A stretch of DNA of 64,000 nt from Acidobacteria bacterium Mor1 (GTDB taxonomy: Bacteria > Acidobacteriota > Polarisedimenticolia > Polarisedimenticolales > Polarisedimenticolaceae): positions 46,823-110,822 of the forward strand of contig CP011806.1 in assembly GCA_001664505.1 (NCBI GenBank), written 5' to 3'. How positions within the stretch are numbered: the first letter of the stretch is position 1; every line of letters starts with the position of its first letter. Below are positions 1 through 64,000 of this stretch, piece after piece. A program made the translations under genes and the position numbers. The notes under the pieces were generated by a model. It was given only the letters and a program-made list of their open reading frames with translations. It was not told where the DNA came from and ran no database searches.

Positions 1-1
1 G

Positions 2-415
2 GTCGAGGTGGTCGACGCCGAGGGTACCCGGGTGTACCGCGCCGACGAACTGGGCCAGCTGATCGACTGGGATATCGCCACCGGTTCCACCTGGACCTAC
101 GCCGACCTGGCCGACGACCAGGGCACGATCCGCGGTAGCGCCGCCAACGGCAACCGCTTCTACGAGCTGCTGGGTGTCGGCCAGCAGCGCTTCGAAGTCG
201 CGTTCGGCGTCAACGACTCGGGCAAGATCCACCGGATCGAGCGCCGGGTGGTCGAGGGTGGTTCGGTCGAGCAGGCCCTGGAGCCGGTGCTGGCCTGGGC
301 CCGGGAATCCCGCGGCGATGCCCTGAACGCGGTCTACCAGGACGGCCGGATCGTGCGCAGTGAGGCTTCGGCTCGCGCCTGGCTGGAACTGCTCGAAGGT
401 TACAAGTCGCTCTAG
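2..415 (+). CDS. C-terminal part of an NTF2/SnoaL-like protein (5' end outside window)
   Basis: The reading frame is open to the left window edge and ends in TAG at 413-415, so the true start probably lies upstream; the GTG at 8 is only the first possible in-window start. The visible 135 or so residues alternate predicted helix and strand. They include a stretch around residues 50-75 (YELLGVGQQRFEVAFGV, then GKIHRI) that resembles the cone-shaped NTF2-like/SnoaL fold used by small ligand-binding proteins and polyketide cyclase-like enzymes. No catalytic residue can be assigned. Family membership is tentative; the gene itself is likely real because codon use matches its neighbours. Confidence 0.55.
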   Translation, partial: VEVVDAEGTRVYRADELGQLIDWDIATGSTWTYADLADDQGTIRGSAANGNRFYELLGVGQQRFEVAFGVNDSGKIHRIERRVVEGGSVEQALEPVLAWARESRGDALNAVYQDGRIVRSEASARAWLELLEGYKSL

Positions 416-420
416 AAGAT

Positions 421-444
421 CCGGCCCCGCTTTGTCGGGGTCGG
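421..444 (+). other. GC hairpin just after the NTF2-like gene, no T-tract
   Basis: CCGGCCCCG (421-429) pairs with CGGGGTCGG (436-444), one G-T pair, across a 6-nt loop. It starts 6 nt after the stop codon. No run of T follows, so it is not a classical intrinsic terminator, but it may stabilise or help end the transcript. Confidence 0.35.
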
Positions 445-566
445 AGGAACGGGAGGCGTCCGCGGCGCCCCTCGTTCCACCGGCCTTGGCGCCGGGGCGA
501 AGCCGGATTATGTTCGCCCTGCCGGCCCCGGCTCCTTCGAGCCGGGTGCGCCGGGGGGAGGACGCC

Positions 567-1433
567 ATGCAGGGGACGCCGCAGAGAAACGATCGGGCCG
601 ACGAGGAGGAGAGCGTGGCTTCCGGCTCCGGCAACTTCCTGCTCGATCCCGAGGCCATGCTGGATCTGGCCGAGGCGCGCCACGCCGAGTACGTGGATAA
701 CGACCCCTTCCCCCACATCGTCATCGACGATTTCTTCCCCGACCCCGAGGTGCTGCGCCGGGTGGTCGGGGAGTTCCCCGATCCCGAGGATTCCCGCTGG
801 CTGCTGCACAAGCACCAGCACTCGCTGAAGCTGGCCTGCAACGACCTGACCGCCATGGGGCCCACCACCCTGGACGTGCTGCTCCAGTGCAACGCCTACC
901 CGATGACCCGTTTCCTCGAGCGGTTGACCGGGATCCGCGGCCTGGTCGCCGATCCGGGCTACGAGGGTGGCGGCATGCATCGCATCGCCCGTGGCGGCCA
1001 CCTGGGGGTTCACGCCGACTTCAACCGCCTCGACGCACTGCGCCTGGACCGGCGCCTGAACCTGCTGATCTACCTCAACGAGGAGTGGGACGAATCCTGG
1101 GGCGGGCACCTGGAGCTGTGGGACGAGACCATGTCTCGTTGCGTCAAGCGGGTCGCGCCCCGCTTCAACCGGATCGTGGTGTTCTCGACGACGGACAAGT
1201 CGTTCCACGGGCATCCCGACGCCCTGGCCTGTCCCCCCGACCGGGCCCGCTGCTCCCTGGCCCTCTACTACTACACCAACGGCCGGCCCGAGCACGAGGC
1301 GTCGGACTCCCATTCGACCCTCTACAAGGATCGCCCCGGAGAACCCCAGCGAGAGAGCGCCGTCAAACACTGGGCGCGCCGCCTGCTGCCGCCGATCCTC
1401 CTCGACGGCGTGCGGGCGTTGAGGGGCCGCTAG
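567..1433 (+). CDS. 2OG-Fe(II) oxygenase (prolyl 4-hydroxylase-like)
   Basis: A 288-aa protein expected to fold as the double-stranded beta-helix of Fe(II)/2-oxoglutarate dioxygenases, which hydroxylate a substrate while decarboxylating 2-oxoglutarate. The metal triad is visible as HxD in GVHADFN near residue 150 and a distal His in SFHGHPDAL near residue 215, followed by an Arg (RARCSLALYYY) where 2-oxoglutarate binds. The sequence YLNEEWDESWGGHLELW is typical of the clade that acts on sugars, peptides or small metabolites. The ATG at 567 is chosen because GGGGGGAG lies just upstream; the frame is open further 5' but that part has no family similarity. The substrate is unknown. Confidence 0.85.
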   Translation: MQGTPQRNDRADEEESVASGSGNFLLDPEAMLDLAEARHAEYVDNDPFPHIVIDDFFPDPEVLRRVVGEFPDPEDSRWLLHKHQHSLKLACNDLTAMGPTTLDVLLQCNAYPMTRFLERLTGIRGLVADPGYEGGGMHRIARGGHLGVHADFNRLDALRLDRRLNLLIYLNEEWDESWGGHLELWDETMSRCVKRVAPRFNRIVVFSTTDKSFHGHPDALACPPDRARCSLALYYYTNGRPEHEASDSHSTLYKDRPGEPQRESAVKHWARRLLPPILLDGVRALRGR

Positions 1434-1448
1434 GCCCATCAGCCCGGC

Positions 1449-1471
1449 GCGAGCAAGGCGAGCCGAAGGGC
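1449..1471. repeat. Dispersed GCGAGCxAxGCGAGYCGAAGGG-type repeat, copy 1
   Basis: A 23-nt unit lies in the 39-nt gap between the convergent oxygenase and kinase genes. A near-identical unit recurs at 8112-8135 and is followed by a second partial unit. Both loci sit directly after the stop codon of a minus-strand gene. Similar AGCGARGYCGAAGG-type repeats are common dispersed elements in several bacterial phyla. Confidence 0.5.
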
Positions 1472-1472
1472 A

Positions 1473-3950
1473 CTAGTCACAGCCCGCGTTCTCGCGCTTC
1501 TCCTGTACCAACCTCGGCCAGTCCGAGTCCGCCGGTTGGATCCGCCCCGTCTTCTCCAGCTCCTGCCATATCTCGAGCGCTTCGGCGTAGCCACGGCACG
1601 CCTCGCGTTTCTCGCCCAGGGCTTCATGGGCCTCGGCCTTACCCTGAAGCACCAGCGCCACCCTGCGCTCGGCGCGGGTCTCGGCCGGTGCGTCGGCGTA
1701 GAGCGCGGCGGCTTCCTCGAAGGCGGGGATCGCCTCACGGTAGTTGCCGGTCTTGACCATGGCCCGGGCGAAGTAGCGCACCGAGGTGGAGAGGTCCGAG
1801 CGGGACATGTCGTTGTTCGGGTCCGCCGCCCGCATCGCCCGGGCCATCTCCAGGGTCTCGTGGGCGGTCTCCACCATGGCCGGGTGATCGGCGGGGTCGT
1901 CGACCATCGAGTTGGTGTACCAGACGAGCTGGTACCAGAGGTTGCGCCGTAGCTCGCGGGACTCGGGGTCCGCTTCGAGGGAGGTGCGGGCGTAGCGGAC
2001 CGCTTCCCGGTGCATCGGCATCCCCTGATCGAAACGCTTGTAGAACACGTGCTCCGAGCCCAGCAGGGTCAGGGCGCTGGAGATGGAGCGCTCGACGTAG
2101 CGCCGGTTCTTCGGCGAGAGCTCCCGCTCTGCAAGGTCGCGGTAGATCTCGATCGCCTCCTCGAACCGGGCGATGCCCTCGTCGGAGCGGCTGTTCCAGG
2201 TCAGCACCTCGGCCAGGAGCGCGACCAGGTCCGCCTGTTCGATCCGCAGCGGGGCATGATCGGGAAACGCAGCCAGGCCTCCCTCGGCGCCGGCGAGCGC
2301 TTCGGTTGCGAGCTCGATCGAGTCGTCCAGCTTTCCCGCGGTGTAGTCCATGAACGCCACCCGCCGCTGCATCCGCAGACAGGCGACGGTCAGGGGCGCG
2401 TGTCCTCGAGCCATCTCCTCGACCTCACGGCAGAAGGAGATCCCCTGGTCGTAGGACTCCCGGGCTCCGGCGACATCCCCCTGGTTGTCGTCGGAGGGAT
2501 TGCCCCGCAGGTCGCCGATCCGCGCGTAGGTGTTGACCAGGCTGGCCGCAAGGGCGGGATCGTCGACCGCGCGCTCGCGCAGCTGCAGCAGGTACTCCGA
2601 GGCGTGCCCCACCAACTGTGCCCGCAGGGGAACGGTGCCCGGTACCTGCTGGAGTTCCTGGTAGAAGTCGAACAGCAGGGTCTCGGTGAGCGCCTGCATC
2701 GACTCGTTTCGCTGCTCGGCCTCGAGCCGAGCTCGTTCGGCGATACGCGCCTGGTTGAACGTGACGGCACTTGCGGCGGCCAGGGCCACGATGACTCCGG
2801 CGGTGACCGCGACCGCCAGGGCATTGCGGCGCAGGAACTTGCCGAGCCGGTAGCCGGCGGTGGATGCCCGGGCCACCACCGGGAGCCCATCGAGATGACG
2901 ATCCAGGTCGTCGGCCAACTCGGCGGCCATGCCGTAGCGCCGTTCGGGATCCCGGGACAGCGCCTTGGCCACGATGTTCTCGACGTCGCCCCGCAGCTTG
3001 CGCACGAAGTCGCCGGGACGTCCGGCGTCGGCCGCCGCCCGCGAAAGGGGAGGCGCGTCCTCACGCAGCACTGCCTGCTGACGTTCGTAGGGGCTCGAAT
3101 CGGCGGAGTCTCCCCGGGCCGAACGGCCGGCCAGCAGGCGGTAGAGGGTCAGCCCCAGGGCGTAGACGTCGGTGGCGGTGGAGACCCCTTCACCCCGAAT
3201 CTGTTCGGGGCTGGCGAACTCGGGAGTCATCGCCCGGGTCTGGGTCTCTTCGGCTCGGTCGTCGTCAAGCAGCTTGGCGATTCCGAAGTCCAGCAGCTTC
3301 GGTTCCCCCTCGGGGGTGACCAGGATGTTCGACGGCTTGAGATCCCGGTGGACGATCAGCTGGCGGTGGGCGGCCTGAACCGCCGTGCAGACCTTGCGAA
3401 ACAGACGCAGCCGCGCTTCGACCGGCAGGCCGAGCCGTTCGCAGTAGCGGTCGACCGGTTCTCCTTCGACCAGTTCCATGATCACGTAGGGGCCGACGCT
3501 TTCCAGTCGTCCGGCGTCGATCAGCCGGGCGATGTTGGGGTGATCCAACGAGGCCAGGATCCTGCGCTCCCGCAGGAACGCATCCAGCCGGGTGCGTTGC
3601 CACAACCCGCCCGAGAGGAACTTGACCGCCACCTCCTTGTCGAAGGACTCGTCGGTGCGCCGGGCGCGGTAGACCACCCCCATGCCCCCTTCGCCGATCT
3701 TGTCGCCGAGGGTGTAGGGGCCCACCCGGGTGCCGCTCAGGTCCGCCTGGGGTTCGACGGTCAGCGGTGCGGCGGCGGCCAGCCGTTCCACCGGGCCCGA
3801 GGTGGCCTCTCCGGCAGCGAGCAGTCCGCGCAGTTCCCCGGCCAGCTTCGGGTCCCGCTCGCCGATCTCCTGCAGCCGGCGCTCCCGGGCGGTGGGATCC
3901 AGGGCGGAGAGCGCCTCGAAGTGCCGGGCCAGGGCATCCCAGTCGCTCAT
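1473..3950 (-). CDS. Membrane Ser/Thr protein kinase with C-terminal TPR-like repeats
   Basis: An 825-aa Hanks-type kinase. After a 75-residue leader, the glycine loop is GEGGMG at 86-91, the ATP lysine is K110 (VAVK), the catalytic loop is HRDLKPSN at 201-208 and DFG is at 221-223. A single hydrophobic segment (ALAVAVTAGVIVALAAASAV) near residue 390 anchors it in the inner membrane. The remaining 400 or so residues are helical, TPR-like repeats, probably a sensor or scaffold. The ATG at 3950 overlaps the sigma-factor stop as ATGA, so the pair is translationally coupled. Kinases of this architecture beside TIGR02999-type ECF sigma factors are frequent in Acidobacteriota and Planctomycetota; phosphorylation of the sigma factor is a plausible but unproven link. 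Confidence 0.92.
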   Translation of the reverse strand: MSDWDALARHFEALSALDPTARERRLQEIGERDPKLAGELRGLLAAGEATSGPVERLAAAAPLTVEPQADLSGTRVGPYTLGDKIGEGGMGVVYRARRTDESFDKEVAVKFLSGGLWQRTRLDAFLRERRILASLDHPNIARLIDAGRLESVGPYVIMELVEGEPVDRYCERLGLPVEARLRLFRKVCTAVQAAHRQLIVHRDLKPSNILVTPEGEPKLLDFGIAKLLDDDRAEETQTRAMTPEFASPEQIRGEGVSTATDVYALGLTLYRLLAGRSARGDSADSSPYERQQAVLREDAPPLSRAAADAGRPGDFVRKLRGDVENIVAKALSRDPERRYGMAAELADDLDRHLDGLPVVARASTAGYRLGKFLRRNALAVAVTAGVIVALAAASAVTFNQARIAERARLEAEQRNESMQALTETLLFDFYQELQQVPGTVPLRAQLVGHASEYLLQLRERAVDDPALAASLVNTYARIGDLRGNPSDDNQGDVAGARESYDQGISFCREVEEMARGHAPLTVACLRMQRRVAFMDYTAGKLDDSIELATEALAGAEGGLAAFPDHAPLRIEQADLVALLAEVLTWNSRSDEGIARFEEAIEIYRDLAERELSPKNRRYVERSISSALTLLGSEHVFYKRFDQGMPMHREAVRYARTSLEADPESRELRRNLWYQLVWYTNSMVDDPADHPAMVETAHETLEMARAMRAADPNNDMSRSDLSTSVRYFARAMVKTGNYREAIPAFEEAAALYADAPAETRAERRVALVLQGKAEAHEALGEKREACRGYAEALEIWQELEKTGRIQPADSDWPRLVQEKRENAGCD

Positions 3951-4513
3951 GAGCCGCCGCCCGACAGCTCCCGCATCAACCATGCCCGGGCGGTCTTCCA
4001 GTCCCGCTCCACCGTGGGCACCGAGACGCCGACGACCTCGGCGATCTCCTGGGCGGTCATCCCGACGAAACACTTCATCTCGACGATCCGGGCGGCGCGC
4101 TCCTGCACCTCGGCCAGCCGGTTGAGGGCGTCATCCAGCTCGAGCACTTCGTCGGCTCGCTCGTCGGCGTAGCAGAACGCCTCGTCAAGGGTTGCCGGCG
4201 CCACGCCGCCGCCACGTTTCTGCGCGTTGCGGCTGCGGGCCCGCTCGACCAGGATGTGGCGCATCGCCCGGGCCGCCGCGCTGAAAAAGTGGGCCCGGCC
4301 GCCCCAGGGATGATCGGAGCCGACCAGCCGCATGTAGGCCTCGTGGACCAGCTCGGTGGTGTCCAGGGTGCGGCGCCCTTCGTTGCGCAACTGCCGGTGC
4401 GCCAGACCGCGCAGCTCCCGGTAGACCAGTTCCATCAACTGGCCACCGGCCTCCTCGCTGCCGTCGCTCCACGAGCGCAGCAGCTGGGTCAGTTTGGTCG
4501 GGTTCTCCGACAT
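3947..4513 (-). CDS. ECF-type RNA polymerase sigma factor (TIGR02999-like)
   Basis: A 188-aa sigma factor. Region 2 is seen in ELVYRELRGLAHRQLRNEG with the ELVHEAYMRLV signature and the downstream AMRHILVERARSRNA segment. Region 4 is a C-terminal helix-turn-helix (MTAQEIAEVVGVSVPTVERDW) for the -35 element. The family has no dedicated membrane anti-sigma factor; instead a Ser/Thr kinase follows, and here its start overlaps this stop by 4 nt. The ATG at 4513 has a GGAG about 14 nt upstream. Target promoters cannot be read from the sequence. Confidence 0.9.
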   Translation of the reverse strand: MSENPTKLTQLLRSWSDGSEEAGGQLMELVYRELRGLAHRQLRNEGRRTLDTTELVHEAYMRLVGSDHPWGGRAHFFSAAARAMRHILVERARSRNAQKRGGGVAPATLDEAFCYADERADEVLELDDALNRLAEVQERAARIVEMKCFVGMTAQEIAEVVGVSVPTVERDWKTARAWLMRELSGGGS

Positions 4514-4826
4514 GCTTCGCAGGATCTCCGCAATGTCGCCGGCCTCGGCGGATCTGTCTTGAAGCTACCCGAGGGTCACGTCGCCGGGGGCACCCATCTG
4601 GCGCCGATCCGCCGAAGCGGGCCCTCCTGTCGGCTCGAATTCCCAGAATACCCCCAAATGCAGCTCGCCCCGGCGCCGGGCCCGATGCTTCCGCGGTCCC
4701 GGCGAAGCCCGAGCGGGAGGCAGGCGAAGAAAAATCGCCGGGCCGTGATGGGTTCCCCCCGTCGATTGCGCCCGTGCAATCCGAGGCCGCCGACGCGCAC
4801 ACAGGCGGCAGATGAGGAGAAGCACC
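4514..4826. promoter_or_regulatory. Divergent intergenic region, sigma factor / Kelch gene
   Basis: This 313-nt gap separates two divergently transcribed genes and must hold promoters for both. I see no convincing -35/-10 pair. The clearest element is a perfect 6-bp inverted repeat at 4764-4781, listed separately. Short open frames across it lack the codon pattern of real genes. Confidence 0.5.
4764..4781. promoter_or_regulatory. Inverted repeat upstream of the Kelch gene
   Basis: GATTGC (4764-4769), spacer GCCCGT, then GCAATC (4776-4781) form a perfect 6-bp dyad 45 nt before the Kelch start. It could be an operator or an RNA hairpin in the leader. Nothing identifies the binding protein. Confidence 0.3.
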
Positions 4827-7800
4827 ATGCGGCGGTTATTGGGAATCGGGATCCTGATCGCGTTCTGGGCCGGCGGCGTCTTTGCGGCCACCCCGGAGCA
4901 TCAACGTTGGCTCGACGACCTGTGGGCGATCGAACAGGTCTACTGGGAGCAGCGCATCTGGCCGGAGCACAACCCGGGGGAGAAGCCGCCGCTGGAGCAG
5001 GTGCTCTCCCGGGAAACGGTGGAGCTGCGGGCCGCGCGCACTCTGGAGCTTCTTGAATGGCTCGAAACCCAGGACACCCGGCTCGACGAACAGGCCCTGC
5101 AGCGGGAACTCAACCGCATGGCTGTCCAGACCCGGGCGCCCCGGACGCTGGAGCGACTGTTCGAGGCCCTGGATCGAGATCCCCGGCGGATCGCCCGGGC
5201 GCTGGCGTTGCCGCGGCTGACGGCGCTCTGGTCCGATCGGATTCGGCGCAACCAGGCGGCGCCGGCCGAGTGGGCCGGCATGTCCCCGGCCGGGACGGCG
5301 GAAGCAGGGCAGGGTACTCCGGCCGCCCGATACGTCGATCCCGAATCGGAAGCCCACGCTCCTCTGGTCGACGAGTTGTTGTTGACGTTGCCGCCTCTCG
5401 ATCTCGCGCGTACCGAGTCCGGCAGCGGCTGTACCGACGACAGCTGGTCCTCCTACTTCGTCGAACCCTCCCGTCGCAGCCTGCACACCGCGGTCTGGAC
5501 CGGGAGCGAGATGATCGTCTGGGGCGGCGAGAACGGCGGTGCCTTCGACGACGGCGGCCGTTACGATCCCGCCACCGACACCTGGACGCCGACGTCGCTG
5601 ACCGGGGCACCCGATGGGCGCTACGACCACCGCGCGATCTGGACCGGGAGTGAGATGATCGTCTGGGGGGGCGTGACCGACTCCGGAGACTTCCAGACCG
5701 ATACCGGTGGCCGCTACAACCCGGTGACCGATAGTTGGGTCGCGACCTCGACGGCCGGCGCGCCCTCGCCGCGGTACACCCATACCCAGGTCTGGACCGG
5801 GAGCGAGATGATCGTCTGGGGCGGAACCGACGACAACGTCGATCCGGGGCCGGGTGGGCGCTACAACCCGTCGACCGATAGCTGGACGACCATGCCTGCC
5901 TTCCCCGGTCCCGACCCGCGTCCCTACGCCGCGGCGGTCTGGACCGGCAACGAGATGCTGGTCTACGGCGGCGGCCAGCAAGAGGCGACCGACCCGTTCG
6001 AGCTCTACAACGACCTCTGGCGCTACCGGCCCTCGACCAACTCCTGGTTCAACCTGATGTCGCCTCCGGGTGTCGAGCGGACGCAACACACCGGCGTCTG
6101 GACCGGTACCGAGTTCATCATCTGGGGCGGCTACGGGCTGGAGTACGACGAGGAGAACGACGAGTACCTGCCGATCGAACTGGATGACGGCTACCGCTAC
6201 AACAACCTGACCGGAAGCTGGGCCTCGGTCAGCACCGCGGGCAACTACCCGCTGCCGCGCTACGCCCATTCGTCGGTCTGGACCGGCAGCGAGATGGTGA
6301 TCTACGGCGGCTACAACGGCTTCGACTCGGCCAAGTACAACCCGCAGTCAGGCTTCTGGGGCTTCGTGCCTACGGGGAGCTCGCCGGCCAGCGAACTGAT
6401 CGACAACTCCACCGTCTGGACCGGGAGCGAGATGATCGTCTGGGGCGGCTTCGGCAACACCGGGGTTTCCTCCGAGGGTGGCCGCTACAACCCGATCAGC
6501 AACGGCTGGACGCCGACGTTCCATTCCGACGCCCCGCCGCCGCGAGCGGAGCACACCGCGGTCTGGACCGGCAGCGAGATGATACTGCACGGCGGCGAGT
6601 CGATCGGGGCGACCACGAGCTACCGCTACGACCCGGCACTCAATAGCTGGAACACCATCGCCGCGTCGAGCCTGAGCACGAACCTGGAACTCCACACCGC
6701 AGTCTGGAGCGGCACCGAGATGATCGTGTGGGGCGGCTTCTCCTCCCTTCCGGCTCCGGCCGAACGCTACAACCCCACAAGCGACAGCTGGACACCGGTC
6801 AGCACCGTCGGCGCGCCGGTGAGCCGTTCTCGGCACACCGCTGCGTGGACCGGCAGCGAGATGATCGTCTGGGGCGGGACCTCCGGCGACTCGTCGGGTG
6901 GACGCTACGATCCGGTCAGCGACAGCTGGACGACGATGAGCGAGGTGAGTGCGCCCGGCTTGCGCAACCACCCGGTTTCTGCCTTCGACGGGAGTCGTTT
7001 CATCGTCTGGGGTGGCTACTCCGGTTCAACGATGCTGGGTGATGGCGGACGCTACGACCTGGCGACCGACAGCTGGACGCCGACGTCGTCGACGGGAGCG
7101 CCCCAGGCTCGCCAGCGGCATACCGCCGTCTGGAGCGGTAGCGAGATGATCGTCTGGGGTGGTTCTCCGGGTACGGCCAACAGCGGGCTCGACACCGGTG
7201 GGCGCTACGACCCGGTCGCCGATAGCTGGACGCCGACCAGCACCGTCGGTGCACCCCCCAAGCGGGGCCGTCACGTGGCGGTCTGGACGGGTAGCGAGAT
7301 GATCGTGTGGGGCGGCCGGGACAGCACCCAGGTCAATAGCGGCGGGCGCTACGACCCTGCCACCGACAGCTGGTCGTTGACCTCCGATGTGCGGGCGCCC
7401 CAGCGCCGCGATTTCCACACCGGCGTCTGGAGCGGCAGTGAACTGCTGGTCTTCGGCGGCAAGATCTTCAACCGCACGCCGATCGGCGCGCGCTACTGCG
7501 CCGCCGCCTGTACCGCCACCGACTGGTTCGGCGACGGGGACAGCGACGGCTTCGGCGATGCGTCGGACGTGGTCTCCGCCTGCACGGCGCCACCCGGCTA
7601 CGTCGCCGCTTCAGGCGACTGCGATGACGGCAACGGCGATGTCTGGGCGGTGCCCGGGGAGACCGAGTCGCTGGTGCTGTCTCATGATCCGCTCGGTGGG
7701 GTGACGACCATCGGCTGGAACGCTCCCGGTGCCGCCGGCGGCAACGTGACCCTCTACGACCTGCTGCGTTCCGGCGATCCTGCCGACTTCGACAGTGGGG

Positions 7801-7970
7801 TCTGTTTCGAGAACGGGGACTCCGATCTGACGGCGAACGACGCGACGGTGCCGCCGGCCGGGTCGGCGTTCCACTACCTGAGCCGGGCGGTCAACGCCTG
7901 TCCCGGCGGCGTGGGCCCGCTGGGTAACCAGAGCGACGGCACCCCGAGAACGGGAGCGGTCTGTCCGTAG
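4827..7970 (+). CDS. Secreted Kelch-repeat protein with 14 blades
   Basis: A 1047-aa exported protein. It has a signal peptide (MRRLLGIGILIAFWAGGVFA), a helical N-terminal region to about residue 200, and then 14 Kelch-type repeats, each carrying a variant of HTAVWTGSEMIVWGG followed by GGRYDPATDSWTP. Fourteen repeats would make two seven-bladed propellers. The tail has an Asp-rich DGDSDGFGDASD stretch, probably calcium binding, and a Cys-bearing domain ending RTGAVCP, a tail style I associate with secreted proteins of Acidobacteriota. I prefer the ATG at 4827 because AGGAGA sits 6 nt before it; an ATG at 4812 is in frame but has no such site. It is probably a surface or extracellular binding protein; the ligand is unknown. 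Confidence 0.85.
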   Translation: MRRLLGIGILIAFWAGGVFAATPEHQRWLDDLWAIEQVYWEQRIWPEHNPGEKPPLEQVLSRETVELRAARTLELLEWLETQDTRLDEQALQRELNRMAVQTRAPRTLERLFEALDRDPRRIARALALPRLTALWSDRIRRNQAAPAEWAGMSPAGTAEAGQGTPAARYVDPESEAHAPLVDELLLTLPPLDLARTESGSGCTDDSWSSYFVEPSRRSLHTAVWTGSEMIVWGGENGGAFDDGGRYDPATDTWTPTSLTGAPDGRYDHRAIWTGSEMIVWGGVTDSGDFQTDTGGRYNPVTDSWVATSTAGAPSPRYTHTQVWTGSEMIVWGGTDDNVDPGPGGRYNPSTDSWTTMPAFPGPDPRPYAAAVWTGNEMLVYGGGQQEATDPFELYNDLWRYRPSTNSWFNLMSPPGVERTQHTGVWTGTEFIIWGGYGLEYDEENDEYLPIELDDGYRYNNLTGSWASVSTAGNYPLPRYAHSSVWTGSEMVIYGGYNGFDSAKYNPQSGFWGFVPTGSSPASELIDNSTVWTGSEMIVWGGFGNTGVSSEGGRYNPISNGWTPTFHSDAPPPRAEHTAVWTGSEMILHGGESIGATTSYRYDPALNSWNTIAASSLSTNLELHTAVWSGTEMIVWGGFSSLPAPAERYNPTSDSWTPVSTVGAPVSRSRHTAAWTGSEMIVWGGTSGDSSGGRYDPVSDSWTTMSEVSAPGLRNHPVSAFDGSRFIVWGGYSGSTMLGDGGRYDLATDSWTPTSSTGAPQARQRHTAVWSGSEMIVWGGSPGTANSGLDTGGRYDPVADSWTPTSTVGAPPKRGRHVAVWTGSEMIVWGGRDSTQVNSGGRYDPATDSWSLTSDVRAPQRRDFHTGVWSGSELLVFGGKIFNRTPIGARYCAAACTATDWFGDGDSDGFGDASDVVSACTAPPGYVAASGDCDDGNGDVWAVPGETESLVLSHDPLGGVTTIGWNAPGAAGGNVTLYDLLRSGDPADFDSGVCFENGDSDLTANDATVPPAGSAFHYLSRAVNACPGGVGPLGNQSDGTPRTGAVCP

Positions 7971-8055
7971 GCCGGTTGAGCACCAGAAAGGCAGCGCGCG
8001 AATGCCTGAAGGCAACGGGGCCGAGTGCGCACGCTAGATTCGGAGCCGTTGTCGA

Positions 8056-8084
8056 AGCCGGGGTGGCAACACCCCGGCTTTTTT
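8056..8084 (+). terminator. Intrinsic terminator of the Kelch gene
   Basis: A perfect 9-bp stem, AGCCGGGGT (8056-8064) with ACCCCGGCT (8071-8079), 6-nt loop, ends in a run of six T (8079-8084). It lies 86 nt after the Kelch stop codon. Confidence 0.85.
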
Positions 8085-8111
8085 ATGGGCCGACCCTGGG
8101 AGGCCCACCCT

Positions 8112-8150
8112 GAGCGAGCAAAGCGAGTCGAAGGGAGCGAGCCGAAGGGA
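8112..8150. repeat. Dispersed AGCGAGYCGAAGGG repeat, copies 2 and 3
   Basis: GAGCGAGCAAAGCGAGTCGAAGGG at 8112-8135 is followed directly by a second shorter unit, AGCGAGCCGAAGGG, to about 8149. A degenerate third (AGCGAGCCGCAGGG) runs into the end of the lipoprotein gene at 8157-8170. It matches the copy at 1449-1471. Confidence 0.55.
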
Positions 8151-8154
8151 AGGG

Positions 8155-8796
8155 TTAGCGAGCCGCAGGGTAGACCTTGGCGCGTAGATCCAGATCCCAG
8201 CTCATGTCGTGATCGCCGAGGGTCGTATCCCGCCCCTTGGTCCGCAGGATGATCTCGCTTCCCGGCTCGAGGTTGCCTTCGAGGCTCGTGCCGTGCTGGT
8301 CCGACGGGAAATTCAGGCTGATGTTGCTGCCCGGCTCGCTGAGGAAGTGGGCGTGGATTGCGTGGTAGGCGTCGGCGGCGTTCTTCACGCCACCCATCTG
8401 GTCGCCCCAGAAGGTGTAGGTGCCGTAGGGCACCCGGTCGCTGAAGCCGTCGGCCTGCTTGCCGTCGAGCATGAACATCGTCTCGTCCTTGCGGCAGCGC
8501 TCGATGTCCGCCTCGGTCGGCTCGAAGGGAAGCAGGTCGATGTCGAGCTCGTTCTCTTCGGCATTCCAGACGGCGATGGCGGACTTGATCACCATCCGCT
8601 GGCCGTTGTGCACCAGCACGCCGCTCTCGTCTCCTTCGCGCTCGGCGACCAGGCCTCCGCCCGGGGCGGTCCGGGTCGGGTTGTCGGCAGGGTCGGTTGC
8701 CGGGTCCGGAGTGCCGCTGCTCTTGTCGCCGCAGCCGGTCAGGCAGCAGAGGGCGGCGGTCAGGATCAGGATGCTGGCAAGGCGCGCTCGGTTCAT
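8155..8796 (-). CDS. Lipoprotein of unknown function
   Basis: A 213-aa protein with an N-terminal lipoprotein signal and lipobox LTGC (Cys22), followed by a Pro/Thr/Asp-rich linker to about residue 50. The globular part contains many acidic residues and no family motif I recognise. GAGGAG lies 8 nt before the ATG. The 3' end runs through part of the dispersed repeat, so the last residues (YPAAR) may be repeat-derived. Monocistronic, divergent from lexA. Confidence 0.75.
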   Translation of the reverse strand: MNRARLASILILTAALCCLTGCGDKSSGTPDPATDPADNPTRTAPGGGLVAEREGDESGVLVHNGQRMVIKSAIAVWNAEENELDIDLLPFEPTEADIERCRKDETMFMLDGKQADGFSDRVPYGTYTFWGDQMGGVKNAADAYHAIHAHFLSEPGSNISLNFPSDQHGTSLEGNLEPGSEIILRTKGRDTTLGDHDMSWDLDLRAKVYPAAR

Positions 8797-8951
8797 GGAG
8801 AAGCTCCTCGATTCGCTTCGATTTCAGGCGGTGATTCGAGGCTCAAGATCGACCCCTCACCGCGGGAGGTCAAGGATGGCACGTCTCGTTGGGGGCTGCC
8901 CGTCACCGAGCCGGGGAGAAGCGCCGGAACAGGGGAGAAGCGGGATTTTTC

Positions 8952-8980
8952 TTGCGTACCAGACATCTGTGCGGTATGTT
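8952..8980 (+). promoter_or_regulatory. Candidate lexA promoter with embedded LexA operator
   Basis: TTGCGT (8952-8957) and TATGTT (8975-8980) are spaced by exactly 17 nt. The spacer holds nested inverted repeats: TACC at 8957-8960 against GGTA at 8973-8976, and CAGA (8960-8963) against TCTG (8966-8969). A dyad lying between -35 and -10, 40-60 nt before lexA, is what autoregulation by LexA would require. The motif does not match the E. coli or Gram-positive SOS box, but LexA sites differ between phyla. Confidence 0.45.
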
Positions 8981-9017
8981 TTTCTCACCCATACAAGACC
9001 TCAAGGAGCACGGAACG

Positions 9018-9632
9018 ATGGGACGAACGCCCCCCGGACAGACCCGCGAACGAGTATTCCGTTTCGTGCAGGAGCAGATTTCGGCGGGGCAGCCGCCGAC
9101 GGTCCGCGAGGTCCAGGAAGCCTTCGGCTTCCGGGCGGTGCAGACCGCCCGGGAACATCTCGAGGCGCTGGTCACCGAGGGGCGGCTGGACAAGCAGCCG
9201 GGTAAGTCCCGGGGCTACCGGTTGCCCGGGCCGGCGGTCGATCCCCCTCGCTGGGTGCCGATCCTGGGTCAGGTGCCTGCCGGCGGCTTCGAACTGGCGG
9301 TGGAGCATCTCGACGGTTATCTGCCGGTCCAGGCATCCCTTTTCGACGACGAGGAGCTGTTCGGTCTCAGGGTTCAGGGGGAGAGCATGCTCAACGCCGG
9401 CATCCTTCCCGACGACGTGGTGGTGGTGCGCCGCCAACCTACCGCCAATGACGGCGATATCGTCGTCGCCCTGGTCGGCGAAGAGGCCACGGTCAAGCGT
9501 CTGCGCCGCCGGGGCAACCTGATCGAACTCCATCCCGACAACCCGGATTACGACGTGCTGTTCCCGGACCCCGAAGAGGTCCAGCTTCTGGGGCGCGTCG
9601 TCGAGGTGCGTCGCTACCTGCGTCGCCGATGA
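9018..9632 (+). CDS. lexA: LexA repressor (SOS response)
   Basis: A 204-aa protein. The N-terminal winged helix (about 1-72) carries the recognition region TVREVQEAFGFRAVQ. The C-terminal S24 autopeptidase domain has the nucleophile Ser123 (QGESML) and general base Lys160 (EATVKRL). The self-cleavage bond would be Ala88-Gly89 in QVPAGG. RecA filaments stimulate this cleavage after DNA damage and open the regulon. AAGGAG lies 9 nt before the ATG. It is the first gene of an SOS mutagenesis operon, and its stop overlaps the imuA start as ATGA, so LexA controls its own operon. Confidence 0.95.
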   Translation: MGRTPPGQTRERVFRFVQEQISAGQPPTVREVQEAFGFRAVQTAREHLEALVTEGRLDKQPGKSRGYRLPGPAVDPPRWVPILGQVPAGGFELAVEHLDGYLPVQASLFDDEELFGLRVQGESMLNAGILPDDVVVVRRQPTANDGDIVVALVGEEATVKRLRRRGNLIELHPDNPDYDVLFPDPEEVQLLGRVVEVRRYLRRR

Positions 9633-10402
9633 ACCGGCGACAGGCGTCCGAGGGGGCCCGACAGCGGGTCCTCGATACCTCGTTGCCGCTTTTATCTCCC
9701 GCCGGGTCGGCCGAGCCCGCCGTGGAGCCTGCGGATCAGCCGGCGGCCCACTCCTCGGGCGAGTCTGCCGCCGAGGTGCGGCCGGCCTTCGAACTGCCTG
9801 CCGACTGGAACGCCATCCGCCGGGGCATCGAGCCGAGTGAGACCCCTGTCGATTGGAGCCTGGCCATGTTCGCCGGGCGCTTCGCCGAGATCTCGGGCAA
9901 CGAAGCCTCGGCGGCTTTGACCCTGGTCTTTCGGCTGCTCCACGAAGCCCAGCGCAAGAACGAGCCGGTGGCCTGGTTGGCCCATCCCAGCGGAACCTTC
10001 TTCCCGCCCGATGTGGCCGAGACCGGCGTCGACCTCAAGTCGCTGGCGGTGATCTGGGTCGAGGAGTCGATCCAGGCCGCCCGGGCTGCCGATCATCTAT
10101 TGCGCTCGGGAGCCTTCGGCCTGGTCGTTCTCGACATGTACCTCGACGCGCGACTGCCGATCCCGGTGCAGACCCGTCTCGCCGGCCTGGCAAAGCGTCA
10201 CGACACGGCGCTGCTCTGTCTCACCCGCAAGGAAACCCACCGGCCGTCCATCGGGTCGCTGGTTTCACTGCGGGCCTCGGCCACTCGTGGGGCAGGGGAG
10301 CAGGGCCGCTACCGCTGCGAGATCCAGGTGCTCAAGGACAAGCGCAAGGGGCCGGGGTGGAAATACACGGAGGTCTGTCATGCACCGGACGGCCTGTGTT
10401 GA
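9629..10402 (+). CDS. imuA: ImuA, RecA-like SOS mutagenesis factor
   Basis: A 257-aa protein with a RecA/SulA-like core lacking an obvious Walker A P-loop. After a disordered 55-residue leader come the strands EPVAWLAHPSGTFFPP and GLVVLDMYLD. ImuA partners ImuB and DnaE2 in the damage-inducible mutasome found in many bacteria without umuDC. Identification rests mainly on position between lexA and imuB plus the weak RecA-like pattern. The ATG overlaps the lexA stop by 4 nt, and the gene's end overlaps the imuB start by 23 nt. Confidence 0.8.
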   Translation: MNRRQASEGARQRVLDTSLPLLSPAGSAEPAVEPADQPAAHSSGESAAEVRPAFELPADWNAIRRGIEPSETPVDWSLAMFAGRFAEISGNEASAALTLVFRLLHEAQRKNEPVAWLAHPSGTFFPPDVAETGVDLKSLAVIWVEESIQAARAADHLLRSGAFGLVVLDMYLDARLPIPVQTRLAGLAKRHDTALLCLTRKETHRPSIGSLVSLRASATRGAGEQGRYRCEIQVLKDKRKGPGWKYTEVCHAPDGLC

Positions 10403-11867
10403 TCTACCGGCGTTCCCGCTGCAACTCCTGCTGGAGCAGCATCCCGACTGGCGCGAGCAGCCGGTGGCGGTGGTCGACAGCGACCGCCCCCAGGGGCTGA
10501 TCCAGTGGGTCAACGAAAAAGCGCGGGCCTCTCGCATCCTCCCCGGCATGCGCTACGCCGCCGGCCTGTCGCTGAACCGGGATCTGCGGGCCGCCGAAGT
10601 GCCCCGGGAGACCATCGAGCGCGGGGTGGCCCGACTGAGTCGCCGCCTGCGCGACTTCACCCCTCACGTCGAGCCGTCCAGCGACGAACCGGGAGTGTTC
10701 TGGCTCGACGCCACCGGCCTTGAACGGCTCTACGAGTCCCTGCGGGCCTGGGGCTCCTCGGTTCGCAATGCGCTGACCAGCTTCGGCTTCAACGCCACGG
10801 TGGTGGTCGGCTTCGGCCGCTTCGGCAGCTATGGTCTGGCCCGGCAAAAACGGGGGGTGATCGTGATGCGCCTGCCCAGCGAGGAGCAGGCGGCGTTGCG
10901 CCGGGTGCCGCTGGACCGGCTGGGCATCGAACCCAAATCCCGGGACGCCCTGGCGCGGCTCGGAGTCGAAACCGTCGGCCGTTTGTTGGAGCTCCCCGCC
11001 GAGGGCATTCGCAAACGCTACGGCGTGGCGACTCATCGCATTCACCGGCTGGCTTCCGGCGAACTCAACGTGCCGCTCCAACCGGAAAAGCCGCGGCCGC
11101 CGGTGCTGCAGCGCAAGATCCTCGACTACCACGAGACCGACGCCCAGCGTCTGATGGTGCTGGCCGAGAGCATGCTGCAGCCGATGCTCGACGAGCTGGC
11201 CAAACGGGGCGCGGCGGTTTCGGAGATCCGCATCGGTTTCCGCTTCGAGCAGCGGGGGGATCACATCGAGAGCATCCGCCCTGCAGCGCCGACCCTCGAT
11301 GACCGGCAGTTGCTGGAGTTGATGCGCTTGCGCCTGTCGGCGGTGCGGAAGTTACCCGACGCGGTAACCGAGCTGTTGCTGCTGGCGAGAGAAGCCCCGG
11401 CCGATCGCCGCCAGCTCGAGATGTTCGCCGAGCGCACCCGGCGTGATCTCGATGCGGCCAACCGTGCTCTGGCCCGCATCCGCGCCGAACTGGGGGACGA
11501 CTCGGTGGTGCGGCCGCGGCTGAGGGACGGTCATCTGCCCGAAGGCAGCTTCTACTGGGAAAAGCTCAACCGGTTGGAAAAGTCCCGTCCCCGTGAGGTG
11601 CTTCTCAGCCGTTTGATCCGGCGGATCCACGCCCGGCCGATCGCCCTGCCGCCCCGGCCCCGTCACGAACCCGACGGCTGGCTGCTCTACGGGTTGGAGC
11701 AGGGGCCGGTGGTCAAGGTTCACGGCCCCTACGTGGTCTCCGGCGGCTGGTGGGTGCGGCCGGTGCATCGGGAATACCACTTCGCCGAGACCCGCAAGGG
11801 GGAGCTGCTCTGGGTCTTCTATGACCGTCCCCGCCGCCGCTGGTACCTGCAGGGCCGGGTCGAGTGA
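10380..11867 (+). CDS. imuB: ImuB, catalytically degenerate Y-family polymerase
   Basis: A 495-aa Y-family polymerase relative acting as the mutasome hub. The first carboxylate is kept (Asp8, VDLPAF). The Asp-Glu pair of active enzymes (SIDEAFLDLTGL) aligns with Gly105-Val106 in [11 protein letters not shown], so it should not polymerise. QLEMF at 345-349 resembles the clamp-binding QLxLF motif. The C-terminal segment [14 protein letters not shown] is typical of ImuB. GGAGG lies 6 nt before the ATG at 10380. The stop overlaps the dnaE2 start. Confidence 0.92.
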
Positions 11868-14800
11868 TTCCGCTCTGGTGCAAGAGCAACTTCTCGTTTC
11901 TCGAAGGGGCGAGCCACCCCGAAGAGTTGGTCGAGACCTGCGCCGCCCTGGGGCTCGAGGGGCTGGCGCTGACCGACCGGGACGGCGTCTACGGGTTGGT
12001 CGAGGGGCACATCAAGGCCCGGGAGCTGGGGCTGCAGTTGATCCTCGGAGCCGAGGTCACCGTCGACGACGGCTCGACGCTGGTGTTGCTCTCCCAGAGT
12101 CGCAAGGGCTACGGCAATCTGTGTCAACTCCTGACCGCCGGGCGTCTGCGCTGCGCCAAGGGGGAGAGCAAGGTCGGCTGGCGAGAGGTCTACGAACATG
12201 CCGAGGACCTGATCGCGCTCTGGGGCGGGGAGCGCAGCCTGCTCTGCGGCGAGGCGGACCCGTTCTTCGTGGCCCATGAACTGGGGGAGGCTTTCGGCGA
12301 CCGGCTATACGCCATGGTCACCCGGCACCGGCGTACCGGAGAGCCTGCGGTGGAGGGCCTGCTGCGTCAGCGGGCGGCCCGCTACGGGTTGCCCCGGGTG
12401 GCGGCCACCGAGGTGCTCTACCACAAGCCCCATCGTCGGGAACTGCAGGACGTGATGACCTGCATCCGCCACCGGGTCAAGCTGGTCGACGCCGGCCGGC
12501 TGACCAAACCCAACGCGGAGCACGCGCTCAAGTCGGGGTTTCTGTTCGAGAAGCTGTTCGAGGACGATCCCGGCGCCGTGGCCGCGACCCACGAGGTCGC
12601 CCGCCGCTGCCGCTTCAACCTCGACGACCTGCGCTACCGCTACCCGCTGGAAAAGCTGCCCGACGGCAGCACCTCCAGCGAGTGGCTGCGCACCCTGACC
12701 TTCCGCGGCGCCGGGGAGCGTTTCGGCGGTGAGGTGCCTGAGGCGATGGCCCGTCAGCTCGACAAGGAGCTGGCGCTGATCGAAGAGCTCGACTACGGCG
12801 GCTACTTCCTGACCATGTGGGAGATCGTGCGCTTCTGCCGGGAGCAGGGGATTCTCTGTCAGGGGCGGGGCTCGGCGGCCAACTCGGCGGTCTGCTATTG
12901 CCTGGGTATCACCGCCGTCGATCCGATCCGGCTGGGGCTGTTGTTCGAGCGGTTTCTTTCCCGGGAGCGGGCGGAGCCGCCGGACATCGATCTGGACATC
13001 GAGCACGAACGCCGGGAAGAGGTGATCCAGCACGTCTACGAGAAGTACGGCCGCTCCCACGCGGCGATGGTCGCCAACTTCATCCGCTACCGGCCACGCT
13101 CGGCGGTGCGGGATGTGGGCAAGGTGCTGGGTGTTCCCGAGACCGCGCTGGACCGGTTATCCAAGCTGATCAACCACTACGGCGGTTCGGTGGCCGCCGA
13201 GGCGCTGGAAGGGGCGGGCCTCGACCCCAACCAGCCGGTGCACCGGCACCTGCTGCGGCTGGCCAACGAGATCCAGGACTTCCCGCGGCATCTGTCGATC
13301 CATCCCGGCGGGTTCCTGCTGGGCCACGAGCCGGTCTCGACCTTGGTGCCGATCGAGAACGGATCGATGCCCGACCGCACGGTGATCCAGTGGGACAAGG
13401 ACTGCCTGGAAGAGCTGGGCCTGTTCAAGGTCGATCTGTTGGGCCTGGGGGCGATGCGGCAGCTGCATCTCGGGTTCGACCTGTTGAAGCAGCACTACCG
13501 GCGCAGCGAGACCATGGCGACCATCCCTCCCGACGACACGCCGACCTTCGACATGATCTGCCGGGCGGACACCGTCGGTGTGTTCCAGATCGAGAGCCGG
13601 GCCCAGATGGCGATGCTGCCGCGGCTGAAGCCCCGCACCTACTACGACCTGGTGATCGAGGTCAGCATCGTGCGGCCGGGGCCGATCACCGGCGGCATGG
13701 TGCACCCGTATCTACGGCGCCGCTCGGGGTTGGAGCCGGTGGTCTATCCCCATGAGTGTCTGGAGCCGGTGCTCAAAAAGACCCTCGGCGTGCCGCTGTT
13801 CCAGGAGCAGGTGATTCGCCTGGCGATGGTGGCGGCGGACTACACCCCCGGCGAGGCGGATCAACTCCGTCGCGACATGGCCGCCTGGCGGCGCAGCGGC
13901 CGCATCGAACGCCACCGGGAGCGGCTGGTGCGGCGGATGACCGCCAAGGGTATCGAGGCGGAATTCGCCGAGCGGGTCTTCGAGCAGATCCGCGGCTTCG
14001 GAGAGTACGGCTTTCCCGAAAGCCACGCCGCCAGCTTCGCGCTGATCGCCTACGCCACGGCGTGGATGAAGTGCCACTATCCCGAGGTCTTCGCCTGTTC
14101 GCTCTTGAACGCGCTACCCATGGGGTTCTACTCGGCGGCGACCATCGTCGAGGACGCCAAGCGTCACGGGGTGGAGGTGCGGCCGGCTGACGTTGTGCGG
14201 GGACACTGGGACTGTCTGCTGGAGCCGCTGCCCGACGGCGTGGTCGAGGCGCGCAAAGCCAAGGCAGGGGAGCGGGCGATCCCCGGCGGGCCCGAGGCGG
14301 GGGCGGCGTCGGCCAGCGCGATCCGCATGGGCTTGCGCTTCGTCAAAGGGGTGGGGGAGACGGACTGGGAGCGCATCGCCGCCGCCCGGGCCGAGAGTTC
14401 GTTCGTGTCGGTGGAAGACTTCGCCGCCCGCTCCCGGCTCAACGACGGCGTGTTGAGCCGGCTTGCCGAGGCAGGAGCGCTGCGCACCCTGGAACCCCGC
14501 CGCCGCGAGGCGCTATGGCGGGTTTCCGGCGCCGCCCGGGACGAAGACACGCCGCTGGGGCTCGAGACCGAGGAGCGTGAGGCAGCCTTCAGCGATCTCG
14601 ACGTGTTCGAGACCATTAACTGGGATTACCGCAGCAGCAGCCACAGCACCGAAGGCCACCCGCTGCTGCCGCTGAGGGAGCTGTTCCGCAAGCGCCGGCT
14701 CCCCGACGCCGCCGAGGTGACGGCGATGAACGACGGCCGCCGGGTGCGCTACGCCGGCATCGTGATCTGCCGCCAGCGCCCGGGCACCGCCTCGGGGGTG

Positions 14801-15025
14801 GTGTTCATGACCATGGAAGACGAAACCGGCTTCGTCAACGTGGTAGTCTGGAGCCAGGTCTTCGAGGAACACGCGCTGACGATCAAGACCCGGAATTTCC
14901 TCGGCGTCAGCGGCAAGCTCCAGAAACAGGACGGCGTGGTGCACCTGATTGCAGACTCGTTCTGGGATCCGACGAATACGCTGCAGGCCAGGCTGGAGCC
15001 GACGCGGAGCCGGGACTTTCATTGA
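11864..15025 (+). CDS. dnaE2: DnaE2/ImuC error-prone DNA polymerase III alpha subunit
   Basis: A 1053-aa C-family polymerase, about 100 residues shorter than replicative DnaE. Domains: N-terminal PHP ([17 protein letters not shown]), palm and thumb with [14 protein letters not shown] and the catalytic PDIDLD motif at 373-378, a third carboxylate in [11 protein letters not shown], fingers, a helix-hairpin-helix region and a C-terminal OB fold ([17 protein letters not shown]). It carries out translesion synthesis with ImuA and ImuB. It starts at GTG 11864, overlapping the imuB stop as GTGA, so the four genes form one LexA-headed transcript. Confidence 0.96.
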
Positions 15026-15094
15026 GGCCGGGGACGAACAAGAAATGGAAACCACAAGGCCGGCAGCGGTCCTAGCAGCCGTTGGAGCGTTCTG

Positions 15095-15373
15095 ATGCGC
15101 ACCAAAGAGTGGAGCCTAGGCCTGGGAGATCTCGTCTCGCTGCTGTTCAGGCGGAAGGAATGTCCATCATGTGGTGGCGTCGCGCGTCGGGCATGGCAGG
15201 TTGTTGATTCCGGGACGGGCGTTCGCTGGGAGTCTGGGCGGGTTCGCATCGAACTCGGCGATCGCACCGAACATGAACTGATCTTTCGCTGCGACCAGTG
15301 CGAGGAAGTCGTGCCGCACGCGGATCTGCCATGGCGGTGGCAGCACAAGTCAGCGTCCGATCTCGTCGAGTGA
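15095..15373 (+). CDS. Small zinc-ribbon-like protein
   Basis: A 92-aa protein with two CxxC pairs, CPSC near residue 24 and CDQC near residue 66, spaced as in a four-Cys zinc ribbon. GGAG lies about 7 nt before the ATG. It follows dnaE2 by 69 nt but is not clearly in that operon. No specific family recognised. Confidence 0.6.
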   Translation: MRTKEWSLGLGDLVSLLFRRKECPSCGGVARRAWQVVDSGTGVRWESGRVRIELGDRTEHELIFRCDQCEEVVPHADLPWRWQHKSASDLVE

Positions 15374-15519
15374 GCCTCCAGCCAGTCCCGAGGCTACCCC
15401 CGTCGATTGAAGCCACCTCTGAAACGGCGGGACGACACAGTCGCCAAGGTTTCGGCCGAATCAATCTGTGATTACCTGGAATCGCAGCATAGTCGCGGCG
15501 AGGGGCGAGGAGGCCACGC

Positions 15520-15939
15520 ATGCGGATCTTCTTCTACGGTTTATACATGGATGCAGCCCTGCTGGAATCCATGGGGTACGGGCCGACGCACGTCGGTGCT
15601 GCGAGGCTGGATGACTTCCGGCTCCGGATCGGAAGTAGGGCAACGCTGATCCAAGAGCACGGTCGCGCATCCTACGGCTTCCTCCTGGACCTTCCCGATG
15701 AAGAGGCTTCGGCGCTCTATTCTCGGCCTGAAGTGGCAGGCTACGTTCCCACGCAAGTGCAGGTCACGTTGCTTGCAGACTCGACACTGCATCCTGCGTC
15801 CTGCTACCTGCTGGCGACCGACGAGGGACCGGCAGAACCGAATGTGGAGTACGCAAGCAAGCTGGTGGCGCTTACCACTCGATTGGGGTTGCCCGCTGCC
15901 TACGTCGAAGAGATCGCGGCCATCGCCAGGGGGTGCTAG
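15520..15939 (+). CDS. Gamma-glutamylcyclotransferase-like (AIG2-like) protein
   Basis: A 139-aa protein opening with FFYGLYMDAALLESMG, close to the YGS/YGTL substrate-loop signature of the gamma-glutamylcyclotransferase fold. A later segment, ASYGFLLDLPDEEASALYSRPEV, resembles the family's GxxY/W...E region. These enzymes release 5-oxoproline from gamma-glutamyl amines or peptides. The catalytic Glu cannot be assigned with confidence because the core is short. GAGGAGG lies 6 nt before the ATG. Confidence 0.65.
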   Translation: MRIFFYGLYMDAALLESMGYGPTHVGAARLDDFRLRIGSRATLIQEHGRASYGFLLDLPDEEASALYSRPEVAGYVPTQVQVTLLADSTLHPASCYLLATDEGPAEPNVEYASKLVALTTRLGLPAAYVEEIAAIARGC

Positions 15940-16148
15940 TTCATCGGTGAACTCGGACTGTTCAACGTGCAGCGTAGCGAAATGTACGACCACGGGCTCC
16001 ATAGGACAGTACCTGCCGCGAACTTCGAGCGATCCTGTGAGTTCCGTTCCCGAGGTTGACCTTTGGTCCGGGGCGGGGGATAGTTCCGCCAGCCACAGTG
16101 CCTCGATGGACGGCCGCCCAGAATTCGGCTTTTTTTACTGGAGAACGC

Positions 16149-16670
16149 ATGCTGACCAGGAATCGCAACTGTGCTTTGCTCGTCGTAATGATCGTCGCCT
16201 GTGCTCTGGGGACCTCGGCCTTGGCCGGCGACGCCGAGACCGTCCAGGCGGACGTGCGCAAGATCGCCGACGCTGCCTATCAGCGGGATGTGGAGACCAC
16301 CCTTGCCTACACCCATCCGAAGATACTCGAGATCATGGGCGGGCCTGAGGGCGCGCGGAAGGTGATGAACGACCTGTTCAATCAGATGGGGGATATCAAA
16401 ATGACCCTCGAGTCGATGACGTTCCCGGATCCGCCGCAGTTCATCGCCGGGGCCGAGAACGAGTACGTCATCGTGCCGACGTTGAGCGTTGTGTCGGTGG
16501 GCGGTCAAAAGCTTCGCAGCGTCAACTTCCAGTTCGGCTCCCGACCCAAGGGCGGGTCCGGCTGGAAGTACGTCGAGGGGTCTCGCGTTTCGCCACAGCT
16601 CCTTGCCGCGTTGTTTCCGGACTTCCCCGCCGATCACAAGCTTCCGGAGGTAGCCCGCGAGCGGATGTGA
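16149..16670 (+). CDS. Exported protein of unknown function
   Basis: A 173-aa protein with a signal peptide (NCALLVVMIVACALGTSALA, cleavage near residue 26). The mature part (TLAYTHPKILEIMGG, then FQFGSRPKGGSGWKYVEG) resembles NTF2-like periplasmic proteins with a DUF4440-style pattern, a loose match. GGAG is 6 nt before the ATG at 16149; the frame is open upstream but the signal peptide fixes this start. Confidence 0.7.
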   Translation: MLTRNRNCALLVVMIVACALGTSALAGDAETVQADVRKIADAAYQRDVETTLAYTHPKILEIMGGPEGARKVMNDLFNQMGDIKMTLESMTFPDPPQFIAGAENEYVIVPTLSVVSVGGQKLRSVNFQFGSRPKGGSGWKYVEGSRVSPQLLAALFPDFPADHKLPEVARERM

Positions 16671-16816
16671 CGTCCCGGGTCGCGTCCTGACTGGCCAAAT
16701 CGAATCCTGGCTCGTTCACGCCGAGTGAGGGCAGGCGGGAAACCTCGCAGCGCGGCTTCTGTTCTCCTAGCCGAGACTCGAATTCACGGGCCACGCGGCC
16801 CGACGAGGAGGAGCGC

Positions 16817-17089
16817 ATGCCGAAGTTCTTGATTGAGCGAGAGATTCCGGGCGCAGGACAGCTGTCGGCGAACGACTTGAAGGGTATCTCCGCCAAGTCC
16901 TGTAGCGTGATCGAGGAGCTTGGGCCGCAGGTGCAGTGGGTCCAGAGCTACGTCACCGGGGACAAGGTTTACTGTGTCTACATCGCGCCCGATGAGGCAG
17001 CGGTACGCAAGCATGCCGAAATGGGCGGCTTTCCGGCCAACAGGGTTTCGGAAGTGCGGGCGGTGATCGATCCGGCGACTGCCGAGTGA
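16817..17089 (+). CDS. DUF4242-family protein
   Basis: A 90-aa protein beginning MPKFLIEREIPGAG and containing WVQSYVTGDKVYCVY and HAEMGGFPANRVSEV, which match the DUF4242 family. One characterised member (SCO4226 of Streptomyces) binds nickel in a ferredoxin-like fold, but the general role is unknown. GAGGAGGAG sits just upstream. Full length for the family. Confidence 0.88.
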   Translation: MPKFLIEREIPGAGQLSANDLKGISAKSCSVIEELGPQVQWVQSYVTGDKVYCVYIAPDEAAVRKHAEMGGFPANRVSEVRAVIDPATAE

Positions 17090-17161
17090 TCAACCCTGAG
17101 GGAGGGCCTTGGTGCCGCCCCTTGGTACACTAGACGCAGTCACACCCGCGGAGGCTGCGCG

Positions 17162-17245
17162 ATGAAGCGATTCCTCGTCCTGGTCTTGCTTTCCACCCTG
17201 CTGCTCCTGACCGGCTGCGCCAAGACACAGCGGAGCTCCGGATGA
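17162..17245 (+). CDS. 27-aa lipoprotein-like small ORF
   Basis: ATG at 17162 with GGAGG 7 nt upstream encodes a hydrophobic signal ending in lipobox LTGC (Cys19) and then only eight residues (AKTQRSSG) before TGA. It could be a genuine micro-lipoprotein of entericidin-like size. Equally, it may be the 5' end of the next exported protein, cut off by a frameshift, because that protein has a hydrophobic leader but no normal start. Confidence 0.45.
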   Translation: MKRFLVLVLLSTLLLLTGCAKTQRSSG

Positions 17246-17294
17246 CTGCCGGGTAGCACAGATCCTGCTCCTGACTCTGGTTGCCATCATCCCC

Positions 17295-17792
17295 ATGCAG
17301 GCAGCGGGTGGCGACGGCTGGAGACAAACATGGAGCGAGGCCGGCGGCTTCACCGCACGTTTCCCCGTGGAAGTCGCGCCGTTCGGTCAAGAGATCGAGA
17401 CAGGGTTCGGCCCGGCGACGTTGACCGTCTTCGGCGCGAATGCCGAGACCAGTGCGTTCTTCGTCAGCTACTATGACTATGGCGAGGATGTAGTGCTCTC
17501 GCGCGAAGTTCTCTTGGAGGCCGAAAGGAATCGAGGTCTCGACGGAGCCTCCGCCGAGTTGGTCAGCGATACGCCGTTCGAAGCGGTCGGCTACGCCGGG
17601 CGCGAGATCGTCGCCGACAGGGCAGGTACGCCTCTACGACTCCGCGTTCGAAACTTCCTGGTTGGTCGCCGAATGTACAGTCTGGTCGCCGTCGGTCCGA
17701 ACGGTCCCGCGATGGACGAGGATGCGAGGAAGTTCTTCGACTCGTTCGCTTTCTGGGAGAAGAGTGACGAGACACCCCCAGGGCCCTCCTGA
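17295..17792 (+). CDS. Exported protein of unknown function, start uncertain
   Basis: A protein of at least 165 aa. The ATG at 17295 has no ribosome site and falls inside a leader: the in-frame codons just upstream read QILLLTLVAIIP, continuing MQAAGG, a signal-peptide-like stretch, but the only in-frame candidates before it are CTG codons (17265, 17271, 17277). The mature part (GGFTARFPVEVAPFGQE, SYYDYG, then PAMDEDARKFFDSFAF) resembles small periplasmic proteins whose last helix is DxxxFFxSF. The start is either non-ATG or lost by a frameshift from the small ORF at 17162. Confidence 0.6.
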   Translation: MQAAGGDGWRQTWSEAGGFTARFPVEVAPFGQEIETGFGPATLTVFGANAETSAFFVSYYDYGEDVVLSREVLLEAERNRGLDGASAELVSDTPFEAVGYAGREIVADRAGTPLRLRVRNFLVGRRMYSLVAVGPNGPAMDEDARKFFDSFAFWEKSDETPPGPS

Positions 17793-17874
17793 ACCCTCGC
17801 ATGGATCATGCGGTCGCCTGATCGCCGGTCCTCCAGGTCCTGACTACTCGGTCCGCTTTTTGAGCAGCCCGTCC

Positions 17875-18264
17875 GTGAACTTCCTGTTGCGAAACCTGTT
17901 GTGGGTGGACTGCGCCGCGGGCGCGGCGGTGGGTGTGTTGGTGCTCGGCCTCGCGAGCTGGCTCGCCGAGATTGAAGGCCTCCCGCTGGGAGTCCTGCTC
18001 TTCACCGGCGCCGCCAACCTGCTCTACGCCTGCTACTCGTTCTCCCTCGCGATCCGGATTCGGCGCAGGATGATCTGGATCAAGCTGCTGGTGCTCGCGA
18101 ACCTGGCCTGGGTTCCCGTGTGTATCGGTTTGGCCTGGGTTCACCGGGCGGACGCCAGCCCGCTGGGGTTCGCGCACCTGCTAGGAGAGGCGGCTTTCGT
18201 CGGCGGATTGGCTGTGTTGGAATGGAAACAGCGGCACCAGTTGGTCCGGCCTCAGGCAAACTGA
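17875..18264 (+). CDS. Small four-helix membrane protein
   Basis: About 129 aa with four hydrophobic segments (around AAGAAVGVLVLGLASWLA, GVLLFTGAANLLYACYSF, LLVLANLAWVPVCIGLAW and LGEAAFVGGLAVLEW). The start is uncertain: GTG 17875 is used here and TTG 17860 is also possible; neither has a good ribosome site. Function unknown. Confidence 0.6.
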   Translation: MNFLLRNLLWVDCAAGAAVGVLVLGLASWLAEIEGLPLGVLLFTGAANLLYACYSFSLAIRIRRRMIWIKLLVLANLAWVPVCIGLAWVHRADASPLGFAHLLGEAAFVGGLAVLEWKQRHQLVRPQAN

Positions 18265-18301
18265 GTTCGCGGCGGATCCGGACGAAGGAGGGGACGGGAA
18301 G

Positions 18302-18694
18302 ATGAACGCCAGGGAGAGGATCGTCAGCCTACTGCTGGTCCTGGTGGGCATCGTCAACCTGCTGCCGGTCGCGGGGATCCGCTCGGGGACGCTGCTGGCC
18401 AAGGCTTATGGCATCTCGGAGCCGGAGGGCGATCTGCTGATCCTGATGCGCCACCGGGCGCTTCTGTTCGGGGTCCTTGGCGGTTTGATCCTGGTTTCCG
18501 CATTTCGTCGGCACCTGCAGCCCGCGGCGATCGCTGCGGGTTTCGTGAGTATGGTCGGTTTCGTCGCCATCGCGGTGATGGCCGGCAACCATGGCCCGGA
18601 GATCCACAAGGTGGTCCTCGTCGACATCGCGGCGTCGGTTGCGCTCTCGATCGTGGTGGTGCTGCGCGGGAGCTCCGCGAAGGAAACGCCATGA
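18302..18694 (+). CDS. Small membrane protein of unknown function
   Basis: A 130-aa protein with four predicted membrane helices (IVSLLLVLVGIVNLLPVAG; LLFGVLGGLILVSAF; AAIAAGFVSMVGFVAIAVM; VLVDIAASVALSIVVVL) and the loop DLLILMRHRALLFG. It resembles a widespread family of small integral membrane proteins, some mislabelled in databases as phosphopantetheine adenylyltransferase. GGGGACGGGAAG precedes the ATG. It follows the previous membrane gene by 37 nt. Confidence 0.75.
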   Translation: MNARERIVSLLLVLVGIVNLLPVAGIRSGTLLAKAYGISEPEGDLLILMRHRALLFGVLGGLILVSAFRRHLQPAAIAAGFVSMVGFVAIAVMAGNHGPEIHKVVLVDIAASVALSIVVVLRGSSAKETP

Positions 18695-18761
18695 ACGGGC
18701 GTCCGCCGGATGAGAGCTCGGTCGTGGGCGCCGGCCGCTCTGAGCGTGTCGGGTACGGCGG

Positions 18762-19538
18762 ATGATCAGCCTGGGAGACGGCTACCGAGCGCGAAAGGAC
18801 CTCGGCGTCACCGTCGTGGTGCTTTGGGACGATGCGGAACCGACGGTCTACGACGGAGTTCTTCCCGCCGGCGAGGTGTTCGCCGTCGCTGAGGAACCGG
18901 CACCGGGCGAGACGAAAGCGGATATCGATCCGGCGGGCTACCCGGAGCTCGAGGAACGGCTCGTCCCCGCTGGAGATCGATCGGCCAAGGGGTATCGAGG
19001 CTTCTTCCTTCGAATCCCCCTCGACGACATCTACCGGCACTGTGAGGTCGTCCCGCACAGCGAGCTCGCGGATCACATCCGCTTCTACGGAATCGGCAAG
19101 CCGACGATCATGCATCGGTTGGTCTGGGCCGCCTTCGGGATTCCGATGCTGCTGACCTCCGGCTTTCTGCTGGTGATCTGCGTCATGGTTGCCGCCGCGT
19201 CCTTTTTCGACCCGCTCCATAGCCAGTGGGACTGGGTCTGGGCGGTTCCCGGCGCCTTCGTGATGTTCTACGCGGTAGGCTGGTGTGTTCGTCTGATCCT
19301 GGCGAGGCCGCGAGCAGACGGCGGGCTGTTCTCACCCCAGTGGTTGGCCGGGCTCGGCATCTTCTTCTCGCTGCTGCCGTTCGCTGCAATCGCCATGGAT
19401 TTGACCGACGGGAAGTTGCACAACCCCGGCGCGTTGTTGGCCGCGGCATCGGTCCTCTACGCCGTCTACCGTTGGTACTCTCGTACGGTCCGGGAACGGC
19501 GTGCGCTGCTGGCCCGGAATGAAATGAAGCAAAGCTGA
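18762..19538 (+). CDS. Membrane protein of unknown function
   Basis: A 258-aa protein. Residues 1-110 are soluble; the rest holds four hydrophobic segments including LLTSGFLLVICVMVAAASF and WLAGLGIFFSLLPFAAIAM, and ends in a charged tail. The ATG at 18762 has only a weak GGCGGA upstream. No family recognised. It may be co-transcribed with the upstream small membrane gene (67-nt gap). Confidence 0.6.
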   Translation: MISLGDGYRARKDLGVTVVVLWDDAEPTVYDGVLPAGEVFAVAEEPAPGETKADIDPAGYPELEERLVPAGDRSAKGYRGFFLRIPLDDIYRHCEVVPHSELADHIRFYGIGKPTIMHRLVWAAFGIPMLLTSGFLLVICVMVAAASFFDPLHSQWDWVWAVPGAFVMFYAVGWCVRLILARPRADGGLFSPQWLAGLGIFFSLLPFAAIAMDLTDGKLHNPGALLAAASVLYAVYRWYSRTVRERRALLARNEMKQS

Positions 19539-19561
19539 GGGAGTCCCCGGAGATCCAGCGC

Positions 19562-19741
19562 ATGGTTTGTGCCGGAATCTTCGCCGATGCTCCCTGGGCC
19601 CAAAGCGCCTACGGTGGTTCCGCTCCGGCGCGGAGCATCCTTCTGTCGGTTTACCGCGCCATCCTCGCCGTCGCGGCGCTGCATCTCGGGCCCCTCGCAG
19701 CCACCGCAAGTCGGCTTCTGGCCGGTGACCGGCTCGGTTGA
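19562..19741 (+). CDS. Possible 59-aa small membrane-like protein
   Basis: ATG at 19562 has GGAG 9 nt upstream and opens a 59-codon frame ending in TGA at 19739-19741. It has a hydrophobic stretch (ILLSVYRAILAVAALHLG). About 70 percent of third positions are G or C, lower than the main genes but similar to this patch. It may be a chance ORF; without it the 289-nt gap 19539-19827 holds nothing else I can name. Confidence 0.25.
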   Translation: MVCAGIFADAPWAQSAYGGSAPARSILLSVYRAILAVAALHLGPLAATASRLLAGDRLG

Positions 19742-19827
19742 GCCTGGGCGCGGCCTCCGCGCAGCGATCATGGGTAGGGTATCGTACCGGCAGACACCGT
19801 CGAGGTATCCGGAGGACCCCACTCGAC

Positions 19828-20517
19828 ATGATCGAGCTCTTCTTCATCTATCTGTTGTGCCAGCAAATCGGAGATCGGGCTCGAGAGAAGCGGCGCAGGG
19901 GTTGGCCCTATAAGGTGCTGGCCGTGGTTCTCTGGATCGGGTGCGAGGTGGTAGGGACATTTGTCGGATTCGGGTTGCACCGGGCCATGTTCGGAGAGCC
20001 CGAAACACCGTTTTTCTCGTTGGGCTGGGTGATAGGCATCCTATTCGGGGCAACCGCGGGTACCAGCGTGCTCGGAGTGTTGCGTTTTCGCTCGAAGCTA
20101 CCCCTCGAAGTGCGGCTGGTTACGCTCCCGGGGTTGCCTCGGGCGAATGGGAATCGCGCGGCTCCTCCGGCTTGGCGCCAGGAGGGCGCCACCGGGTACC
20201 TCGCGTACCTCCCCGCGGGGGGTGACACCCACTCCTATACCGTCCTGTGCTTTTCTGGGGTTTCTTCCTTCGATTATCAGGAGCATTCCGCAATTCCGCG
20301 CGAGGGGGCTCGGGGTTTTGAGGCGCAGGCGGTTCAACGAGCCGAGGGCGAACAGCGTCCCGGCGGGAAGACGCGTGTAGGGCTGTCGCTTCCCTGGATT
20401 TCTATCGAGGTGGTTTGCCACGGGGTTGATCGCGCCGGCGATAGTGTGGACGCGGCCGATGCGTCCGGTGCGCTGGACGCAGTGTCCGCGGGAGGATCGA
20501 CGGTTCAGCTCGGCTAG
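19828..20517 (+). CDS. Small membrane protein, C-terminal half doubtful
   Basis: A 229-aa frame. The first 95 or so residues look genuine: MIELFFIYLLCQQIGDRARE followed by two hydrophobic segments (VLAVVLWIGCEVVGTFVGFG; LGWVIGILFGATAGTSVLGVL). GGAGGA lies 11 nt before the ATG. After about residue 100 the sequence becomes Gly/Arg/Ala-rich with no hydrophobic core pattern, which suggests a frameshift or a non-conserved extension. Function unknown. Confidence 0.5.
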   Translation: MIELFFIYLLCQQIGDRAREKRRRGWPYKVLAVVLWIGCEVVGTFVGFGLHRAMFGEPETPFFSLGWVIGILFGATAGTSVLGVLRFRSKLPLEVRLVTLPGLPRANGNRAAPPAWRQEGATGYLAYLPAGGDTHSYTVLCFSGVSSFDYQEHSAIPREGARGFEAQAVQRAEGEQRPGGKTRVGLSLPWISIEVVCHGVDRAGDSVDAADASGALDAVSAGGSTVQLG

Positions 20518-20545
20518 ACCGCGAGGCGTGAAACCCGGGCCGTTT

Positions 20546-20554
20546 TGCGATAAT
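20546..20554 (+). promoter_or_regulatory. Extended -10 promoter close to the ABC-F start
   Basis: TGCGATAAT matches the extended -10 consensus (TGn plus a hexamer with five of six matches). It ends 8 nt before the ATG at 20563, so transcription would start at or next to the start codon. No Shine-Dalgarno sequence lies in between, consistent with a leaderless mRNA. Confidence 0.45.
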
Positions 20555-20562
20555 TTCCTTCG

Positions 20563-22215
20563 ATGCTGACGATCAACCAGGTCACCAAGCACTTCGGCGG
20601 GCAGACCCTGTTCCGGGACGCCTCGATCACCTTCTCCAAGGGGGCGAACTACGGCATCGTCGGCGCCAACGGCTCGGGCAAGTCGACCTTGCTGCGGATC
20701 CTGACCGGTGAGGAGGAGCCCAGCGCCGGAGAACTCTCGGTGCCCCGGCGTGCCCGGCTGGGGGTGCTCAAGCAGGACCACTTCCAGTACGAGGAGACCC
20801 GGATTCTCGACGTGGTGATGATGGGCCACGGCCCGGTCTGGAACGCCATGCAGGAGCGGGACGCCCTGCTGGAGAACGCCGAGAACGAGTTCGACGCCGA
20901 CAAGTACTCGGCGCTGGAAGAGATCATCATGCAGCACGACGGCTACGCGCTGGAGGCGCGGGCCGCCGAGATCCTGGCCGGGCTCAACGTTCCCGACGAG
21001 GTCCACGAGCAGCCGCTGTCGGTGCTTTCGGGTGGCTTCAAGCTGCGGGTGCTGCTGGCCCAGACCCTGGCGGGGCTGCCCGACGTGCTGCTGCTGGACG
21101 AGCCGACCAACCACCTGGACATCCTCTCGATTCGCTGGCTCGAGAAGTTCCTCGAGAGCTTCAAGGGCACCTCGATGGTCGTCTCCCACGACCACCGCTT
21201 CCTCAACAACGTCTGCACCCACATCGTCGACGTGGACTACGAGCGGGTCACGGTCTACAAGGGCAACTACAACGACTTCGTCGAGGCCAAGCAGACCGAC
21301 CGGGACCGGATGGAAGCGGAGATCGGCAAGCGCGAGAAGGAGATCGCCGACCACAAGCGCTTCGTCGAGAAGTTCAAGGCCAAGCCGACCAAGGCGCGCC
21401 AGGCCCAGAGCCGGGCCAAGGTCATCGACAAGATCGTGATCGAGGAGCTGCCCAATAGCTCCCGGCGCTATCCGACCTTCCAGCTCGAAGCCCGCCGCCC
21501 CAGCGGCAAGCAGGTGGTGGAGATCGAGGGCATCTCCAAGGCCTACGGCGACAAGCAGGTGCTGTCCGATGTGTCTCTGCGGGTGATGCGGGACGACCGG
21601 CTGGCGATCATCGGCCCCAACGGCATCGGCAAGTCGACTTTGCTCAAGATTCTGGTGGGTGAGCTCCAGGCCGACGCGGGGAGCGTCGAATGGGGCTACG
21701 AGACCCACCCGGGTTACTTCGCCCAGGATCATTCCGAGGTGTTGGCCCGGCAGAAGGGCTCGATCCAGGAGTGGCTTTGGGACCAGGTCGCCGGTGAGAC
21801 CATCGGCTACATCCGTGGCCGGCTGGCCCAGGTGCTGTTCCAGAAGGACGAGGTCGAGAAGAAGGTGGCGAATCTCTCCGGTGGAGAGCGGGCCCGACTG
21901 ATCTTTGCCCAGCTCGGGGTGCTCAAGCCCAACGTGCTGATTCTCGACGAGCCGACCAACCACCTGGACCTCGAGGGGATCGAGGCGCTGGCGCAGGGGA
22001 TCGAGGAGTACGACGGCACCACGATCTTCGTCTCCCACGACCGTTGGTTCGTCAACCGGCTGGCCACCCGGGTGCTCGAGATCACCCCCGAGAAGCTCAA
22101 CGACTTCCAGGGCACCTACGACGAGTACCTGGCCAAGCTGGGCGACGACCACCTGGACGTCGACGCCGTGGTGCGCCAGGCCCGCCGCGACAAGCGCAAG
22201 GCGAAGAATGCCTAG
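20563..22215 (+). CDS. ybiT: ABC-F family ATPase, YbiT type
   Basis: A 550-aa protein with two ATP-binding cassettes and no membrane segment. Walker A motifs are GANGSGKST (about 34-42) and GPNGIGKST (about 355); the signatures are LSGGFKL and LSGGERA; both Walker B motifs read LLLDEPTNHLD or LILDEPTNHLD. The interdomain linker is charged and helical (RMEAEIGKREKEIADHKRF). ABC-F proteins act on the ribosome to regulate translation or relieve stalling. The pattern around IRWLEKFL and CTHIVDVDYERVTVYKGNY is that of the YbiT subgroup rather than antibiotic-resistance types. The stop overlaps the next gene by 8 nt. Confidence 0.92.
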   Translation: MLTINQVTKHFGGQTLFRDASITFSKGANYGIVGANGSGKSTLLRILTGEEEPSAGELSVPRRARLGVLKQDHFQYEETRILDVVMMGHGPVWNAMQERDALLENAENEFDADKYSALEEIIMQHDGYALEARAAEILAGLNVPDEVHEQPLSVLSGGFKLRVLLAQTLAGLPDVLLLDEPTNHLDILSIRWLEKFLESFKGTSMVVSHDHRFLNNVCTHIVDVDYERVTVYKGNYNDFVEAKQTDRDRMEAEIGKREKEIADHKRFVEKFKAKPTKARQAQSRAKVIDKIVIEELPNSSRRYPTFQLEARRPSGKQVVEIEGISKAYGDKQVLSDVSLRVMRDDRLAIIGPNGIGKSTLLKILVGELQADAGSVEWGYETHPGYFAQDHSEVLARQKGSIQEWLWDQVAGETIGYIRGRLAQVLFQKDEVEKKVANLSGGERARLIFAQLGVLKPNVLILDEPTNHLDLEGIEALAQGIEEYDGTTIFVSHDRWFVNRLATRVLEITPEKLNDFQGTYDEYLAKLGDDHLDVDAVVRQARRDKRKAKNA

Positions 22216-23962
22216 TTCGTTCGCCGAACGGCGGGAGGCGCCCTGGGTTGTCTCGGCGTTGCTCGCCGTTGCGGTCCTGATCGTCTTCGGTCAGGCGGGC
22301 AGCTTCGAGTTCATCAATCTCGACGACAAGCAGTACGTGACCCAGAACGCCCAGGTGCTTTCGGGGCTGAACGCTGAGAGCATCGGCTGGGCCTTCACCA
22401 CCGGCCATGCGGGGAACTGGCACCCGTTGACCTGGCTTTCCCACATGCTCGACGTGGAGCTATGGGGGGAGAACGCCGGCGGGCATCACCTGACCAACGT
22501 GATGCTCCATGCGCTGAACGCCATCGTGCTGTTCCTGGCGCTGCGGGGCATGACCGGCCGTTTCTGGGCCAGCGCTTTCGTCGCGGCGCTGTTCGCCGTG
22601 CATCCGATGCGGGCGGAGTCGGTGGCCTGGGTTTCGGAGCGCAAGGACGTGCTCTGCGCCTTCTTCGGACTCTGCTGCATCGCCGCCTGGGGCTGGTATG
22701 CCCGGCGGCCGGGGCCGCTGCGCTACGGGGTGGCCGCGTTGATGCTGGCGCTGGGCCTGATGTCCAAGCCGATGCTGGTCACCTGGCCCTTCCTGCTGCT
22801 GCTGTTGGACTACTGGCCGCTCCGCCGCAAGGACTCCTGGACGAAGCTGGCCTTGGAGAAGCTGCCGCTGCTCGGCATCGCGGCCGGTTCCAGCGTGATC
22901 ACCTTCATCGTCCAGCGGGGCGGGGGAGCGGTCGCGGAGACCGCGGTGCTGCCCCTGGGAGAACGGCTGGCCAACGCGATCACAGCCTACCTGCGCTACA
23001 TCGGGAGTTCGGTAACCCCCGGCGGCCGTTCGGTCTACTACACCCATCCCTACCTTCCCGGTGGAACGCCGCTGTCGGCCTGGATGGTGCTTGCCGCGGC
23101 GTTCCTGCTGTTGGTCGCGACCTGGCTGGCCTGGCGCTCCCGCAACAAGGGCTACCCCTGGGTCGGTTGGTGCTGGTTCGTCGGGACGCTGGTGCCGGTG
23201 ATCGGCATCGTGCAGGTGGGGATCCAGGCCATGGCGGATCGATACAGCTACCTGCCGCTGATCGGCCTCTACATCGTCGCCGCCTTCGGCTTTGCCGAAG
23301 ATGCGGACCGCAAGCCGACCCATCGCAAGGCGATCGCTGCGGTCTCGGTCCTGATTCTGCTGGTCTTCGCCGGGTTCGCCCTGCGGCAGACCGCCCGCTG
23401 GCGCAACTCCGAGACGCTGATGACCCACAGCCTGACGATCAGCCCGACCAACCCGGTGCTCAACTACAGCCTGGCCGAGGTGCGCGCCGACCGGGGACGG
23501 ATCGACGAGGCCATCGACGGTTACCGCAAGACCCTCGAGATTGATCCGGGCTACGCCGAGGCGCACAACAACCTGGCCAACCTGCTCCGTGACCGGGGGG
23601 ATTTCGCCGGCGCCGAGGGGCACTTCAGAAGCGCCATCGAGGCGGATCCGGCGCTGGCCGAGGCCCACAACAACCTGGGTACGCTGATGGCCCAGGCCCG
23701 GCGGTTCGACGAGGCGCTCCGGTACCTTCGCCGGGCGGTCGATTTGGAGCCCGACGACCACGAGACCCGCTTCAATCTGGGGCTGACCTTGATGGTTTCC
23801 GGAGATCCCGCGGGGGCGCAGGCGGAGTTTCAGCGGGTGCTGGATCTACAGCCCGGATACCCGAGAGCGCTGGCGGCTCTGGAGCGACTTCGCGGCGGCA
23901 CGGCCGACCCGAACGGGGACGCTACTCCAGCCCCAGGCTCCGGCGAATCGCAAGGGCCCTGA
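22208..23962 (+). CDS. TMTC-like membrane glycosyltransferase with C-terminal TPRs
   Basis: A 584-aa protein. About ten hydrophobic segments fill residues 12-395. The first loop has the DD pair typical of GT-C lipid-linked sugar transferases (FEFINLDDKQYV), followed by NWHPLTWLSHMLD. Four TPRs then follow (for example PGYAEAHNNLANLLRDRGDF and PALAEAHNNLGTLMAQARRF). This layout matches bacterial relatives of the TMTC O-mannosyltransferases, which glycosylate exported proteins. It starts inside the end of the ABC-F gene, and its last 41 nt overlap the convergent TPR gene. The donor sugar and target are unknown. Confidence 0.8.
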   Translation: MPSSFAERREAPWVVSALLAVAVLIVFGQAGSFEFINLDDKQYVTQNAQVLSGLNAESIGWAFTTGHAGNWHPLTWLSHMLDVELWGENAGGHHLTNVMLHALNAIVLFLALRGMTGRFWASAFVAALFAVHPMRAESVAWVSERKDVLCAFFGLCCIAAWGWYARRPGPLRYGVAALMLALGLMSKPMLVTWPFLLLLLDYWPLRRKDSWTKLALEKLPLLGIAAGSSVITFIVQRGGGAVAETAVLPLGERLANAITAYLRYIGSSVTPGGRSVYYTHPYLPGGTPLSAWMVLAAAFLLLVATWLAWRSRNKGYPWVGWCWFVGTLVPVIGIVQVGIQAMADRYSYLPLIGLYIVAAFGFAEDADRKPTHRKAIAAVSVLILLVFAGFALRQTARWRNSETLMTHSLTISPTNPVLNYSLAEVRADRGRIDEAIDGYRKTLEIDPGYAEAHNNLANLLRDRGDFAGAEGHFRSAIEADPALAEAHNNLGTLMAQARRFDEALRYLRRAVDLEPDDHETRFNLGLTLMVSGDPAGAQAEFQRVLDLQPGYPRALAALERLRGGTADPNGDATPAPGSGESQGP

Positions 23963-24524
23963 GCCGCAGCGGCTCGGCCTCGTCCCAGCGGTCCTGCTTC
24001 TGCAAGAGGGTCGCTCTCGCATCCAGCGCCAGGGCGACCTCGCGGCTGTCCTCGCCGAAGTGGTGGCTCCAGACCTCCATCGCCCGCTGGAACATCGGTT
24101 CCGCCTCGGCATAGCGCTTCTGGGCCAGGTACACCGCTCCCAGATTGTGGGCGGTGGTGGCCGAGCGGGGTTGGTCCGGCCCGAACAGCTCCTCCCAGAT
24201 CGCCAGGGACTCGAGGTAGAGCGGTTCCGCTTCTTCATAGCGGCCGTGGACATAGAGTACGTCGGCCAGTCCGTCGATAGACCGCGCCATCCGCAGGCCC
24301 CGCTCGCCGAAGGGAGTCGCCAGATCCATCGCCTGGCGATAGAGGGTCACCGCGTGGTCGACCCGCCCCTCCCGGGCCGCCTCGTCTCCGGCGCTCATCG
24401 CGGCCTCCCAGGCGCGCTGGGCATCTTTCTTCTTGCCGGCGGATGCGCTCAGCGGAAGCGCGAGACAGAGGGCAAGCAGGGTGACGTAGGTGCCGAGGCG
24501 AACGGTGGTGTGCAGGGCTCTCAT
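23922..24524 (-). CDS. Exported TPR protein
   Basis: A 200-aa protein with a signal peptide (TYVTLLALCLALPLSASAG) and four or so tetratricopeptide units, each with the pattern YEEAEPLYLESLAIWEELFG or YAEAEPMFQRAMEVWSHHFG, the kinesin-light-chain-like 42-residue type. It is probably a periplasmic protein-protein interaction scaffold. The ATG at 24524 is chosen for the signal peptide; an in-frame ATG at 24584 would give a poorer leader. Neither has a strong ribosome site. The 3' end overlaps the convergent glycosyltransferase gene. Confidence 0.7.
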   Translation of the reverse strand: MRALHTTVRLGTYVTLLALCLALPLSASAGKKKDAQRAWEAAMSAGDEAAREGRVDHAVTLYRQAMDLATPFGERGLRMARSIDGLADVLYVHGRYEEAEPLYLESLAIWEELFGPDQPRSATTAHNLGAVYLAQKRYAEAEPMFQRAMEVWSHHFGEDSREVALALDARATLLQKQDRWDEAEPLRLRALAIRRSLGLE

Positions 24525-24655
24525 GAGGAGAGCATAGGGTGGGTGGTGAATCCCGGCAATGGCGGCACGGCTCTTGCGGTTCATCGGGTAGGATCGGCGC
24601 TCCGCGGGGCAGGGTGCCTCGTTGGATGCCGACGATCCTGGGAGGATGGTTGTTG

Positions 24656-25639
24656 ATGACTGAGCAGAAACGAGACGGAATCACTCGCCGTCACGCCCTG
24701 GCCTCGCTGCTCGGAGCCGCGGCTGTGTCGATGTTGCCGATCGGGTGTGGTCGAGAGAACACGGGGACGGCCAGCGGATCGTCGGCTGGTCCGGGCGAAG
24801 ACCCGGCGCCGACCCTGGATCCGGCGCTGGCGCAGCGCTTTGCTGAAATGGAGCAAGCGGTCGGGGGACGTCTCGGCGCCTGCGTGCTGGATACCGCTTC
24901 GGGCCAGGCGGTGGGACACCGCATAGGTGAGCGCTTCGGTATGTGTTCGACTTTCAAGGTGCTGCTGGCCGGGCTCGTGCTGCGAGCGGCGGGGGAGGGA
25001 ACGCTGGATCTGGAGCGCTTCGTGGCCTACGACGAGGACGACCTGGTGCCCTACGCCCCGGTCACCACCGAGAACCTGCCCAACGGTGGCATGACCATCG
25101 GCGCTCTTGCCGAGGCCGCCCAGCGCACCAGCGACAACGTCGCCGCCAACCTGTTGATCCGGGAACTGGGCGGTCCCGACGCGTTCACCGCGCTCATGAG
25201 GGAGCTCGGCGACTCCGTCACGCGAATCGATCGCTACGAGCCGGAGATGAACTACGTGCCCGAGGGGGAGGTGCGGGACACCACCAGCCCCGAGGCCATG
25301 GCCCGCAGCGTGGCCGGATTCTCGGTCGGGGATTGGCTGACCGGGCAGCAGCAGGAAACTTTGGTCGAATGGATGGTGGCGACCCGCACCGGCCGCAAAC
25401 GGATTCGCGCAGGGCTTCCCGAAGGCTGGCGGGCCGGCGACAAGACCGGGACCGGTGTCAGGGAAGGTATTGCCAACAAGTACAACGACGTCGCCGTGGT
25501 CTGGCCGCCGAACCGCGCGCCGCTGGTCATCTCGGCCTACTACGAAGCCCCGGGTTGCTTCCCGAACATACGAGACGAGGATCAGGCGGTACTGGCCGAG
25601 GCCGGGCGGATCGTGACCTGGTCCCTGAGGGCCGAGTAG
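24656..25639 (+). CDS. Class A beta-lactamase, probable Tat-exported lipoprotein
   Basis: A 327-aa serine beta-lactamase that would hydrolyse beta-lactams in the periplasm. Active-site elements are all present: Ser98-x-x-Lys101 (CSTFK), Ser159-Asp160-Asn161 (SDN), Glu195 and Asn199 in EPEMN (Ambler E166/N170), and Lys263-Thr-Gly (KTG). The leader has a twin arginine (ITRRHALASLLG) and then lipobox LPIGC (Cys31), which suggests Tat export and membrane anchoring. GGAGG lies 10 nt before the ATG at 24656. The extended spectrum cannot be read from motifs. It stands alone, with no AmpR-type regulator or mobile element beside it, so it is probably a resident chromosomal gene. Confidence 0.92.
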   Translation: MTEQKRDGITRRHALASLLGAAAVSMLPIGCGRENTGTASGSSAGPGEDPAPTLDPALAQRFAEMEQAVGGRLGACVLDTASGQAVGHRIGERFGMCSTFKVLLAGLVLRAAGEGTLDLERFVAYDEDDLVPYAPVTTENLPNGGMTIGALAEAAQRTSDNVAANLLIRELGGPDAFTALMRELGDSVTRIDRYEPEMNYVPEGEVRDTTSPEAMARSVAGFSVGDWLTGQQQETLVEWMVATRTGRKRIRAGLPEGWRAGDKTGTGVREGIANKYNDVAVVWPPNRAPLVISAYYEAPGCFPNIRDEDQAVLAEAGRIVTWSLRAE

Positions 25640-25665
25640 CCGGCTTTTCGCAGATCCGGTTCTCC

Positions 25666-25706
25666 AAAAAAAACAAGGCCGGCATCCCATCGCGGGTGCC
25701 GGCCTT
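25666..25706 (-). terminator. Intrinsic terminator for the paired exported-protein operon
   Basis: On the minus strand a perfect 10-bp stem (arms at 25697-25706 and 25675-25684, AAGGCCGGCA type) is followed by G and eight T (complement of the A run at 25666-25673). It lies 30 nt after the stop of the gene ending at 25737. The stem may also slow plus-strand transcripts from the beta-lactamase gene. Confidence 0.85.
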
Positions 25707-25736
25707 GCGGAGGAGGGGCTGGAATCCTGTTTGACG

Positions 25737-26216
25737 TCAGATGCGGTGTTCGATCCGATCCTGAATCCGGCTGACCCGCTGGACCACCGTCTCGAAGGTG
25801 CGCAGGGGCAGGGCCACCCGCACGTTCTCGTTGGCGCTTTCGACCTGGACGATGATCTTGCCCTTTTCCTTGGCGATCTTTACGTGCTCGTCACGGCTGA
25901 TCACCTCGACGAACACGGCATCGGGGCATTCGGAGAGCTCGTGGCTCAGCGCCTCGACGATGTCCCAGTGGGGCCCGACCTCCCGGGCCACCTCTTCGTA
26001 GACATCGTTGGGCACGAAGGCCACGGCCAGATTGACCAGCGACGCGGGGACCGCGAGCCGCATACCCGGGCTGCCGCTCTCCTGCACCGCCACCGAGATG
26101 GTGCCGGCGCGGTAGACCGAGACCGCTGCCACGGTGGTGGCGGCGAGCACGGTGCCGCCGGTCACCAGGCAGATGCTCAGGACAACGCAGAGAACAAGGC
26201 GTGCGGTCGAGGACAT
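25737..26216 (-). CDS. Exported protein, paralogue of the upstream gene
   Basis: A 159-aa protein with a hydrophobic N-terminus (LVLCVVLSICLVTGGTVLAA). Its C-terminal half, DAVFVEVISRDEHVKIAKEKG, and the following ANENVRVALPL align with the upstream protein (DAEYVTVKSRDENVRVAKENG and NETVNIKMPLAV), so the two arose by duplication. The N-terminal half also has a shorter VAVQESGSPGMRLAVPASLV copy of the same strand pattern. Only 3 nt separate the genes. Function unknown; export to the periplasm is inferred. Confidence 0.75.
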   Translation of the reverse strand: MSSTARLVLCVVLSICLVTGGTVLAATTVAAVSVYRAGTISVAVQESGSPGMRLAVPASLVNLAVAFVPNDVYEEVAREVGPHWDIVEALSHELSECPDAVFVEVISRDEHVKIAKEKGKIIVQVESANENVRVALPLRTFETVVQRVSRIQDRIEHRI

Positions 26217-26219
26217 GTC

Positions 26220-26768
26220 CTAGCTCCCCTGGTTGCGGTCGATCCAGATGCGGACCGAGGTGTCGTCGCTTTCGACGGTGATCAGGTCGCCGTCGGCATG
26301 ATCGGTCAGGGCGTCGAGGGCCGCGATCAGGTCGATCTCGTCGCTGCGGCCGTTGAACATGGCGTCGACCACCGCAAGGGGCATCTTGATGTTGACCGTC
26401 TCGTTGCCGTCGCGCTCTTCGGCGCGCACCAGGAAGTAGCCGTTTTCCTTGGCCACCCGGACGTTCTCATCGCGGCTCTTGACGGTGACGTACTCGGCAT
26501 CGGGGGCATCCCGCAGTTCACGCATGATCTGGGGCAGATTGATGTCGTCCCAGTCGTGATCGTGGATGCGGATGCGGCCGCCGTTGAATTCTTCATCCTG
26601 GATCAGCGGCAGGATCCCGCGGACCATCGAGAGGGGAATGTTGACGTTGACGCGCTCTTCGGCGCCGTTGTGTTCTTGCACGCGGATGTGCAGCCAGTGA
26701 TCGCTCGCCATGGCGGCGGTGGCGGTCAGCATCAGGATCAGGGTCGAGATCAGCAGTTTCCGTTTCAT
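26220..26768 (-). CDS. Exported protein with internal duplication
   Basis: A 182-aa protein with a clear signal peptide (MKRKLLISTLILMLTATAAMA). The mature part shows two similar units: HIRVQEHNGAEERVNVNIPL near the start and LVRAEERDGNETVNIKMPL later, each followed by a helix with an acidic cluster. GGAGGAAACGAC precedes the ATG. It is first in a two-gene operon with its paralogue, ended by a strong terminator. Neither protein matches a family I can name. Confidence 0.75.
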   Translation of the reverse strand: MKRKLLISTLILMLTATAAMASDHWLHIRVQEHNGAEERVNVNIPLSMVRGILPLIQDEEFNGGRIRIHDHDWDDINLPQIMRELRDAPDAEYVTVKSRDENVRVAKENGYFLVRAEERDGNETVNIKMPLAVVDAMFNGRSDEIDLIAALDALTDHADGDLITVESDDTSVRIWIDRNQGS

Positions 26769-26993
26769 GTCGTTTCCTCCGTCGTCGAATCAAGGAACGG
26801 CCGGGTCCGCGGAAAGGTTTCGCCAAAGTGAATCGAGCGGGCGAACGGTCGCCGTGGAGGGCTCGGCGGAACGTTCGTGGGCGGTGGGCGGTCAATGGAC
26901 AGGCCGGCGGAACGGAAGCATGCGGGCGGCCCACGGTTGATGGGCGGCTCGCGATTGCGCCCTACAAGGCGCCGTGTTAGTTTTGACACACTA

Positions 26994-28391
26994 ATGCGCT
27001 TCGCCCTTCTAATTGCCTTTGTTGCAGTGCTTTGCATCGGGTGCCCGGGCCCGAGGCGGCCGCCGGAGGCCCCGTTCGTGCCGTGGAAGCCGCTGTTTCC
27101 GTCTGCCATCTGGGTCCCTGGAGAGCTGTCGGCGGACCCTGCCGAGGCCTGTCCCCGTGTTGCCGGTGTCGACGGCCTCCGGGCGTTGCTCGTCGGCCTC
27201 CCGCTCACGGGGCTCGAAGAGGAGCGGCTGGCCTCGACCTGGGAGCGCACCCGGGAGGCCGGCAGCGAGCGCTGGAGCTTTCGGCTTGACCCGGAACAAC
27301 GTTGGCCGTCGGGCGAAGCGGTCACTCCCCGAGATGTCATCGACCTCTGGCAGCAGCGCTTGGCCTCGGGCTGCGAGCCCGCCCGCCGGTTGCTGAGCCC
27401 GGTGGCCGGCGTCGCCGACTTCGTTGCGGGCGATTCGAAGTACGTTCCCGGGCTCCTGGAGCAGGGCACGACGCTGGTGGTTCGGCTGACGCGCTCCACC
27501 CCGGACTTCGAGCGGCGCCTTTTGCACCCTGCGCTCTACGTGTGGGGTGAATCAGGAGGGCCCGGCCCTCTCGGCGTCCCCGATGAGGGCTCTCCTTTCG
27601 CGTACACGTGGGGGGAGGATGCATCCGGACCAGGTATGCGCCTCTACGGCGCGGACCAGGATCCGCGCTTGCTGCTCGCGATGGAGCAGGTCGGCCTCGC
27701 CGTGCTCTACGGCCGAGATATCGAGGCTGCCGGAGAGATCGAAGGCGTTTTCCTGCATCCTGCGCCGGGCTGGGAGCGACGTTTCGCGCTGTTGTTCGAC
27801 ACCTCGGACCGCTGGGGCACCGATCCGACCTTTCGTCGTCATCTGGCCGGGCGCCTGGATCGGGAGGGCATGGCGGAGGCGCTGTTCGCCGGTGGTGCCC
27901 ATCCGATCGGCTCGTTCCTCGTCCCGGATCGGGGGCTCCGGGAGGCCGGGGATCCGGTTCGTTTCAGCTCCACGCCACGTCTACGCCTGGGCCACGACCC
28001 CTCCGACCCGATGCACTCGACGATCGCTGCACGCCTGCGCTCCGACCTTGCGGTCGCCGGCATTGAGCTGGAGCCGGTGCCTGGTCCCGACGCCGAGCTG
28101 AGCCTCGTCGACTACCGGCCGTGGCTCCAGGATCGGGTGGTGGCATTGGAGGCGGCCCTGCGGGGGCTGCCGGGCGATGCGGCGTGGATCCGCTCCCTGG
28201 ATCTGGCCAACGGGATCGAAGACCCGAGGGCCCGGAAGGCTGCGGTCGTGCGCCTGGAGTCGGAGGCGATCTCGCAGCACATCCTGGTTCCACTGATCGG
28301 TGTAGATGCGCGGTTTGCGTCGCGCCAGGAGAACTACGGGTCCTGGATCTCCCACCGCCCTCCGATGCTGCCCGCCTGGGGAATCCAATGA
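26994..28391 (+). CDS. Extracytoplasmic solute-binding lipoprotein (SBP_bac_5-like)
   Basis: A 465-aa lipoprotein with lipobox CIGC (Cys17). The segment WSFRLDPEQRWPSGEAVTPRDVIDLWQQRL contains the hallmark of peptide/nickel-type solute-binding proteins (family 5). Later parts, including FDTSDRWGTDPTFRRHLAGR and the C-terminal IGVDARFASRQENYGSW, follow the same fold. The ATG at 26994 is set by the lipoprotein signal; there is no ribosome site. No permease or ATPase gene is nearby. Instead the stop overlaps the start of a sensor kinase as ATGA, so it probably supplies a ligand-binding function to that two-component system. Confidence 0.8.
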   Translation: MRFALLIAFVAVLCIGCPGPRRPPEAPFVPWKPLFPSAIWVPGELSADPAEACPRVAGVDGLRALLVGLPLTGLEEERLASTWERTREAGSERWSFRLDPEQRWPSGEAVTPRDVIDLWQQRLASGCEPARRLLSPVAGVADFVAGDSKYVPGLLEQGTTLVVRLTRSTPDFERRLLHPALYVWGESGGPGPLGVPDEGSPFAYTWGEDASGPGMRLYGADQDPRLLLAMEQVGLAVLYGRDIEAAGEIEGVFLHPAPGWERRFALLFDTSDRWGTDPTFRRHLAGRLDREGMAEALFAGGAHPIGSFLVPDRGLREAGDPVRFSSTPRLRLGHDPSDPMHSTIAARLRSDLAVAGIELEPVPGPDAELSLVDYRPWLQDRVVALEAALRGLPGDAAWIRSLDLANGIEDPRARKAAVVRLESEAISQHILVPLIGVDARFASRQENYGSWISHRPPMLPAWGIQ

Positions 28392-30049
28392 CTCGGCGCC
28401 TCGGCCTGCGCGTGCGCCTGGCCCTGTGGCTGGGTCTGCTCGTCGCCGCGACCGTCTCCATCCTCGCTGTCGCCGCCCACTGGATCGTGGTGGACAGTCT
28501 GGACACCCAGCGTCGCCAGCGCCTGCAGCTGACCGCGGACAGCGTCGAGCGCGGGCTGGCCAGGGAGCAGGGTGAGTTGCGCGGGAGGCTCGCCACCCTG
28601 GCCGAGGCCCTGGGAGAGGACCGTGAGTTGATGCAACGCCTGCTGTCGGCAGGTGCGACGGTGCCCGCTGAGGTCTACGAGGCCGGCGGCCGCATGATGC
28701 GGCTCAGCGGTCTCGACCTGTTCGAGATTCGCGACGAGGCCGGGCGGGTGCTGACATCGGGACACCGCCCCGAGGCCGTCGGCAGCACTATTCGGTCCGC
28801 GAATGCGGACGGCGGTAGTTCCATGGAGTCCGCGAACGCGGACGGCATCGCCTGGGTCGGCGATGGTGACGAGCGGCTGCTGGCCTGGACGGCGAGCCGG
28901 CGGATCGAGGCAGGGGACCGGGCGTTGATCCTGTTCGCCGGCCGCAAGCTCGACGCCGGTTTCTTCGACCGCTTCCAGGGAACCGAACAGGTGGCGTTGG
29001 CCTCGCCCTCTTCTGCGCCGATGAAAACGGCGAGAACCCTTCGGCGGGATCTCTCCGTCGTCGATGGCCCCGCTCAACAGCTGCTGTTCATCGCCCAGGC
29101 GCCCGGAGAAGCGCAGTTGCTGCGCCGGCTGCGGCTCGGCTTCCTGATGGCCGGGCTGGTCGGCACTCTCCTCGCGGGCCTGGCCGGTGCCTGGATCGCC
29201 GGCAAGGTGACCCGCCCCATCGGCCAGCTGATCGAGGCGGTCGAAGCCATCGGTCGTGGCGATGCGGACTACACCTACCCCCGAAGCGGTGGCGACGAGG
29301 TCGACGATCTGGTCGAGGCATTTTCCCGCACCCAGCGTTCCCTGGAGCAACAGCAGACCCGCGCCCTCGCTGCCGAACGGGTCGCCGCCTGGCGTGAGAT
29401 CGCCCGCCGGGTGGCCCACGAGATCAAGAACCCGCTGGCGCCGATCCGGCTGACCGTGGAGAACCTGACCAAGGCTCGCAAGCGTTCCCCGGAGCTGTTC
29501 GACGAGATGTTCGACGAGGGTAGCGCCACGATCCTCGAAGAGGTGCAGCAGTTACAGAAGCTCGTCACCGAGTTCGCCTCCTTCGCCCGGCTGCCGGAGC
29601 CCACTCGGGTTCCCAGGAATCTGGGAGAGGTGATCGACTCGGTGATCGCGCTCTACCAGGGCAACTCCGATCTGGCGATCTCCGCCCATCGAGACGGACA
29701 ACCCATCGTGTTCTCCCTCGACGCGGACCAAATTGCCCAGGCTCTGAAGAATCTGGTGGGCAATGCCGTCGAGGCCCAGCAGGGCAAGGGAGTGGTCGAG
29801 GTAGTTGCCGAGCGAGATGCTGGGAGCGTGACCCTGATCGTACGCGACGAGGGGCCCGGCTTCGACGAGGAGACGGCCCGGAGGCTGTTCGAGCCGTACT
29901 TCACCACCAAGGAGACCGGCACCGGGCTCGGCATGGCGATCGTCCATCGCATCGTCAGCGAGCACGGAGGCATGGTCACCGCCGGCAACCGCACCGATCG
30001 TGGCGGCGCCCAGGTACGCATCGAGTTCCCGATTCACGAGGAGGGGTGA
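28388..30049 (+). CDS. NtrY-like sensor histidine kinase
   Basis: A 553-aa membrane kinase. Two membrane segments (residues 8-32 and about 255-280) flank a periplasmic sensor of some 220 residues. A HAMP domain (KVTRPIGQLIEAVEAIGRGD) leads to the phospho-acceptor His344 (VAHEIKNPLAPIRLT) and the ATPase boxes N (LKNLVGNAVEAQ), G1 (DEGPGF) and G2 (GTGLGMAI). HEIKNPLAPI is typical of NtrY/NtrB-type kinases that partner sigma-54 activators. It overlaps the solute-binding gene by 4 nt and the regulator by 1 nt (TGATG). Confidence 0.93.
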   Translation: MTRRLGLRVRLALWLGLLVAATVSILAVAAHWIVVDSLDTQRRQRLQLTADSVERGLAREQGELRGRLATLAEALGEDRELMQRLLSAGATVPAEVYEAGGRMMRLSGLDLFEIRDEAGRVLTSGHRPEAVGSTIRSANADGGSSMESANADGIAWVGDGDERLLAWTASRRIEAGDRALILFAGRKLDAGFFDRFQGTEQVALASPSSAPMKTARTLRRDLSVVDGPAQQLLFIAQAPGEAQLLRRLRLGFLMAGLVGTLLAGLAGAWIAGKVTRPIGQLIEAVEAIGRGDADYTYPRSGGDEVDDLVEAFSRTQRSLEQQQTRALAAERVAAWREIARRVAHEIKNPLAPIRLTVENLTKARKRSPELFDEMFDEGSATILEEVQQLQKLVTEFASFARLPEPTRVPRNLGEVIDSVIALYQGNSDLAISAHRDGQPIVFSLDADQIAQALKNLVGNAVEAQQGKGVVEVVAERDAGSVTLIVRDEGPGFDEETARRLFEPYFTTKETGTGLGMAIVHRIVSEHGGMVTAGNRTDRGGAQVRIEFPIHEEG

Positions 30050-31425
30050 TGCCCACCATCCTGATCACTGACGACGAACCGAATATCCGCAAGAGCCTGT
30101 CCCAGACCTTCAAACTCGAGGGCTACCGGGTGGAGACCGCCGGGGACGGGCGCCAGGCCCTGGGGGTGTTGGAGGACGGAGGCATCGATCTGGTGATGCT
30201 GGATCTCCAGATGCCTCACATGGACGGTCTCGAGACCCTGCGCGAGCTACGCAACCGGGGCCACGCCATGCCGGTGATGCTGCTCACCGCCCACGGGTCC
30301 ATCGACGCGGCGGTCGAGGCGATCAAGCTGGGCGCCTTCGATTTCCTGGAGAAGCCGCCGCATTCGGAGAAGGTCTTGCTCGCCGCGCGCAATGCGCTGC
30401 GCCAGGCGGACTTGCTGGCGGAGAACGCCGAACTGCGCGGAGAGGTGGACGAGGCCAACCGGATGATCGGCGACTCGCCGGCGCTACAGGCGCTCCGGGA
30501 ACAGATCCAGAAGGTGGCGCCGACCCAGGCCCGGGTGCTGATCCTCGGCGAGAACGGCACCGGCAAGGAGTTGATCGCCCACGCTCTACACCAGGGTTCT
30601 CCCCGGGCCGAAGGCCCCTTCGTGCGGGTCAACTGCGCGGCGCTTCCCCGGGAACTGGTGGAGTCGGAGCTGTTCGGCCATGAGAAGGGCGCCTTTACCG
30701 GGGCGACCGCCCGGCGCCGGGGCAAGTTCGCTCGCGCCGACGGGGGGACGCTGTTCCTCGACGAGGTGGGGGAGATTCCCCTGGAGCTTCAGGCCAAGCT
30801 GTTGCGGGCGCTGGAGTCGGGAGAGATCGAGCCGGTCGGTGCGGACGCCGAGCAGACCGTCGACGTGCGGGTGTTGGCGGCAACCAACCGGGACCTGGAG
30901 GCGGACGTCGCCGAAGGGCGCTTCCGTCAGGACTTGTTCTACCGGCTCCAGGTGGTTTCGTTGACGGCGCCGGCACTGCGGGAGCACGCCGAGGACATTC
31001 CGCCGCTGGCCCGGCACTTCCTGACGCTGGCCTGCCGCGAGAACAACATCCGCCCCCGCACGTTGGATGACGATGCCCTGGAGCGGCTTGTGGCCCACCC
31101 CTGGCCGGGCAATGTCCGGGAGTTGCGCAATCTGGTGGAGCGACTGGTCATCATGGCCTCGGGGGAGACGATTTCCGAGGCAGACGTGGCCGCGGCGCTA
31201 CCGGCCAACCCGTCGCTGTCGGGCGCGGGCTCCGGCGGCGGAGCGGCTACCGGGGTTGCCACCGAAGGCGCTCTGCGGGACGTGATGGCTCAGGTCGAAC
31301 GCCAGGTGATCCTCGACGCCCTGGAGCGTACCAACTGGGTCATGGCCGCGGCCGCCCGGGAGCTTGATCTGGAGCGTAGTCACCTGTACAAGAAGCTCAA
31401 GGCCCACGGCATCGAGAAGGGCTGA
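30049..31425 (+). CDS. NtrC/NtrX-family sigma-54-dependent response regulator
   Basis: A 458-aa activator. The receiver domain (1-120) has acidic pocket Asp8/Asp9 and phospho-acceptor Asp52 (MLDLQMP). The AAA+ domain has Walker A GENGTGKE at 167-174, the sigma-54-contacting GAFTGA loop from residue 214, Walker [10 protein letters not shown] and the arginine-finger region [10 protein letters not shown] Fis-type helix-turn-helix ends the protein ([21 protein letters not shown]). GAGGAGGGG lies just upstream. Because GAFTGA is intact it should activate sigma-54 promoters; the targets are unknown. Confidence 0.95.
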
Positions 31426-31475
31426 ACGGGAGCCTGGAATTGAGCCGACACAAACGAGTTGCCGAAGGAACGCCC

Positions 31476-32126
31476 ATGAACCGAGCACGCACTCTCGTCC
31501 TTGCCGCCGTCTGCTGTCTTCTTGCGCCTACCGCCGGTGCCGGGGGCGACGCCGGCGGCCGTGCCGCCCAGGGTGAGTGCGCGTCCTATGCCCAGGAGTT
31601 CATGACGGTGATCGAGGACGGCCTCAAGTTCGGCTGGCTCGACGCCGAGTGGCCCGATGAGGCGACCCGCAAGGACAAGGCGTTTATCGAGGTCGAGGAG
31701 CTTCATTCGCTCCCGGCGATTCTCAGCGGCACGCCGTTACTCCTCGAGGCCGAGCCCTACCTGGATCGGATGCGCCGCTACTGGGCGATGCCGCGACGGC
31801 TGCTTCGCTGCTCGCCGGAGTTCGTCGGTCTCGCGGGATCCGCCGAGCAAGAGCGGGTTCGGCAGCTTGGCGCCGACGTGATGCACCAACTGGTCTGGGA
31901 ACGGTTCGACGAGGTGTTCGGCCGGAGGCAGCCACCTTTCCTGGGGAAGTTGGAGGCCGCCTTGAAGCAGGTCGCCGACGCGGAGCCGGTTGAGGCGATC
32001 GCCGCCCGTTGGCGTGAGAGCCTGGCCGGTCTCGAGTCCCGTCGAGAAGCGGCGTCCGCTGAAGGTGCGGCCCCGGAGGGGGCACGGACTCCCGGACGTG
32101 GCGTCCGCCGAGGGGAACGCAAGTAG
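31476..32126 (+). CDS. Exported protein of unknown function
   Basis: A 216-aa protein with a signal peptide (TLVLAAVCCLLAPTAGAGG), a helical middle with two Cys (GECASY near residue 35 and LLRCSPEF near 110) that could form a disulfide, and an Arg/Ala/Glu-rich tail. GAAGGAA is 5 nt before the ATG at 31476. It follows the response regulator by 50 nt and may be part of its operon or a target. Confidence 0.65.
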   Translation: MNRARTLVLAAVCCLLAPTAGAGGDAGGRAAQGECASYAQEFMTVIEDGLKFGWLDAEWPDEATRKDKAFIEVEELHSLPAILSGTPLLLEAEPYLDRMRRYWAMPRRLLRCSPEFVGLAGSAEQERVRQLGADVMHQLVWERFDEVFGRRQPPFLGKLEAALKQVADAEPVEAIAARWRESLAGLESRREAASAEGAAPEGARTPGRGVRRGERK

Positions 32127-32232
32127 CCGGTTTTCCCTGTGGCGCACCATCCACACCTGTGGTTGGCCGGCCACGTTTCTCCACCGACTCCCCGGCACGC
32201 GTCCGGGCCCCGCTCGCGCTCTAAGTCTTTCC

Positions 32233-32254
32233 TCTGTGGCGCTTTACGCGCACA
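32233..32254. promoter_or_regulatory. Imperfect dyad in the leader of the TPR lipoprotein gene
   Basis: CTGTGGCGC and GCGCACAG flank a short TTTAC spacer with one bulged base. It lies about 95 nt before the next start, in a 218-nt gap (32127-32344) that otherwise shows only a strong ribosome site at its end. Confidence 0.25.
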
Positions 32255-32344
32255 GTGCATTCATCGCTCGCTGACTGGCACCGCCTTCGCTCTACAGAAG
32301 GGCGTCACCAAACGACGCCCCCAGGGGCAACGAAGGAGGTAACC

Positions 32345-33517
32345 ATGAGCATGAGCGAAGACACGAAGCTTCTGATGGGCGCGGGAGCACTGGTGGTCGC
32401 GGGTGCGGTGAGCATCGCACTGGTGGCCAGCTGTAGCGCCATCGACAGCACCAAGGGCGACGTCGAGGTCGCCGAATCCCGGCAGAGCGATTCGATCAAG
32501 CCGATCGTCTACGACGCCCCGGTGGAAGACACCCGGGATAGCGGATTCGATCGCGAGGTCGGAATCCCCGAACCGGTCGATCCGATCGAGCCGACCGAGA
32601 CGGAGCCGGTGGAAGAGATCTTCCAGGTCGGCGAGGACGAGGATTTCGGCAAACGCGGCGTCGAGACCTTCCACGCCGGCGAGTACGACAAGTCCGTCGC
32701 CTACTTCACCGCCGCGGTGGACAAGCTGCCCGGCCGGGCCTGGAACCACTACATGCTGGGTCTGGCCCAGTGGAAAAGTGGCGACCTGGATGGCGCCTCC
32801 GAGAACCTCGGCCGTGCTTCCGAGCTGGACGAGCAGAACATCAAGACCTTCGTCAATCTGGCCCGGGTCGAGAACGACCGGGGTGAGTTCGAGGCCGCCC
32901 TCGAGGCCTCCCGCAAGGCGGTGGATCTCGATAGTGCCGACGGTACCGCGCTGTTCCTCGAGGGACGCTCGCTCCACAACCTCGGCCGTCACGAAGAGGC
33001 GATCGAGTCCCTGGCCGCCAGCCTGGCGATGCAGCCCGATAACGGCTTCGCCCTCAACCTCTACGGCCTGAGCCTGATCGAGCAGGGGCTCTTCGACGCC
33101 GCCGTCGAGGTGCTGGCCGTCGCCATCGAGTCCGAGCCTGAGGTCGGCTTCATCCGCAACAACTACGGGATGGCCCTCGAGCGCAGCGGCCGATTCGACG
33201 CCGCAGTCGAGCAGTACGCCAAGGCCTCGGAGCTGGATCCCTCCCACGAGAAGGCCGGCCTGAACCTGGCGCGGCTCCAGCCGCTGGCCGAGTCCAGTGC
33301 CGAGGCGATCGCCCTGGCCAACGCCAAGGTCCCGGCCGGCACGCCGGAAGGGGAGCCGGTGGAAACGGTGGCCGAGGGCCAACCGGAGCCGGTGAGTGAC
33401 ACCGAGAGCGAGACCACCGATTCCGCGAGCGTGGAACCGACCGAGGCCCCCGTCGAGCCGGTCGCGGATGCAAGCGATGCCGAAGGCGAAGACGAGGAGG
33501 CCGGCGGCATCCAGTAA
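32345..33517 (+). CDS. TPR lipoprotein
   Basis: A 390-aa protein with a lipoprotein signal (lipobox VASC, Cys30). An acidic Pro/Glu linker follows, then about six tetratricopeptide units between residues 100 and 320 (for example WNHYMLGLAQWKSGDLDGAS and FALNLYGLSLIEQGLFDAAV), and a Glu/Pro/Val-rich acidic tail. It is probably an outer- or inner-membrane-anchored interaction scaffold. The ribosome site AAGGAGGT is the closest to consensus in the window, which suggests high translation. An intrinsic terminator follows 23 nt after the stop. Confidence 0.82.
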   Translation: MSMSEDTKLLMGAGALVVAGAVSIALVASCSAIDSTKGDVEVAESRQSDSIKPIVYDAPVEDTRDSGFDREVGIPEPVDPIEPTETEPVEEIFQVGEDEDFGKRGVETFHAGEYDKSVAYFTAAVDKLPGRAWNHYMLGLAQWKSGDLDGASENLGRASELDEQNIKTFVNLARVENDRGEFEAALEASRKAVDLDSADGTALFLEGRSLHNLGRHEEAIESLAASLAMQPDNGFALNLYGLSLIEQGLFDAAVEVLAVAIESEPEVGFIRNNYGMALERSGRFDAAVEQYAKASELDPSHEKAGLNLARLQPLAESSAEAIALANAKVPAGTPEGEPVETVAEGQPEPVSDTESETTDSASVEPTEAPVEPVADASDAEGEDEEAGGIQ

Positions 33518-33539
33518 GACAAGACTCCTCCTCTCCCAT

Positions 33540-33570
33540 GGGCGGTTCGCTTCGGCGGGCCGCCCTTTTT
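33540..33570 (+). terminator. Intrinsic terminator of the TPR lipoprotein gene
   Basis: GGGCGG (33540-33545) pairs with CCGCCC (33560-33565), followed by five T. It sits between the convergent TPR and GH15 genes. Confidence 0.75.
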
Positions 33571-33583
33571 CGTTCGAGGGGAA

Positions 33584-35413
33584 TCAGGCCTGGATGCGTT
33601 CGTCCTCGTCCAGCCCTTCGGACAGCATCAGGGCGCAGTCGATCAATGCCAGGTGGCAGTAGGCCTGGGGAAAGTTGCCGAGCTGGCGTTTGGTCAGGAA
33701 ATCGAAGTCCTCGCCGTACAGCCCGTGGCGGTTGCCCAGGGTCAACAGCTTCTCGAAACGCTTGCGGGCGTCCCGCTTGCGGCCGATGGCGGCCAGTGCT
33801 TTGACCATCCAGAACGAGCAGACGCCGAAGGCGCTGCGAGGCATGCCGAAGTCATCGGCGTTCTTGTAGCGGAAGATCAGCTCGTCCCGGGACAGTTCAT
33901 CGACGATGCGCTCGACGGTGGAGACGAAGCGCGGATCGTCGGCTGCGATGAATCCGTATTCGGCCAACAGCAGGTTCGAGGCGTCCAGGTCGTCGCTGCC
34001 GTAGGCCTGGACGAATGCGCCGGCGCTGTCGCTCCAGCCGTGCTCGCAGATCTGGGCGTGAATCCGCTCGAGCAGTTCGACCTGTTGATCCGCCCAGGCA
34101 TCCTTGCCCAGCAGGCGCGCGATGCGGATACCGCGATCGACGGCAACCCAGCAGAGCACCTTGGAGAAGACGAAGTGCCGCTTGTCCCCGCGGATCTCCC
34201 AGATGCCCCGGTCCGGTTCATGCCAGGTGCGCTCGACGGTCCGGACCACGGTGCGCACCTGGGTCCAGGCGCGGTCGAGGCTCTCCGGGGTGCGCACCCG
34301 GTTCTGGATGTCCTGCCAGATCACGTCGAGCAGAACGCCGTAGATGTCGTGCTGCACCTGGTGGTAGGCGGCGTTTCCGATGCGCACCGGCGCGGAGCCC
34401 TGATAGCCCGATAGATGATCCAGGGTCTGTTCGGTCAGCTGCTTTTCGCCCCGCAGGCCGTACATGATCTGGAGCGCGTCGTCCTTGGTCGGCACCGTGC
34501 GCAGCATCCAGTCGACGAATTCGTGGGCCATCGACGTATGGCCGATCTTGTTCAGCACCGAGACGGTCATCGACGCATCGCGGATCCAGCAGAAGCGGTA
34601 GTCCCAGTTGCGGGTCTCGCCGATGGTCTCGGGGAGTGACGTGGTCGCCGCCGCGACGAAGGCGCCGGTGGGATCGAACTGGAACATCTTCAACGTCAGC
34701 GCCGAACGCATGGCGGCGTTGCGGTACATGGTCGGGGCGTTGGTCCGCGCCGACCACAGCAGCCAGTACGAGCGGGTGCGCTGCAGCATCAGCTGCACCA
34801 GGTCCCGGTCGATCCGCTGCACCTTGTCGTGGTAGCTCAGCAGCAGGTAGCGTTCGCCAGCCAGCACCTGTTCGGTGCCGTGCTTGACCCCCTCGGCCTC
34901 GAGGTTGGTGTAGAGGTAGAGCGATTCGTAGATCTCGTCGCCGCCGGGGCCGAGACCCTGGGTGGTGCTCTTCAGCCGGCCGGGTTCTACTGTCGACTCG
35001 GTGTCGAACATCCCGTAGTCCAGCTTGGGGTCGTAGTGCACCCGCACCCGGGGCGTGCCGCGCAGAGGCTGGAGCACCCGGACCACATCCGATGCGGGCT
35101 CCCGGCCGCCGACCCGCTGCTCGGTGGCGTAGCGGGGCATGAAGTCGACCACCTGGAAGGCGCCCGATGGCCCCTCGAAGCGGGTCACGAGGATGTTGGT
35201 GTTGCGTTGGTAGTTCTGGTCTACCGCCCGGCCGTCGACCATCTCGATGCCGAAGGAGCCACCCTTGTGCTCATCGAGCAGTGACGCGAAGGCGGTGCCC
35301 GAGTCGAAGTCGGGCAGGCAGCAGAACACGATGCGGCTGTCGGGATCGATCAGGGCACAGCTACGGCCGTTGCCGATCACGCCGAAGTGGTAGTTGTCGC
35401 CGAAGCGGCTCAC
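33584..35413 (-). CDS. Glycoside hydrolase family 15 enzyme (trehalase/glucoamylase-like)
   Basis: A 609-aa protein. An N-terminal beta-sandwich (GVIGNGRSCALIDPDSRIVF to about residue 240) is followed by an (alpha/alpha)6 barrel with GH15 landmarks: NWDYRFCWIRDASMTV near residue 270, FSKVLCWVAVDRGIRIA near 415 and a late FGMPRSAFGVCSFW segment. Members cleave alpha-glucosidic bonds and include bacterial trehalases and glucodextranases. The gene's start overlaps the stop of the trehalose-phosphate synthase/phosphatase gene by 4 nt, which favours trehalose or a related alpha-glucan as substrate. No signal peptide, so it is cytoplasmic. Confidence 0.88.
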   Translation of the reverse strand: MSRFGDNYHFGVIGNGRSCALIDPDSRIVFCCLPDFDSGTAFASLLDEHKGGSFGIEMVDGRAVDQNYQRNTNILVTRFEGPSGAFQVVDFMPRYATEQRVGGREPASDVVRVLQPLRGTPRVRVHYDPKLDYGMFDTESTVEPGRLKSTTQGLGPGGDEIYESLYLYTNLEAEGVKHGTEQVLAGERYLLLSYHDKVQRIDRDLVQLMLQRTRSYWLLWSARTNAPTMYRNAAMRSALTLKMFQFDPTGAFVAAATTSLPETIGETRNWDYRFCWIRDASMTVSVLNKIGHTSMAHEFVDWMLRTVPTKDDALQIMYGLRGEKQLTEQTLDHLSGYQGSAPVRIGNAAYHQVQHDIYGVLLDVIWQDIQNRVRTPESLDRAWTQVRTVVRTVERTWHEPDRGIWEIRGDKRHFVFSKVLCWVAVDRGIRIARLLGKDAWADQQVELLERIHAQICEHGWSDSAGAFVQAYGSDDLDASNLLLAEYGFIAADDPRFVSTVERIVDELSRDELIFRYKNADDFGMPRSAFGVCSFWMVKALAAIGRKRDARKRFEKLLTLGNRHGLYGEDFDFLTKRQLGNFPQAYCHLALIDCALMLSEGLDEDERIQA

Positions 35414-37602
35414 GAGGCGACCCGCCGGTCGAGGGCTTCGAGCAGTCGCCGCAGTCCCGGGATGTCGGTGCGGTGCCGCGCACGGGTCGAGCCGGTACCG
35501 ACCTTGATGCTATGGAAGGGGAGCGACGGTTCCAGGGCGAACATGGTCTCGTCGGTCTGATCGTCGCCGGCGACCAGCACCTCGGCGGGGTCCCAACGCT
35601 GGACCAACATCTCGACCGCGGTGCCCTTGCTCACCAGGATGCTCGAGGTCTCGACGATCTTGTTGCCGTGATGCACGGTGACCGGCATGTTGGCCGCCAT
35701 CTCGGTCAGCTCGCTGAGCAGGCCGTGAGCCCGCCAGGTGCCGAACTCCGGTTCGGCCCGCCGGTAGTGCCAGACCAGCGACACGTGCTTCTCTTCGATG
35801 TGGGAGCCGGGGGTCAGCCGCACCGCCTGTTCCAGATGCGGGCGCACCGCGTCCTTCCAGCTGACGTCGATCTCACCCTGGACCAGGGTCCAGATACTGC
35901 TGCCGCCGATACGCCAGCGGTAGCCATGTTCCGAGACCAGGGTCGCCTCGATGTTGCCGAAGTGTTGTTCGAGGAAGCTGCGGGGGCGCCCGCTGACCAG
36001 GGCGACGTGCAGGCCCTGGGTGCGGCCGAGCCGGTCCAGCAGGCCGAGGAGTGCCTCGTCGGGGACGGCGTCCTCGGGGGCGCGGGTGAACGGCCGCAGG
36101 GTGCCGTCGTAGTCCAGCACGAGCAGGGCGCGGGTGCCTCGTTCCAGCGCATCGGCCAAGCGGTCCGCCACGGGCAGCACATCTTCCATCTCGATGCCGG
36201 TCCGGGCGCTGGAGCAGCCGTCCAGTTCGTCGACAAAGCGCCGGGCCCAGGTGCCGGCGTCGTTGGACAGCAGGCGGGGGCGCATGCCGTCGATCCGCCG
36301 CCGCCGTTCCTCGAGGTCCATGCCCAGGGCCTGGTCGATGGCTTCCGCCACGCCCGCCTCGTCGTAGGGGTTGACCAGCAGCGCCTGGGAGAGTTCCTGG
36401 GCCGCTCCGGCGAATTCGCTCAGGACCAGCACCCCGGGCTCGAATCCGGCGTCGGGGCGCTGACAGGCCACGAATTTCTTGGCAACCAGGTTCATACCGT
36501 CGATCAGGGGCGTCACCAGACAAACATCGGCCAGGGCGTACAGGGCGGCAAGTTCTACCTGGGGGAAGCCCCGGTGGAGGAATTGCACCGGGGCATGGCC
36601 CACGGCCCCGTAGGCGCCGTTGATCGCCCCGACCTGGCGCTGGACCTCCTCGGTCAGCTGGTCGTACTCGTCGACCCCCTGGCGGGAGGGCACCGCCACG
36701 ATGACGAAGGCGACCTCCTCCCGCTTGTCCGGCCGGTCGGCCAGATAGCGCCGGATGGCGTCGAGCTTCTGCGGGACACCCTTGGTGTAGTCGAGCCGCT
36801 CGACGCTGAGCGCCAGCTTGCGGCCGCGCAGCACCGCCGCGTGGGCCAGCAGCACCTTGCGGAACTCGTGCTGATCCATCGCCTCGGAGAACCCGGCGTT
36901 GTCGTGGCCGATGGGGAAGACCCGCAGCATCACCTGCCGGTCGCCGAACCACAGGGAGTCGATCTCGGATTCCACGCCCAGGACTCGCAACAATGCCGAG
37001 CGGAAATGCCGCAAGTAGTTGTAGGTGTGGAAACCGATCAGGTCGGCGCCCAGCAGGCCCGTGAGCACCCGCTTGCGTTCCGGCAGGATACGCAGGATGT
37101 CGCTACTGGGAAACGGGGTGTGCAGGAAGAAGCCGATGGTCAGGTCGCGGCCCGATTCACGCAGCATGCCCGCCAGGGGGAAGAGGTGATAGTCGTGGAT
37201 CCAGATACGGTCGCCGTCCTCGGCGACGTCCAGGATCGCCTCGGCGAACTTGCGGTTGACCCGGAAGTAGGCCTCGGCCCAACTCTCGTCGAAGCGCGCC
37301 CGGGACGCCAGGTAGTGCACCAGCGGCCAGAGGGTCGAGTTGGAGTAGCCCTCGTAGAAGCCGTTGACGTCCTGCCGGTCGAGAAAGACCGGTTGAACGT
37401 CGAGCTTCTGAAAGGCGCGACGCTCGGCGTCGAGGTCGACGACATCTTCCAGGGCGTGGCCGGACCAACCGACCCAGATCGACTCCCGTTGAAGCCGGGC
37501 TCCGGCCAGGGCCGAGGCCAGCCCTCCGGTGGTGCGCACGGCAGCGCCCGAGGAGTCGATTCGAACAGGTAGACGGTTGGAAGCGAGGATGACACGGGAC
37601 AC
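35410..37602 (-). CDS. otsAB: Fused trehalose-6-phosphate synthase/phosphatase
   Basis: A 730-aa bifunctional protein. Residues 1-465 are a GT20 synthase (SNRLPVRI, HDYHLFPLAGMLR, LHTPFPSSDILR, ERLDYTKGVPQK, TPLIDGMNLVAKKF) that joins UDP-glucose and glucose-6-phosphate. Residues 490-730 are a HAD phosphatase (LDYDGTL with nucleophile Asp, VSGRPRSFLE, GDDQTDETMF) that releases trehalose. Start is GTG 37602 with GAGGAG upstream. It forms a two-gene operon with the GH15 enzyme, so synthesis and breakdown of the osmoprotectant are co-expressed. Confidence 0.95.
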   Translation of the reverse strand: MSRVILASNRLPVRIDSSGAAVRTTGGLASALAGARLQRESIWVGWSGHALEDVVDLDAERRAFQKLDVQPVFLDRQDVNGFYEGYSNSTLWPLVHYLASRARFDESWAEAYFRVNRKFAEAILDVAEDGDRIWIHDYHLFPLAGMLRESGRDLTIGFFLHTPFPSSDILRILPERKRVLTGLLGADLIGFHTYNYLRHFRSALLRVLGVESEIDSLWFGDRQVMLRVFPIGHDNAGFSEAMDQHEFRKVLLAHAAVLRGRKLALSVERLDYTKGVPQKLDAIRRYLADRPDKREEVAFVIVAVPSRQGVDEYDQLTEEVQRQVGAINGAYGAVGHAPVQFLHRGFPQVELAALYALADVCLVTPLIDGMNLVAKKFVACQRPDAGFEPGVLVLSEFAGAAQELSQALLVNPYDEAGVAEAIDQALGMDLEERRRRIDGMRPRLLSNDAGTWARRFVDELDGCSSARTGIEMEDVLPVADRLADALERGTRALLVLDYDGTLRPFTRAPEDAVPDEALLGLLDRLGRTQGLHVALVSGRPRSFLEQHFGNIEATLVSEHGYRWRIGGSSIWTLVQGEIDVSWKDAVRPHLEQAVRLTPGSHIEEKHVSLVWHYRRAEPEFGTWRAHGLLSELTEMAANMPVTVHHGNKIVETSSILVSKGTAVEMLVQRWDPAEVLVAGDDQTDETMFALEPSLPFHSIKVGTGSTRARHRTDIPGLRRLLEALDRRVAS

Positions 37603-37673
37603 CGGATACTCCTCGTGAGTGGTTTTTGGTGCGCCCCATTATAGGGACGGCCGGCGAGGCGGGATCGACTGGA

Positions 37674-39029
37674 TCAACCGGGGAGAACCTCGTCTTCGAG
37701 CTCCAGGATCAGGCCCAGGTCTCCAGCAAGGTCGAGGATCGTGTAGCGGTCGCGGACGAAGCGCCCGAGGCGGTAGGCGAGACTCAGCTCCCGGGGCTTC
37801 ACGCCGAGATCCGCGGCCGAGGCCGGGGCATCGACCACGGGAAGAACCTCGCCGTAGCGTTCGGCGTCGCGCAGTGAGGGCTCCAGGGTATCCCGCAGTT
37901 CTTCCCAGCGTTGACGGATACGGCCGACACGCTCGGAGGGCGAGCCCAGCCGCTCCAGCTTCTTTCGGCTCTGATGCATGAACTGCTGCCGCAACACTCC
38001 CGGGAGGTACTCCGCCTGGTCGAGCCACTCGGGTACCGCCTCGATCGAGGGTGCTTCGGCGGCGGCGCGTCCCCAGTCGATCTCATCCTGCCCGCGGGCC
38101 AGCAGCGCTCGATAGAGCCGGGTGCTGATCGCGGTACCGACGCCGACCTGCTCGCCGTGTAGCGCCGGCTTGCGCGGGCCGCCCGGGGCACAGTGGGCGG
38201 TCATGTCCAGGTAGTGGCTGATCAGGTGTTCGCCGCCGGACGCCGGGCTCGACGTTCCCGCCACCGCCATCGAGATCCCCGACAGGAGCAGCGCGTCGAA
38301 CAGTACCTCCGAGGCCTCGGGGTCCTCGTCGGGCAGCCGCGAGGCGACGGACACCGCCCGATCGACCGCCCGGCCGGCCATCTCGGCAGGCACCGGGCAG
38401 TAGGGCTCGTCCCACAGCAGGTGCCCCATCTTCCAGTCCGCCGAGGAGACCGGCTTGCTGAGCAGGTCGGCCAGGCCCGAGATCTGGAGCCGGCGCGGGC
38501 TGTGGGCCAGGACCTCCGGATCGGCCAGTACCGCAACCGGGGGTGTCGACGGCCAGGTGCCCTTGAGCCCTTCCCGGGTGATCGCCGCGATGGCCGAGGT
38601 GTAGCCGTTCATCGACGGGGCGGTGGCCACGGCGACATAGGGGCGCTCCAGTTGATGGGCCGCCGCCTTGACCACGTCGTTGACCGTACCGCTCCCCACC
38701 GCCACCGGAAGCGCCTCGGGATGGGCGCTCAGGGTCTCGACGGCGACATCGATGGCGTGGTCGTCGGCGTGGAGTTCGCCGTCCAGCTCCTGCTCGAGGT
38801 CGACGGTCTGAACCCGGTCTCCCGCCTGGCGCAACTGTTCGGCCACGGCGAGCCCGCAGGCCTCGAGGGTGCGCGGGTCGCCCAGCAGCAGGCCCGCCTT
38901 GCCGTCGAGTTCTCCGTGGAGTCTCGACGCGAGTTCCTCGTGCAGGTGGATCCGCTCGGTGACGACCCGGCGGCAACGACCGCAGGAGCAGGGCGTGCTG
39001 CCCAGGTAACGAAAGGTCGACGGATCCAC
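37674..39029 (-). CDS. sn-Glycerol-1-phosphate dehydrogenase (EgsA/AraM-like)
   Basis: A 451-aa iron-containing-alcohol-dehydrogenase-fold enzyme. Recognisable parts are the dinucleotide loop VGSGTVNDVVK, APSMNGYTS, and the metal ligands Asp (ISGLADLLS), His (GGEHLISHYLD) and His (LHGEQVGVGT). The family reduces dihydroxyacetone phosphate to glycerol-1-phosphate, the archaeal-type lipid backbone stereoisomer. A short Cys cluster (CSCGRC) lies at the N-terminus. Start is GTG 39029, 11 nt after the amidohydrolase gene, suggesting one operon. Its role in this bacterium is unknown. Confidence 0.88.
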   Translation of the reverse strand: MDPSTFRYLGSTPCSCGRCRRVVTERIHLHEELASRLHGELDGKAGLLLGDPRTLEACGLAVAEQLRQAGDRVQTVDLEQELDGELHADDHAIDVAVETLSAHPEALPVAVGSGTVNDVVKAAAHQLERPYVAVATAPSMNGYTSAIAAITREGLKGTWPSTPPVAVLADPEVLAHSPRRLQISGLADLLSKPVSSADWKMGHLLWDEPYCPVPAEMAGRAVDRAVSVASRLPDEDPEASEVLFDALLLSGISMAVAGTSSPASGGEHLISHYLDMTAHCAPGGPRKPALHGEQVGVGTAISTRLYRALLARGQDEIDWGRAAAEAPSIEAVPEWLDQAEYLPGVLRQQFMHQSRKKLERLGSPSERVGRIRQRWEELRDTLEPSLRDAERYGEVLPVVDAPASAADLGVKPRELSLAYRLGRFVRDRYTILDLAGDLGLILELEDEVLPG

Positions 39030-39040
39030 GCTCGCTCCGG

Positions 39041-41737
39041 CTAACGCCCCGCGCCGGCGGCCTTGGGCCGCTCGGAGTAGCGGCGGTACAGCCGCTCGTG
39101 TTTGTTGCCGGGCAGGTCCGCCTCGCGGCCGTCGATGAACATGCGCTCGATCGACGTGGTGATCTCCAGCGGATCGCCGTCACTGAGGAACAGCGAGGCC
39201 GACTTGCCCACTTCGATCGAGCCCAGAGCGTCGCCGACGCCGAGGATCTGGGCGGGATAGAGGCTCAGGGCGCGCAGCGCCTCGTCCCGGTCGAGCCCGA
39301 AGGCGGCGGCCATCGCCGCCTGGTAGGGCAGGTTGCGGGCGTTGGAGGCGCCGAAGCCGCTGCCGCTTCCCGCGATGCAGAAGCGCACCCCGGCCTCGCG
39401 TAGCTTCGACGGCGTCGTGAAGGGGGTGTCGTAGGGCTCGTCCTCACGGCGGGGCAGGCTCAGTACCGAGGTCAGGATCACCGGGACGTCGTGAGCGGCC
39501 AGCCGGTCGGCGACCCTCCAGACATCGCCGGCGCCTGCGAGGATCACCCGCAGCCCTTCTTCACCGGCGGCCCAATCCAGGGCGCTCTTGATCTGCCGGA
39601 TCTCCGAGGCATGGATCACTACCGGCGTGGCGCCGCCGAGCACCGGCAGCATCGCCTCGAAGCGGGGTTCGATGTCGAAGTCGCGGCCGCCGGCGCCTTC
39701 CTTGGCCCGGCGATAGGCCCGGGCGTCGTCGAAGAAGGTCGCGATCCGTTCCAGCCGTTCGTCCCGGCGCTTGATCTGATCTCCACGGGAGGTCGAGCGC
39801 CCGAAGCGGGAGCGGGTGCGGATGGTGAAGGAGGGCCAGCGCAGGTGCATCGCGACCGGGCCTGCGGCGAGGTGGTCCTCCCAGGTCCAGCCGTCCATGC
39901 GAATCAGCGAGGAGGTTCCAGACACCAGGCCGCCGCCCGGGGCGGAGATGGCGTGTGTCAGGCCGTTGGCCCGGGTCACCGGGATCAACTCGGAATCCGG
40001 GTTGATCGCGATGGCGGTGTTGGCGTTGGGGTTCAGTTCACCCTGCTCGGAGATGTCGACGCTGCCGGAGACCGAACCGATCTCGGTCAGGCCGACCACG
40101 TTGTTGGCGTCGATGAAGCCGGGGTAGAGGTGCTTGCCCGTGGCATCGATCACCTCGGCGCCGGGCAGGGGAGCCAGGCCGGCGCCAACCTCGACGATCT
40201 CCCCGGCGCGGAAGGAGACGGTGCCGTTCTGAATAGGGGCTCCGGTCATGGTGTGCACCGTGGCGCCGGTGATCGAGACGGTGCCCCCGTGGCTCGCCAG
40301 GCGGTCGCGATAGCCTGCGGCCTGTTGCCGGAACAGCGGCTTGGCGGTGGCGGCCGAGGCATCCTCCGCCTTGTCTTCCTTGCCGGTGATCTCGGCGATC
40401 AGCTTGGCCCGCTCCTCGGCGACCGCGGCCCGGCCTGCCAGGTCTTCGGCCCGGGAGAACTCCCGCACGCCGTCGACCCAGGTCTCCTCGGCCACGGCAT
40501 AGACGCTTAGCGGCGGATGGGACCAGATGACGAAGTCGGCGTCCTTGCCCGGCTCCAGCGAGCCGGTGCGGTCGCCGATGCCGAGTTGGTCGGCGGCATT
40601 CAGGGTGACGAAGGCCAGCGCCGCCTCGGGCGGCACGTTGCCGTACTTGACCGCCTTGGCCGCTTCGAGGTTCATCCGCCGGGCCAGCTCCGACGAATCG
40701 GAGTTGAAGGTGACCGAGACACCGCGGTCGTACATCAACGCGCCGTTGAACGGGATCGCGTCGAAGGCCTCGAGCTTGAACGCCCACCAATCGCTGAAGG
40801 TCGACGCGCCGGCGCCGTGGGCCGCCAGCTCGTCGGCGATCTTGTAGCCCTCCAGCACGTGCTGGAAGGTCCCGACGGTGACGCCGAATTCTTCGGCGAC
40901 GCGAATCAACGCCAGGATCTCGTCCTGCCGGTAGCTGTGGGAATGGATGATCCGCTCGCCGCGGAGGATCTCGGCGATGGCCTCGAGCCGCAGGTCGCGC
41001 CGTGGGGGCACCTCCCGTTCCCGGTCGCTGGACGAGAGTCCCTGGTAGCGCTCCCACTCCTGCATGTACTGCCGCGCCGCCAGGAAAGAGCCGCGAATCG
41101 ACTCCATCACGCCCATGCGGGTGTTGGGGTAGCGCTGGGGAACCTGGGGGCTGCGGAAGTTGGAGCGCTTGGGGTTCTCGCCGAGCGCGAACTTGATCCC
41201 CGGCTTGGCTGTCGGGATCAGCAGCTCGTCGGCCCGGGCGCCCCAGCGCAGTTTGATCACCGCGTCCTGGCCGCCGATGGAGTTGGCCGAGCCGTGCAGC
41301 GAGTGAGCGACGGTCAGGCCGCCGGCGAGTTGCCGGTAGAGGTTGATGTCCGCCGGGTTGATCACATCGGCGATGCGTACCTCCGACGTGATGTTGTCGG
41401 AGCCCTCGTTGACGCCGCCCCGCAGGGCGGTGTGGCTGTGAGCATCGATCAGGCCCGGGGTCACGAACTTGCCCGCGGCCTCGATGACGTGGGCTCCGCG
41501 GGGCGCTTTCAGACCGCTACCGACCTGCTGGATCTTGCCGTCCCGCACCAGCAGGTCGGCGTTCTCGACGATGCCCTGGGGACCCTGGGTCCAGATCGTG
41601 GCGTTGCGCACGATGACCGACTCGGGGGCCAGCTTCTCGGCGGCGAGGCCGGCGCCGCCGATGGTCAGAACCAGGAGAGCCAGGGTCGCCGCCGCGGCGG
41701 CCCGGGTGAGTGGATGGTGCAGCTTGTCGGTGTTCAT
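39041..41737 (-). CDS. Exported two-domain amidohydrolase
   Basis: An 898-aa protein with a signal peptide (AAAATLALLVLTIGGAGLAA). Two amidohydrolase/imidazolonepropionase-like domains lie in tandem. The first (about 40-440) keeps the metal HxH (IDAHSHTALRG), later His residues and an Asp (VTFNSDSSE). The second (about 470-880) has lost HxH (FIDANNVVGL), so it is probably structural. Related periplasmic proteins act on peptides or cyclic amides. Its 5' end overlaps the upstream relative by 4 nt. Confidence 0.82.
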   Translation of the reverse strand: MNTDKLHHPLTRAAAAATLALLVLTIGGAGLAAEKLAPESVIVRNATIWTQGPQGIVENADLLVRDGKIQQVGSGLKAPRGAHVIEAAGKFVTPGLIDAHSHTALRGGVNEGSDNITSEVRIADVINPADINLYRQLAGGLTVAHSLHGSANSIGGQDAVIKLRWGARADELLIPTAKPGIKFALGENPKRSNFRSPQVPQRYPNTRMGVMESIRGSFLAARQYMQEWERYQGLSSSDREREVPPRRDLRLEAIAEILRGERIIHSHSYRQDEILALIRVAEEFGVTVGTFQHVLEGYKIADELAAHGAGASTFSDWWAFKLEAFDAIPFNGALMYDRGVSVTFNSDSSELARRMNLEAAKAVKYGNVPPEAALAFVTLNAADQLGIGDRTGSLEPGKDADFVIWSHPPLSVYAVAEETWVDGVREFSRAEDLAGRAAVAEERAKLIAEITGKEDKAEDASAATAKPLFRQQAAGYRDRLASHGGTVSITGATVHTMTGAPIQNGTVSFRAGEIVEVGAGLAPLPGAEVIDATGKHLYPGFIDANNVVGLTEIGSVSGSVDISEQGELNPNANTAIAINPDSELIPVTRANGLTHAISAPGGGLVSGTSSLIRMDGWTWEDHLAAGPVAMHLRWPSFTIRTRSRFGRSTSRGDQIKRRDERLERIATFFDDARAYRRAKEGAGGRDFDIEPRFEAMLPVLGGATPVVIHASEIRQIKSALDWAAGEEGLRVILAGAGDVWRVADRLAAHDVPVILTSVLSLPRREDEPYDTPFTTPSKLREAGVRFCIAGSGSGFGASNARNLPYQAAMAAAFGLDRDEALRALSLYPAQILGVGDALGSIEVGKSASLFLSDGDPLEITTSIERMFIDGREADLPGNKHERLYRRYSERPKAAGAGR

Positions 41738-43434
41738 CGTCCTTCCTCCCCGGTCCGGCCTTCATCGGGACTGTCGCGCCTTACGCCCTTGGCGGTGACG
41801 TTGCGCGGGCCGAAGGATGCGGTGCCCTCGAACTGGTCGCCGTCGATCACGACGGTCATCTCGAGAGGTGGCCGCCCTTCCCTGGCCGGGAACAGTACGG
41901 TCAGCATGTTGCCGACCAGTTTGATGCGCTCGAAGGAGACCTCGCCGCTGCCGGTCTCGGCGGAGCCCTCGTATTCCCCGGCGTCCCCCTCGATTTCCCA
42001 GCGGCGTTCGACGCTGCGGCTGCCGAAGTCGAAGGTCACGTCCCAGGCGCCCCTGGGATCGGCGACGGCGTCGGGGTCGCCCCCTTCGGGGAGTTTCTCT
42101 TCCATCTCGTGGGCCACGCCGTCGACGAACAGCCAACGCACGGCGCTCTCCTCGCCGAGCCATGGGCCGTCGAACGCGACCAGGTTGGCCATCTTGCCGC
42201 GCTCCAGGCTGCCCGCCACCCGTTCCAGGCCGAGCAGCCGGGCGGGGACCATGGTCAATCCTGCGAGAGCGGCCTCCTCAGGCAGTCCCTTCTCGACCAT
42301 CTCCCGGACGTTGTCGCGGAAATCACCCATGCTCTTGAGACCCCGGGTGGTCAGCGCCAGCTCGACGCCGGCCGCATGCATCATGGCCGGCGCTTCGGCC
42401 GCTCTGATGTAGCGGCGCATCGTGCGCAGCGAGACGTCGAGGGCCTCGTCGGCGTCGTCCAGCTTCGGTTTGTCGGGGAAGGCCACCGGCCAGATCACCG
42501 GATGCCCCAGAGCACCGAGCCTGTCGGCGATCTCCCACTCGTGGCCGGTCGCCCCGATGACCGCATCCAGATTGAACTCTTCGGCGATGCGATGAGCCAG
42601 GATGGCGTCGTCCCGATGGCTCGGCCGGAAGTGGACCTTCTGCTCTCCCGCCAGCGCATCGGCCAGCGCTTCATAGGCGGGGACGCGATCGGGGCGTTTC
42701 ATGCCCCGCGGGTCGGCGTCGTAGCGTGTGTGCCACTGGGCATAGCGTTGGGCGTCGAAGAATGCCTGGCGCACCGCGGCCACCGTGCCCATCAGGCTGG
42801 TCGGATACCCCTGGCCGAAGCTCCCGCGCTCGAAGGCGACGTGAAGGGCGACGTTGTCGTCGACGGTCATGCGCGGCACTTCGAGGTCGGCAAGGAGCAA
42901 CACCGCGGCGCTGCGTCCCTGGAGAATCCCTTTCTCGGGTGTGGTCAACGCCAGGGTGAAGCCGGCCTTGTGGTACTTGCCGAGGCTGCGGTCGCCGTCC
43001 TTCTCGAAGGGCAAGAGGTGATCGATGGTTCGCCACTCGGGGTGGATCCGCCCGAGAGGATGACGGGAGCCGGGCGAGGGCCGCCGGCTACGGGCGGCGC
43101 CGCCCGCGCCGCCGGCGGATCCGCCGCTGTCGCCGCCCGAGGAGGCCCGCCCCAGGTCGGTGTCCGCATCGATGAAACCCGGGTAGAGGTAGAGCCCCTG
43201 GCCCGAGATGACCTCGGCATCGGCAGGCGGCTCGACCCCTGCGCCGACCGCCTCGATCAGCCCGTCCCGCAGGACGACCGTGGCCGAGCTGAGGGTTTCG
43301 CCCGGCGCGGTGACCACCGTGGCTCCGGTGATCGCGTAGACCCGGGGCCGCTCCGGCGGCTCCGATTGGGCCAGGCAGGGCAGGGCAAGCGACAACATCA
43401 GCGCCCCGAGGACGCGGCGAACGGTATTCTTCAT
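41734..43434 (-). CDS. Exported amidohydrolase-family protein lacking the HxH motif
   Basis: A 566-aa protein with a signal peptide (MKNTVRRVLGALMLSLALPC, cleaved near AQS). The N-terminal beta domain (ITGATVVTAPGETLSSATVV) and barrel follow the amidohydrolase pattern, but the metal-binding HxH is replaced by DADTD in GFIDADTDLG, so catalysis is doubtful. A C-terminal beta domain of about 90 residues (WDVTFDFGSRSVERRWEIEG) is added. It starts the operon; its stop overlaps the next gene as ATGA, so the two probably work as partners. Confidence 0.78.
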   Translation of the reverse strand: MKNTVRRVLGALMLSLALPCLAQSEPPERPRVYAITGATVVTAPGETLSSATVVLRDGLIEAVGAGVEPPADAEVISGQGLYLYPGFIDADTDLGRASSGGDSGGSAGGAGGAARSRRPSPGSRHPLGRIHPEWRTIDHLLPFEKDGDRSLGKYHKAGFTLALTTPEKGILQGRSAAVLLLADLEVPRMTVDDNVALHVAFERGSFGQGYPTSLMGTVAAVRQAFFDAQRYAQWHTRYDADPRGMKRPDRVPAYEALADALAGEQKVHFRPSHRDDAILAHRIAEEFNLDAVIGATGHEWEIADRLGALGHPVIWPVAFPDKPKLDDADEALDVSLRTMRRYIRAAEAPAMMHAAGVELALTTRGLKSMGDFRDNVREMVEKGLPEEAALAGLTMVPARLLGLERVAGSLERGKMANLVAFDGPWLGEESAVRWLFVDGVAHEMEEKLPEGGDPDAVADPRGAWDVTFDFGSRSVERRWEIEGDAGEYEGSAETGSGEVSFERIKLVGNMLTVLFPAREGRPPLEMTVVIDGDQFEGTASFGPRNVTAKGVRRDSPDEGRTGEEGR

Positions 43435-43545
43435 TGGATTTCCCCCAGCGCTCCGAGTCTATCCGCTCGCGCCAGCCGATTGAACCCCGATTGACACGAT
43501 CGCGTCCGGTGCCCGAGAATCGGCGATCGGAGTGGAGGGATAGGA

Positions 43546-44604
43546 ATGCGAGCGGTTATTCGGGGGACGGGTCTATACGCACCGCCGGACGTGGTGCCCA
43601 ACGAGCGGATGTCCAGATTGATGGACACTACCGACGAGTGGATCATCCAGCGGACGGGGATCCGAGAGCGCCGCTTCGCGCGCCATGACCAGGCGACCAG
43701 CGACATGGCGGTGCCGGCGGCGCGGCAGGCGCTGGACGAGGCGGGGCTGCGTCCTGAGGACCTGGACTACATCGTCTTCGCCACCATGACGCCGGACCAC
43801 TACTTTCCCGGTGCCGGACCGATCTTCCAGCGCAAGCTCGGCGTGACCCACGTGCCCTGTCTCGATATTCGTCAGCAATGCGCCGGGTTCCTGTTCGGCA
43901 TGCAGCTGGTCGACGCGATGATCCGCTCGGGCCAGCGCAAGAACGTGCTGCTGGTCGGGGCCGAGGTTCACGCCGGCTTCATGCCCTGGACCCGCTGGGA
44001 TATCGCCTTCGGCGAGAGCGACGACCGGGTCTCCGACGAGGAGTTCGCCTGGAACACCCAGTTCCGCGACCGCACCGTGCTGTTCGCCGACGCCGGAGGC
44101 GCCATGGTCTTCTCCGCCGAAGAGGGGGAGGGGGGCGGCGGCCTCGAGGACGTGATGGTCCACTCCGACGGGCAGTATGCCGAGAAGATGTGGGTAGACG
44201 GCGCGGGCAGCGCCTACCGGCCGTGGATCGACCCGAAGATGGCGGCCGAGGGGCGCATCGTGCCGATCGTGCTCGGGCGCGAGGTTTTCCGCATGGCGGT
44301 GACGGTGATGCCCGACGCGGTGCAGACGATCCTCGAGCGCAACGGCTACACCCTGGACGACGTCGATCTGTTGATCATGCACCAGGCCAACCTGCGGATT
44401 AACGAGGCGGTGCAGAAGAAGCTGGAGCTGCCCGACGAGAAGGTGTTCAACAACATCCAGCGCTACGGAAATACCACCGCCGCGACCCTGCCGCTGGCCT
44501 TCCACGAGGCCCGGGCCGAGCGGGACCTCTCTCCGGGCAAGCTGGTCTGTTTCGTGGCCCTGGGCAGTGGCCTGAGCTGGGGGGCTGCGCTCTACCGCTG
44601 CTGA
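43546..44604 (+). CDS. FabH-like beta-ketoacyl-ACP synthase III
   Basis: A 352-aa thiolase-fold enzyme with the full Cys-His-Asn triad: Cys112 (RQQCAGF), His279 (IMHQANLRI) and Asn309 (YGNTTAAT). FabH proteins start fatty-acid synthesis by condensing an acyl-CoA with malonyl-ACP; relatives load unusual starters or make beta-ketones. An insertion around GESDDRVSDEEFAWNTQFRD makes it longer than the 317-aa E. coli enzyme. No other fab gene is adjacent, so a specialised role is possible. GGAGGGATAGGA precedes the ATG. Confidence 0.9.
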   Translation: MRAVIRGTGLYAPPDVVPNERMSRLMDTTDEWIIQRTGIRERRFARHDQATSDMAVPAARQALDEAGLRPEDLDYIVFATMTPDHYFPGAGPIFQRKLGVTHVPCLDIRQQCAGFLFGMQLVDAMIRSGQRKNVLLVGAEVHAGFMPWTRWDIAFGESDDRVSDEEFAWNTQFRDRTVLFADAGGAMVFSAEEGEGGGGLEDVMVHSDGQYAEKMWVDGAGSAYRPWIDPKMAAEGRIVPIVLGREVFRMAVTVMPDAVQTILERNGYTLDDVDLLIMHQANLRINEAVQKKLELPDEKVFNNIQRYGNTTAATLPLAFHEARAERDLSPGKLVCFVALGSGLSWGAALYRC

Positions 44605-44631
44605 CCCCGGCGAGAAAAACGCCGCCGGGGT
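44604..44631 (+). other. GC hairpin at the end of the FabH-like gene, no T-tract
   Basis: ACCCCGGCG (44604-44612) pairs perfectly with CGCCGGGGT (44623-44631). It starts at the last base of the stop codon. No T run follows, so intrinsic termination is uncertain. Confidence 0.4.
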
Positions 44632-44723
44632 GAGACCCGATGGGCGGCTGAGGCGTCTTAAGGGAAGAGGGTCCGCAGGAAATGGCCTGTTCCGGAGGCC
44701 CGAACGGGAGCGCCGAGCGTACA

Positions 44724-45509
44724 ATGGAGAGGGATGAGGCATTTCGGGGGGCGCTGGAGCGCAAGATGCGCGCACCCCTGTCCGCCTTTCGCGAGCTGGC
44801 CCGCGGCCTGCCGGACGACCCGGCGCTGGTCGACGTGCGCGGGCTGCTGCTGTCCGGCCGCTGCCGCGTGCTGCGTGACACCCCCGAGAGTACCGATTTC
44901 ATCGTTGCGGCCTCCGACTCCCCATTGGTCTGCATCGTCGGCCAACCGCTGATGTCGCTGATCCAGCTCGCGGTCACCGGGGACGACGAACTCGAGGTGA
45001 TCGCCTCGGGAGACTCCATCGAACACGTCTCCCAGGCCCTGCCCGATTGGCTGGGGGATGAGGTTCGTGTGCTGACCCTGCCCGACCCGGAGGCCGAGCT
45101 ACCGGCCGCGCCGGCGGGCGGCGGAGGTGAGGTACGGGTCCGGCTGCTGAGCCCCGAGGATCGGGACTGTCTGGGGCCGGTCGAGGACGAACTACGCGGG
45201 GAACTCGAGCAGGTGTTGGAGCAGGGCTCTCCGCTGGCGGCCAGTTTCGTCGACGAGATCCCCGCCTCGTTCTGCTACCCGGTGTTCGAGACCGAGCGCT
45301 GGTGGGACGTCTCCGTCGACACCCTGGAGCCTTTTCGGCGCCGCGGCCTGGCTTCGCTTGCCTTCCGCCGCATGCTGACCTACGAGAACCAGCGGGGGCG
45401 CAGCCCGGTCTGGGCCGCGGTGGAATCGAACGCCGGCTCGCTGGGCCTGGCCACCAAGCTGGGGTTCGAGGCGGTCGACGGCCTGGCGCTGTTCCGCCGC
45501 CGCGGTTAG
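44724..45509 (+). CDS. GNAT-family acetyltransferase
   Basis: A 261-aa protein. The C-terminal third holds the acetyl-CoA-binding pattern DVSVDTLEPFRRRGLASLAF followed by the SVESN-like region AAVESNAGSLGLATKLGF, typical of GNAT (FR47-like) enzymes. The N-terminal region probably sets the substrate, which is unknown. An in-frame ATG at 44682 would add 14 residues; neither start has a strong ribosome site. Confidence 0.78.
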   Translation: MERDEAFRGALERKMRAPLSAFRELARGLPDDPALVDVRGLLLSGRCRVLRDTPESTDFIVAASDSPLVCIVGQPLMSLIQLAVTGDDELEVIASGDSIEHVSQALPDWLGDEVRVLTLPDPEAELPAAPAGGGGEVRVRLLSPEDRDCLGPVEDELRGELEQVLEQGSPLAASFVDEIPASFCYPVFETERWWDVSVDTLEPFRRRGLASLAFRRMLTYENQRGRSPVWAAVESNAGSLGLATKLGFEAVDGLALFRRRG

Positions 45510-45512
45510 GGG

Positions 45513-46214
45513 CTACCAGCCTTCCTTGTGCATCATGCCGGCGAGGGGGAGCCGGGTCTTCTTCAGGTTCTGGGACTCGGCGTAGCCCACCGGAATCACC
45601 ACCGGCACGATGTGGCTGCGCGGGATGCCGAGCGCCTTGCGCACCCGGCCCTCGTCGAAGCCCTCCATCGGAATGGTGGCGAGCCCTGCCGCTTCGGCGG
45701 CGAGCATGAAGGTCATGGCGCCGAGCATCACCTGTTTGCACAGCCAGTAGCGTTTGTGCACCGCGGGGATGCTCGGGGTCGGCTTGGACAACCGCATCAG
45801 CGGCGCCACCAGCAGCTTGCCCAGCCAGCCGATGCCCAGGGGACCCTGGTTGAAGGCGAGTCCGACGAACTTGCGGCACATGGTCGCGTACCGATCATCG
45901 CAGGCACCTTCGGCCAGTTCCAGCGTCAGCATCGCCTCGAGGTTGTTCTCGACGGCGCGGCGGTCGCCGGTGAAGACCACGACCGCCGGAGCCTCCAGGA
46001 CCTGGGGCTGCTCGAGGCAGGCCTTGTACAGCGCGTAGCGGCTGTCCGCCTCGGTGGAGAGCACGAAGTGGGTCGGCTGGATGTTGTAGCCGCTGGGAGC
46101 CCAGCGGGTGGTGTCCAGCACCCGCTCGAGCAGGCCTTCGGGAATCGGTTCTTTCTTGAAGTGGCGGGTGGCGCGGCGGGAACGGGCCAGCCGGTCGAAG
46201 GCTTCGAAGTCCAT
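45513..46214 (-). CDS. Nitroreductase-family flavoprotein
   Basis: A 233-aa FMN enzyme. The N-terminus SRRATRHFKKEPIPEGLLER and the following WAPSGYNIQPTHFVL are the classical FMN-binding signature; ALGIPRSHIVPVVIPVGYA near the end completes the family pattern. It reduces nitro, quinone or enone substrates with NAD(P)H. It is the last gene of the SUF operon (about 35 nt after sufT), but a role in Fe-S assembly is not known. ATG 46214 is preferred; GTG 46247 is also in frame. Confidence 0.88.
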   Translation of the reverse strand: MDFEAFDRLARSRRATRHFKKEPIPEGLLERVLDTTRWAPSGYNIQPTHFVLSTEADSRYALYKACLEQPQVLEAPAVVVFTGDRRAVENNLEAMLTLELAEGACDDRYATMCRKFVGLAFNQGPLGIGWLGKLLVAPLMRLSKPTPSIPAVHKRYWLCKQVMLGAMTFMLAAEAAGLATIPMEGFDEGRVRKALGIPRSHIVPVVIPVGYAESQNLKKTRLPLAGMMHKEGW

Positions 46215-46248
46215 GGCCGCGCCCTGAGGTTGGTGTTGCGACGACACG

Positions 46249-46623
46249 CTAGAGGAACCCGAGCTGGAGCTTGGCCGCCTCGCTCATGCGTTCCTGATCC
46301 CAGGGCGGATCCCACACAAGCTCGATGTGGGCATCGGTCACCCCGGCTACGGTGCGCACCTTGGTCTCGACCTCGCCCGGCAGCGTTCCGGCCACGGGGC
46401 AGGCAGGGGAGGTCAGGGTCATCTTGACGTCGACCTTGCCGGTATCGGCGACCTCGACCTCGTAGATCAGCCCGAGCTCGTAGATGTCGACCGGGATCTC
46501 CGGATCGTAGACCGTCTTGAGCACGGCGACGACCGCCTCGCGGATCTGCTCCGGCGTGCGGGGCAGGTTCGAACCGGATTCGGTGGCGGCGGGGCCGCCT
46601 CCCTGGGGAGTTTCTTCGGACAT
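46249..46623 (-). CDS. sufT: SUF-associated DUF59/MIP18-family protein (SufT-like)
   Basis: A 124-aa protein. After a disordered 20-residue leader it has the MIP18/DUF59 core: VYDPEIPVDIYELGLIYEV and the reactive-Cys region TLTSPACPVAGTLP. SufT proteins help mature Fe-S proteins rather than build the scaffold cluster. It follows sufU by 17 nt in the SUF operon. Confidence 0.9.
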   Translation of the reverse strand: MSEETPQGGGPAATESGSNLPRTPEQIREAVVAVLKTVYDPEIPVDIYELGLIYEVEVADTGKVDVKMTLTSPACPVAGTLPGEVETKVRTVAGVTDAHIELVWDPPWDQERMSEAAKLQLGFL

Positions 46624-46640
46624 GTCGTCTTCCTCGAAGG

Positions 46641-47096
46641 CTATTCGGTGGTGACCGGCTCGGCATCCTTGCCGGCGTCGATCGCCGCCTTCAGCGTGTG
46701 CCAGGCAAGGGTCGCGCACTTGACCCGTACCGGGTAGTCGCGGACTCCGGCCAGCACCTGCAGCTTACCCAGGGCTTCCGCCTCGGTGGCGTCGTCGCTG
46801 GTCATCAGGGCGTGGAACTCGTCGAACATCCGCTGTACTTCGACGATAGTCTTGCCCCGCAGCGCCTCGGTCATCAGCGAGGCCGACGCGGTGGAGATGG
46901 CGCAGCCGACTCCGTCGAAGGTGAGGTTGCGCACGACACCGTCCTGGACGTCGACGTAGACCGTGACCTTGTCGCCGCAAAGGGGATTGTGACCGTTGGC
47001 CTTGCGGCAGGATTCGCCGTCCAGTTCACCCCGGTTCCGCGGTTGGCGGCTGTGGTCGAGGATGACCTCCTGGTACAGCTCGCGAAGGTCGCTCAT
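46641..47096 (-). CDS. sufU: SufU, zinc-dependent sulfurtransferase partner of SufS
   Basis: A 151-aa protein with the SufU ligand set: Cys40 and Asp42 (NPLCGDK), Cys65 (GVGCAIS) and Cys127 (VKCATL). It binds zinc and accepts persulfide sulfur from the SufS cysteine for delivery to SufBCD. It starts 4 nt inside the end of sufS, which supports stoichiometric expression. Confidence 0.93.
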   Translation of the reverse strand: MSDLRELYQEVILDHSRQPRNRGELDGESCRKANGHNPLCGDKVTVYVDVQDGVVRNLTFDGVGCAISTASASLMTEALRGKTIVEVQRMFDEFHALMTSDDATEAEALGKLQVLAGVRDYPVRVKCATLAWHTLKAAIDAGKDAEPVTTE

Positions 47097-48343
47097 AGAC
47101 GGAATACCTCTCGTACCTTGTGGAGCGCCTCGGCCAGGCGCTTGACGTCATCCAGCGTGTTGTACATCGCGAGCGACGCGCGGCAGGTAGACGAAACGCC
47201 GAAGCGGTCCATCACCGGCTGGGCGCAGTGGTGGCCCACCCGGATCGCCACCGCCTCGCTGTCGACGATGGTGCCCACGTCGTGCGAGTGAATATCGCCG
47301 AGGGTGAACGAGATCACCGAGGCCTTGTTGCGTGCCGTTCCGATCAGCTGCACGTCGGGCACCTGGCGCAGAACGTCGGTGGCGTCCTGCAGCAACCGGC
47401 TCTCGTAGGGCTCGATGCGGTCGAAGCCCAGGTCCATCAGGTAGCGGGCGGCGACCCCCATGCCCACTGCGGCCTCGATGCAGGGCGTGCCCGCCTCGAA
47501 GCGGTAGGGGAGTTCGTTGTAGGTCGTCTTCTCGAAGGTCACCGAGAGGATCATGTCCCCGCCGCCCTGGTAGGGGGGCAGGGCTTCGAGCCGGGCCTGC
47601 TTGCCGTAGAGCACGCCGATGCCGCTGGGGCCGAACATCTTGTGGGACGAGATCGTGTAGAAGTCGGCGTCGAGATCCTGCACGTCGATCGGCATGTGGG
47701 CCGCAGCCTGGGCTCCGTCAACCAGAGTCAGGCTGCCGGCCGCCCGGGCGAGGGCGATCATCTCCTTGACCGGATTGACCGTGCCGAGAGCGTTGGAGAT
47801 GTGGGACATGGCCACGATACGGGTCCGCGGCGAAAGCAGCCTGCGGTACTCGTCGAGATCCACCTCGCCGCTGTCGTCGATCCGCGCGACCTGGAGCTTT
47901 GCGCCGGTCCGTTCGCAGAGCATCTGCCAGGGCACGATGTTCGAGTGATGCTCGAGGCCGCTGATCAGCACCTCGTCGCCCGGCCCCATGCTGCCGGTCA
48001 TCCCCTGGGCCACCAGGTTGATCCCCTCGGTGGTGCCGCGGACGAAGACGATCTCCTTACGGTCGGCGGCGCCGAGGAAATCCCGCATGGTGTCCCGGGC
48101 GCCCTCGTAGGCCTCGGTGGCCCGGACGCTCAGGGCGTGCACGCCCCGGTGCACGTTGGAGTAGCTGTGGCAGTAGAAGTTGCTGACGGCGTCGATCACC
48201 GCCCGCGGCTTCTGGGTCGAGGCGGCATTGTCCAGATAGACCAGCGGCTTCCCGTGGATCGTCTCCGACAGGAGCGGAAAGTCACTCCGAACCTCGAGCG
48301 CGTCGAAGGCGGGTCCGGCCGATCGGGTCATCGAGGTATCCAT
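47093..48343 (-). CDS. sufS: SufS cysteine desulfurase
   Basis: A 416-aa class V aminotransferase-fold enzyme. The PLP lysine is in SSHKMFGPSG, and the persulfide-forming cysteine is Cys373 (VGHHCAQP). It removes sulfur from L-cysteine for Fe-S cluster assembly. The presence of SufU rather than SufE indicates the Bacillus-type transfer route. It lies 8 nt after sufD. Confidence 0.95.
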   Translation of the reverse strand: MDTSMTRSAGPAFDALEVRSDFPLLSETIHGKPLVYLDNAASTQKPRAVIDAVSNFYCHSYSNVHRGVHALSVRATEAYEGARDTMRDFLGAADRKEIVFVRGTTEGINLVAQGMTGSMGPGDEVLISGLEHHSNIVPWQMLCERTGAKLQVARIDDSGEVDLDEYRRLLSPRTRIVAMSHISNALGTVNPVKEMIALARAAGSLTLVDGAQAAAHMPIDVQDLDADFYTISSHKMFGPSGIGVLYGKQARLEALPPYQGGGDMILSVTFEKTTYNELPYRFEAGTPCIEAAVGMGVAARYLMDLGFDRIEPYESRLLQDATDVLRQVPDVQLIGTARNKASVISFTLGDIHSHDVGTIVDSEAVAIRVGHHCAQPVMDRFGVSSTCRASLAMYNTLDDVKRLAEALHKVREVFRL

Positions 48344-48351
48344 CCAGAGCC

Positions 48352-49649
48352 TCAGGCGGTCCGGATCGCGTCGAGGCGCCGTCCGAACGCCTCCTCGAGG
48401 AATTGCCGCACCGACTCCACCGGAACCTGATCGAGCAGTTCCGCTGCGAAGCCGCGCACCAGCATGTTACGGGCCTCGGTACTTCCGATCCCGCGGCTCT
48501 GCAGATAGAACATCGCCTCCGCATCCAGCTCGCCGATGGTGGCGCCGTGGGTGCACTTGACGTCGTCGGCGTAGATCTCGAGCTGCGGCCGGGTGTGGAC
48601 CAGCGCTCCCTCGGTCATCAACAGGTTCGGGTTCGACTGCTTGGCGTCGGTCTTCTGGGCGTCGAGCTGCACGCGGATGCGTCCGTTGAACACCGCCCGG
48701 GCGTTGTCGGCCAGGATGCCCTTGTAGACCTCGCGGCTGTCGCCGTGGGGCATGGCGTGGTCGAGCGTGGTGTGGTTGTCCACGTGCTGCTTGTCCGAGA
48801 CCAGGTACAGGCAGTTGAGCAGGCAGTTGGAGCCCTCGCCGTTGAGCTTCGCGGTGGAATCAACCCGGGCCAGCTTGGCCCCGAAGTCGAAGGCGTGGCA
48901 GGCGTAGCGGCCGCTGCGCGCCACGGTAGCGTGGGCGTTGCCCACGTGGTGGGCGTTGCCGCTCTCGAACTGCAGGCGAACGTGTTCGAGGCCGGCGTTG
49001 TCGGCGACATCGATCTCGCAGACCGAACAGGTCAGCCCTTCGGCGCCCTCGGCGCCGAAGAAGCTCTCGACCAGCTTGAGTTCGGCCTGAGCGTCGACCT
49101 GCACCAGCAAGCGGGGGAAGCTGGCGGCCGGCTGTTCGGTGCGCGATGCCAGATGCAGGACATGGATCGGTTCGGCCGCCGCGCCATGGGCGCGGATGAC
49201 CGTGGCATCGTCGAACAGCGCCGTGTTGAGCGCCGCGAAGGGCTGGCTCTCCGGAGCGACCCGGCGGGCAAGCAGCGACTCGGTCAACTGCGCCTGCTGA
49301 TCCCGCGCCTGAGCCAGGGTTCCGACCCACACGCCGTCCCGGTCCCCGAGTCCGGTGGACAGTTCGGTATCGAGGCGTCCGTCAACGAAGACCAGCCGGC
49401 GGGCGCAGAAATCCAGAGCCGGGTGTCCGGCGAAGGCCGCCGAACCGCCGGCAGGAGCCGGTGCGTAGTCGGTCGATGCGATGGCGGCGACGCTGGTGTT
49501 TTTCCACTCTTCGAGCTTGGAGCTGGGAAAGCCCACCGACTCGAAACGGTCACGGGCCTGCTGCCGGAGGTCGCGGAGCCAGGCCGGCTCCTCCTCGCGA
49601 CGGCCGCCGAAGGCGGTCAGCAGACCGGGAAGCTGCTGGGTGCTCTCCA

Positions 49650-49650
<1 letters not shown>
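48352..49650 (-). CDS. sufD: SufD, Fe-S scaffold complex subunit
   Basis: A 432-aa SufB/SufD-family beta-helix protein. The C-terminal region shows the conserved pattern FNGRIRVQLDAQKTDAKQSN and the sequence CTHGATIGELDAEAMFYLQSR. It lacks the extended Cys set of SufB and forms the SufBC2D complex. It overlaps sufC by one base (TGATG). Confidence 0.93.
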
Positions 49651-50411
<761 letters not shown>

Positions 50412-50451
50412 GTTCTGAATGTCCTTTCGTGCGCGTCGGCGGCTCGGGCCG

Positions 50452-51903
<1,452 letters not shown>

Positions 51904-51951
51904 CTTTGTCCTTGCTGCGCGCCCGACGCGGGCTCGCGGTTCATCGTCGAC

Positions 51952-52419
51952 TCAGGGTGTACTCGGCTCGGCGGGGGAGTCGCCGCCCAGGTTCAGCAGC
52001 GCCGGCTCGGGAGCGGTGGCTCCGACGAGTTCCGACACCGCGACCCCCTGGAGGGCGCCTTCGACCGCGTCGTTGATGCGTTTCCAGTTCTGACTGGTCA
52101 GGCAGGTGGCTTCCTGGTCGCAGTGACCGGGGTTGCCGACGCACTCGACCAGGGCGATCGGGCCCTCGATGGCCCGGACCACGTCGGCCACGGACATGCC
52201 GTCGAGGGAGCGGGCGAGACCGTAGCCCCCCTTGGCGCCCCGGTTGGAGATCAGGAGTCCGGACCGGGCCAGCGCCTTGAGGATCTTGCTGGCCATGGGG
52301 AGGGACACTCCGGCCCACGAGGAGACATCCCGGGCCGAGTGCACGCCTTCGGTTCCCCGCCGGTGCAGGTGGGCCAGAATCAGCAGCGCATAGTCGGTTT
52401 CGCGGGTAATCCGGATCAC
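51952..52419 (-). CDS. Rrf2-family Fe-S-sensing regulator of the SUF operon
   Basis: A 155-aa winged-helix repressor. The recognition region is SLPMASKILKALARSGL, followed by the GAKGGYGLAR wing. Three cysteines, Cys93, Cys100 and Cys106, match the IscR/SufR cluster-binding arrangement. It should sense Fe-S status and repress the operon when clusters are plentiful. GTG at 52419 is chosen because GGAGGA lies 6 nt upstream and the family begins close to IRITRETDYAL; an ATG at 52437 is also in frame. Confidence 0.9.
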   Translation of the reverse strand: MIRITRETDYALLILAHLHRRGTEGVHSARDVSSWAGVSLPMASKILKALARSGLLISNRGAKGGYGLARSLDGMSVADVVRAIEGPIALVECVGNPGHCDQEATCLTSQNWKRINDAVEGALQGVAVSELVGATAPEPALLNLGGDSPAEPSTP

Positions 52420-52439
52420 GCCTGTCCTCCAGGCCACAA

Positions 52440-52457
52440 ATAGTACGAAATGTGTAC
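52440..52457 (-). promoter_or_regulatory. Candidate Rrf2 operator/promoter of the SUF operon
   Basis: On the minus strand the dyad GTAC-ACATTTC-GTAC (52443-52457) runs into TACTAT (52440-52445), a plausible -10 box 20 nt before the GTG start. A repressor bound here would block polymerase. It is the only such dyad in the 215-nt divergent gap 52420-52634. Confidence 0.45.
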
Positions 52458-52634
52458 CTGATTTGCCACTCAGCCTGGGATTGTCCCGCGAAAGAGTGAA
52501 AAATCCCTTGTTGGCAACCCTTTTGGCTCAAGTGCACCCCGCCCGTCGGCCCTCGGACATTGACGCTGGGAGGGGATTGCGGCATCCTTTCGCCTTCGCC
52601 GTCACCCGAACGGGAAGGGTTCGCCTCCGTCTTC

Positions 52635-53570
52635 ATGCAGCACCGCTCCAAAGTCGTCCTCCTCGGCCCTCAACGGTTCAAGCCGACCCTGTCGTCTGCC
52701 CTGCGCAGCCTCGACATCGAGGGGTCTCTGGCGGTGATCACCGCCGGCTGGCAGGAGCGGGAGGGGGAGGTCGAGGAACTCGACGAACACGTCGGCTTCG
52801 AGAGCACCGATCTGCGGCTCTACGAGCGCTTCGACCGGGTCATGGCCGAGGACCCCGAACTGTTCGAGGCGCTCCGGCGGCGGCAAGATCGACTGCAGCA
52901 ACTTCAGGAGCTCTATCGGGTGCGGCTGTCCCACACCCTGGAAGCCGCCCGCGAGTTGATGCGCCGGGACGCTCCGGCCGAGTTGCTCCCTGCGGAACGC
53001 CGCTCGGCGATCCGTGCGCTACGCACCCTCGACAGCGGACACCTGAGGCGCGTCGCTGCGATCCATCAGGCCTTCGAGGAGAACTGGAAGCCTGGCGAAC
53101 GGCCGGCAGTGGTGCGTGAACGGGAAGAGATCGCCGCGGTGATCGACGGCTGTGCCGGGATCGCGGTGGCCGGCGGGCACGTCGCCGTGCTGCTCAATCG
53201 CATGCGGTTGTTCGGAATCGGCGAGATGGTCGGCGATCGGCCGGTGGTGGCCTGGTCCGCCGGAGCGATGGCTCTGAGTGAGCGGGTCGTGCTGTTCCAT
53301 GACAATCCGCCCCAGGGCCGAGGCAACGCCGAGGTGATCGAGAGTGGGCTCGGACTTTTCCGCGGTGTGTTGCCCTTGCCTCACGCAGGGCGGCGGCTGG
53401 ATCTCGACGATCCGGTCCGGGTCGCGCTCTTCGCCCGCCGCTTCGCGCCGGCGTTCTGCCTGGCGCTGGATGACGAGGTGCGCCTCGACTGGGAGGACGA
53501 ACGCTTGATTCCGGTCCATGGGGTGCGGCGGCTGGATCGCCGCGGCCGGGTGCTCGGGGTCTCGGCGTGA
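52635..53570 (+). CDS. Peptidase S51-like protein (peptidase E/cyanophycinase family)
   Basis: A 311-aa protein. The first 140 residues are helical and unfamiliar. The C-terminal half follows the S51 pattern: IAVAGGHVAVLLNRM, nucleophile Ser208 in VAWSAGAMAL and a His250 in GLGLFRGVLPLPHAGRR. S51 enzymes include Asp-dipeptidase E and cyanophycinase, which hydrolyse unusual Asp-linked amides. The start at 52635 is the first ATG, without a good ribosome site. Its stop overlaps the next GTG start by 4 nt. The substrate is unknown. Confidence 0.75.
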   Translation: MQHRSKVVLLGPQRFKPTLSSALRSLDIEGSLAVITAGWQEREGEVEELDEHVGFESTDLRLYERFDRVMAEDPELFEALRRRQDRLQQLQELYRVRLSHTLEAARELMRRDAPAELLPAERRSAIRALRTLDSGHLRRVAAIHQAFEENWKPGERPAVVREREEIAAVIDGCAGIAVAGGHVAVLLNRMRLFGIGEMVGDRPVVAWSAGAMALSERVVLFHDNPPQGRGNAEVIESGLGLFRGVLPLPHAGRRLDLDDPVRVALFARRFAPAFCLALDDEVRLDWEDERLIPVHGVRRLDRRGRVLGVSA

Positions 53571-54724
53571 CCGAGATCAAGATGAAACCCGGCGGGCCGC
53601 TGGGCGAGCTGCTCGATCTTGAAACGATCGACGGCGCCGCCATCGATGCGTTCCTCACCGACCGCTGGTTCCCGCTGGTCGAGGAGAGTCAGGCGACCTT
53701 CGTCTACCGGGGGGAGGCGGACGAGGTCAACCTGCGGCACTGGATCTACGGCCTGCAGTCCTCCCAGCCTTTCACCCGGGTCGAGGGGACCGACCTCTGG
53801 TACCTGGTGATGGAGCTGCCGGACTGCTCCCGGGTCGAGTACAAGATCGAGCTGATCCGCGGCGACGGGATTCAATGGATCCGGGATCCGCTCAACGACC
53901 AACTGGCCCACGACCCGTTCGGGGCAAACTCGGTGGCCCACGGCAAGGGCTACGCCTTCCCGTCCTGGGCCGAGCACGACTCCGAAGCCCGTCCCGGGAC
54001 CCTCCAGGACGTGGTCTTCAACAGCAAGCGCCTCGGGGGGCCTCAGCACGTAAAGGTCTACCTGCCGGCCCGGTTCCGCAGCCGCCGGCGCTACCCGCTG
54101 ATCGTGGTCCACGACGGTCCGGACTACGTCCGCTTCGCGGCGCTCAAGATCGTGTTGGACAACCTGATCCACCGGCAGGAGATCCCGCCGGTGATCGCGG
54201 CCCTGACCCACTCCCACGATCGGCTCAAGTACTACGGGGCCCACGCCGACCACGCTCGCTACGTCGTCGACGAACTGGTGCCCCGGCTGGAAAAGGCGTA
54301 TCCGCTGGTCGACCGGCCGTCGGCCCGGGCGCTGATGGGCGCCAGTTTCGGCGCCGTGGCCTCGCTCCATACCGCCTGGAGCAATCCCGGATACTTCGGC
54401 AAGGTGCTGGTCCAGTCCGGATCCTTCGCCTTCTCCGATATCGGCAAGCATCGCCGGGGGCCGGCCTTCGACCCGGTTGTCGAGTGGATGAACGCCTTCC
54501 GGGCCGATCCGGGGCGCCCCACCGACCAGATCTTCGTCAGTTGCGGCACCTACGAGTCCCTGATCTACGAGAACCGCTCGGTGATCCCGCTGCTGCAGTC
54601 CACCGGGATGCAGGTGCGCTACGTCGAGGCCCGGGACGGCCACAACTGGGAGAACTGGCGGGACCGGCTGCGGGAGGGGCTCTCCTGGCTGTTTCCGGGG
54701 CCACTCTGGATGGTCTACGAGTAG
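53567..54724 (+). CDS. Esterase-like alpha/beta hydrolase (enterochelin-esterase type)
   Basis: A 385-aa protein. An N-terminal beta-sandwich (ATFVYRGEADEVNLRHWIYG) of the early-set/CBM48-like kind precedes an alpha/beta hydrolase with nucleophile Ser260 (LMGASFGAVASL) and His359 (DGHNWENW). This matches the Fes/putative-esterase group that cleaves siderophore or acyl esters and some amides. Start GTG 53567 overlaps the upstream stop. No signal peptide, so it acts in the cytoplasm. Confidence 0.85.
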   Translation: MTEIKMKPGGPLGELLDLETIDGAAIDAFLTDRWFPLVEESQATFVYRGEADEVNLRHWIYGLQSSQPFTRVEGTDLWYLVMELPDCSRVEYKIELIRGDGIQWIRDPLNDQLAHDPFGANSVAHGKGYAFPSWAEHDSEARPGTLQDVVFNSKRLGGPQHVKVYLPARFRSRRRYPLIVVHDGPDYVRFAALKIVLDNLIHRQEIPPVIAALTHSHDRLKYYGAHADHARYVVDELVPRLEKAYPLVDRPSARALMGASFGAVASLHTAWSNPGYFGKVLVQSGSFAFSDIGKHRRGPAFDPVVEWMNAFRADPGRPTDQIFVSCGTYESLIYENRSVIPLLQSTGMQVRYVEARDGHNWENWRDRLREGLSWLFPGPLWMVYE

Positions 54725-54790
54725 AGAGCGGGGTACACTTCCCGCTTGGCGCGGGGCCCGTTACGCCACCGCACCCACGGGGGAAGTTCC

Positions 54791-56077
54791 ATGGCCGACA
54801 TCACTCGCCGCATCGGGCTCAGTCTCGGTGCAGACATCTGCTGGCCGATCTGCTTCGAGGAGATCGTCCGCAAACTCGATCCCAAGCTCGATCTGAACGG
54901 CGACAAGGTGCGCTTCGAAGTCGAGCGGCTCTCGATCGAGCCCTTCGACCTCAAGCAGTCGTGTCGCTACGACGTGGTCATCGACCGCTTGACCCACTGG
55001 TACCACACCAGTCGCGAGTGGATCAAAAAGTCGGTGATCATGGACGGCCTCTACGTCTTCAACAATCCGTGGTCGGTGCAGTCGATGGAAAAGTGCACCA
55101 GCTACTGCGCGATGCTGCACCTTGGCATGAAGGTGCCCGAGACCTGGCTGGTGCCGCCGAAAGAGTACGAGCCCTCGGCGGACCTCGAGCCGACGCTCAA
55201 TCGCTACGCCAAGCTGTTCGATATCGGTGAGATCGGAGAGAAGGTCGGCTACCCGCTGTTCATGAAGCCCTACGACGGCGGCGCCTGGGTCGGCGTCAGC
55301 CGCGCCGCCGATGCGGCCAAGCTGCGCGAGGCCTACGAGGAGAGCGGTACCCGGGTCATGCACCTGCAGCAGTCGGTGGAGAACTACGATCTGTTCGTCC
55401 GCTGCATCGGTGTCGGGCCCCAGCTCCGCATCGTGCGCTACGACCCCGACTCGCCGCTTCACGACCGCTACAAGGTCGACTTCGATATCGTCGACGAGAA
55501 AGACGCGGAGCTGCTGCGCGACATCACCCTGACGATCAACGCCTTCTTCGGCTGGGACTTCAACTCCTGCGAGATGCTGCGCCGGGAAGGGGAGTACTAC
55601 CCGATCGACTTCGCCAACCCATGTCCCGACTCCCAGGTCACGTCGCTGCACTACCACTTCCCCTGGGTGCTCAAGTCGAAGATTCGCTGGGCCATGTTCT
55701 GCGCCGCCTCCGAGCGGCAGATGCAGCCGAACCTCGACTGGTCTCCGTTCTACGCGGTGGCGGCCAAGGAGCTTCCTTACCGGGAGCGCATGCGGGAATA
55801 CGGCAAGATCGCCCTGGAGCGGATGGATGCCGCCCGCTTCGAGGACTTCTGCGGCGAGCATCTCGCCGATCTGGACGAAGTGGTCTACGACTTCTTCTCG
55901 ACCGATACCGCCCGGGATGCGGTGCGGCAGAAGGTCCAGGCGCTGTTCCCCGAGCACGAGGTCGACGAGTTCACCGAGCACTTCTGGGGCTTGATCCAGT
56001 TCTGGCGCAAGACCGAGGCGGATCGCATGGGCAAAGGGGATGCGGGCTCCGAGGCCAAGGACGGAGCCGGGGCGTGA
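54791..56077 (+). CDS. ATP-grasp ligase of unknown specificity
   Basis: A 428-aa protein. It has an N-terminal pre-ATP-grasp region with LGADICWPICFEE, then the fold's elements: PLFMKPYDGGAWVGVSR (nucleotide-binding lysine and loop), the clamp region QQSVENYDLFVR, and the metal ligands EMLRREGEYYPIDFANPCPD. ATP-grasp ligases activate a carboxylate as acyl phosphate and join it to an amine or thiol. Neither substrate can be read. GGGGGAAG precedes the ATG. It follows the esterase by 66 nt and overlaps the next gene by 4 nt. Confidence 0.85.
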   Translation: MADITRRIGLSLGADICWPICFEEIVRKLDPKLDLNGDKVRFEVERLSIEPFDLKQSCRYDVVIDRLTHWYHTSREWIKKSVIMDGLYVFNNPWSVQSMEKCTSYCAMLHLGMKVPETWLVPPKEYEPSADLEPTLNRYAKLFDIGEIGEKVGYPLFMKPYDGGAWVGVSRAADAAKLREAYEESGTRVMHLQQSVENYDLFVRCIGVGPQLRIVRYDPDSPLHDRYKVDFDIVDEKDAELLRDITLTINAFFGWDFNSCEMLRREGEYYPIDFANPCPDSQVTSLHYHFPWVLKSKIRWAMFCAASERQMQPNLDWSPFYAVAAKELPYRERMREYGKIALERMDAARFEDFCGEHLADLDEVVYDFFSTDTARDAVRQKVQALFPEHEVDEFTEHFWGLIQFWRKTEADRMGKGDAGSEAKDGAGA

Positions 56078-59000
56078 CCCGAGTGCGTTTGTCGGCGCTG
56101 CTGCTGTGCCTGGTGGCTGCGATCACCGCGGCGCCGGCTCAACAACAGGCGGCCGCCGACGAGTGGTTGGTCGTGGACTACCGCCGTCTGGTGGACCTGC
56201 GCCAGCTGACGCACTCCGGCGAGCCGATGGAGGTGGTGCTCAACCGCCTCGAAGGTCGGCCGCTGCCCGGTGCCGGGGCGAATCCCCAGGACCGCACCGA
56301 TCACACGCTAATCGAGCCGATTCTCGAGACCTACGGCTTTCTGCTGATCGATGCCCTCGACGCGTTGACGCCGGCGGCTCCCCGGGTAGAGCTCGGTTCC
56401 CTGTGGCTGCCCGGTGAGGCGCAACCCGCCTGGGTCGAGCTGTTGCGCAGCCGCCGCTACATCGTGGAGAGTGACGGCAAGGGTGGCCTGCGCCTGATTC
56501 TGCCCTATGCGGGCGGGCGGGGCAGCGCCGAGGCGGCTCGAGGTGCCCTGGCCGCCGCCTGGCCCGTGGTGCGTCACGCCGTCGCCGCCGAGCAGCGCAG
56601 GCTGCGCAAGGGGGATGCGCTCCCGGAGCTGGAGCTGCAGGCCTTTGCCTATTTTCACGACACCGCCAACGCCACCTTCCGGGTCGGGAGCATTCCCCAC
56701 ACCGAGACGGTGAGCGACACCGGACGCCGGGGCGGCACGCCGCTCGACGCCCGGGTGTTCCTGCGTTTCCTCGAGAGTGGTTGGCGGCTCGAGGGGGCGC
56801 GGCTGTCCGAGGACGGCACCCTCAGCCTGCTCGGATCCGAGAGCGACGAGAGCGCGACGATCCTGGGCCAGCCGCTGACCCTCGCCGACCTGGCGGTGGC
56901 TCAGCGCGCCGTGTTCCACGGCGGGCTGGCCGAGCCCTACATGAGCCTCGATCGCTCCCAGAGTCCCCAGACCGCCTGGGTCAACTACGGCGGCCGCCTG
57001 CGGGACACCCGGATCGGCTGGGTCAGCCTGCTCTGCGACATCCGCTTCAAGACCTTCAGTCAGGGGCTCGGGCTCTACGAGGACACCGACCTGCGCGACT
57101 CGATCCGGGCGCGGGTCCCCGGGTTCCGCACCCACCTCGAACGCTTTGCCGCCGACGAGCGTGCCTCCGACGTCAACAGCCAGCAGACCCGCCTCTGGTT
57201 CTATCCGGACAAGGTCGATCTGACGATCTCGCCTCAGGGCGACGTGCTGGTGCTGCGCAACGTGCGGATGAGTGCGGCGTCGGAGCGAGTCGCCGAGGCG
57301 ACCCAGGCGGGCGAGCAGACTCAGGCCCCCTGGACGCTCCAGACCGTCGCCGACGTCGACGCCCGTTACGACGCGCTGGCCGGGCTGTTCCCCGAGCTCC
57401 ACGACCTGGACCGCGCCGTCAGCCTGCTGGCGCTGTTCACCTGGCTCAAGCAGCTTTCCGACGCCGGGCGCACGATTCCTGATGTCGACGCGCTGCTCGA
57501 CGTCGAGTTGCCGGCGGCTCCGACCCCCAGGGAGTTTCCGCGCTTGCTGGCCTTCAACGCCCTGCCGGCAGCGGGCTCGCAGAACCCCGTCGAGGTGTTC
57601 GACCGGGTCGAGATCGCCGAGGCGTTGGAGCGGTTGCGCCCGTCGTACGGCCGCCTCGATCCTGCTCAGCGATTGGAGCGGGCCCTGGATGGCCTCGATG
57701 CCTCGGTGCCGCAACACTCGACATTCATGAGTGAGGTGCGGGAAGCGGATCTTCAGGGCGCAGGCCCGGGTATCGTCGATCTACTGGCCCACCGTGCCGA
57801 ACGGCTGCGCATGCACGACACGGTGCTCAAGACCTTGCCCGAGGAACAGCGCCGTGGACTGGTCGAGCGCCAGCGCGGCGGTGAGGCCATGCGGGTTTTC
57901 AGCGTCGGGATCGGCGGAATCGATCTGGGCATGGGTCGGGTGATGCGGCGAGCCTCGGGGCGCAGTAGCGGCCTCGGTTGGGGAGGTGCCGCGGCAGGAG
58001 CCGCCCCTTCCGCCCCGGTAGTGACTCGGCGCGCCGCACCGAAGGCTCCTCCCGTCGACGGCTCCGCAGGTTCCGGGGCGGACTCCACCGGTTTGCCCCC
58101 GGGGATCGCCATGCGGCCTCATGCCGAGGGCTCGCCCGAAGGGGTTGCGGTGCTGTTCCCCGACGCTTCCGAAGGGCGGGCTCGCGAACTCTGGCGCAAG
58201 CCCGACGGCACCGTCGATACGGTTCAGCGCTGGGAAGGGGAGCGCCTGTTGCGCTACCGCTTCGACGTGCGCAAGTCGGTGCTGCGGGTGATCCCTCAGC
58301 CGGTTCCCGGTCCGCTGGACCTGGCCGAGGTGCCGCTTCTTCCGCGAAGCGTACCCCCGGCGACGGTGTTGATGACGCTGTTGCCGCCGGACCAACCGGA
58401 TGCCCAGCCGACCGAAGACCTTCCGCTGCGTCTGGTGGCCCAGGTCAACGGCGAGGTGGTCGATCGCTTCGGCAGCTACCCCCGCCGCATCCTCGAACGT
58501 GCGGTCCTCGGGCCGGCGGCGCTTCCGCCGGGCGCTCGGGCGCTTCCCGGCTTGAACCCGTTGCCCACGACCCTCGGGCAGGCGGATCACATGCTGATCC
58601 GCTTGCAGCCGGAGCAACGCTATGCCCCGTGGATCGGCGATCGCCCCGGGCGTGCCGGCGAGGAGAACCCGCTGCAGCTGGCGCGGGGTCTGCGGGACTG
58701 GTGGCGTGACGAGGGGCCGACGGTGGCGCTCTTCCGTGACGACGCTTCTCTGGATCGCTGGGCCGGTGCGCCGCGCCCGACCTCGAAGGCGCTCTTGGTC
58801 CTGCCGGAAGATGGCTTCGCAGCACCGTTCTCCGATCTTCGCGCGGAGATCGCCGACGCGTGGCCCGGACCCGTGGCGTCGACGCTCCCCAAGAAGCTGC
58901 CGGACACGGTGGTGCTGGTCAGCGCCGAAGATCCCGGCGTCGTTGCCGGACGGCTGGCCCGCATGTCGGCTCGCCCGGAGTTGAAGGGCAAGTTGCTCGC

Positions 59001-59205
59001 CGGCTGGTCGCTGCTCGGCCCGCTGCGGGAGGATCTGCCGGCGCGGCTGCTCGGTTCGGGTATCGCCGGTTTCGGTCTGGCCAGCGGCAACGCCGGCGAC
59101 CTGCGCCGGGCGCCGGAGCTCCTGAGCACGTTCGGCGATGCGCTGCCCAAGAAAGGGGAGCGCCGGGTCGAGGCCTACCCCGGCCCCTTCGTCTGGATCT
59201 ACTGA
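56074..59205 (+). CDS. Large exported protein of unknown function
   Basis: A 1043-aa protein starting at GTG 56074, which overlaps the ATP-grasp stop. The signal peptide is RLSALLLCLVAAITAAPAQQ. The N-terminal region (about 20-420) is mixed alpha/beta, including the segment SPQTAWVNYGGRLRDTRIGW. A middle helical part and a Pro/Ala/Gly-rich linker near 650-690 follow, then a C-terminal alpha/beta domain (ALLVLPEDGFAAPFSDLRAE, IAGFGLASGNAGDLRRAPEL). I do not recognise any of these as a named family. Translational coupling ties it to the ATP-grasp gene. Confidence 0.75.
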   Translation: MTRVRLSALLLCLVAAITAAPAQQQAAADEWLVVDYRRLVDLRQLTHSGEPMEVVLNRLEGRPLPGAGANPQDRTDHTLIEPILETYGFLLIDALDALTPAAPRVELGSLWLPGEAQPAWVELLRSRRYIVESDGKGGLRLILPYAGGRGSAEAARGALAAAWPVVRHAVAAEQRRLRKGDALPELELQAFAYFHDTANATFRVGSIPHTETVSDTGRRGGTPLDARVFLRFLESGWRLEGARLSEDGTLSLLGSESDESATILGQPLTLADLAVAQRAVFHGGLAEPYMSLDRSQSPQTAWVNYGGRLRDTRIGWVSLLCDIRFKTFSQGLGLYEDTDLRDSIRARVPGFRTHLERFAADERASDVNSQQTRLWFYPDKVDLTISPQGDVLVLRNVRMSAASERVAEATQAGEQTQAPWTLQTVADVDARYDALAGLFPELHDLDRAVSLLALFTWLKQLSDAGRTIPDVDALLDVELPAAPTPREFPRLLAFNALPAAGSQNPVEVFDRVEIAEALERLRPSYGRLDPAQRLERALDGLDASVPQHSTFMSEVREADLQGAGPGIVDLLAHRAERLRMHDTVLKTLPEEQRRGLVERQRGGEAMRVFSVGIGGIDLGMGRVMRRASGRSSGLGWGGAAAGAAPSAPVVTRRAAPKAPPVDGSAGSGADSTGLPPGIAMRPHAEGSPEGVAVLFPDASEGRARELWRKPDGTVDTVQRWEGERLLRYRFDVRKSVLRVIPQPVPGPLDLAEVPLLPRSVPPATVLMTLLPPDQPDAQPTEDLPLRLVAQVNGEVVDRFGSYPRRILERAVLGPAALPPGARALPGLNPLPTTLGQADHMLIRLQPEQRYAPWIGDRPGRAGEENPLQLARGLRDWWRDEGPTVALFRDDASLDRWAGAPRPTSKALLVLPEDGFAAPFSDLRAEIADAWPGPVASTLPKKLPDTVVLVSAEDPGVVAGRLARMSARPELKGKLLAGWSLLGPLREDLPARLLGSGIAGFGLASGNAGDLRRAPELLSTFGDALPKKGERRVEAYPGPFVWIY

Positions 59206-59226
59206 GCCGCGTCTTCCCGGGTCCGG

Positions 59227-59832
59227 CTAGAAATCCGCCGTGAAGTGATGCCATCCACCGGTAATGGGCTCGATGGACCTCAGTTGGTACTCGTCGAGCA
59301 GGACCGAAGGTGTCGTTGTCCCCTCGGGCAAGAAGAGCAGCCCCTGGGCGCTGTCGCCGAACACATAGGCCAGAACCGTGTGGTCCGAACGGGTCACGAT
59401 GCGATCGAACCCGAGTGAGGCCAGCCAGGTGCCGCAGTGGAAGAAGGTCCTCGGCTCGGCAGGTGGCGGGCCGTTGTAGCTCAACCACCGGAGCTGCTCG
59501 CTGTGGAGTTCGACGAAGCTGCGGTGCGCAAGCCGTTGGACACTCGGGGCCAGAACCCAGAGCAGCAGGGCGAGCAATGCCGTTGCGACAGCGGCGGTGC
59601 GGGCGCCTCGAGGGGGCACCAACCACGCGACGACGTAGGCCGCTGCCAGGGTCGGCAGGACGAACAGGGAGCAGGCCCGGATCGCCCACCACCAATCTCC
59701 CGCCCAGAGCGGGGCAACCCAGGACACGTAGGCGACCAAGCCTGCGACAACCAGCGCAAGCAGGGTCATCGCTCGTAGCGCCACCGTCCGGTGGATCCGG
59801 TGTCCCGGACCGAGGCGCGGGCGCTCGCTCAT
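59227..59832 (-). CDS. Small membrane protein linked to an HTH regulator
   Basis: A 201-aa protein with three hydrophobic segments in its first 100 residues (LLALVVAGLVAYVSWVAPLW; FVLPTLAAAYVVAWLV; VATALLALLLWVLAPSV) and a soluble C-terminal domain. Its start overlaps the regulator's stop by 4 nt, so it may be the regulator's effector or partner. Function unknown. Confidence 0.65.
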   Translation of the reverse strand: MSERPRLGPGHRIHRTVALRAMTLLALVVAGLVAYVSWVAPLWAGDWWWAIRACSLFVLPTLAAAYVVAWLVPPRGARTAAVATALLALLLWVLAPSVQRLAHRSFVELHSEQLRWLSYNGPPPAEPRTFFHCGTWLASLGFDRIVTRSDHTVLAYVFGDSAQGLLFLPEGTTTPSVLLDEYQLRSIEPITGGWHHFTADF

Positions 59833-60560
59833 CGACGTAGGTCGGCGAAGAAGGAGGGCTCCCAGGGGCGCACCGCCATCACCGAACTACAGGCGACGCG
59901 ATCCTCCCGGGGGAGGTTCGCGTCGTGCCGGACTCCTTCCTCGAACTCCCGGGCCAGATCGTCGATGCCCTGGCGTAGCCGGTCCAGGGTCGCGCGGGAA
60001 ACCAGGCCGCTCACGAAGCGTTGGGCCTCCTCGTTGCCGCTGAAGTCGCTGTCGAGAAACTCGACCTGAACCTGTTCGCGGAACAGGCGCTCCACCGGGC
60101 CTCCGGGCCGCCACGAGAAGTTCCGGGCGGTCAGCAGCTTGATCCGATTGAGCGGGCGAAGCTCGATGATCTCGAGTCTGTCCAGCCGAACCAGCAGGCG
60201 CTGTGCCTCGGAGCGGGAGACCCGGAAGCTCTCGCAGATGTCGAAGGGGCCCGCGCCGCTGAGCAACATGTACATCTGCAGCAGCAGTTTGGGATTGGAG
60301 ACCAGCGCCTTTTCCTGTTCGTGGGTCAGCGCCGTCAGGTACTCCCGCTGAGCTTCCATCCGGCCGACCAGTTCGGCGAAGGAGGTGCCGGCGAGTTCGC
60401 AAACCTGTTCCAGTCGACGGACCGACAGGGACTCCTGGGCGAACAGCCGCTTCACGCTGGCCTCGCTGAGGGAAAGGTGCCGCGCGACATCGGCGTAGGT
60501 GCGGCCCGCCTCGCGGAGGCAGCGCTTGAGTTCGGCGTGGATGCGGGATGTCTCGGCCAT
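59829..60560 (-). CDS. XRE-type helix-turn-helix regulator
   Basis: A 243-aa protein. The N-terminal HTH (TYADVARHLSLSEASVKRLF) is a Cro/C1-like domain. Residues 80-150 (ESFRVSRSEAQRLLVRLDRL and EIIELRPLNRIKLL) look like a second winged-helix unit. The rest (VERLFREQVQVEFLDSDFSG) matches a widespread family of about 250-aa HTH regulators with no assigned ligand. AGGAGGG precedes the ATG at 60560. A palindrome lies at its own promoter, suggesting autoregulation. Confidence 0.83.
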   Translation of the reverse strand: MAETSRIHAELKRCLREAGRTYADVARHLSLSEASVKRLFAQESLSVRRLEQVCELAGTSFAELVGRMEAQREYLTALTHEQEKALVSNPKLLLQMYMLLSGAGPFDICESFRVSRSEAQRLLVRLDRLEIIELRPLNRIKLLTARNFSWRPGGPVERLFREQVQVEFLDSDFSGNEEAQRFVSGLVSRATLDRLRQGIDDLAREFEEGVRHDANLPREDRVACSSVMAVRPWEPSFFADLRR

Positions 60561-60580
60561 GGGCCCTCCTGAGATTGAAA

Positions 60581-60597
60581 GTATCATATTTTGATAC
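60581..60597. promoter_or_regulatory. Palindromic operator between the HTH and DUF2339 genes
   Basis: GTATCA (60581-60586), TATTT, TGATAC (60592-60597) form a perfect 6-bp dyad in a GC-rich surround. Its minus-strand copy includes TATGAT, a five-of-six -10 match, about 25 nt before the HTH regulator start. It could also affect the divergent membrane-protein gene starting at 60683. Confidence 0.55.
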
Positions 60598-60682
60598 GTG
60601 GCGGGCTTCAGATCGAGACAATCGCTTCAGCTGTGGCTTCTGGTGCGACTTCACCCGATCCTCCATCTCAGGAGGAAGCACC

Positions 60683-63340
60683 ATGCTGTTGCTGCTCTGG
60701 GCCCTGGTGGTTGGAATCGGGTTGCTGGTCGTCATCGAGCGCGACCGCTTGCTCTCCCGCATACGCGCTGTCGAGCTGGAACTGGCCGGCGTGAAGGCGG
60801 CCCGTAACGCAGCCGGCAACGCAGCCGACCCGCACGCGGTGGCGACAAAGGCAAGGGCCGTGGAGCCGCAGGTCCGTCCCGTGGCCCCGAAACCGGCGAG
60901 CCCAGTGGTGCAGCCGATGCCACCCCTGCGTCCGACCCCGCCGTCGTCTCCGACGCAAACGTCGGGAGCCGCGCCGGCGAATGCGGGTTCGCCTTCGCAG
61001 CCGGATCGGTCCGCTGCGTCCGCGCCTTCGACGCCGCCTCCCGCGCGGCGCCCGGCGGTTGCAAGCGGCGATGATCTTTCGTCCCGACTACCGTCGATCA
61101 ACGTCCCGGCGGTTGCCGGAATCGTGATCTCCCTGATCGGGTTCTCCTTCCTGCTCAAGCTTGCTATCGACTTCGGCTGGCTGGCGTTGCCCATTGAACT
61201 GCGGCACCTGCTGGTCGCCGCGTGCGGCGCCGCTTTCATCGCGATCGGGTGGTATCGGCGCGAGGCGCATGTCGCCTTTTCCCGGACCCTTCTCGGCGGC
61301 GGCTGGGCGACCATCTCCCTCACGATCTACAGCGCCGTCCTGGCCTTCGAGATTCTCGACCCGGCAGTAGGTTTCGGGCTCCTGTCACTCTCGGTTGCCG
61401 CCGCCGGGGCACTGGCCTCCCGGTTGCGGTCCCGAACCCTGGCGGTGTTGGCCCTCTGTGGAGGCATCGTTGCGCCGCTGCTGTTGCTCGAGGGAGGGGT
61501 GCCGCTGCCTTCGGTTCTGGCTTACTACGCGGTGTTTTCCGCGGCGGGGCTAGGCCTGTCGCTGCGCCATGACTGGCCGCTGCTTCACCTGATGGCGTTC
61601 ATCGGCACCTTCGGTTCTGCAGCGCTCTGGATCGTGGGGAAGACCCTGCTCCTCAGCATCGGTTTCGGGTTTGCTTCCCAGTTCTGGATTTCCGTACTGT
61701 TCGCGCTCTACCTCGGCATCGTCTTGATCTCGGTGCTCCGCCGGGATCGCGCGGTGGTACACGGCGTGGAACGGGTCCTGCTCTTCGCGGTCCCTTCCGC
61801 GACCCTGTTCCTGTTCGCCGTGGGCGGTCTCGACGGTGACGCCCTGGCGATTCGCTCGCTGATGCTGGCCGCGGTCTACGCCGGGGTGACCTTCGCGATC
61901 AGGTCCGGCATCGAGTTGAAGCAGGGGGCTCGCGGGCTGGCCTGGGGGCTGGCAGCGTTGGCGATTCCCTTCGGCCTGGAAGGCAGGACGCTTGTCGTCG
62001 CCATGGCGACCTTTGCCGCCGTGCAGATCTTCACCGCGCTGCGTGCGCAGCGGATCCGCTACGTGCAAACCGCGGTGGCCATGCTGGTGCTGACGGCCCT
62101 CTACCACGGGACCGGTTACTTCGGCTCGTTGGGATCAGGAGCGTTCCCCGATACCCGCTGGCTGACCGGAGCGTGGCTCGCCGGCTGCGCATTCTTTGCC
62201 GCTGCCTGCATCGACCGCAAGGGCACTGCGGGCCCGCTCTCGGGGGGGCTCGCTTTCTGCGTCGGTGTCGTGGTCTGGCTGTCGGCAGGAACTCTGGAAA
62301 TCTCCCGGCTGTTCGAAGGCCCGCGGCTCTTGCACACGTTGTTGCTGTTCATCGGGTGCTCGGCGCTGGTCGCTCACGCTTCGGTGTGGCTGCGCGCCCG
62401 GCGCTGGCTGCTCGGCTATTCACCCCTGCTCGTCGGATTCGCGGCCTGGTCGCTGGTGACCATGCCGCATCCGGGTGCCGGGGTCGGCTGGGTCGCCTGG
62501 ATCGTCGCCCTGGCAGCTTTGGCCTGGATCTCACGGGAGGAGGCATCCCGGTCGGCCGCGTATCCGGTGTTCCTGCTTCACGCGCTGTCCCTGATCCTCG
62601 GTCTGACCGAGATCCATCACTGGCTCGACCTGGCTCTCGAGGGTGCCTGGCCGCTGGCCCTGGTGTGCGGACTGCTCGTCGCCTGGGTCGTCTGGGGCGT
62701 GGCTCGCCGCGGTGGCCGGCCGGTGTTTCGCGATGGACTGCTGCCTGTGTCGGTGCCGGCCCTTCTGGCGCTGGTCGGTGTGTTGCAGCTCAGCCCGGGC
62801 TCCGCTTCGCCGCTTCCGTTCCTGCCGGTCCTGAATCCGGTCGATCTGGCTCTGGGGGCGGCGATTCTGGCGATCCTCCAGGTGGGTCACCTCCTGGGTC
62901 AGGGACGTCTGTTCGGCGGGTGGATGCGCATCGTCGTCTGGGCTGGAGTGACCATGACGGTGTTGCGTACGGTGCATCACTACGGCGGGGTCAAGTTCGA
63001 CATCGCGTCCCTGTTTCTCTCCGAGCTGGCTCAGACCTCGTTGACCATCGCCTGGGCGGTGATGGGACTCTGCGCCATGGCCACCGCCGCGCGTCGCGGC
63101 GGGCGCACGTTGTGGACCGGCGGCGCGGTGCTGATGGCGCTGGTGGTGGTCAAGCTGTTCCTGATCGACCTGGCCGGCCTGGATGCCCCTGCGCGGATCG
63201 TCTCCTTCCTGGGTGTCGGAGCGCTGCTGCTGCTGATCGGCTACCTGGCCCCGGTGCCGCCCCGGGAGACCGAGGACCTCCCTTCGACGGGCGGCCCCGG
63301 CCCGGTGGAGCCGGCGGGGGCGGGAGCCGACGCGGCCTGA
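60683..63340 (+). CDS. DUF2339-family multi-pass membrane protein
   Basis: An 885-aa protein. It has one N-terminal membrane segment (MLLLLWALVVGIGLLVVIER), a short coiled-coil-like stretch and a Pro/Ala/Ser-rich linker (about 50-145), then roughly 20 membrane helices. The segments INVPAVAGIVISLIGFSFLL, LPIELRHLLVAACGAAF and SLTIAWAVMGLCAMATAARR are typical of DUF2339 predicted membrane proteins. Function unknown for the family. GGAGGA is 7 nt before the ATG. Confidence 0.88.
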   Translation: MLLLLWALVVGIGLLVVIERDRLLSRIRAVELELAGVKAARNAAGNAADPHAVATKARAVEPQVRPVAPKPASPVVQPMPPLRPTPPSSPTQTSGAAPANAGSPSQPDRSAASAPSTPPPARRPAVASGDDLSSRLPSINVPAVAGIVISLIGFSFLLKLAIDFGWLALPIELRHLLVAACGAAFIAIGWYRREAHVAFSRTLLGGGWATISLTIYSAVLAFEILDPAVGFGLLSLSVAAAGALASRLRSRTLAVLALCGGIVAPLLLLEGGVPLPSVLAYYAVFSAAGLGLSLRHDWPLLHLMAFIGTFGSAALWIVGKTLLLSIGFGFASQFWISVLFALYLGIVLISVLRRDRAVVHGVERVLLFAVPSATLFLFAVGGLDGDALAIRSLMLAAVYAGVTFAIRSGIELKQGARGLAWGLAALAIPFGLEGRTLVVAMATFAAVQIFTALRAQRIRYVQTAVAMLVLTALYHGTGYFGSLGSGAFPDTRWLTGAWLAGCAFFAAACIDRKGTAGPLSGGLAFCVGVVVWLSAGTLEISRLFEGPRLLHTLLLFIGCSALVAHASVWLRARRWLLGYSPLLVGFAAWSLVTMPHPGAGVGWVAWIVALAALAWISREEASRSAAYPVFLLHALSLILGLTEIHHWLDLALEGAWPLALVCGLLVAWVVWGVARRGGRPVFRDGLLPVSVPALLALVGVLQLSPGSASPLPFLPVLNPVDLALGAAILAILQVGHLLGQGRLFGGWMRIVVWAGVTMTVLRTVHHYGGVKFDIASLFLSELAQTSLTIAWAVMGLCAMATAARRGGRTLWTGGAVLMALVVVKLFLIDLAGLDAPARIVSFLGVGALLLLIGYLAPVPPRETEDLPSTGGPGPVEPAGAGADAA

Positions 63341-63357
63341 TCCGTCGAATCAGGCCG
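63333..63357 (+). other. GC hairpin spanning the DUF2339 stop codon, no T-tract
   Basis: CGGCCTGAT (63333-63341) pairs perfectly with ATCAGGCCG (63349-63357), 7-nt loop. The stop TGA lies within the left arm. No T run follows. Confidence 0.4.
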
Positions 63358-63425
63358 GTCTCGTCCTTCGGGCCGCCCGGGCGTAGTAGAGACCGGCGGG
63401 TGGGCTACCGCGAAGGAGAGGCGAG

Positions 63426-64000
63426 ATGGTCAGACGGACAGGATGGGTGCTGCTGACACTTTGGTTTGTCGCCGGGGCAGCCTGGGCTCAACATCGGGCG
63501 GCAACCATGCCCGGCGGGGCGGCGACCTTCGAGATAACCGCCGAGAGCGGGACTCCCGACGTGCCGTTCAGCGAGATCAACCACCACGTGATCCTGCCGG
63601 TTTCGGTCAACGGTTCCGAACCGCTGCGCGTGGTGCTCGATACCGGGATGCCGATGTCCGGACTGGTGCTCTACGGCGGAGAGCGGGCCGACAGCCTCGA
63701 CCTGGACTTCGCCGAGGGAATGGGGGTTGCCGTCGGCGGGGCGGGGGGCCACGGGGAACGGATGACCGCCCGGATGGCCCTCGACCAGCGGGTCGAGCTG
63801 CCGGGTGTGACCATCGACGGCATGCAGATCGTGGTGCTTCCCGAGTTCGATCACCCGGTGGGCTATCACGACGGCATCATCGGGGCGACGCTGTTCGAAC
63901 GCTTCGTCGTCGAGCTGGACAACCAGCGTAAGCGGATGCGGCTTCACGAGCCGGCGACCTACAAGGCAGCCGAAGGCGCACGGTCCGTCGAGCTCGAGAT
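63426..64000 (+). CDS. Exported retropepsin-like aspartyl protease (3' end outside window)
   Basis: 191 complete codons are visible before the window ends. A signal peptide (WVLLTLWFVAGAAWA) is followed by a single-domain aspartyl protease pattern: the catalytic Asp in VVLDTGMPMSGLVLY near residue 75 and the later HDGIIGATLFERFVVELDNQ, typical of bacterial retropepsin-like proteins. AAGGAGAG precedes the ATG at 63426. The substrate is unknown, and any C-terminal domain, often a PDZ, is not visible. Confidence 0.8.
   Translation, partial: MVRRTGWVLLTLWFVAGAAWAQHRAATMPGGAATFEITAESGTPDVPFSEINHHVILPVSVNGSEPLRVVLDTGMPMSGLVLYGGERADSLDLDFAEGMGVAVGGAGGHGERMTARMALDQRVELPGVTIDGMQIVVLPEFDHPVGYHDGIIGATLFERFVVELDNQRKRMRLHEPATYKAAEGARSVELE

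Follow-up and report, generated by a model that had tools for sequence, protein, structure and literature searches.

A ligase and hydrolase gene cassette of several bacterial phyla is co-inherited with one lineage of glycogen synthase

What would a bacterium make, and then take apart, with an ATP-grasp ligase, an esterase-like hydrolase and an S51-peptidase-like protein encoded in one tight run of genes? The question is raised by a locus of Acidobacteria bacterium Mor1, which lies in a stretch of 64,000 nucleotides (here called the window; contig CP011806.1, positions 46,823 to 110,822), a portion of a single-contig genome of 5.985 Mb. The locus and its upstream flank have the following features, in window coordinates; the three core genes are termed the cassette.

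46641-52437, minus strand: SUF Fe-S operon and divergently placed Rrf2 regulator, immediately upstream of the cassette
52635..53570, plus strand: S51/PepE-fold protein, 311 aa, core gene 1
53567..54724, plus strand: Fes-like alpha/beta hydrolase (PF00756; esterase C1), 385 aa, GTG start, core gene 2
54791..56077, plus strand: RimK/Ddl-like ATP-grasp ligase (C0), 428 aa, core gene 3
56074..59205, plus strand: large exported-type protein, 1043 aa, GTG start with an alternative start at 56083, non-core

These coordinates bear out a first-pass annotation that had described four co-oriented genes in two overlapping pairs: the S51-like and esterase genes share a 4-nt GTGA overlap, as do the ATP-grasp and 1043-aa genes, and 66 nt separate the esterase gene from the ATP-grasp gene.

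We scanned genome contigs, found 416 relatives of C0 and kept the best 80 for locus comparison, with genes called and clustered in-house at a 60-aa minimum. These best 80 of 416 are labelled Acidobacteriota, Myxococcota, Planctomycetota, Pseudomonadota and others, and the nearest cassette relatives are mostly Acidobacteriota MAGs, several of them labelled Thermoanaerobaculia; plasmid records yielded no C0 relatives. The S51, esterase and C0 genes are contiguous on one strand at 52 of the 81 loci (again from the best 80 of 416 relatives), and thus their arrangement is not due to chance. Overlap of the S51 and esterase genes recurs in 50 of 55 pairs (median spacing -4), and the median gap between esterase and C0 is 42 nt. 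The hydrolases are therefore common neighbours of the ATP-grasp gene in several phyla, and the gene order is not peculiar to this genome. Within the Acidobacteriota, close C0 relatives (62% identity or more) occur in five of 149 genomes, the window genome counted; the remaining matches there are paralogues at about 30%.

The 1043-aa protein has no Pfam family, and its N-terminus looks signal-peptide-like by eye. It accompanies the cassette at only four of 82 loci (the window, L002, L007 and L009), all with the SUF-Rrf2 flank, and is missing from the other 78, which rules it out as a core part; it is a lineage-specific local neighbour. Its proposed role as carrier, sensor or target of the system finds no support in this distribution, confined as it is to a single SUF-side synteny. 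At another locus, L015, the SUF genes stand downstream of the cassette.

Other gene families recur around the cassette far more widely:

C3, directly 3' of C0: 245-aa PF00756 hydrolase, same strand in 55 loci, median gap 2
C4: 407-aa second ATP-grasp, similar to amino-acid ligases, 53 loci
C5: ADP-glucose glycogen synthase GlgA, 32 loci
C6: fusion of a GCS2 ligase and two CBS domains, 19 loci
C7: FGase-type hydrolase, 9 loci
C9: AstE/AspA-type hydrolase, 8 loci
C10: GlgC, 7 loci
C32: GlgX-like debranching enzyme, 4 loci

The ligases that C4 resembles include BacD and the ATP-grasp domain of cyanophycin synthetase. In 11 loci the order GlgA-C4-S51-esterase-C0-C3 forms one contiguous run on a single strand. 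The 32 of 81 loci with GlgA compare with about 0.3 expected (a rough Poisson estimate that ignores ancestry); about 49 of the 81 have no GlgA nearby. The system is thus larger than the trio, adding C4, C3, the GCS2-CBS ligase, the AstE- and FGase-type hydrolases and GlgA. A set of lake Myxococcales loci (L034, L035, L037, L041, L048 and L054) carries C0-C3-C4 without an adjoining S51 or esterase gene, and has a divergent upstream gene (C11) for a putative CoA-transferase-like protein.

Co-inheritance was followed in 144 Myxococcota genomes, where C0 occurs in 47, strong S51-like matches in 48, the esterase in 48, C4 in 49 and GlgA in 95. Every one of the 47 C0 genomes has S51, esterase and GlgA, and 46 have C4; G202 is the sole genome among the 144 with S51 and esterase but without C0. 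The Fisher value for C0 with S51 is about 1e-37, a descriptive figure only, as it ignores shared ancestry. In 22 of the 47 genomes C0 and S51 are not found within 15 kb on one contig (a count inflated by contig breaks), so simple linkage does not explain their co-inheritance. Co-occurrence of the ATP-grasp gene with both hydrolases, which the first-pass annotation had set in advance as its test, accordingly holds throughout the Myxococcota carriers, and together with the contiguity described above it upholds that annotation's idea of a dedicated multi-gene system of an amide/ester ligase and hydrolases. What the annotation missed were the second ATP-grasp family and the glycogen synthase lineage, both visible only outside the window.

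That lineage emerges from a tree of 90 GlgAs (quick-search support, midpoint root, the C0-negative sample being Myxococcota only). We found 40 of the 41 cassette- or C4-linked GlgAs in one clade of 44 (SH-aLRT 100, branch 0.37), separate from other bacterial GlgA and spanning Acidobacteriota, Planctomycetota, Myxococcota and Pseudomonadota. The clade also takes in three unlinked GlgAs, all from cassette-positive genomes, and where a genome has two GlgAs the second copy lies outside it. Among C0-negative Myxococcota genomes, one of 35 GlgAs falls inside the clade; this lone genome, G253 (L141), may have lost C0 recently or be incompletely assembled. Four cassette carriers have a GlgA outside the clade, namely Nannocystis (L118), Paraliomyxa (L162), the Eisenbacteria genome of L033 (L163) and G237 (L122), and thus the cassette-linked lineage is not obligatory.

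What the core proteins might do was approached through their residues and predicted folds. C0 is weak by sequence and clear by predicted fold, with RimK as its top structural match (Z 19.2). Its residues K101, K159, E261, D273 and N276, of the ATP/metal-binding kind, are invariant in 46 of 46 members, and by modelled fold and these residues it is a predicted ATP-grasp amide/ester ligase. It shares the fold (Z 16-19) and the invariant ATP and metal residues with RimK, LysX, ArgX and Ddl, but at 10-18% identity, with conserved motifs of its own and an additional helical C-terminal extension of about 100 residues. Synapsin, ITPK1 and PurK follow RimK within about 2 Z units, and with the matches so nearly tied the fold does not point to a substrate.

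The esterase C1 matches PF00756 at 85.7 bits (cut-off 22) and 2b20 at E 1.7e-15, and S260, E330, D357 and H359 are invariant in 24 of 24 members, with either E330 or D357 as the triad acid. Its family, and a weak match of its N-terminal region to the Enterochelin_N domain, liken it to the enterochelin esterase Fes; it nevertheless falls under the NCBIfam Fes equivalog cut-off (110.9 versus 222 bits), and the recurrent cassette neighbours include no siderophore genes.

The S51-like protein is harder to read. Its sequence alone returned nothing useful against solved structures, its profile returned only weak matches there (PdxT-type and PepE), and its Pfam PF03575 score of 17.8 bits lies under the gathering score of 23.9. 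The predicted model (pLDDT 92.5) is clear in giving it the S51/PepE fold, with Z 16.6 to pseudo-CphB (3.1 A, 203 aligned), Z 16.4 to PepE and a Foldseek E of 1.8e-7, and displays a two-helix insert (a helical hairpin) at about residues 74-151. The window copy retains S208, D223 and H250, catalytic residues that we placed by the WSAGA motif and the secondary structure of the model, not by residue-level structural superposition. Of 46 members, 31 have Ser at position 208, in the elbow between strand and helix, while 8 have Cys there, 4 Ala and 3 Gly; His250, which follows strand 245-249, is kept in 22 and replaced in 24. A complete Ser-His dyad is left in just 21 of the 46, and cyanophycinase-like cutting, to which the first-pass annotation had likened S51-family activity, therefore cannot be the common job of the family. 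E43, R65, Y94, D133, H222, R254 and R269 are invariant, and a binding site that is kept while the catalytic residues vary is more in line with a sensor or subunit than with a cutting enzyme. As judged from these residues, the S51-fold protein is probably a peptidase-derived binding or scaffold subunit, and perhaps still hydrolytic in the lineages that retain Ser and His, that of the window included. Dyad loss is strongly patterned by lineage: in the GlgA-containing operons of L028, L030, L032, L039, L057, L061, L063, L068, L072 and L079 the dyad has given way to Ser, Ala or Gly with Asp, and in a Labilithrix-type group Cys is paired with Gln.

From the gene families we infer a pathway that makes and trims a conjugate of amino-acid or oligopeptide type coupled to an alpha-glucan, the latter supplied by the dedicated ADP-glucose glycogen synthase, a reading to which we give slightly less than an even chance. 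The S51-like protein, the esterase and C0 would form the core, in which ATP would activate a carboxylate that is then joined to an amine or hydroxyl. The C4 amino-acid-ligase-type ATP-grasps, with the GCS2-CBS ligase where present, would build the acyl or peptide part, presumably ahead of the RimK-like C0, which would couple it to the acceptor. The Fes-like C1 and the second esterase-fold protein, C3, could then remove or remodel the conjugate, and the AstE- and FGase-type hydrolases could trim it. In its boldest form, which we regard as unlikely, the proposal would be that in several bacterial phyla glycogen, or an alpha-glucan related to it, carries covalently bound amino acids or short peptides, with ATP-grasps adding these, Fes-like esterases removing them and the dedicated GlgA lineage making the substrate; if true, this would be a storage-polysaccharide modification of a kind with starch or glycogen phosphorylation.

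A possible objection to the conjugate is that the product may be a free small peptide or peptide polymer, serving as a nitrogen/carbon reserve or compatible solute and recycled by the hydrolases, and that glycogen genes are nearby through co-regulation with no covalent link to glucan. This main rival, which we think rather improbable, draws on the resemblance of C4 to amino-acid ligases, on the recurrence of GCS2 and AstE/FGase genes in the operon, and on the GlgC and GlgX genes beside some loci, as a storage island would have. The C4 and C6 ligase families moreover cover many substrates, which counts against the conjugate, as do the many loci with no GlgA close by, the carriers whose GlgA lies outside the clade and the lack of a close C3 in the window genome. 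Co-regulation alone, however, does not call for a GlgA lineage of its own that accompanies the cassette also where the two are unlinked, and the intact triads of two hydrolases of esterase fold suggest an ester, of which a pure peptide has none. The dedicated GlgA lineage and the two esterase-fold hydrolases thus favour a conjugate over a free peptide, not decisively.

Two further readings fare worse. The model of the first-pass annotation, in which an S51 peptidase cuts a cyanophycin-like amide polymer and the 1043-aa protein serves as carrier or target, can point to cyanophycinase and PepE as the nearest structures to the S51-like protein and to the intact Ser208, Asp223 and His250 of the window copy, and an ATP-grasp ligase with an S51-fold protein is indeed the pairing of the cyanophycin system (CphA, CphB). 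We hold it very doubtful nonetheless: the dyad that is incomplete in most of the family is never complete at the 12 loci where GlgA has operon orientation, the exported protein is generally absent, C0 has no match to cyanophycin synthetase at E below 1, no cyanophycin synthetase cluster is among the recurrent cassette neighbours, and the cassette brings esterases, ligases and GlgA that the cyanophycin system does not. The cyanophycin system itself we reject, given how poorly the S51 catalytic residues are conserved and that C0 does not match CphA. RimK attaches Glu to a protein of the ribosome, and with RimK as top match of C0 and the graspetide ligase PsnB also among the matches, the ATP-grasp could be imagined to act on a gene-encoded peptide or protein, as in graspetide-like modification or protein tagging. 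This too we find highly improbable, since the gaps in the core are too short for a precursor gene, no small ORF family recurs within the core among genes of at least 60 aa (a precursor could be encoded elsewhere), and the near-tie of structural matches already described lets the fold pick no substrate.

Neighbourhoods that combine ligases and hydrolases are known as a kind. Iyer, Abhiman, Burroughs and Aravind reportedly set out amidoligase-plus-peptidase gene neighbourhoods in 2009 (doi 10.1039/b917682a); like the cassette, these are conserved operons in which ligases of ATP-grasp or GCS type are paired with unrelated hydrolases, and the predicted outcome is the synthesis and trimming of peptide-like products. 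The cassette differs in the families of its ligases and hydrolases and in its dedicated glycogen synthase. One such neighbourhood is the Anbu operon, with ATP-grasp, Alpha-E and transglutaminase genes (PMC5666114). The literature that we searched, a coverage outside which Iyer et al. 2009 lies, holds no description of the cassette or of its glycogen synthase link, and the parts seen of a review of prokaryotic alpha-glucans (PMC11046441) mention neither ATP-grasp proteins nor esterases; the cassette with this link may therefore be new. It is a multi-ligase, multi-hydrolase system present in roughly one in three of the Myxococcota genomes sampled, as well as in Acidobacteriota, Planctomycetota and Pseudomonadota, and would account for a structurally conserved S51-fold family with repeated loss of catalytic residues. 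The tie to one GlgA lineage gives a concrete lead, toward amino acids that are bound to alpha-glucan or build up alongside it.

In the window genome itself, the parts of the Myxococcota operon are scattered over three places. The only full-length GT5 match lies at about 590.3-591.7 kb, 480 kb from the cassette (L089:9278-10729); it passes the TIGR02095 glgA cut-off (556.8 versus 328.45 bits), as expected of bacterial GlgA, and carries the KTGGL motif found in its clade. These and the other dispersed genes are, in genome coordinates:

588.96-590.18, 591.84-593.06 and 593.07-594.29 kb: three C4 genes flanking the GT5 gene
about 594.3-595.6 kb (G000:C1; L089:13306-14577): gene of the arginine-deiminase family, immediately following two ATP-grasp genes
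2.263 Mb: GCS2-CBS gene together with an AstE-type gene
5.41 Mb: second GCS2-CBS copy

There is no close C3, the best match (38% identity) being elsewhere in the genome. The arginine-deiminase family gene scores 313 bits against a curated arcA cut-off of 489, and its product possibly acts on a different substrate, to judge from that score; absent from the other loci compared, it was left out of the proposed system. The two GCS2-CBS fusions are found at L098 and L099, and the one that is not paired with the AstE-type gene ends a gene run of proteins that, by eye, resemble those of cobalamin and sulfur assimilation.
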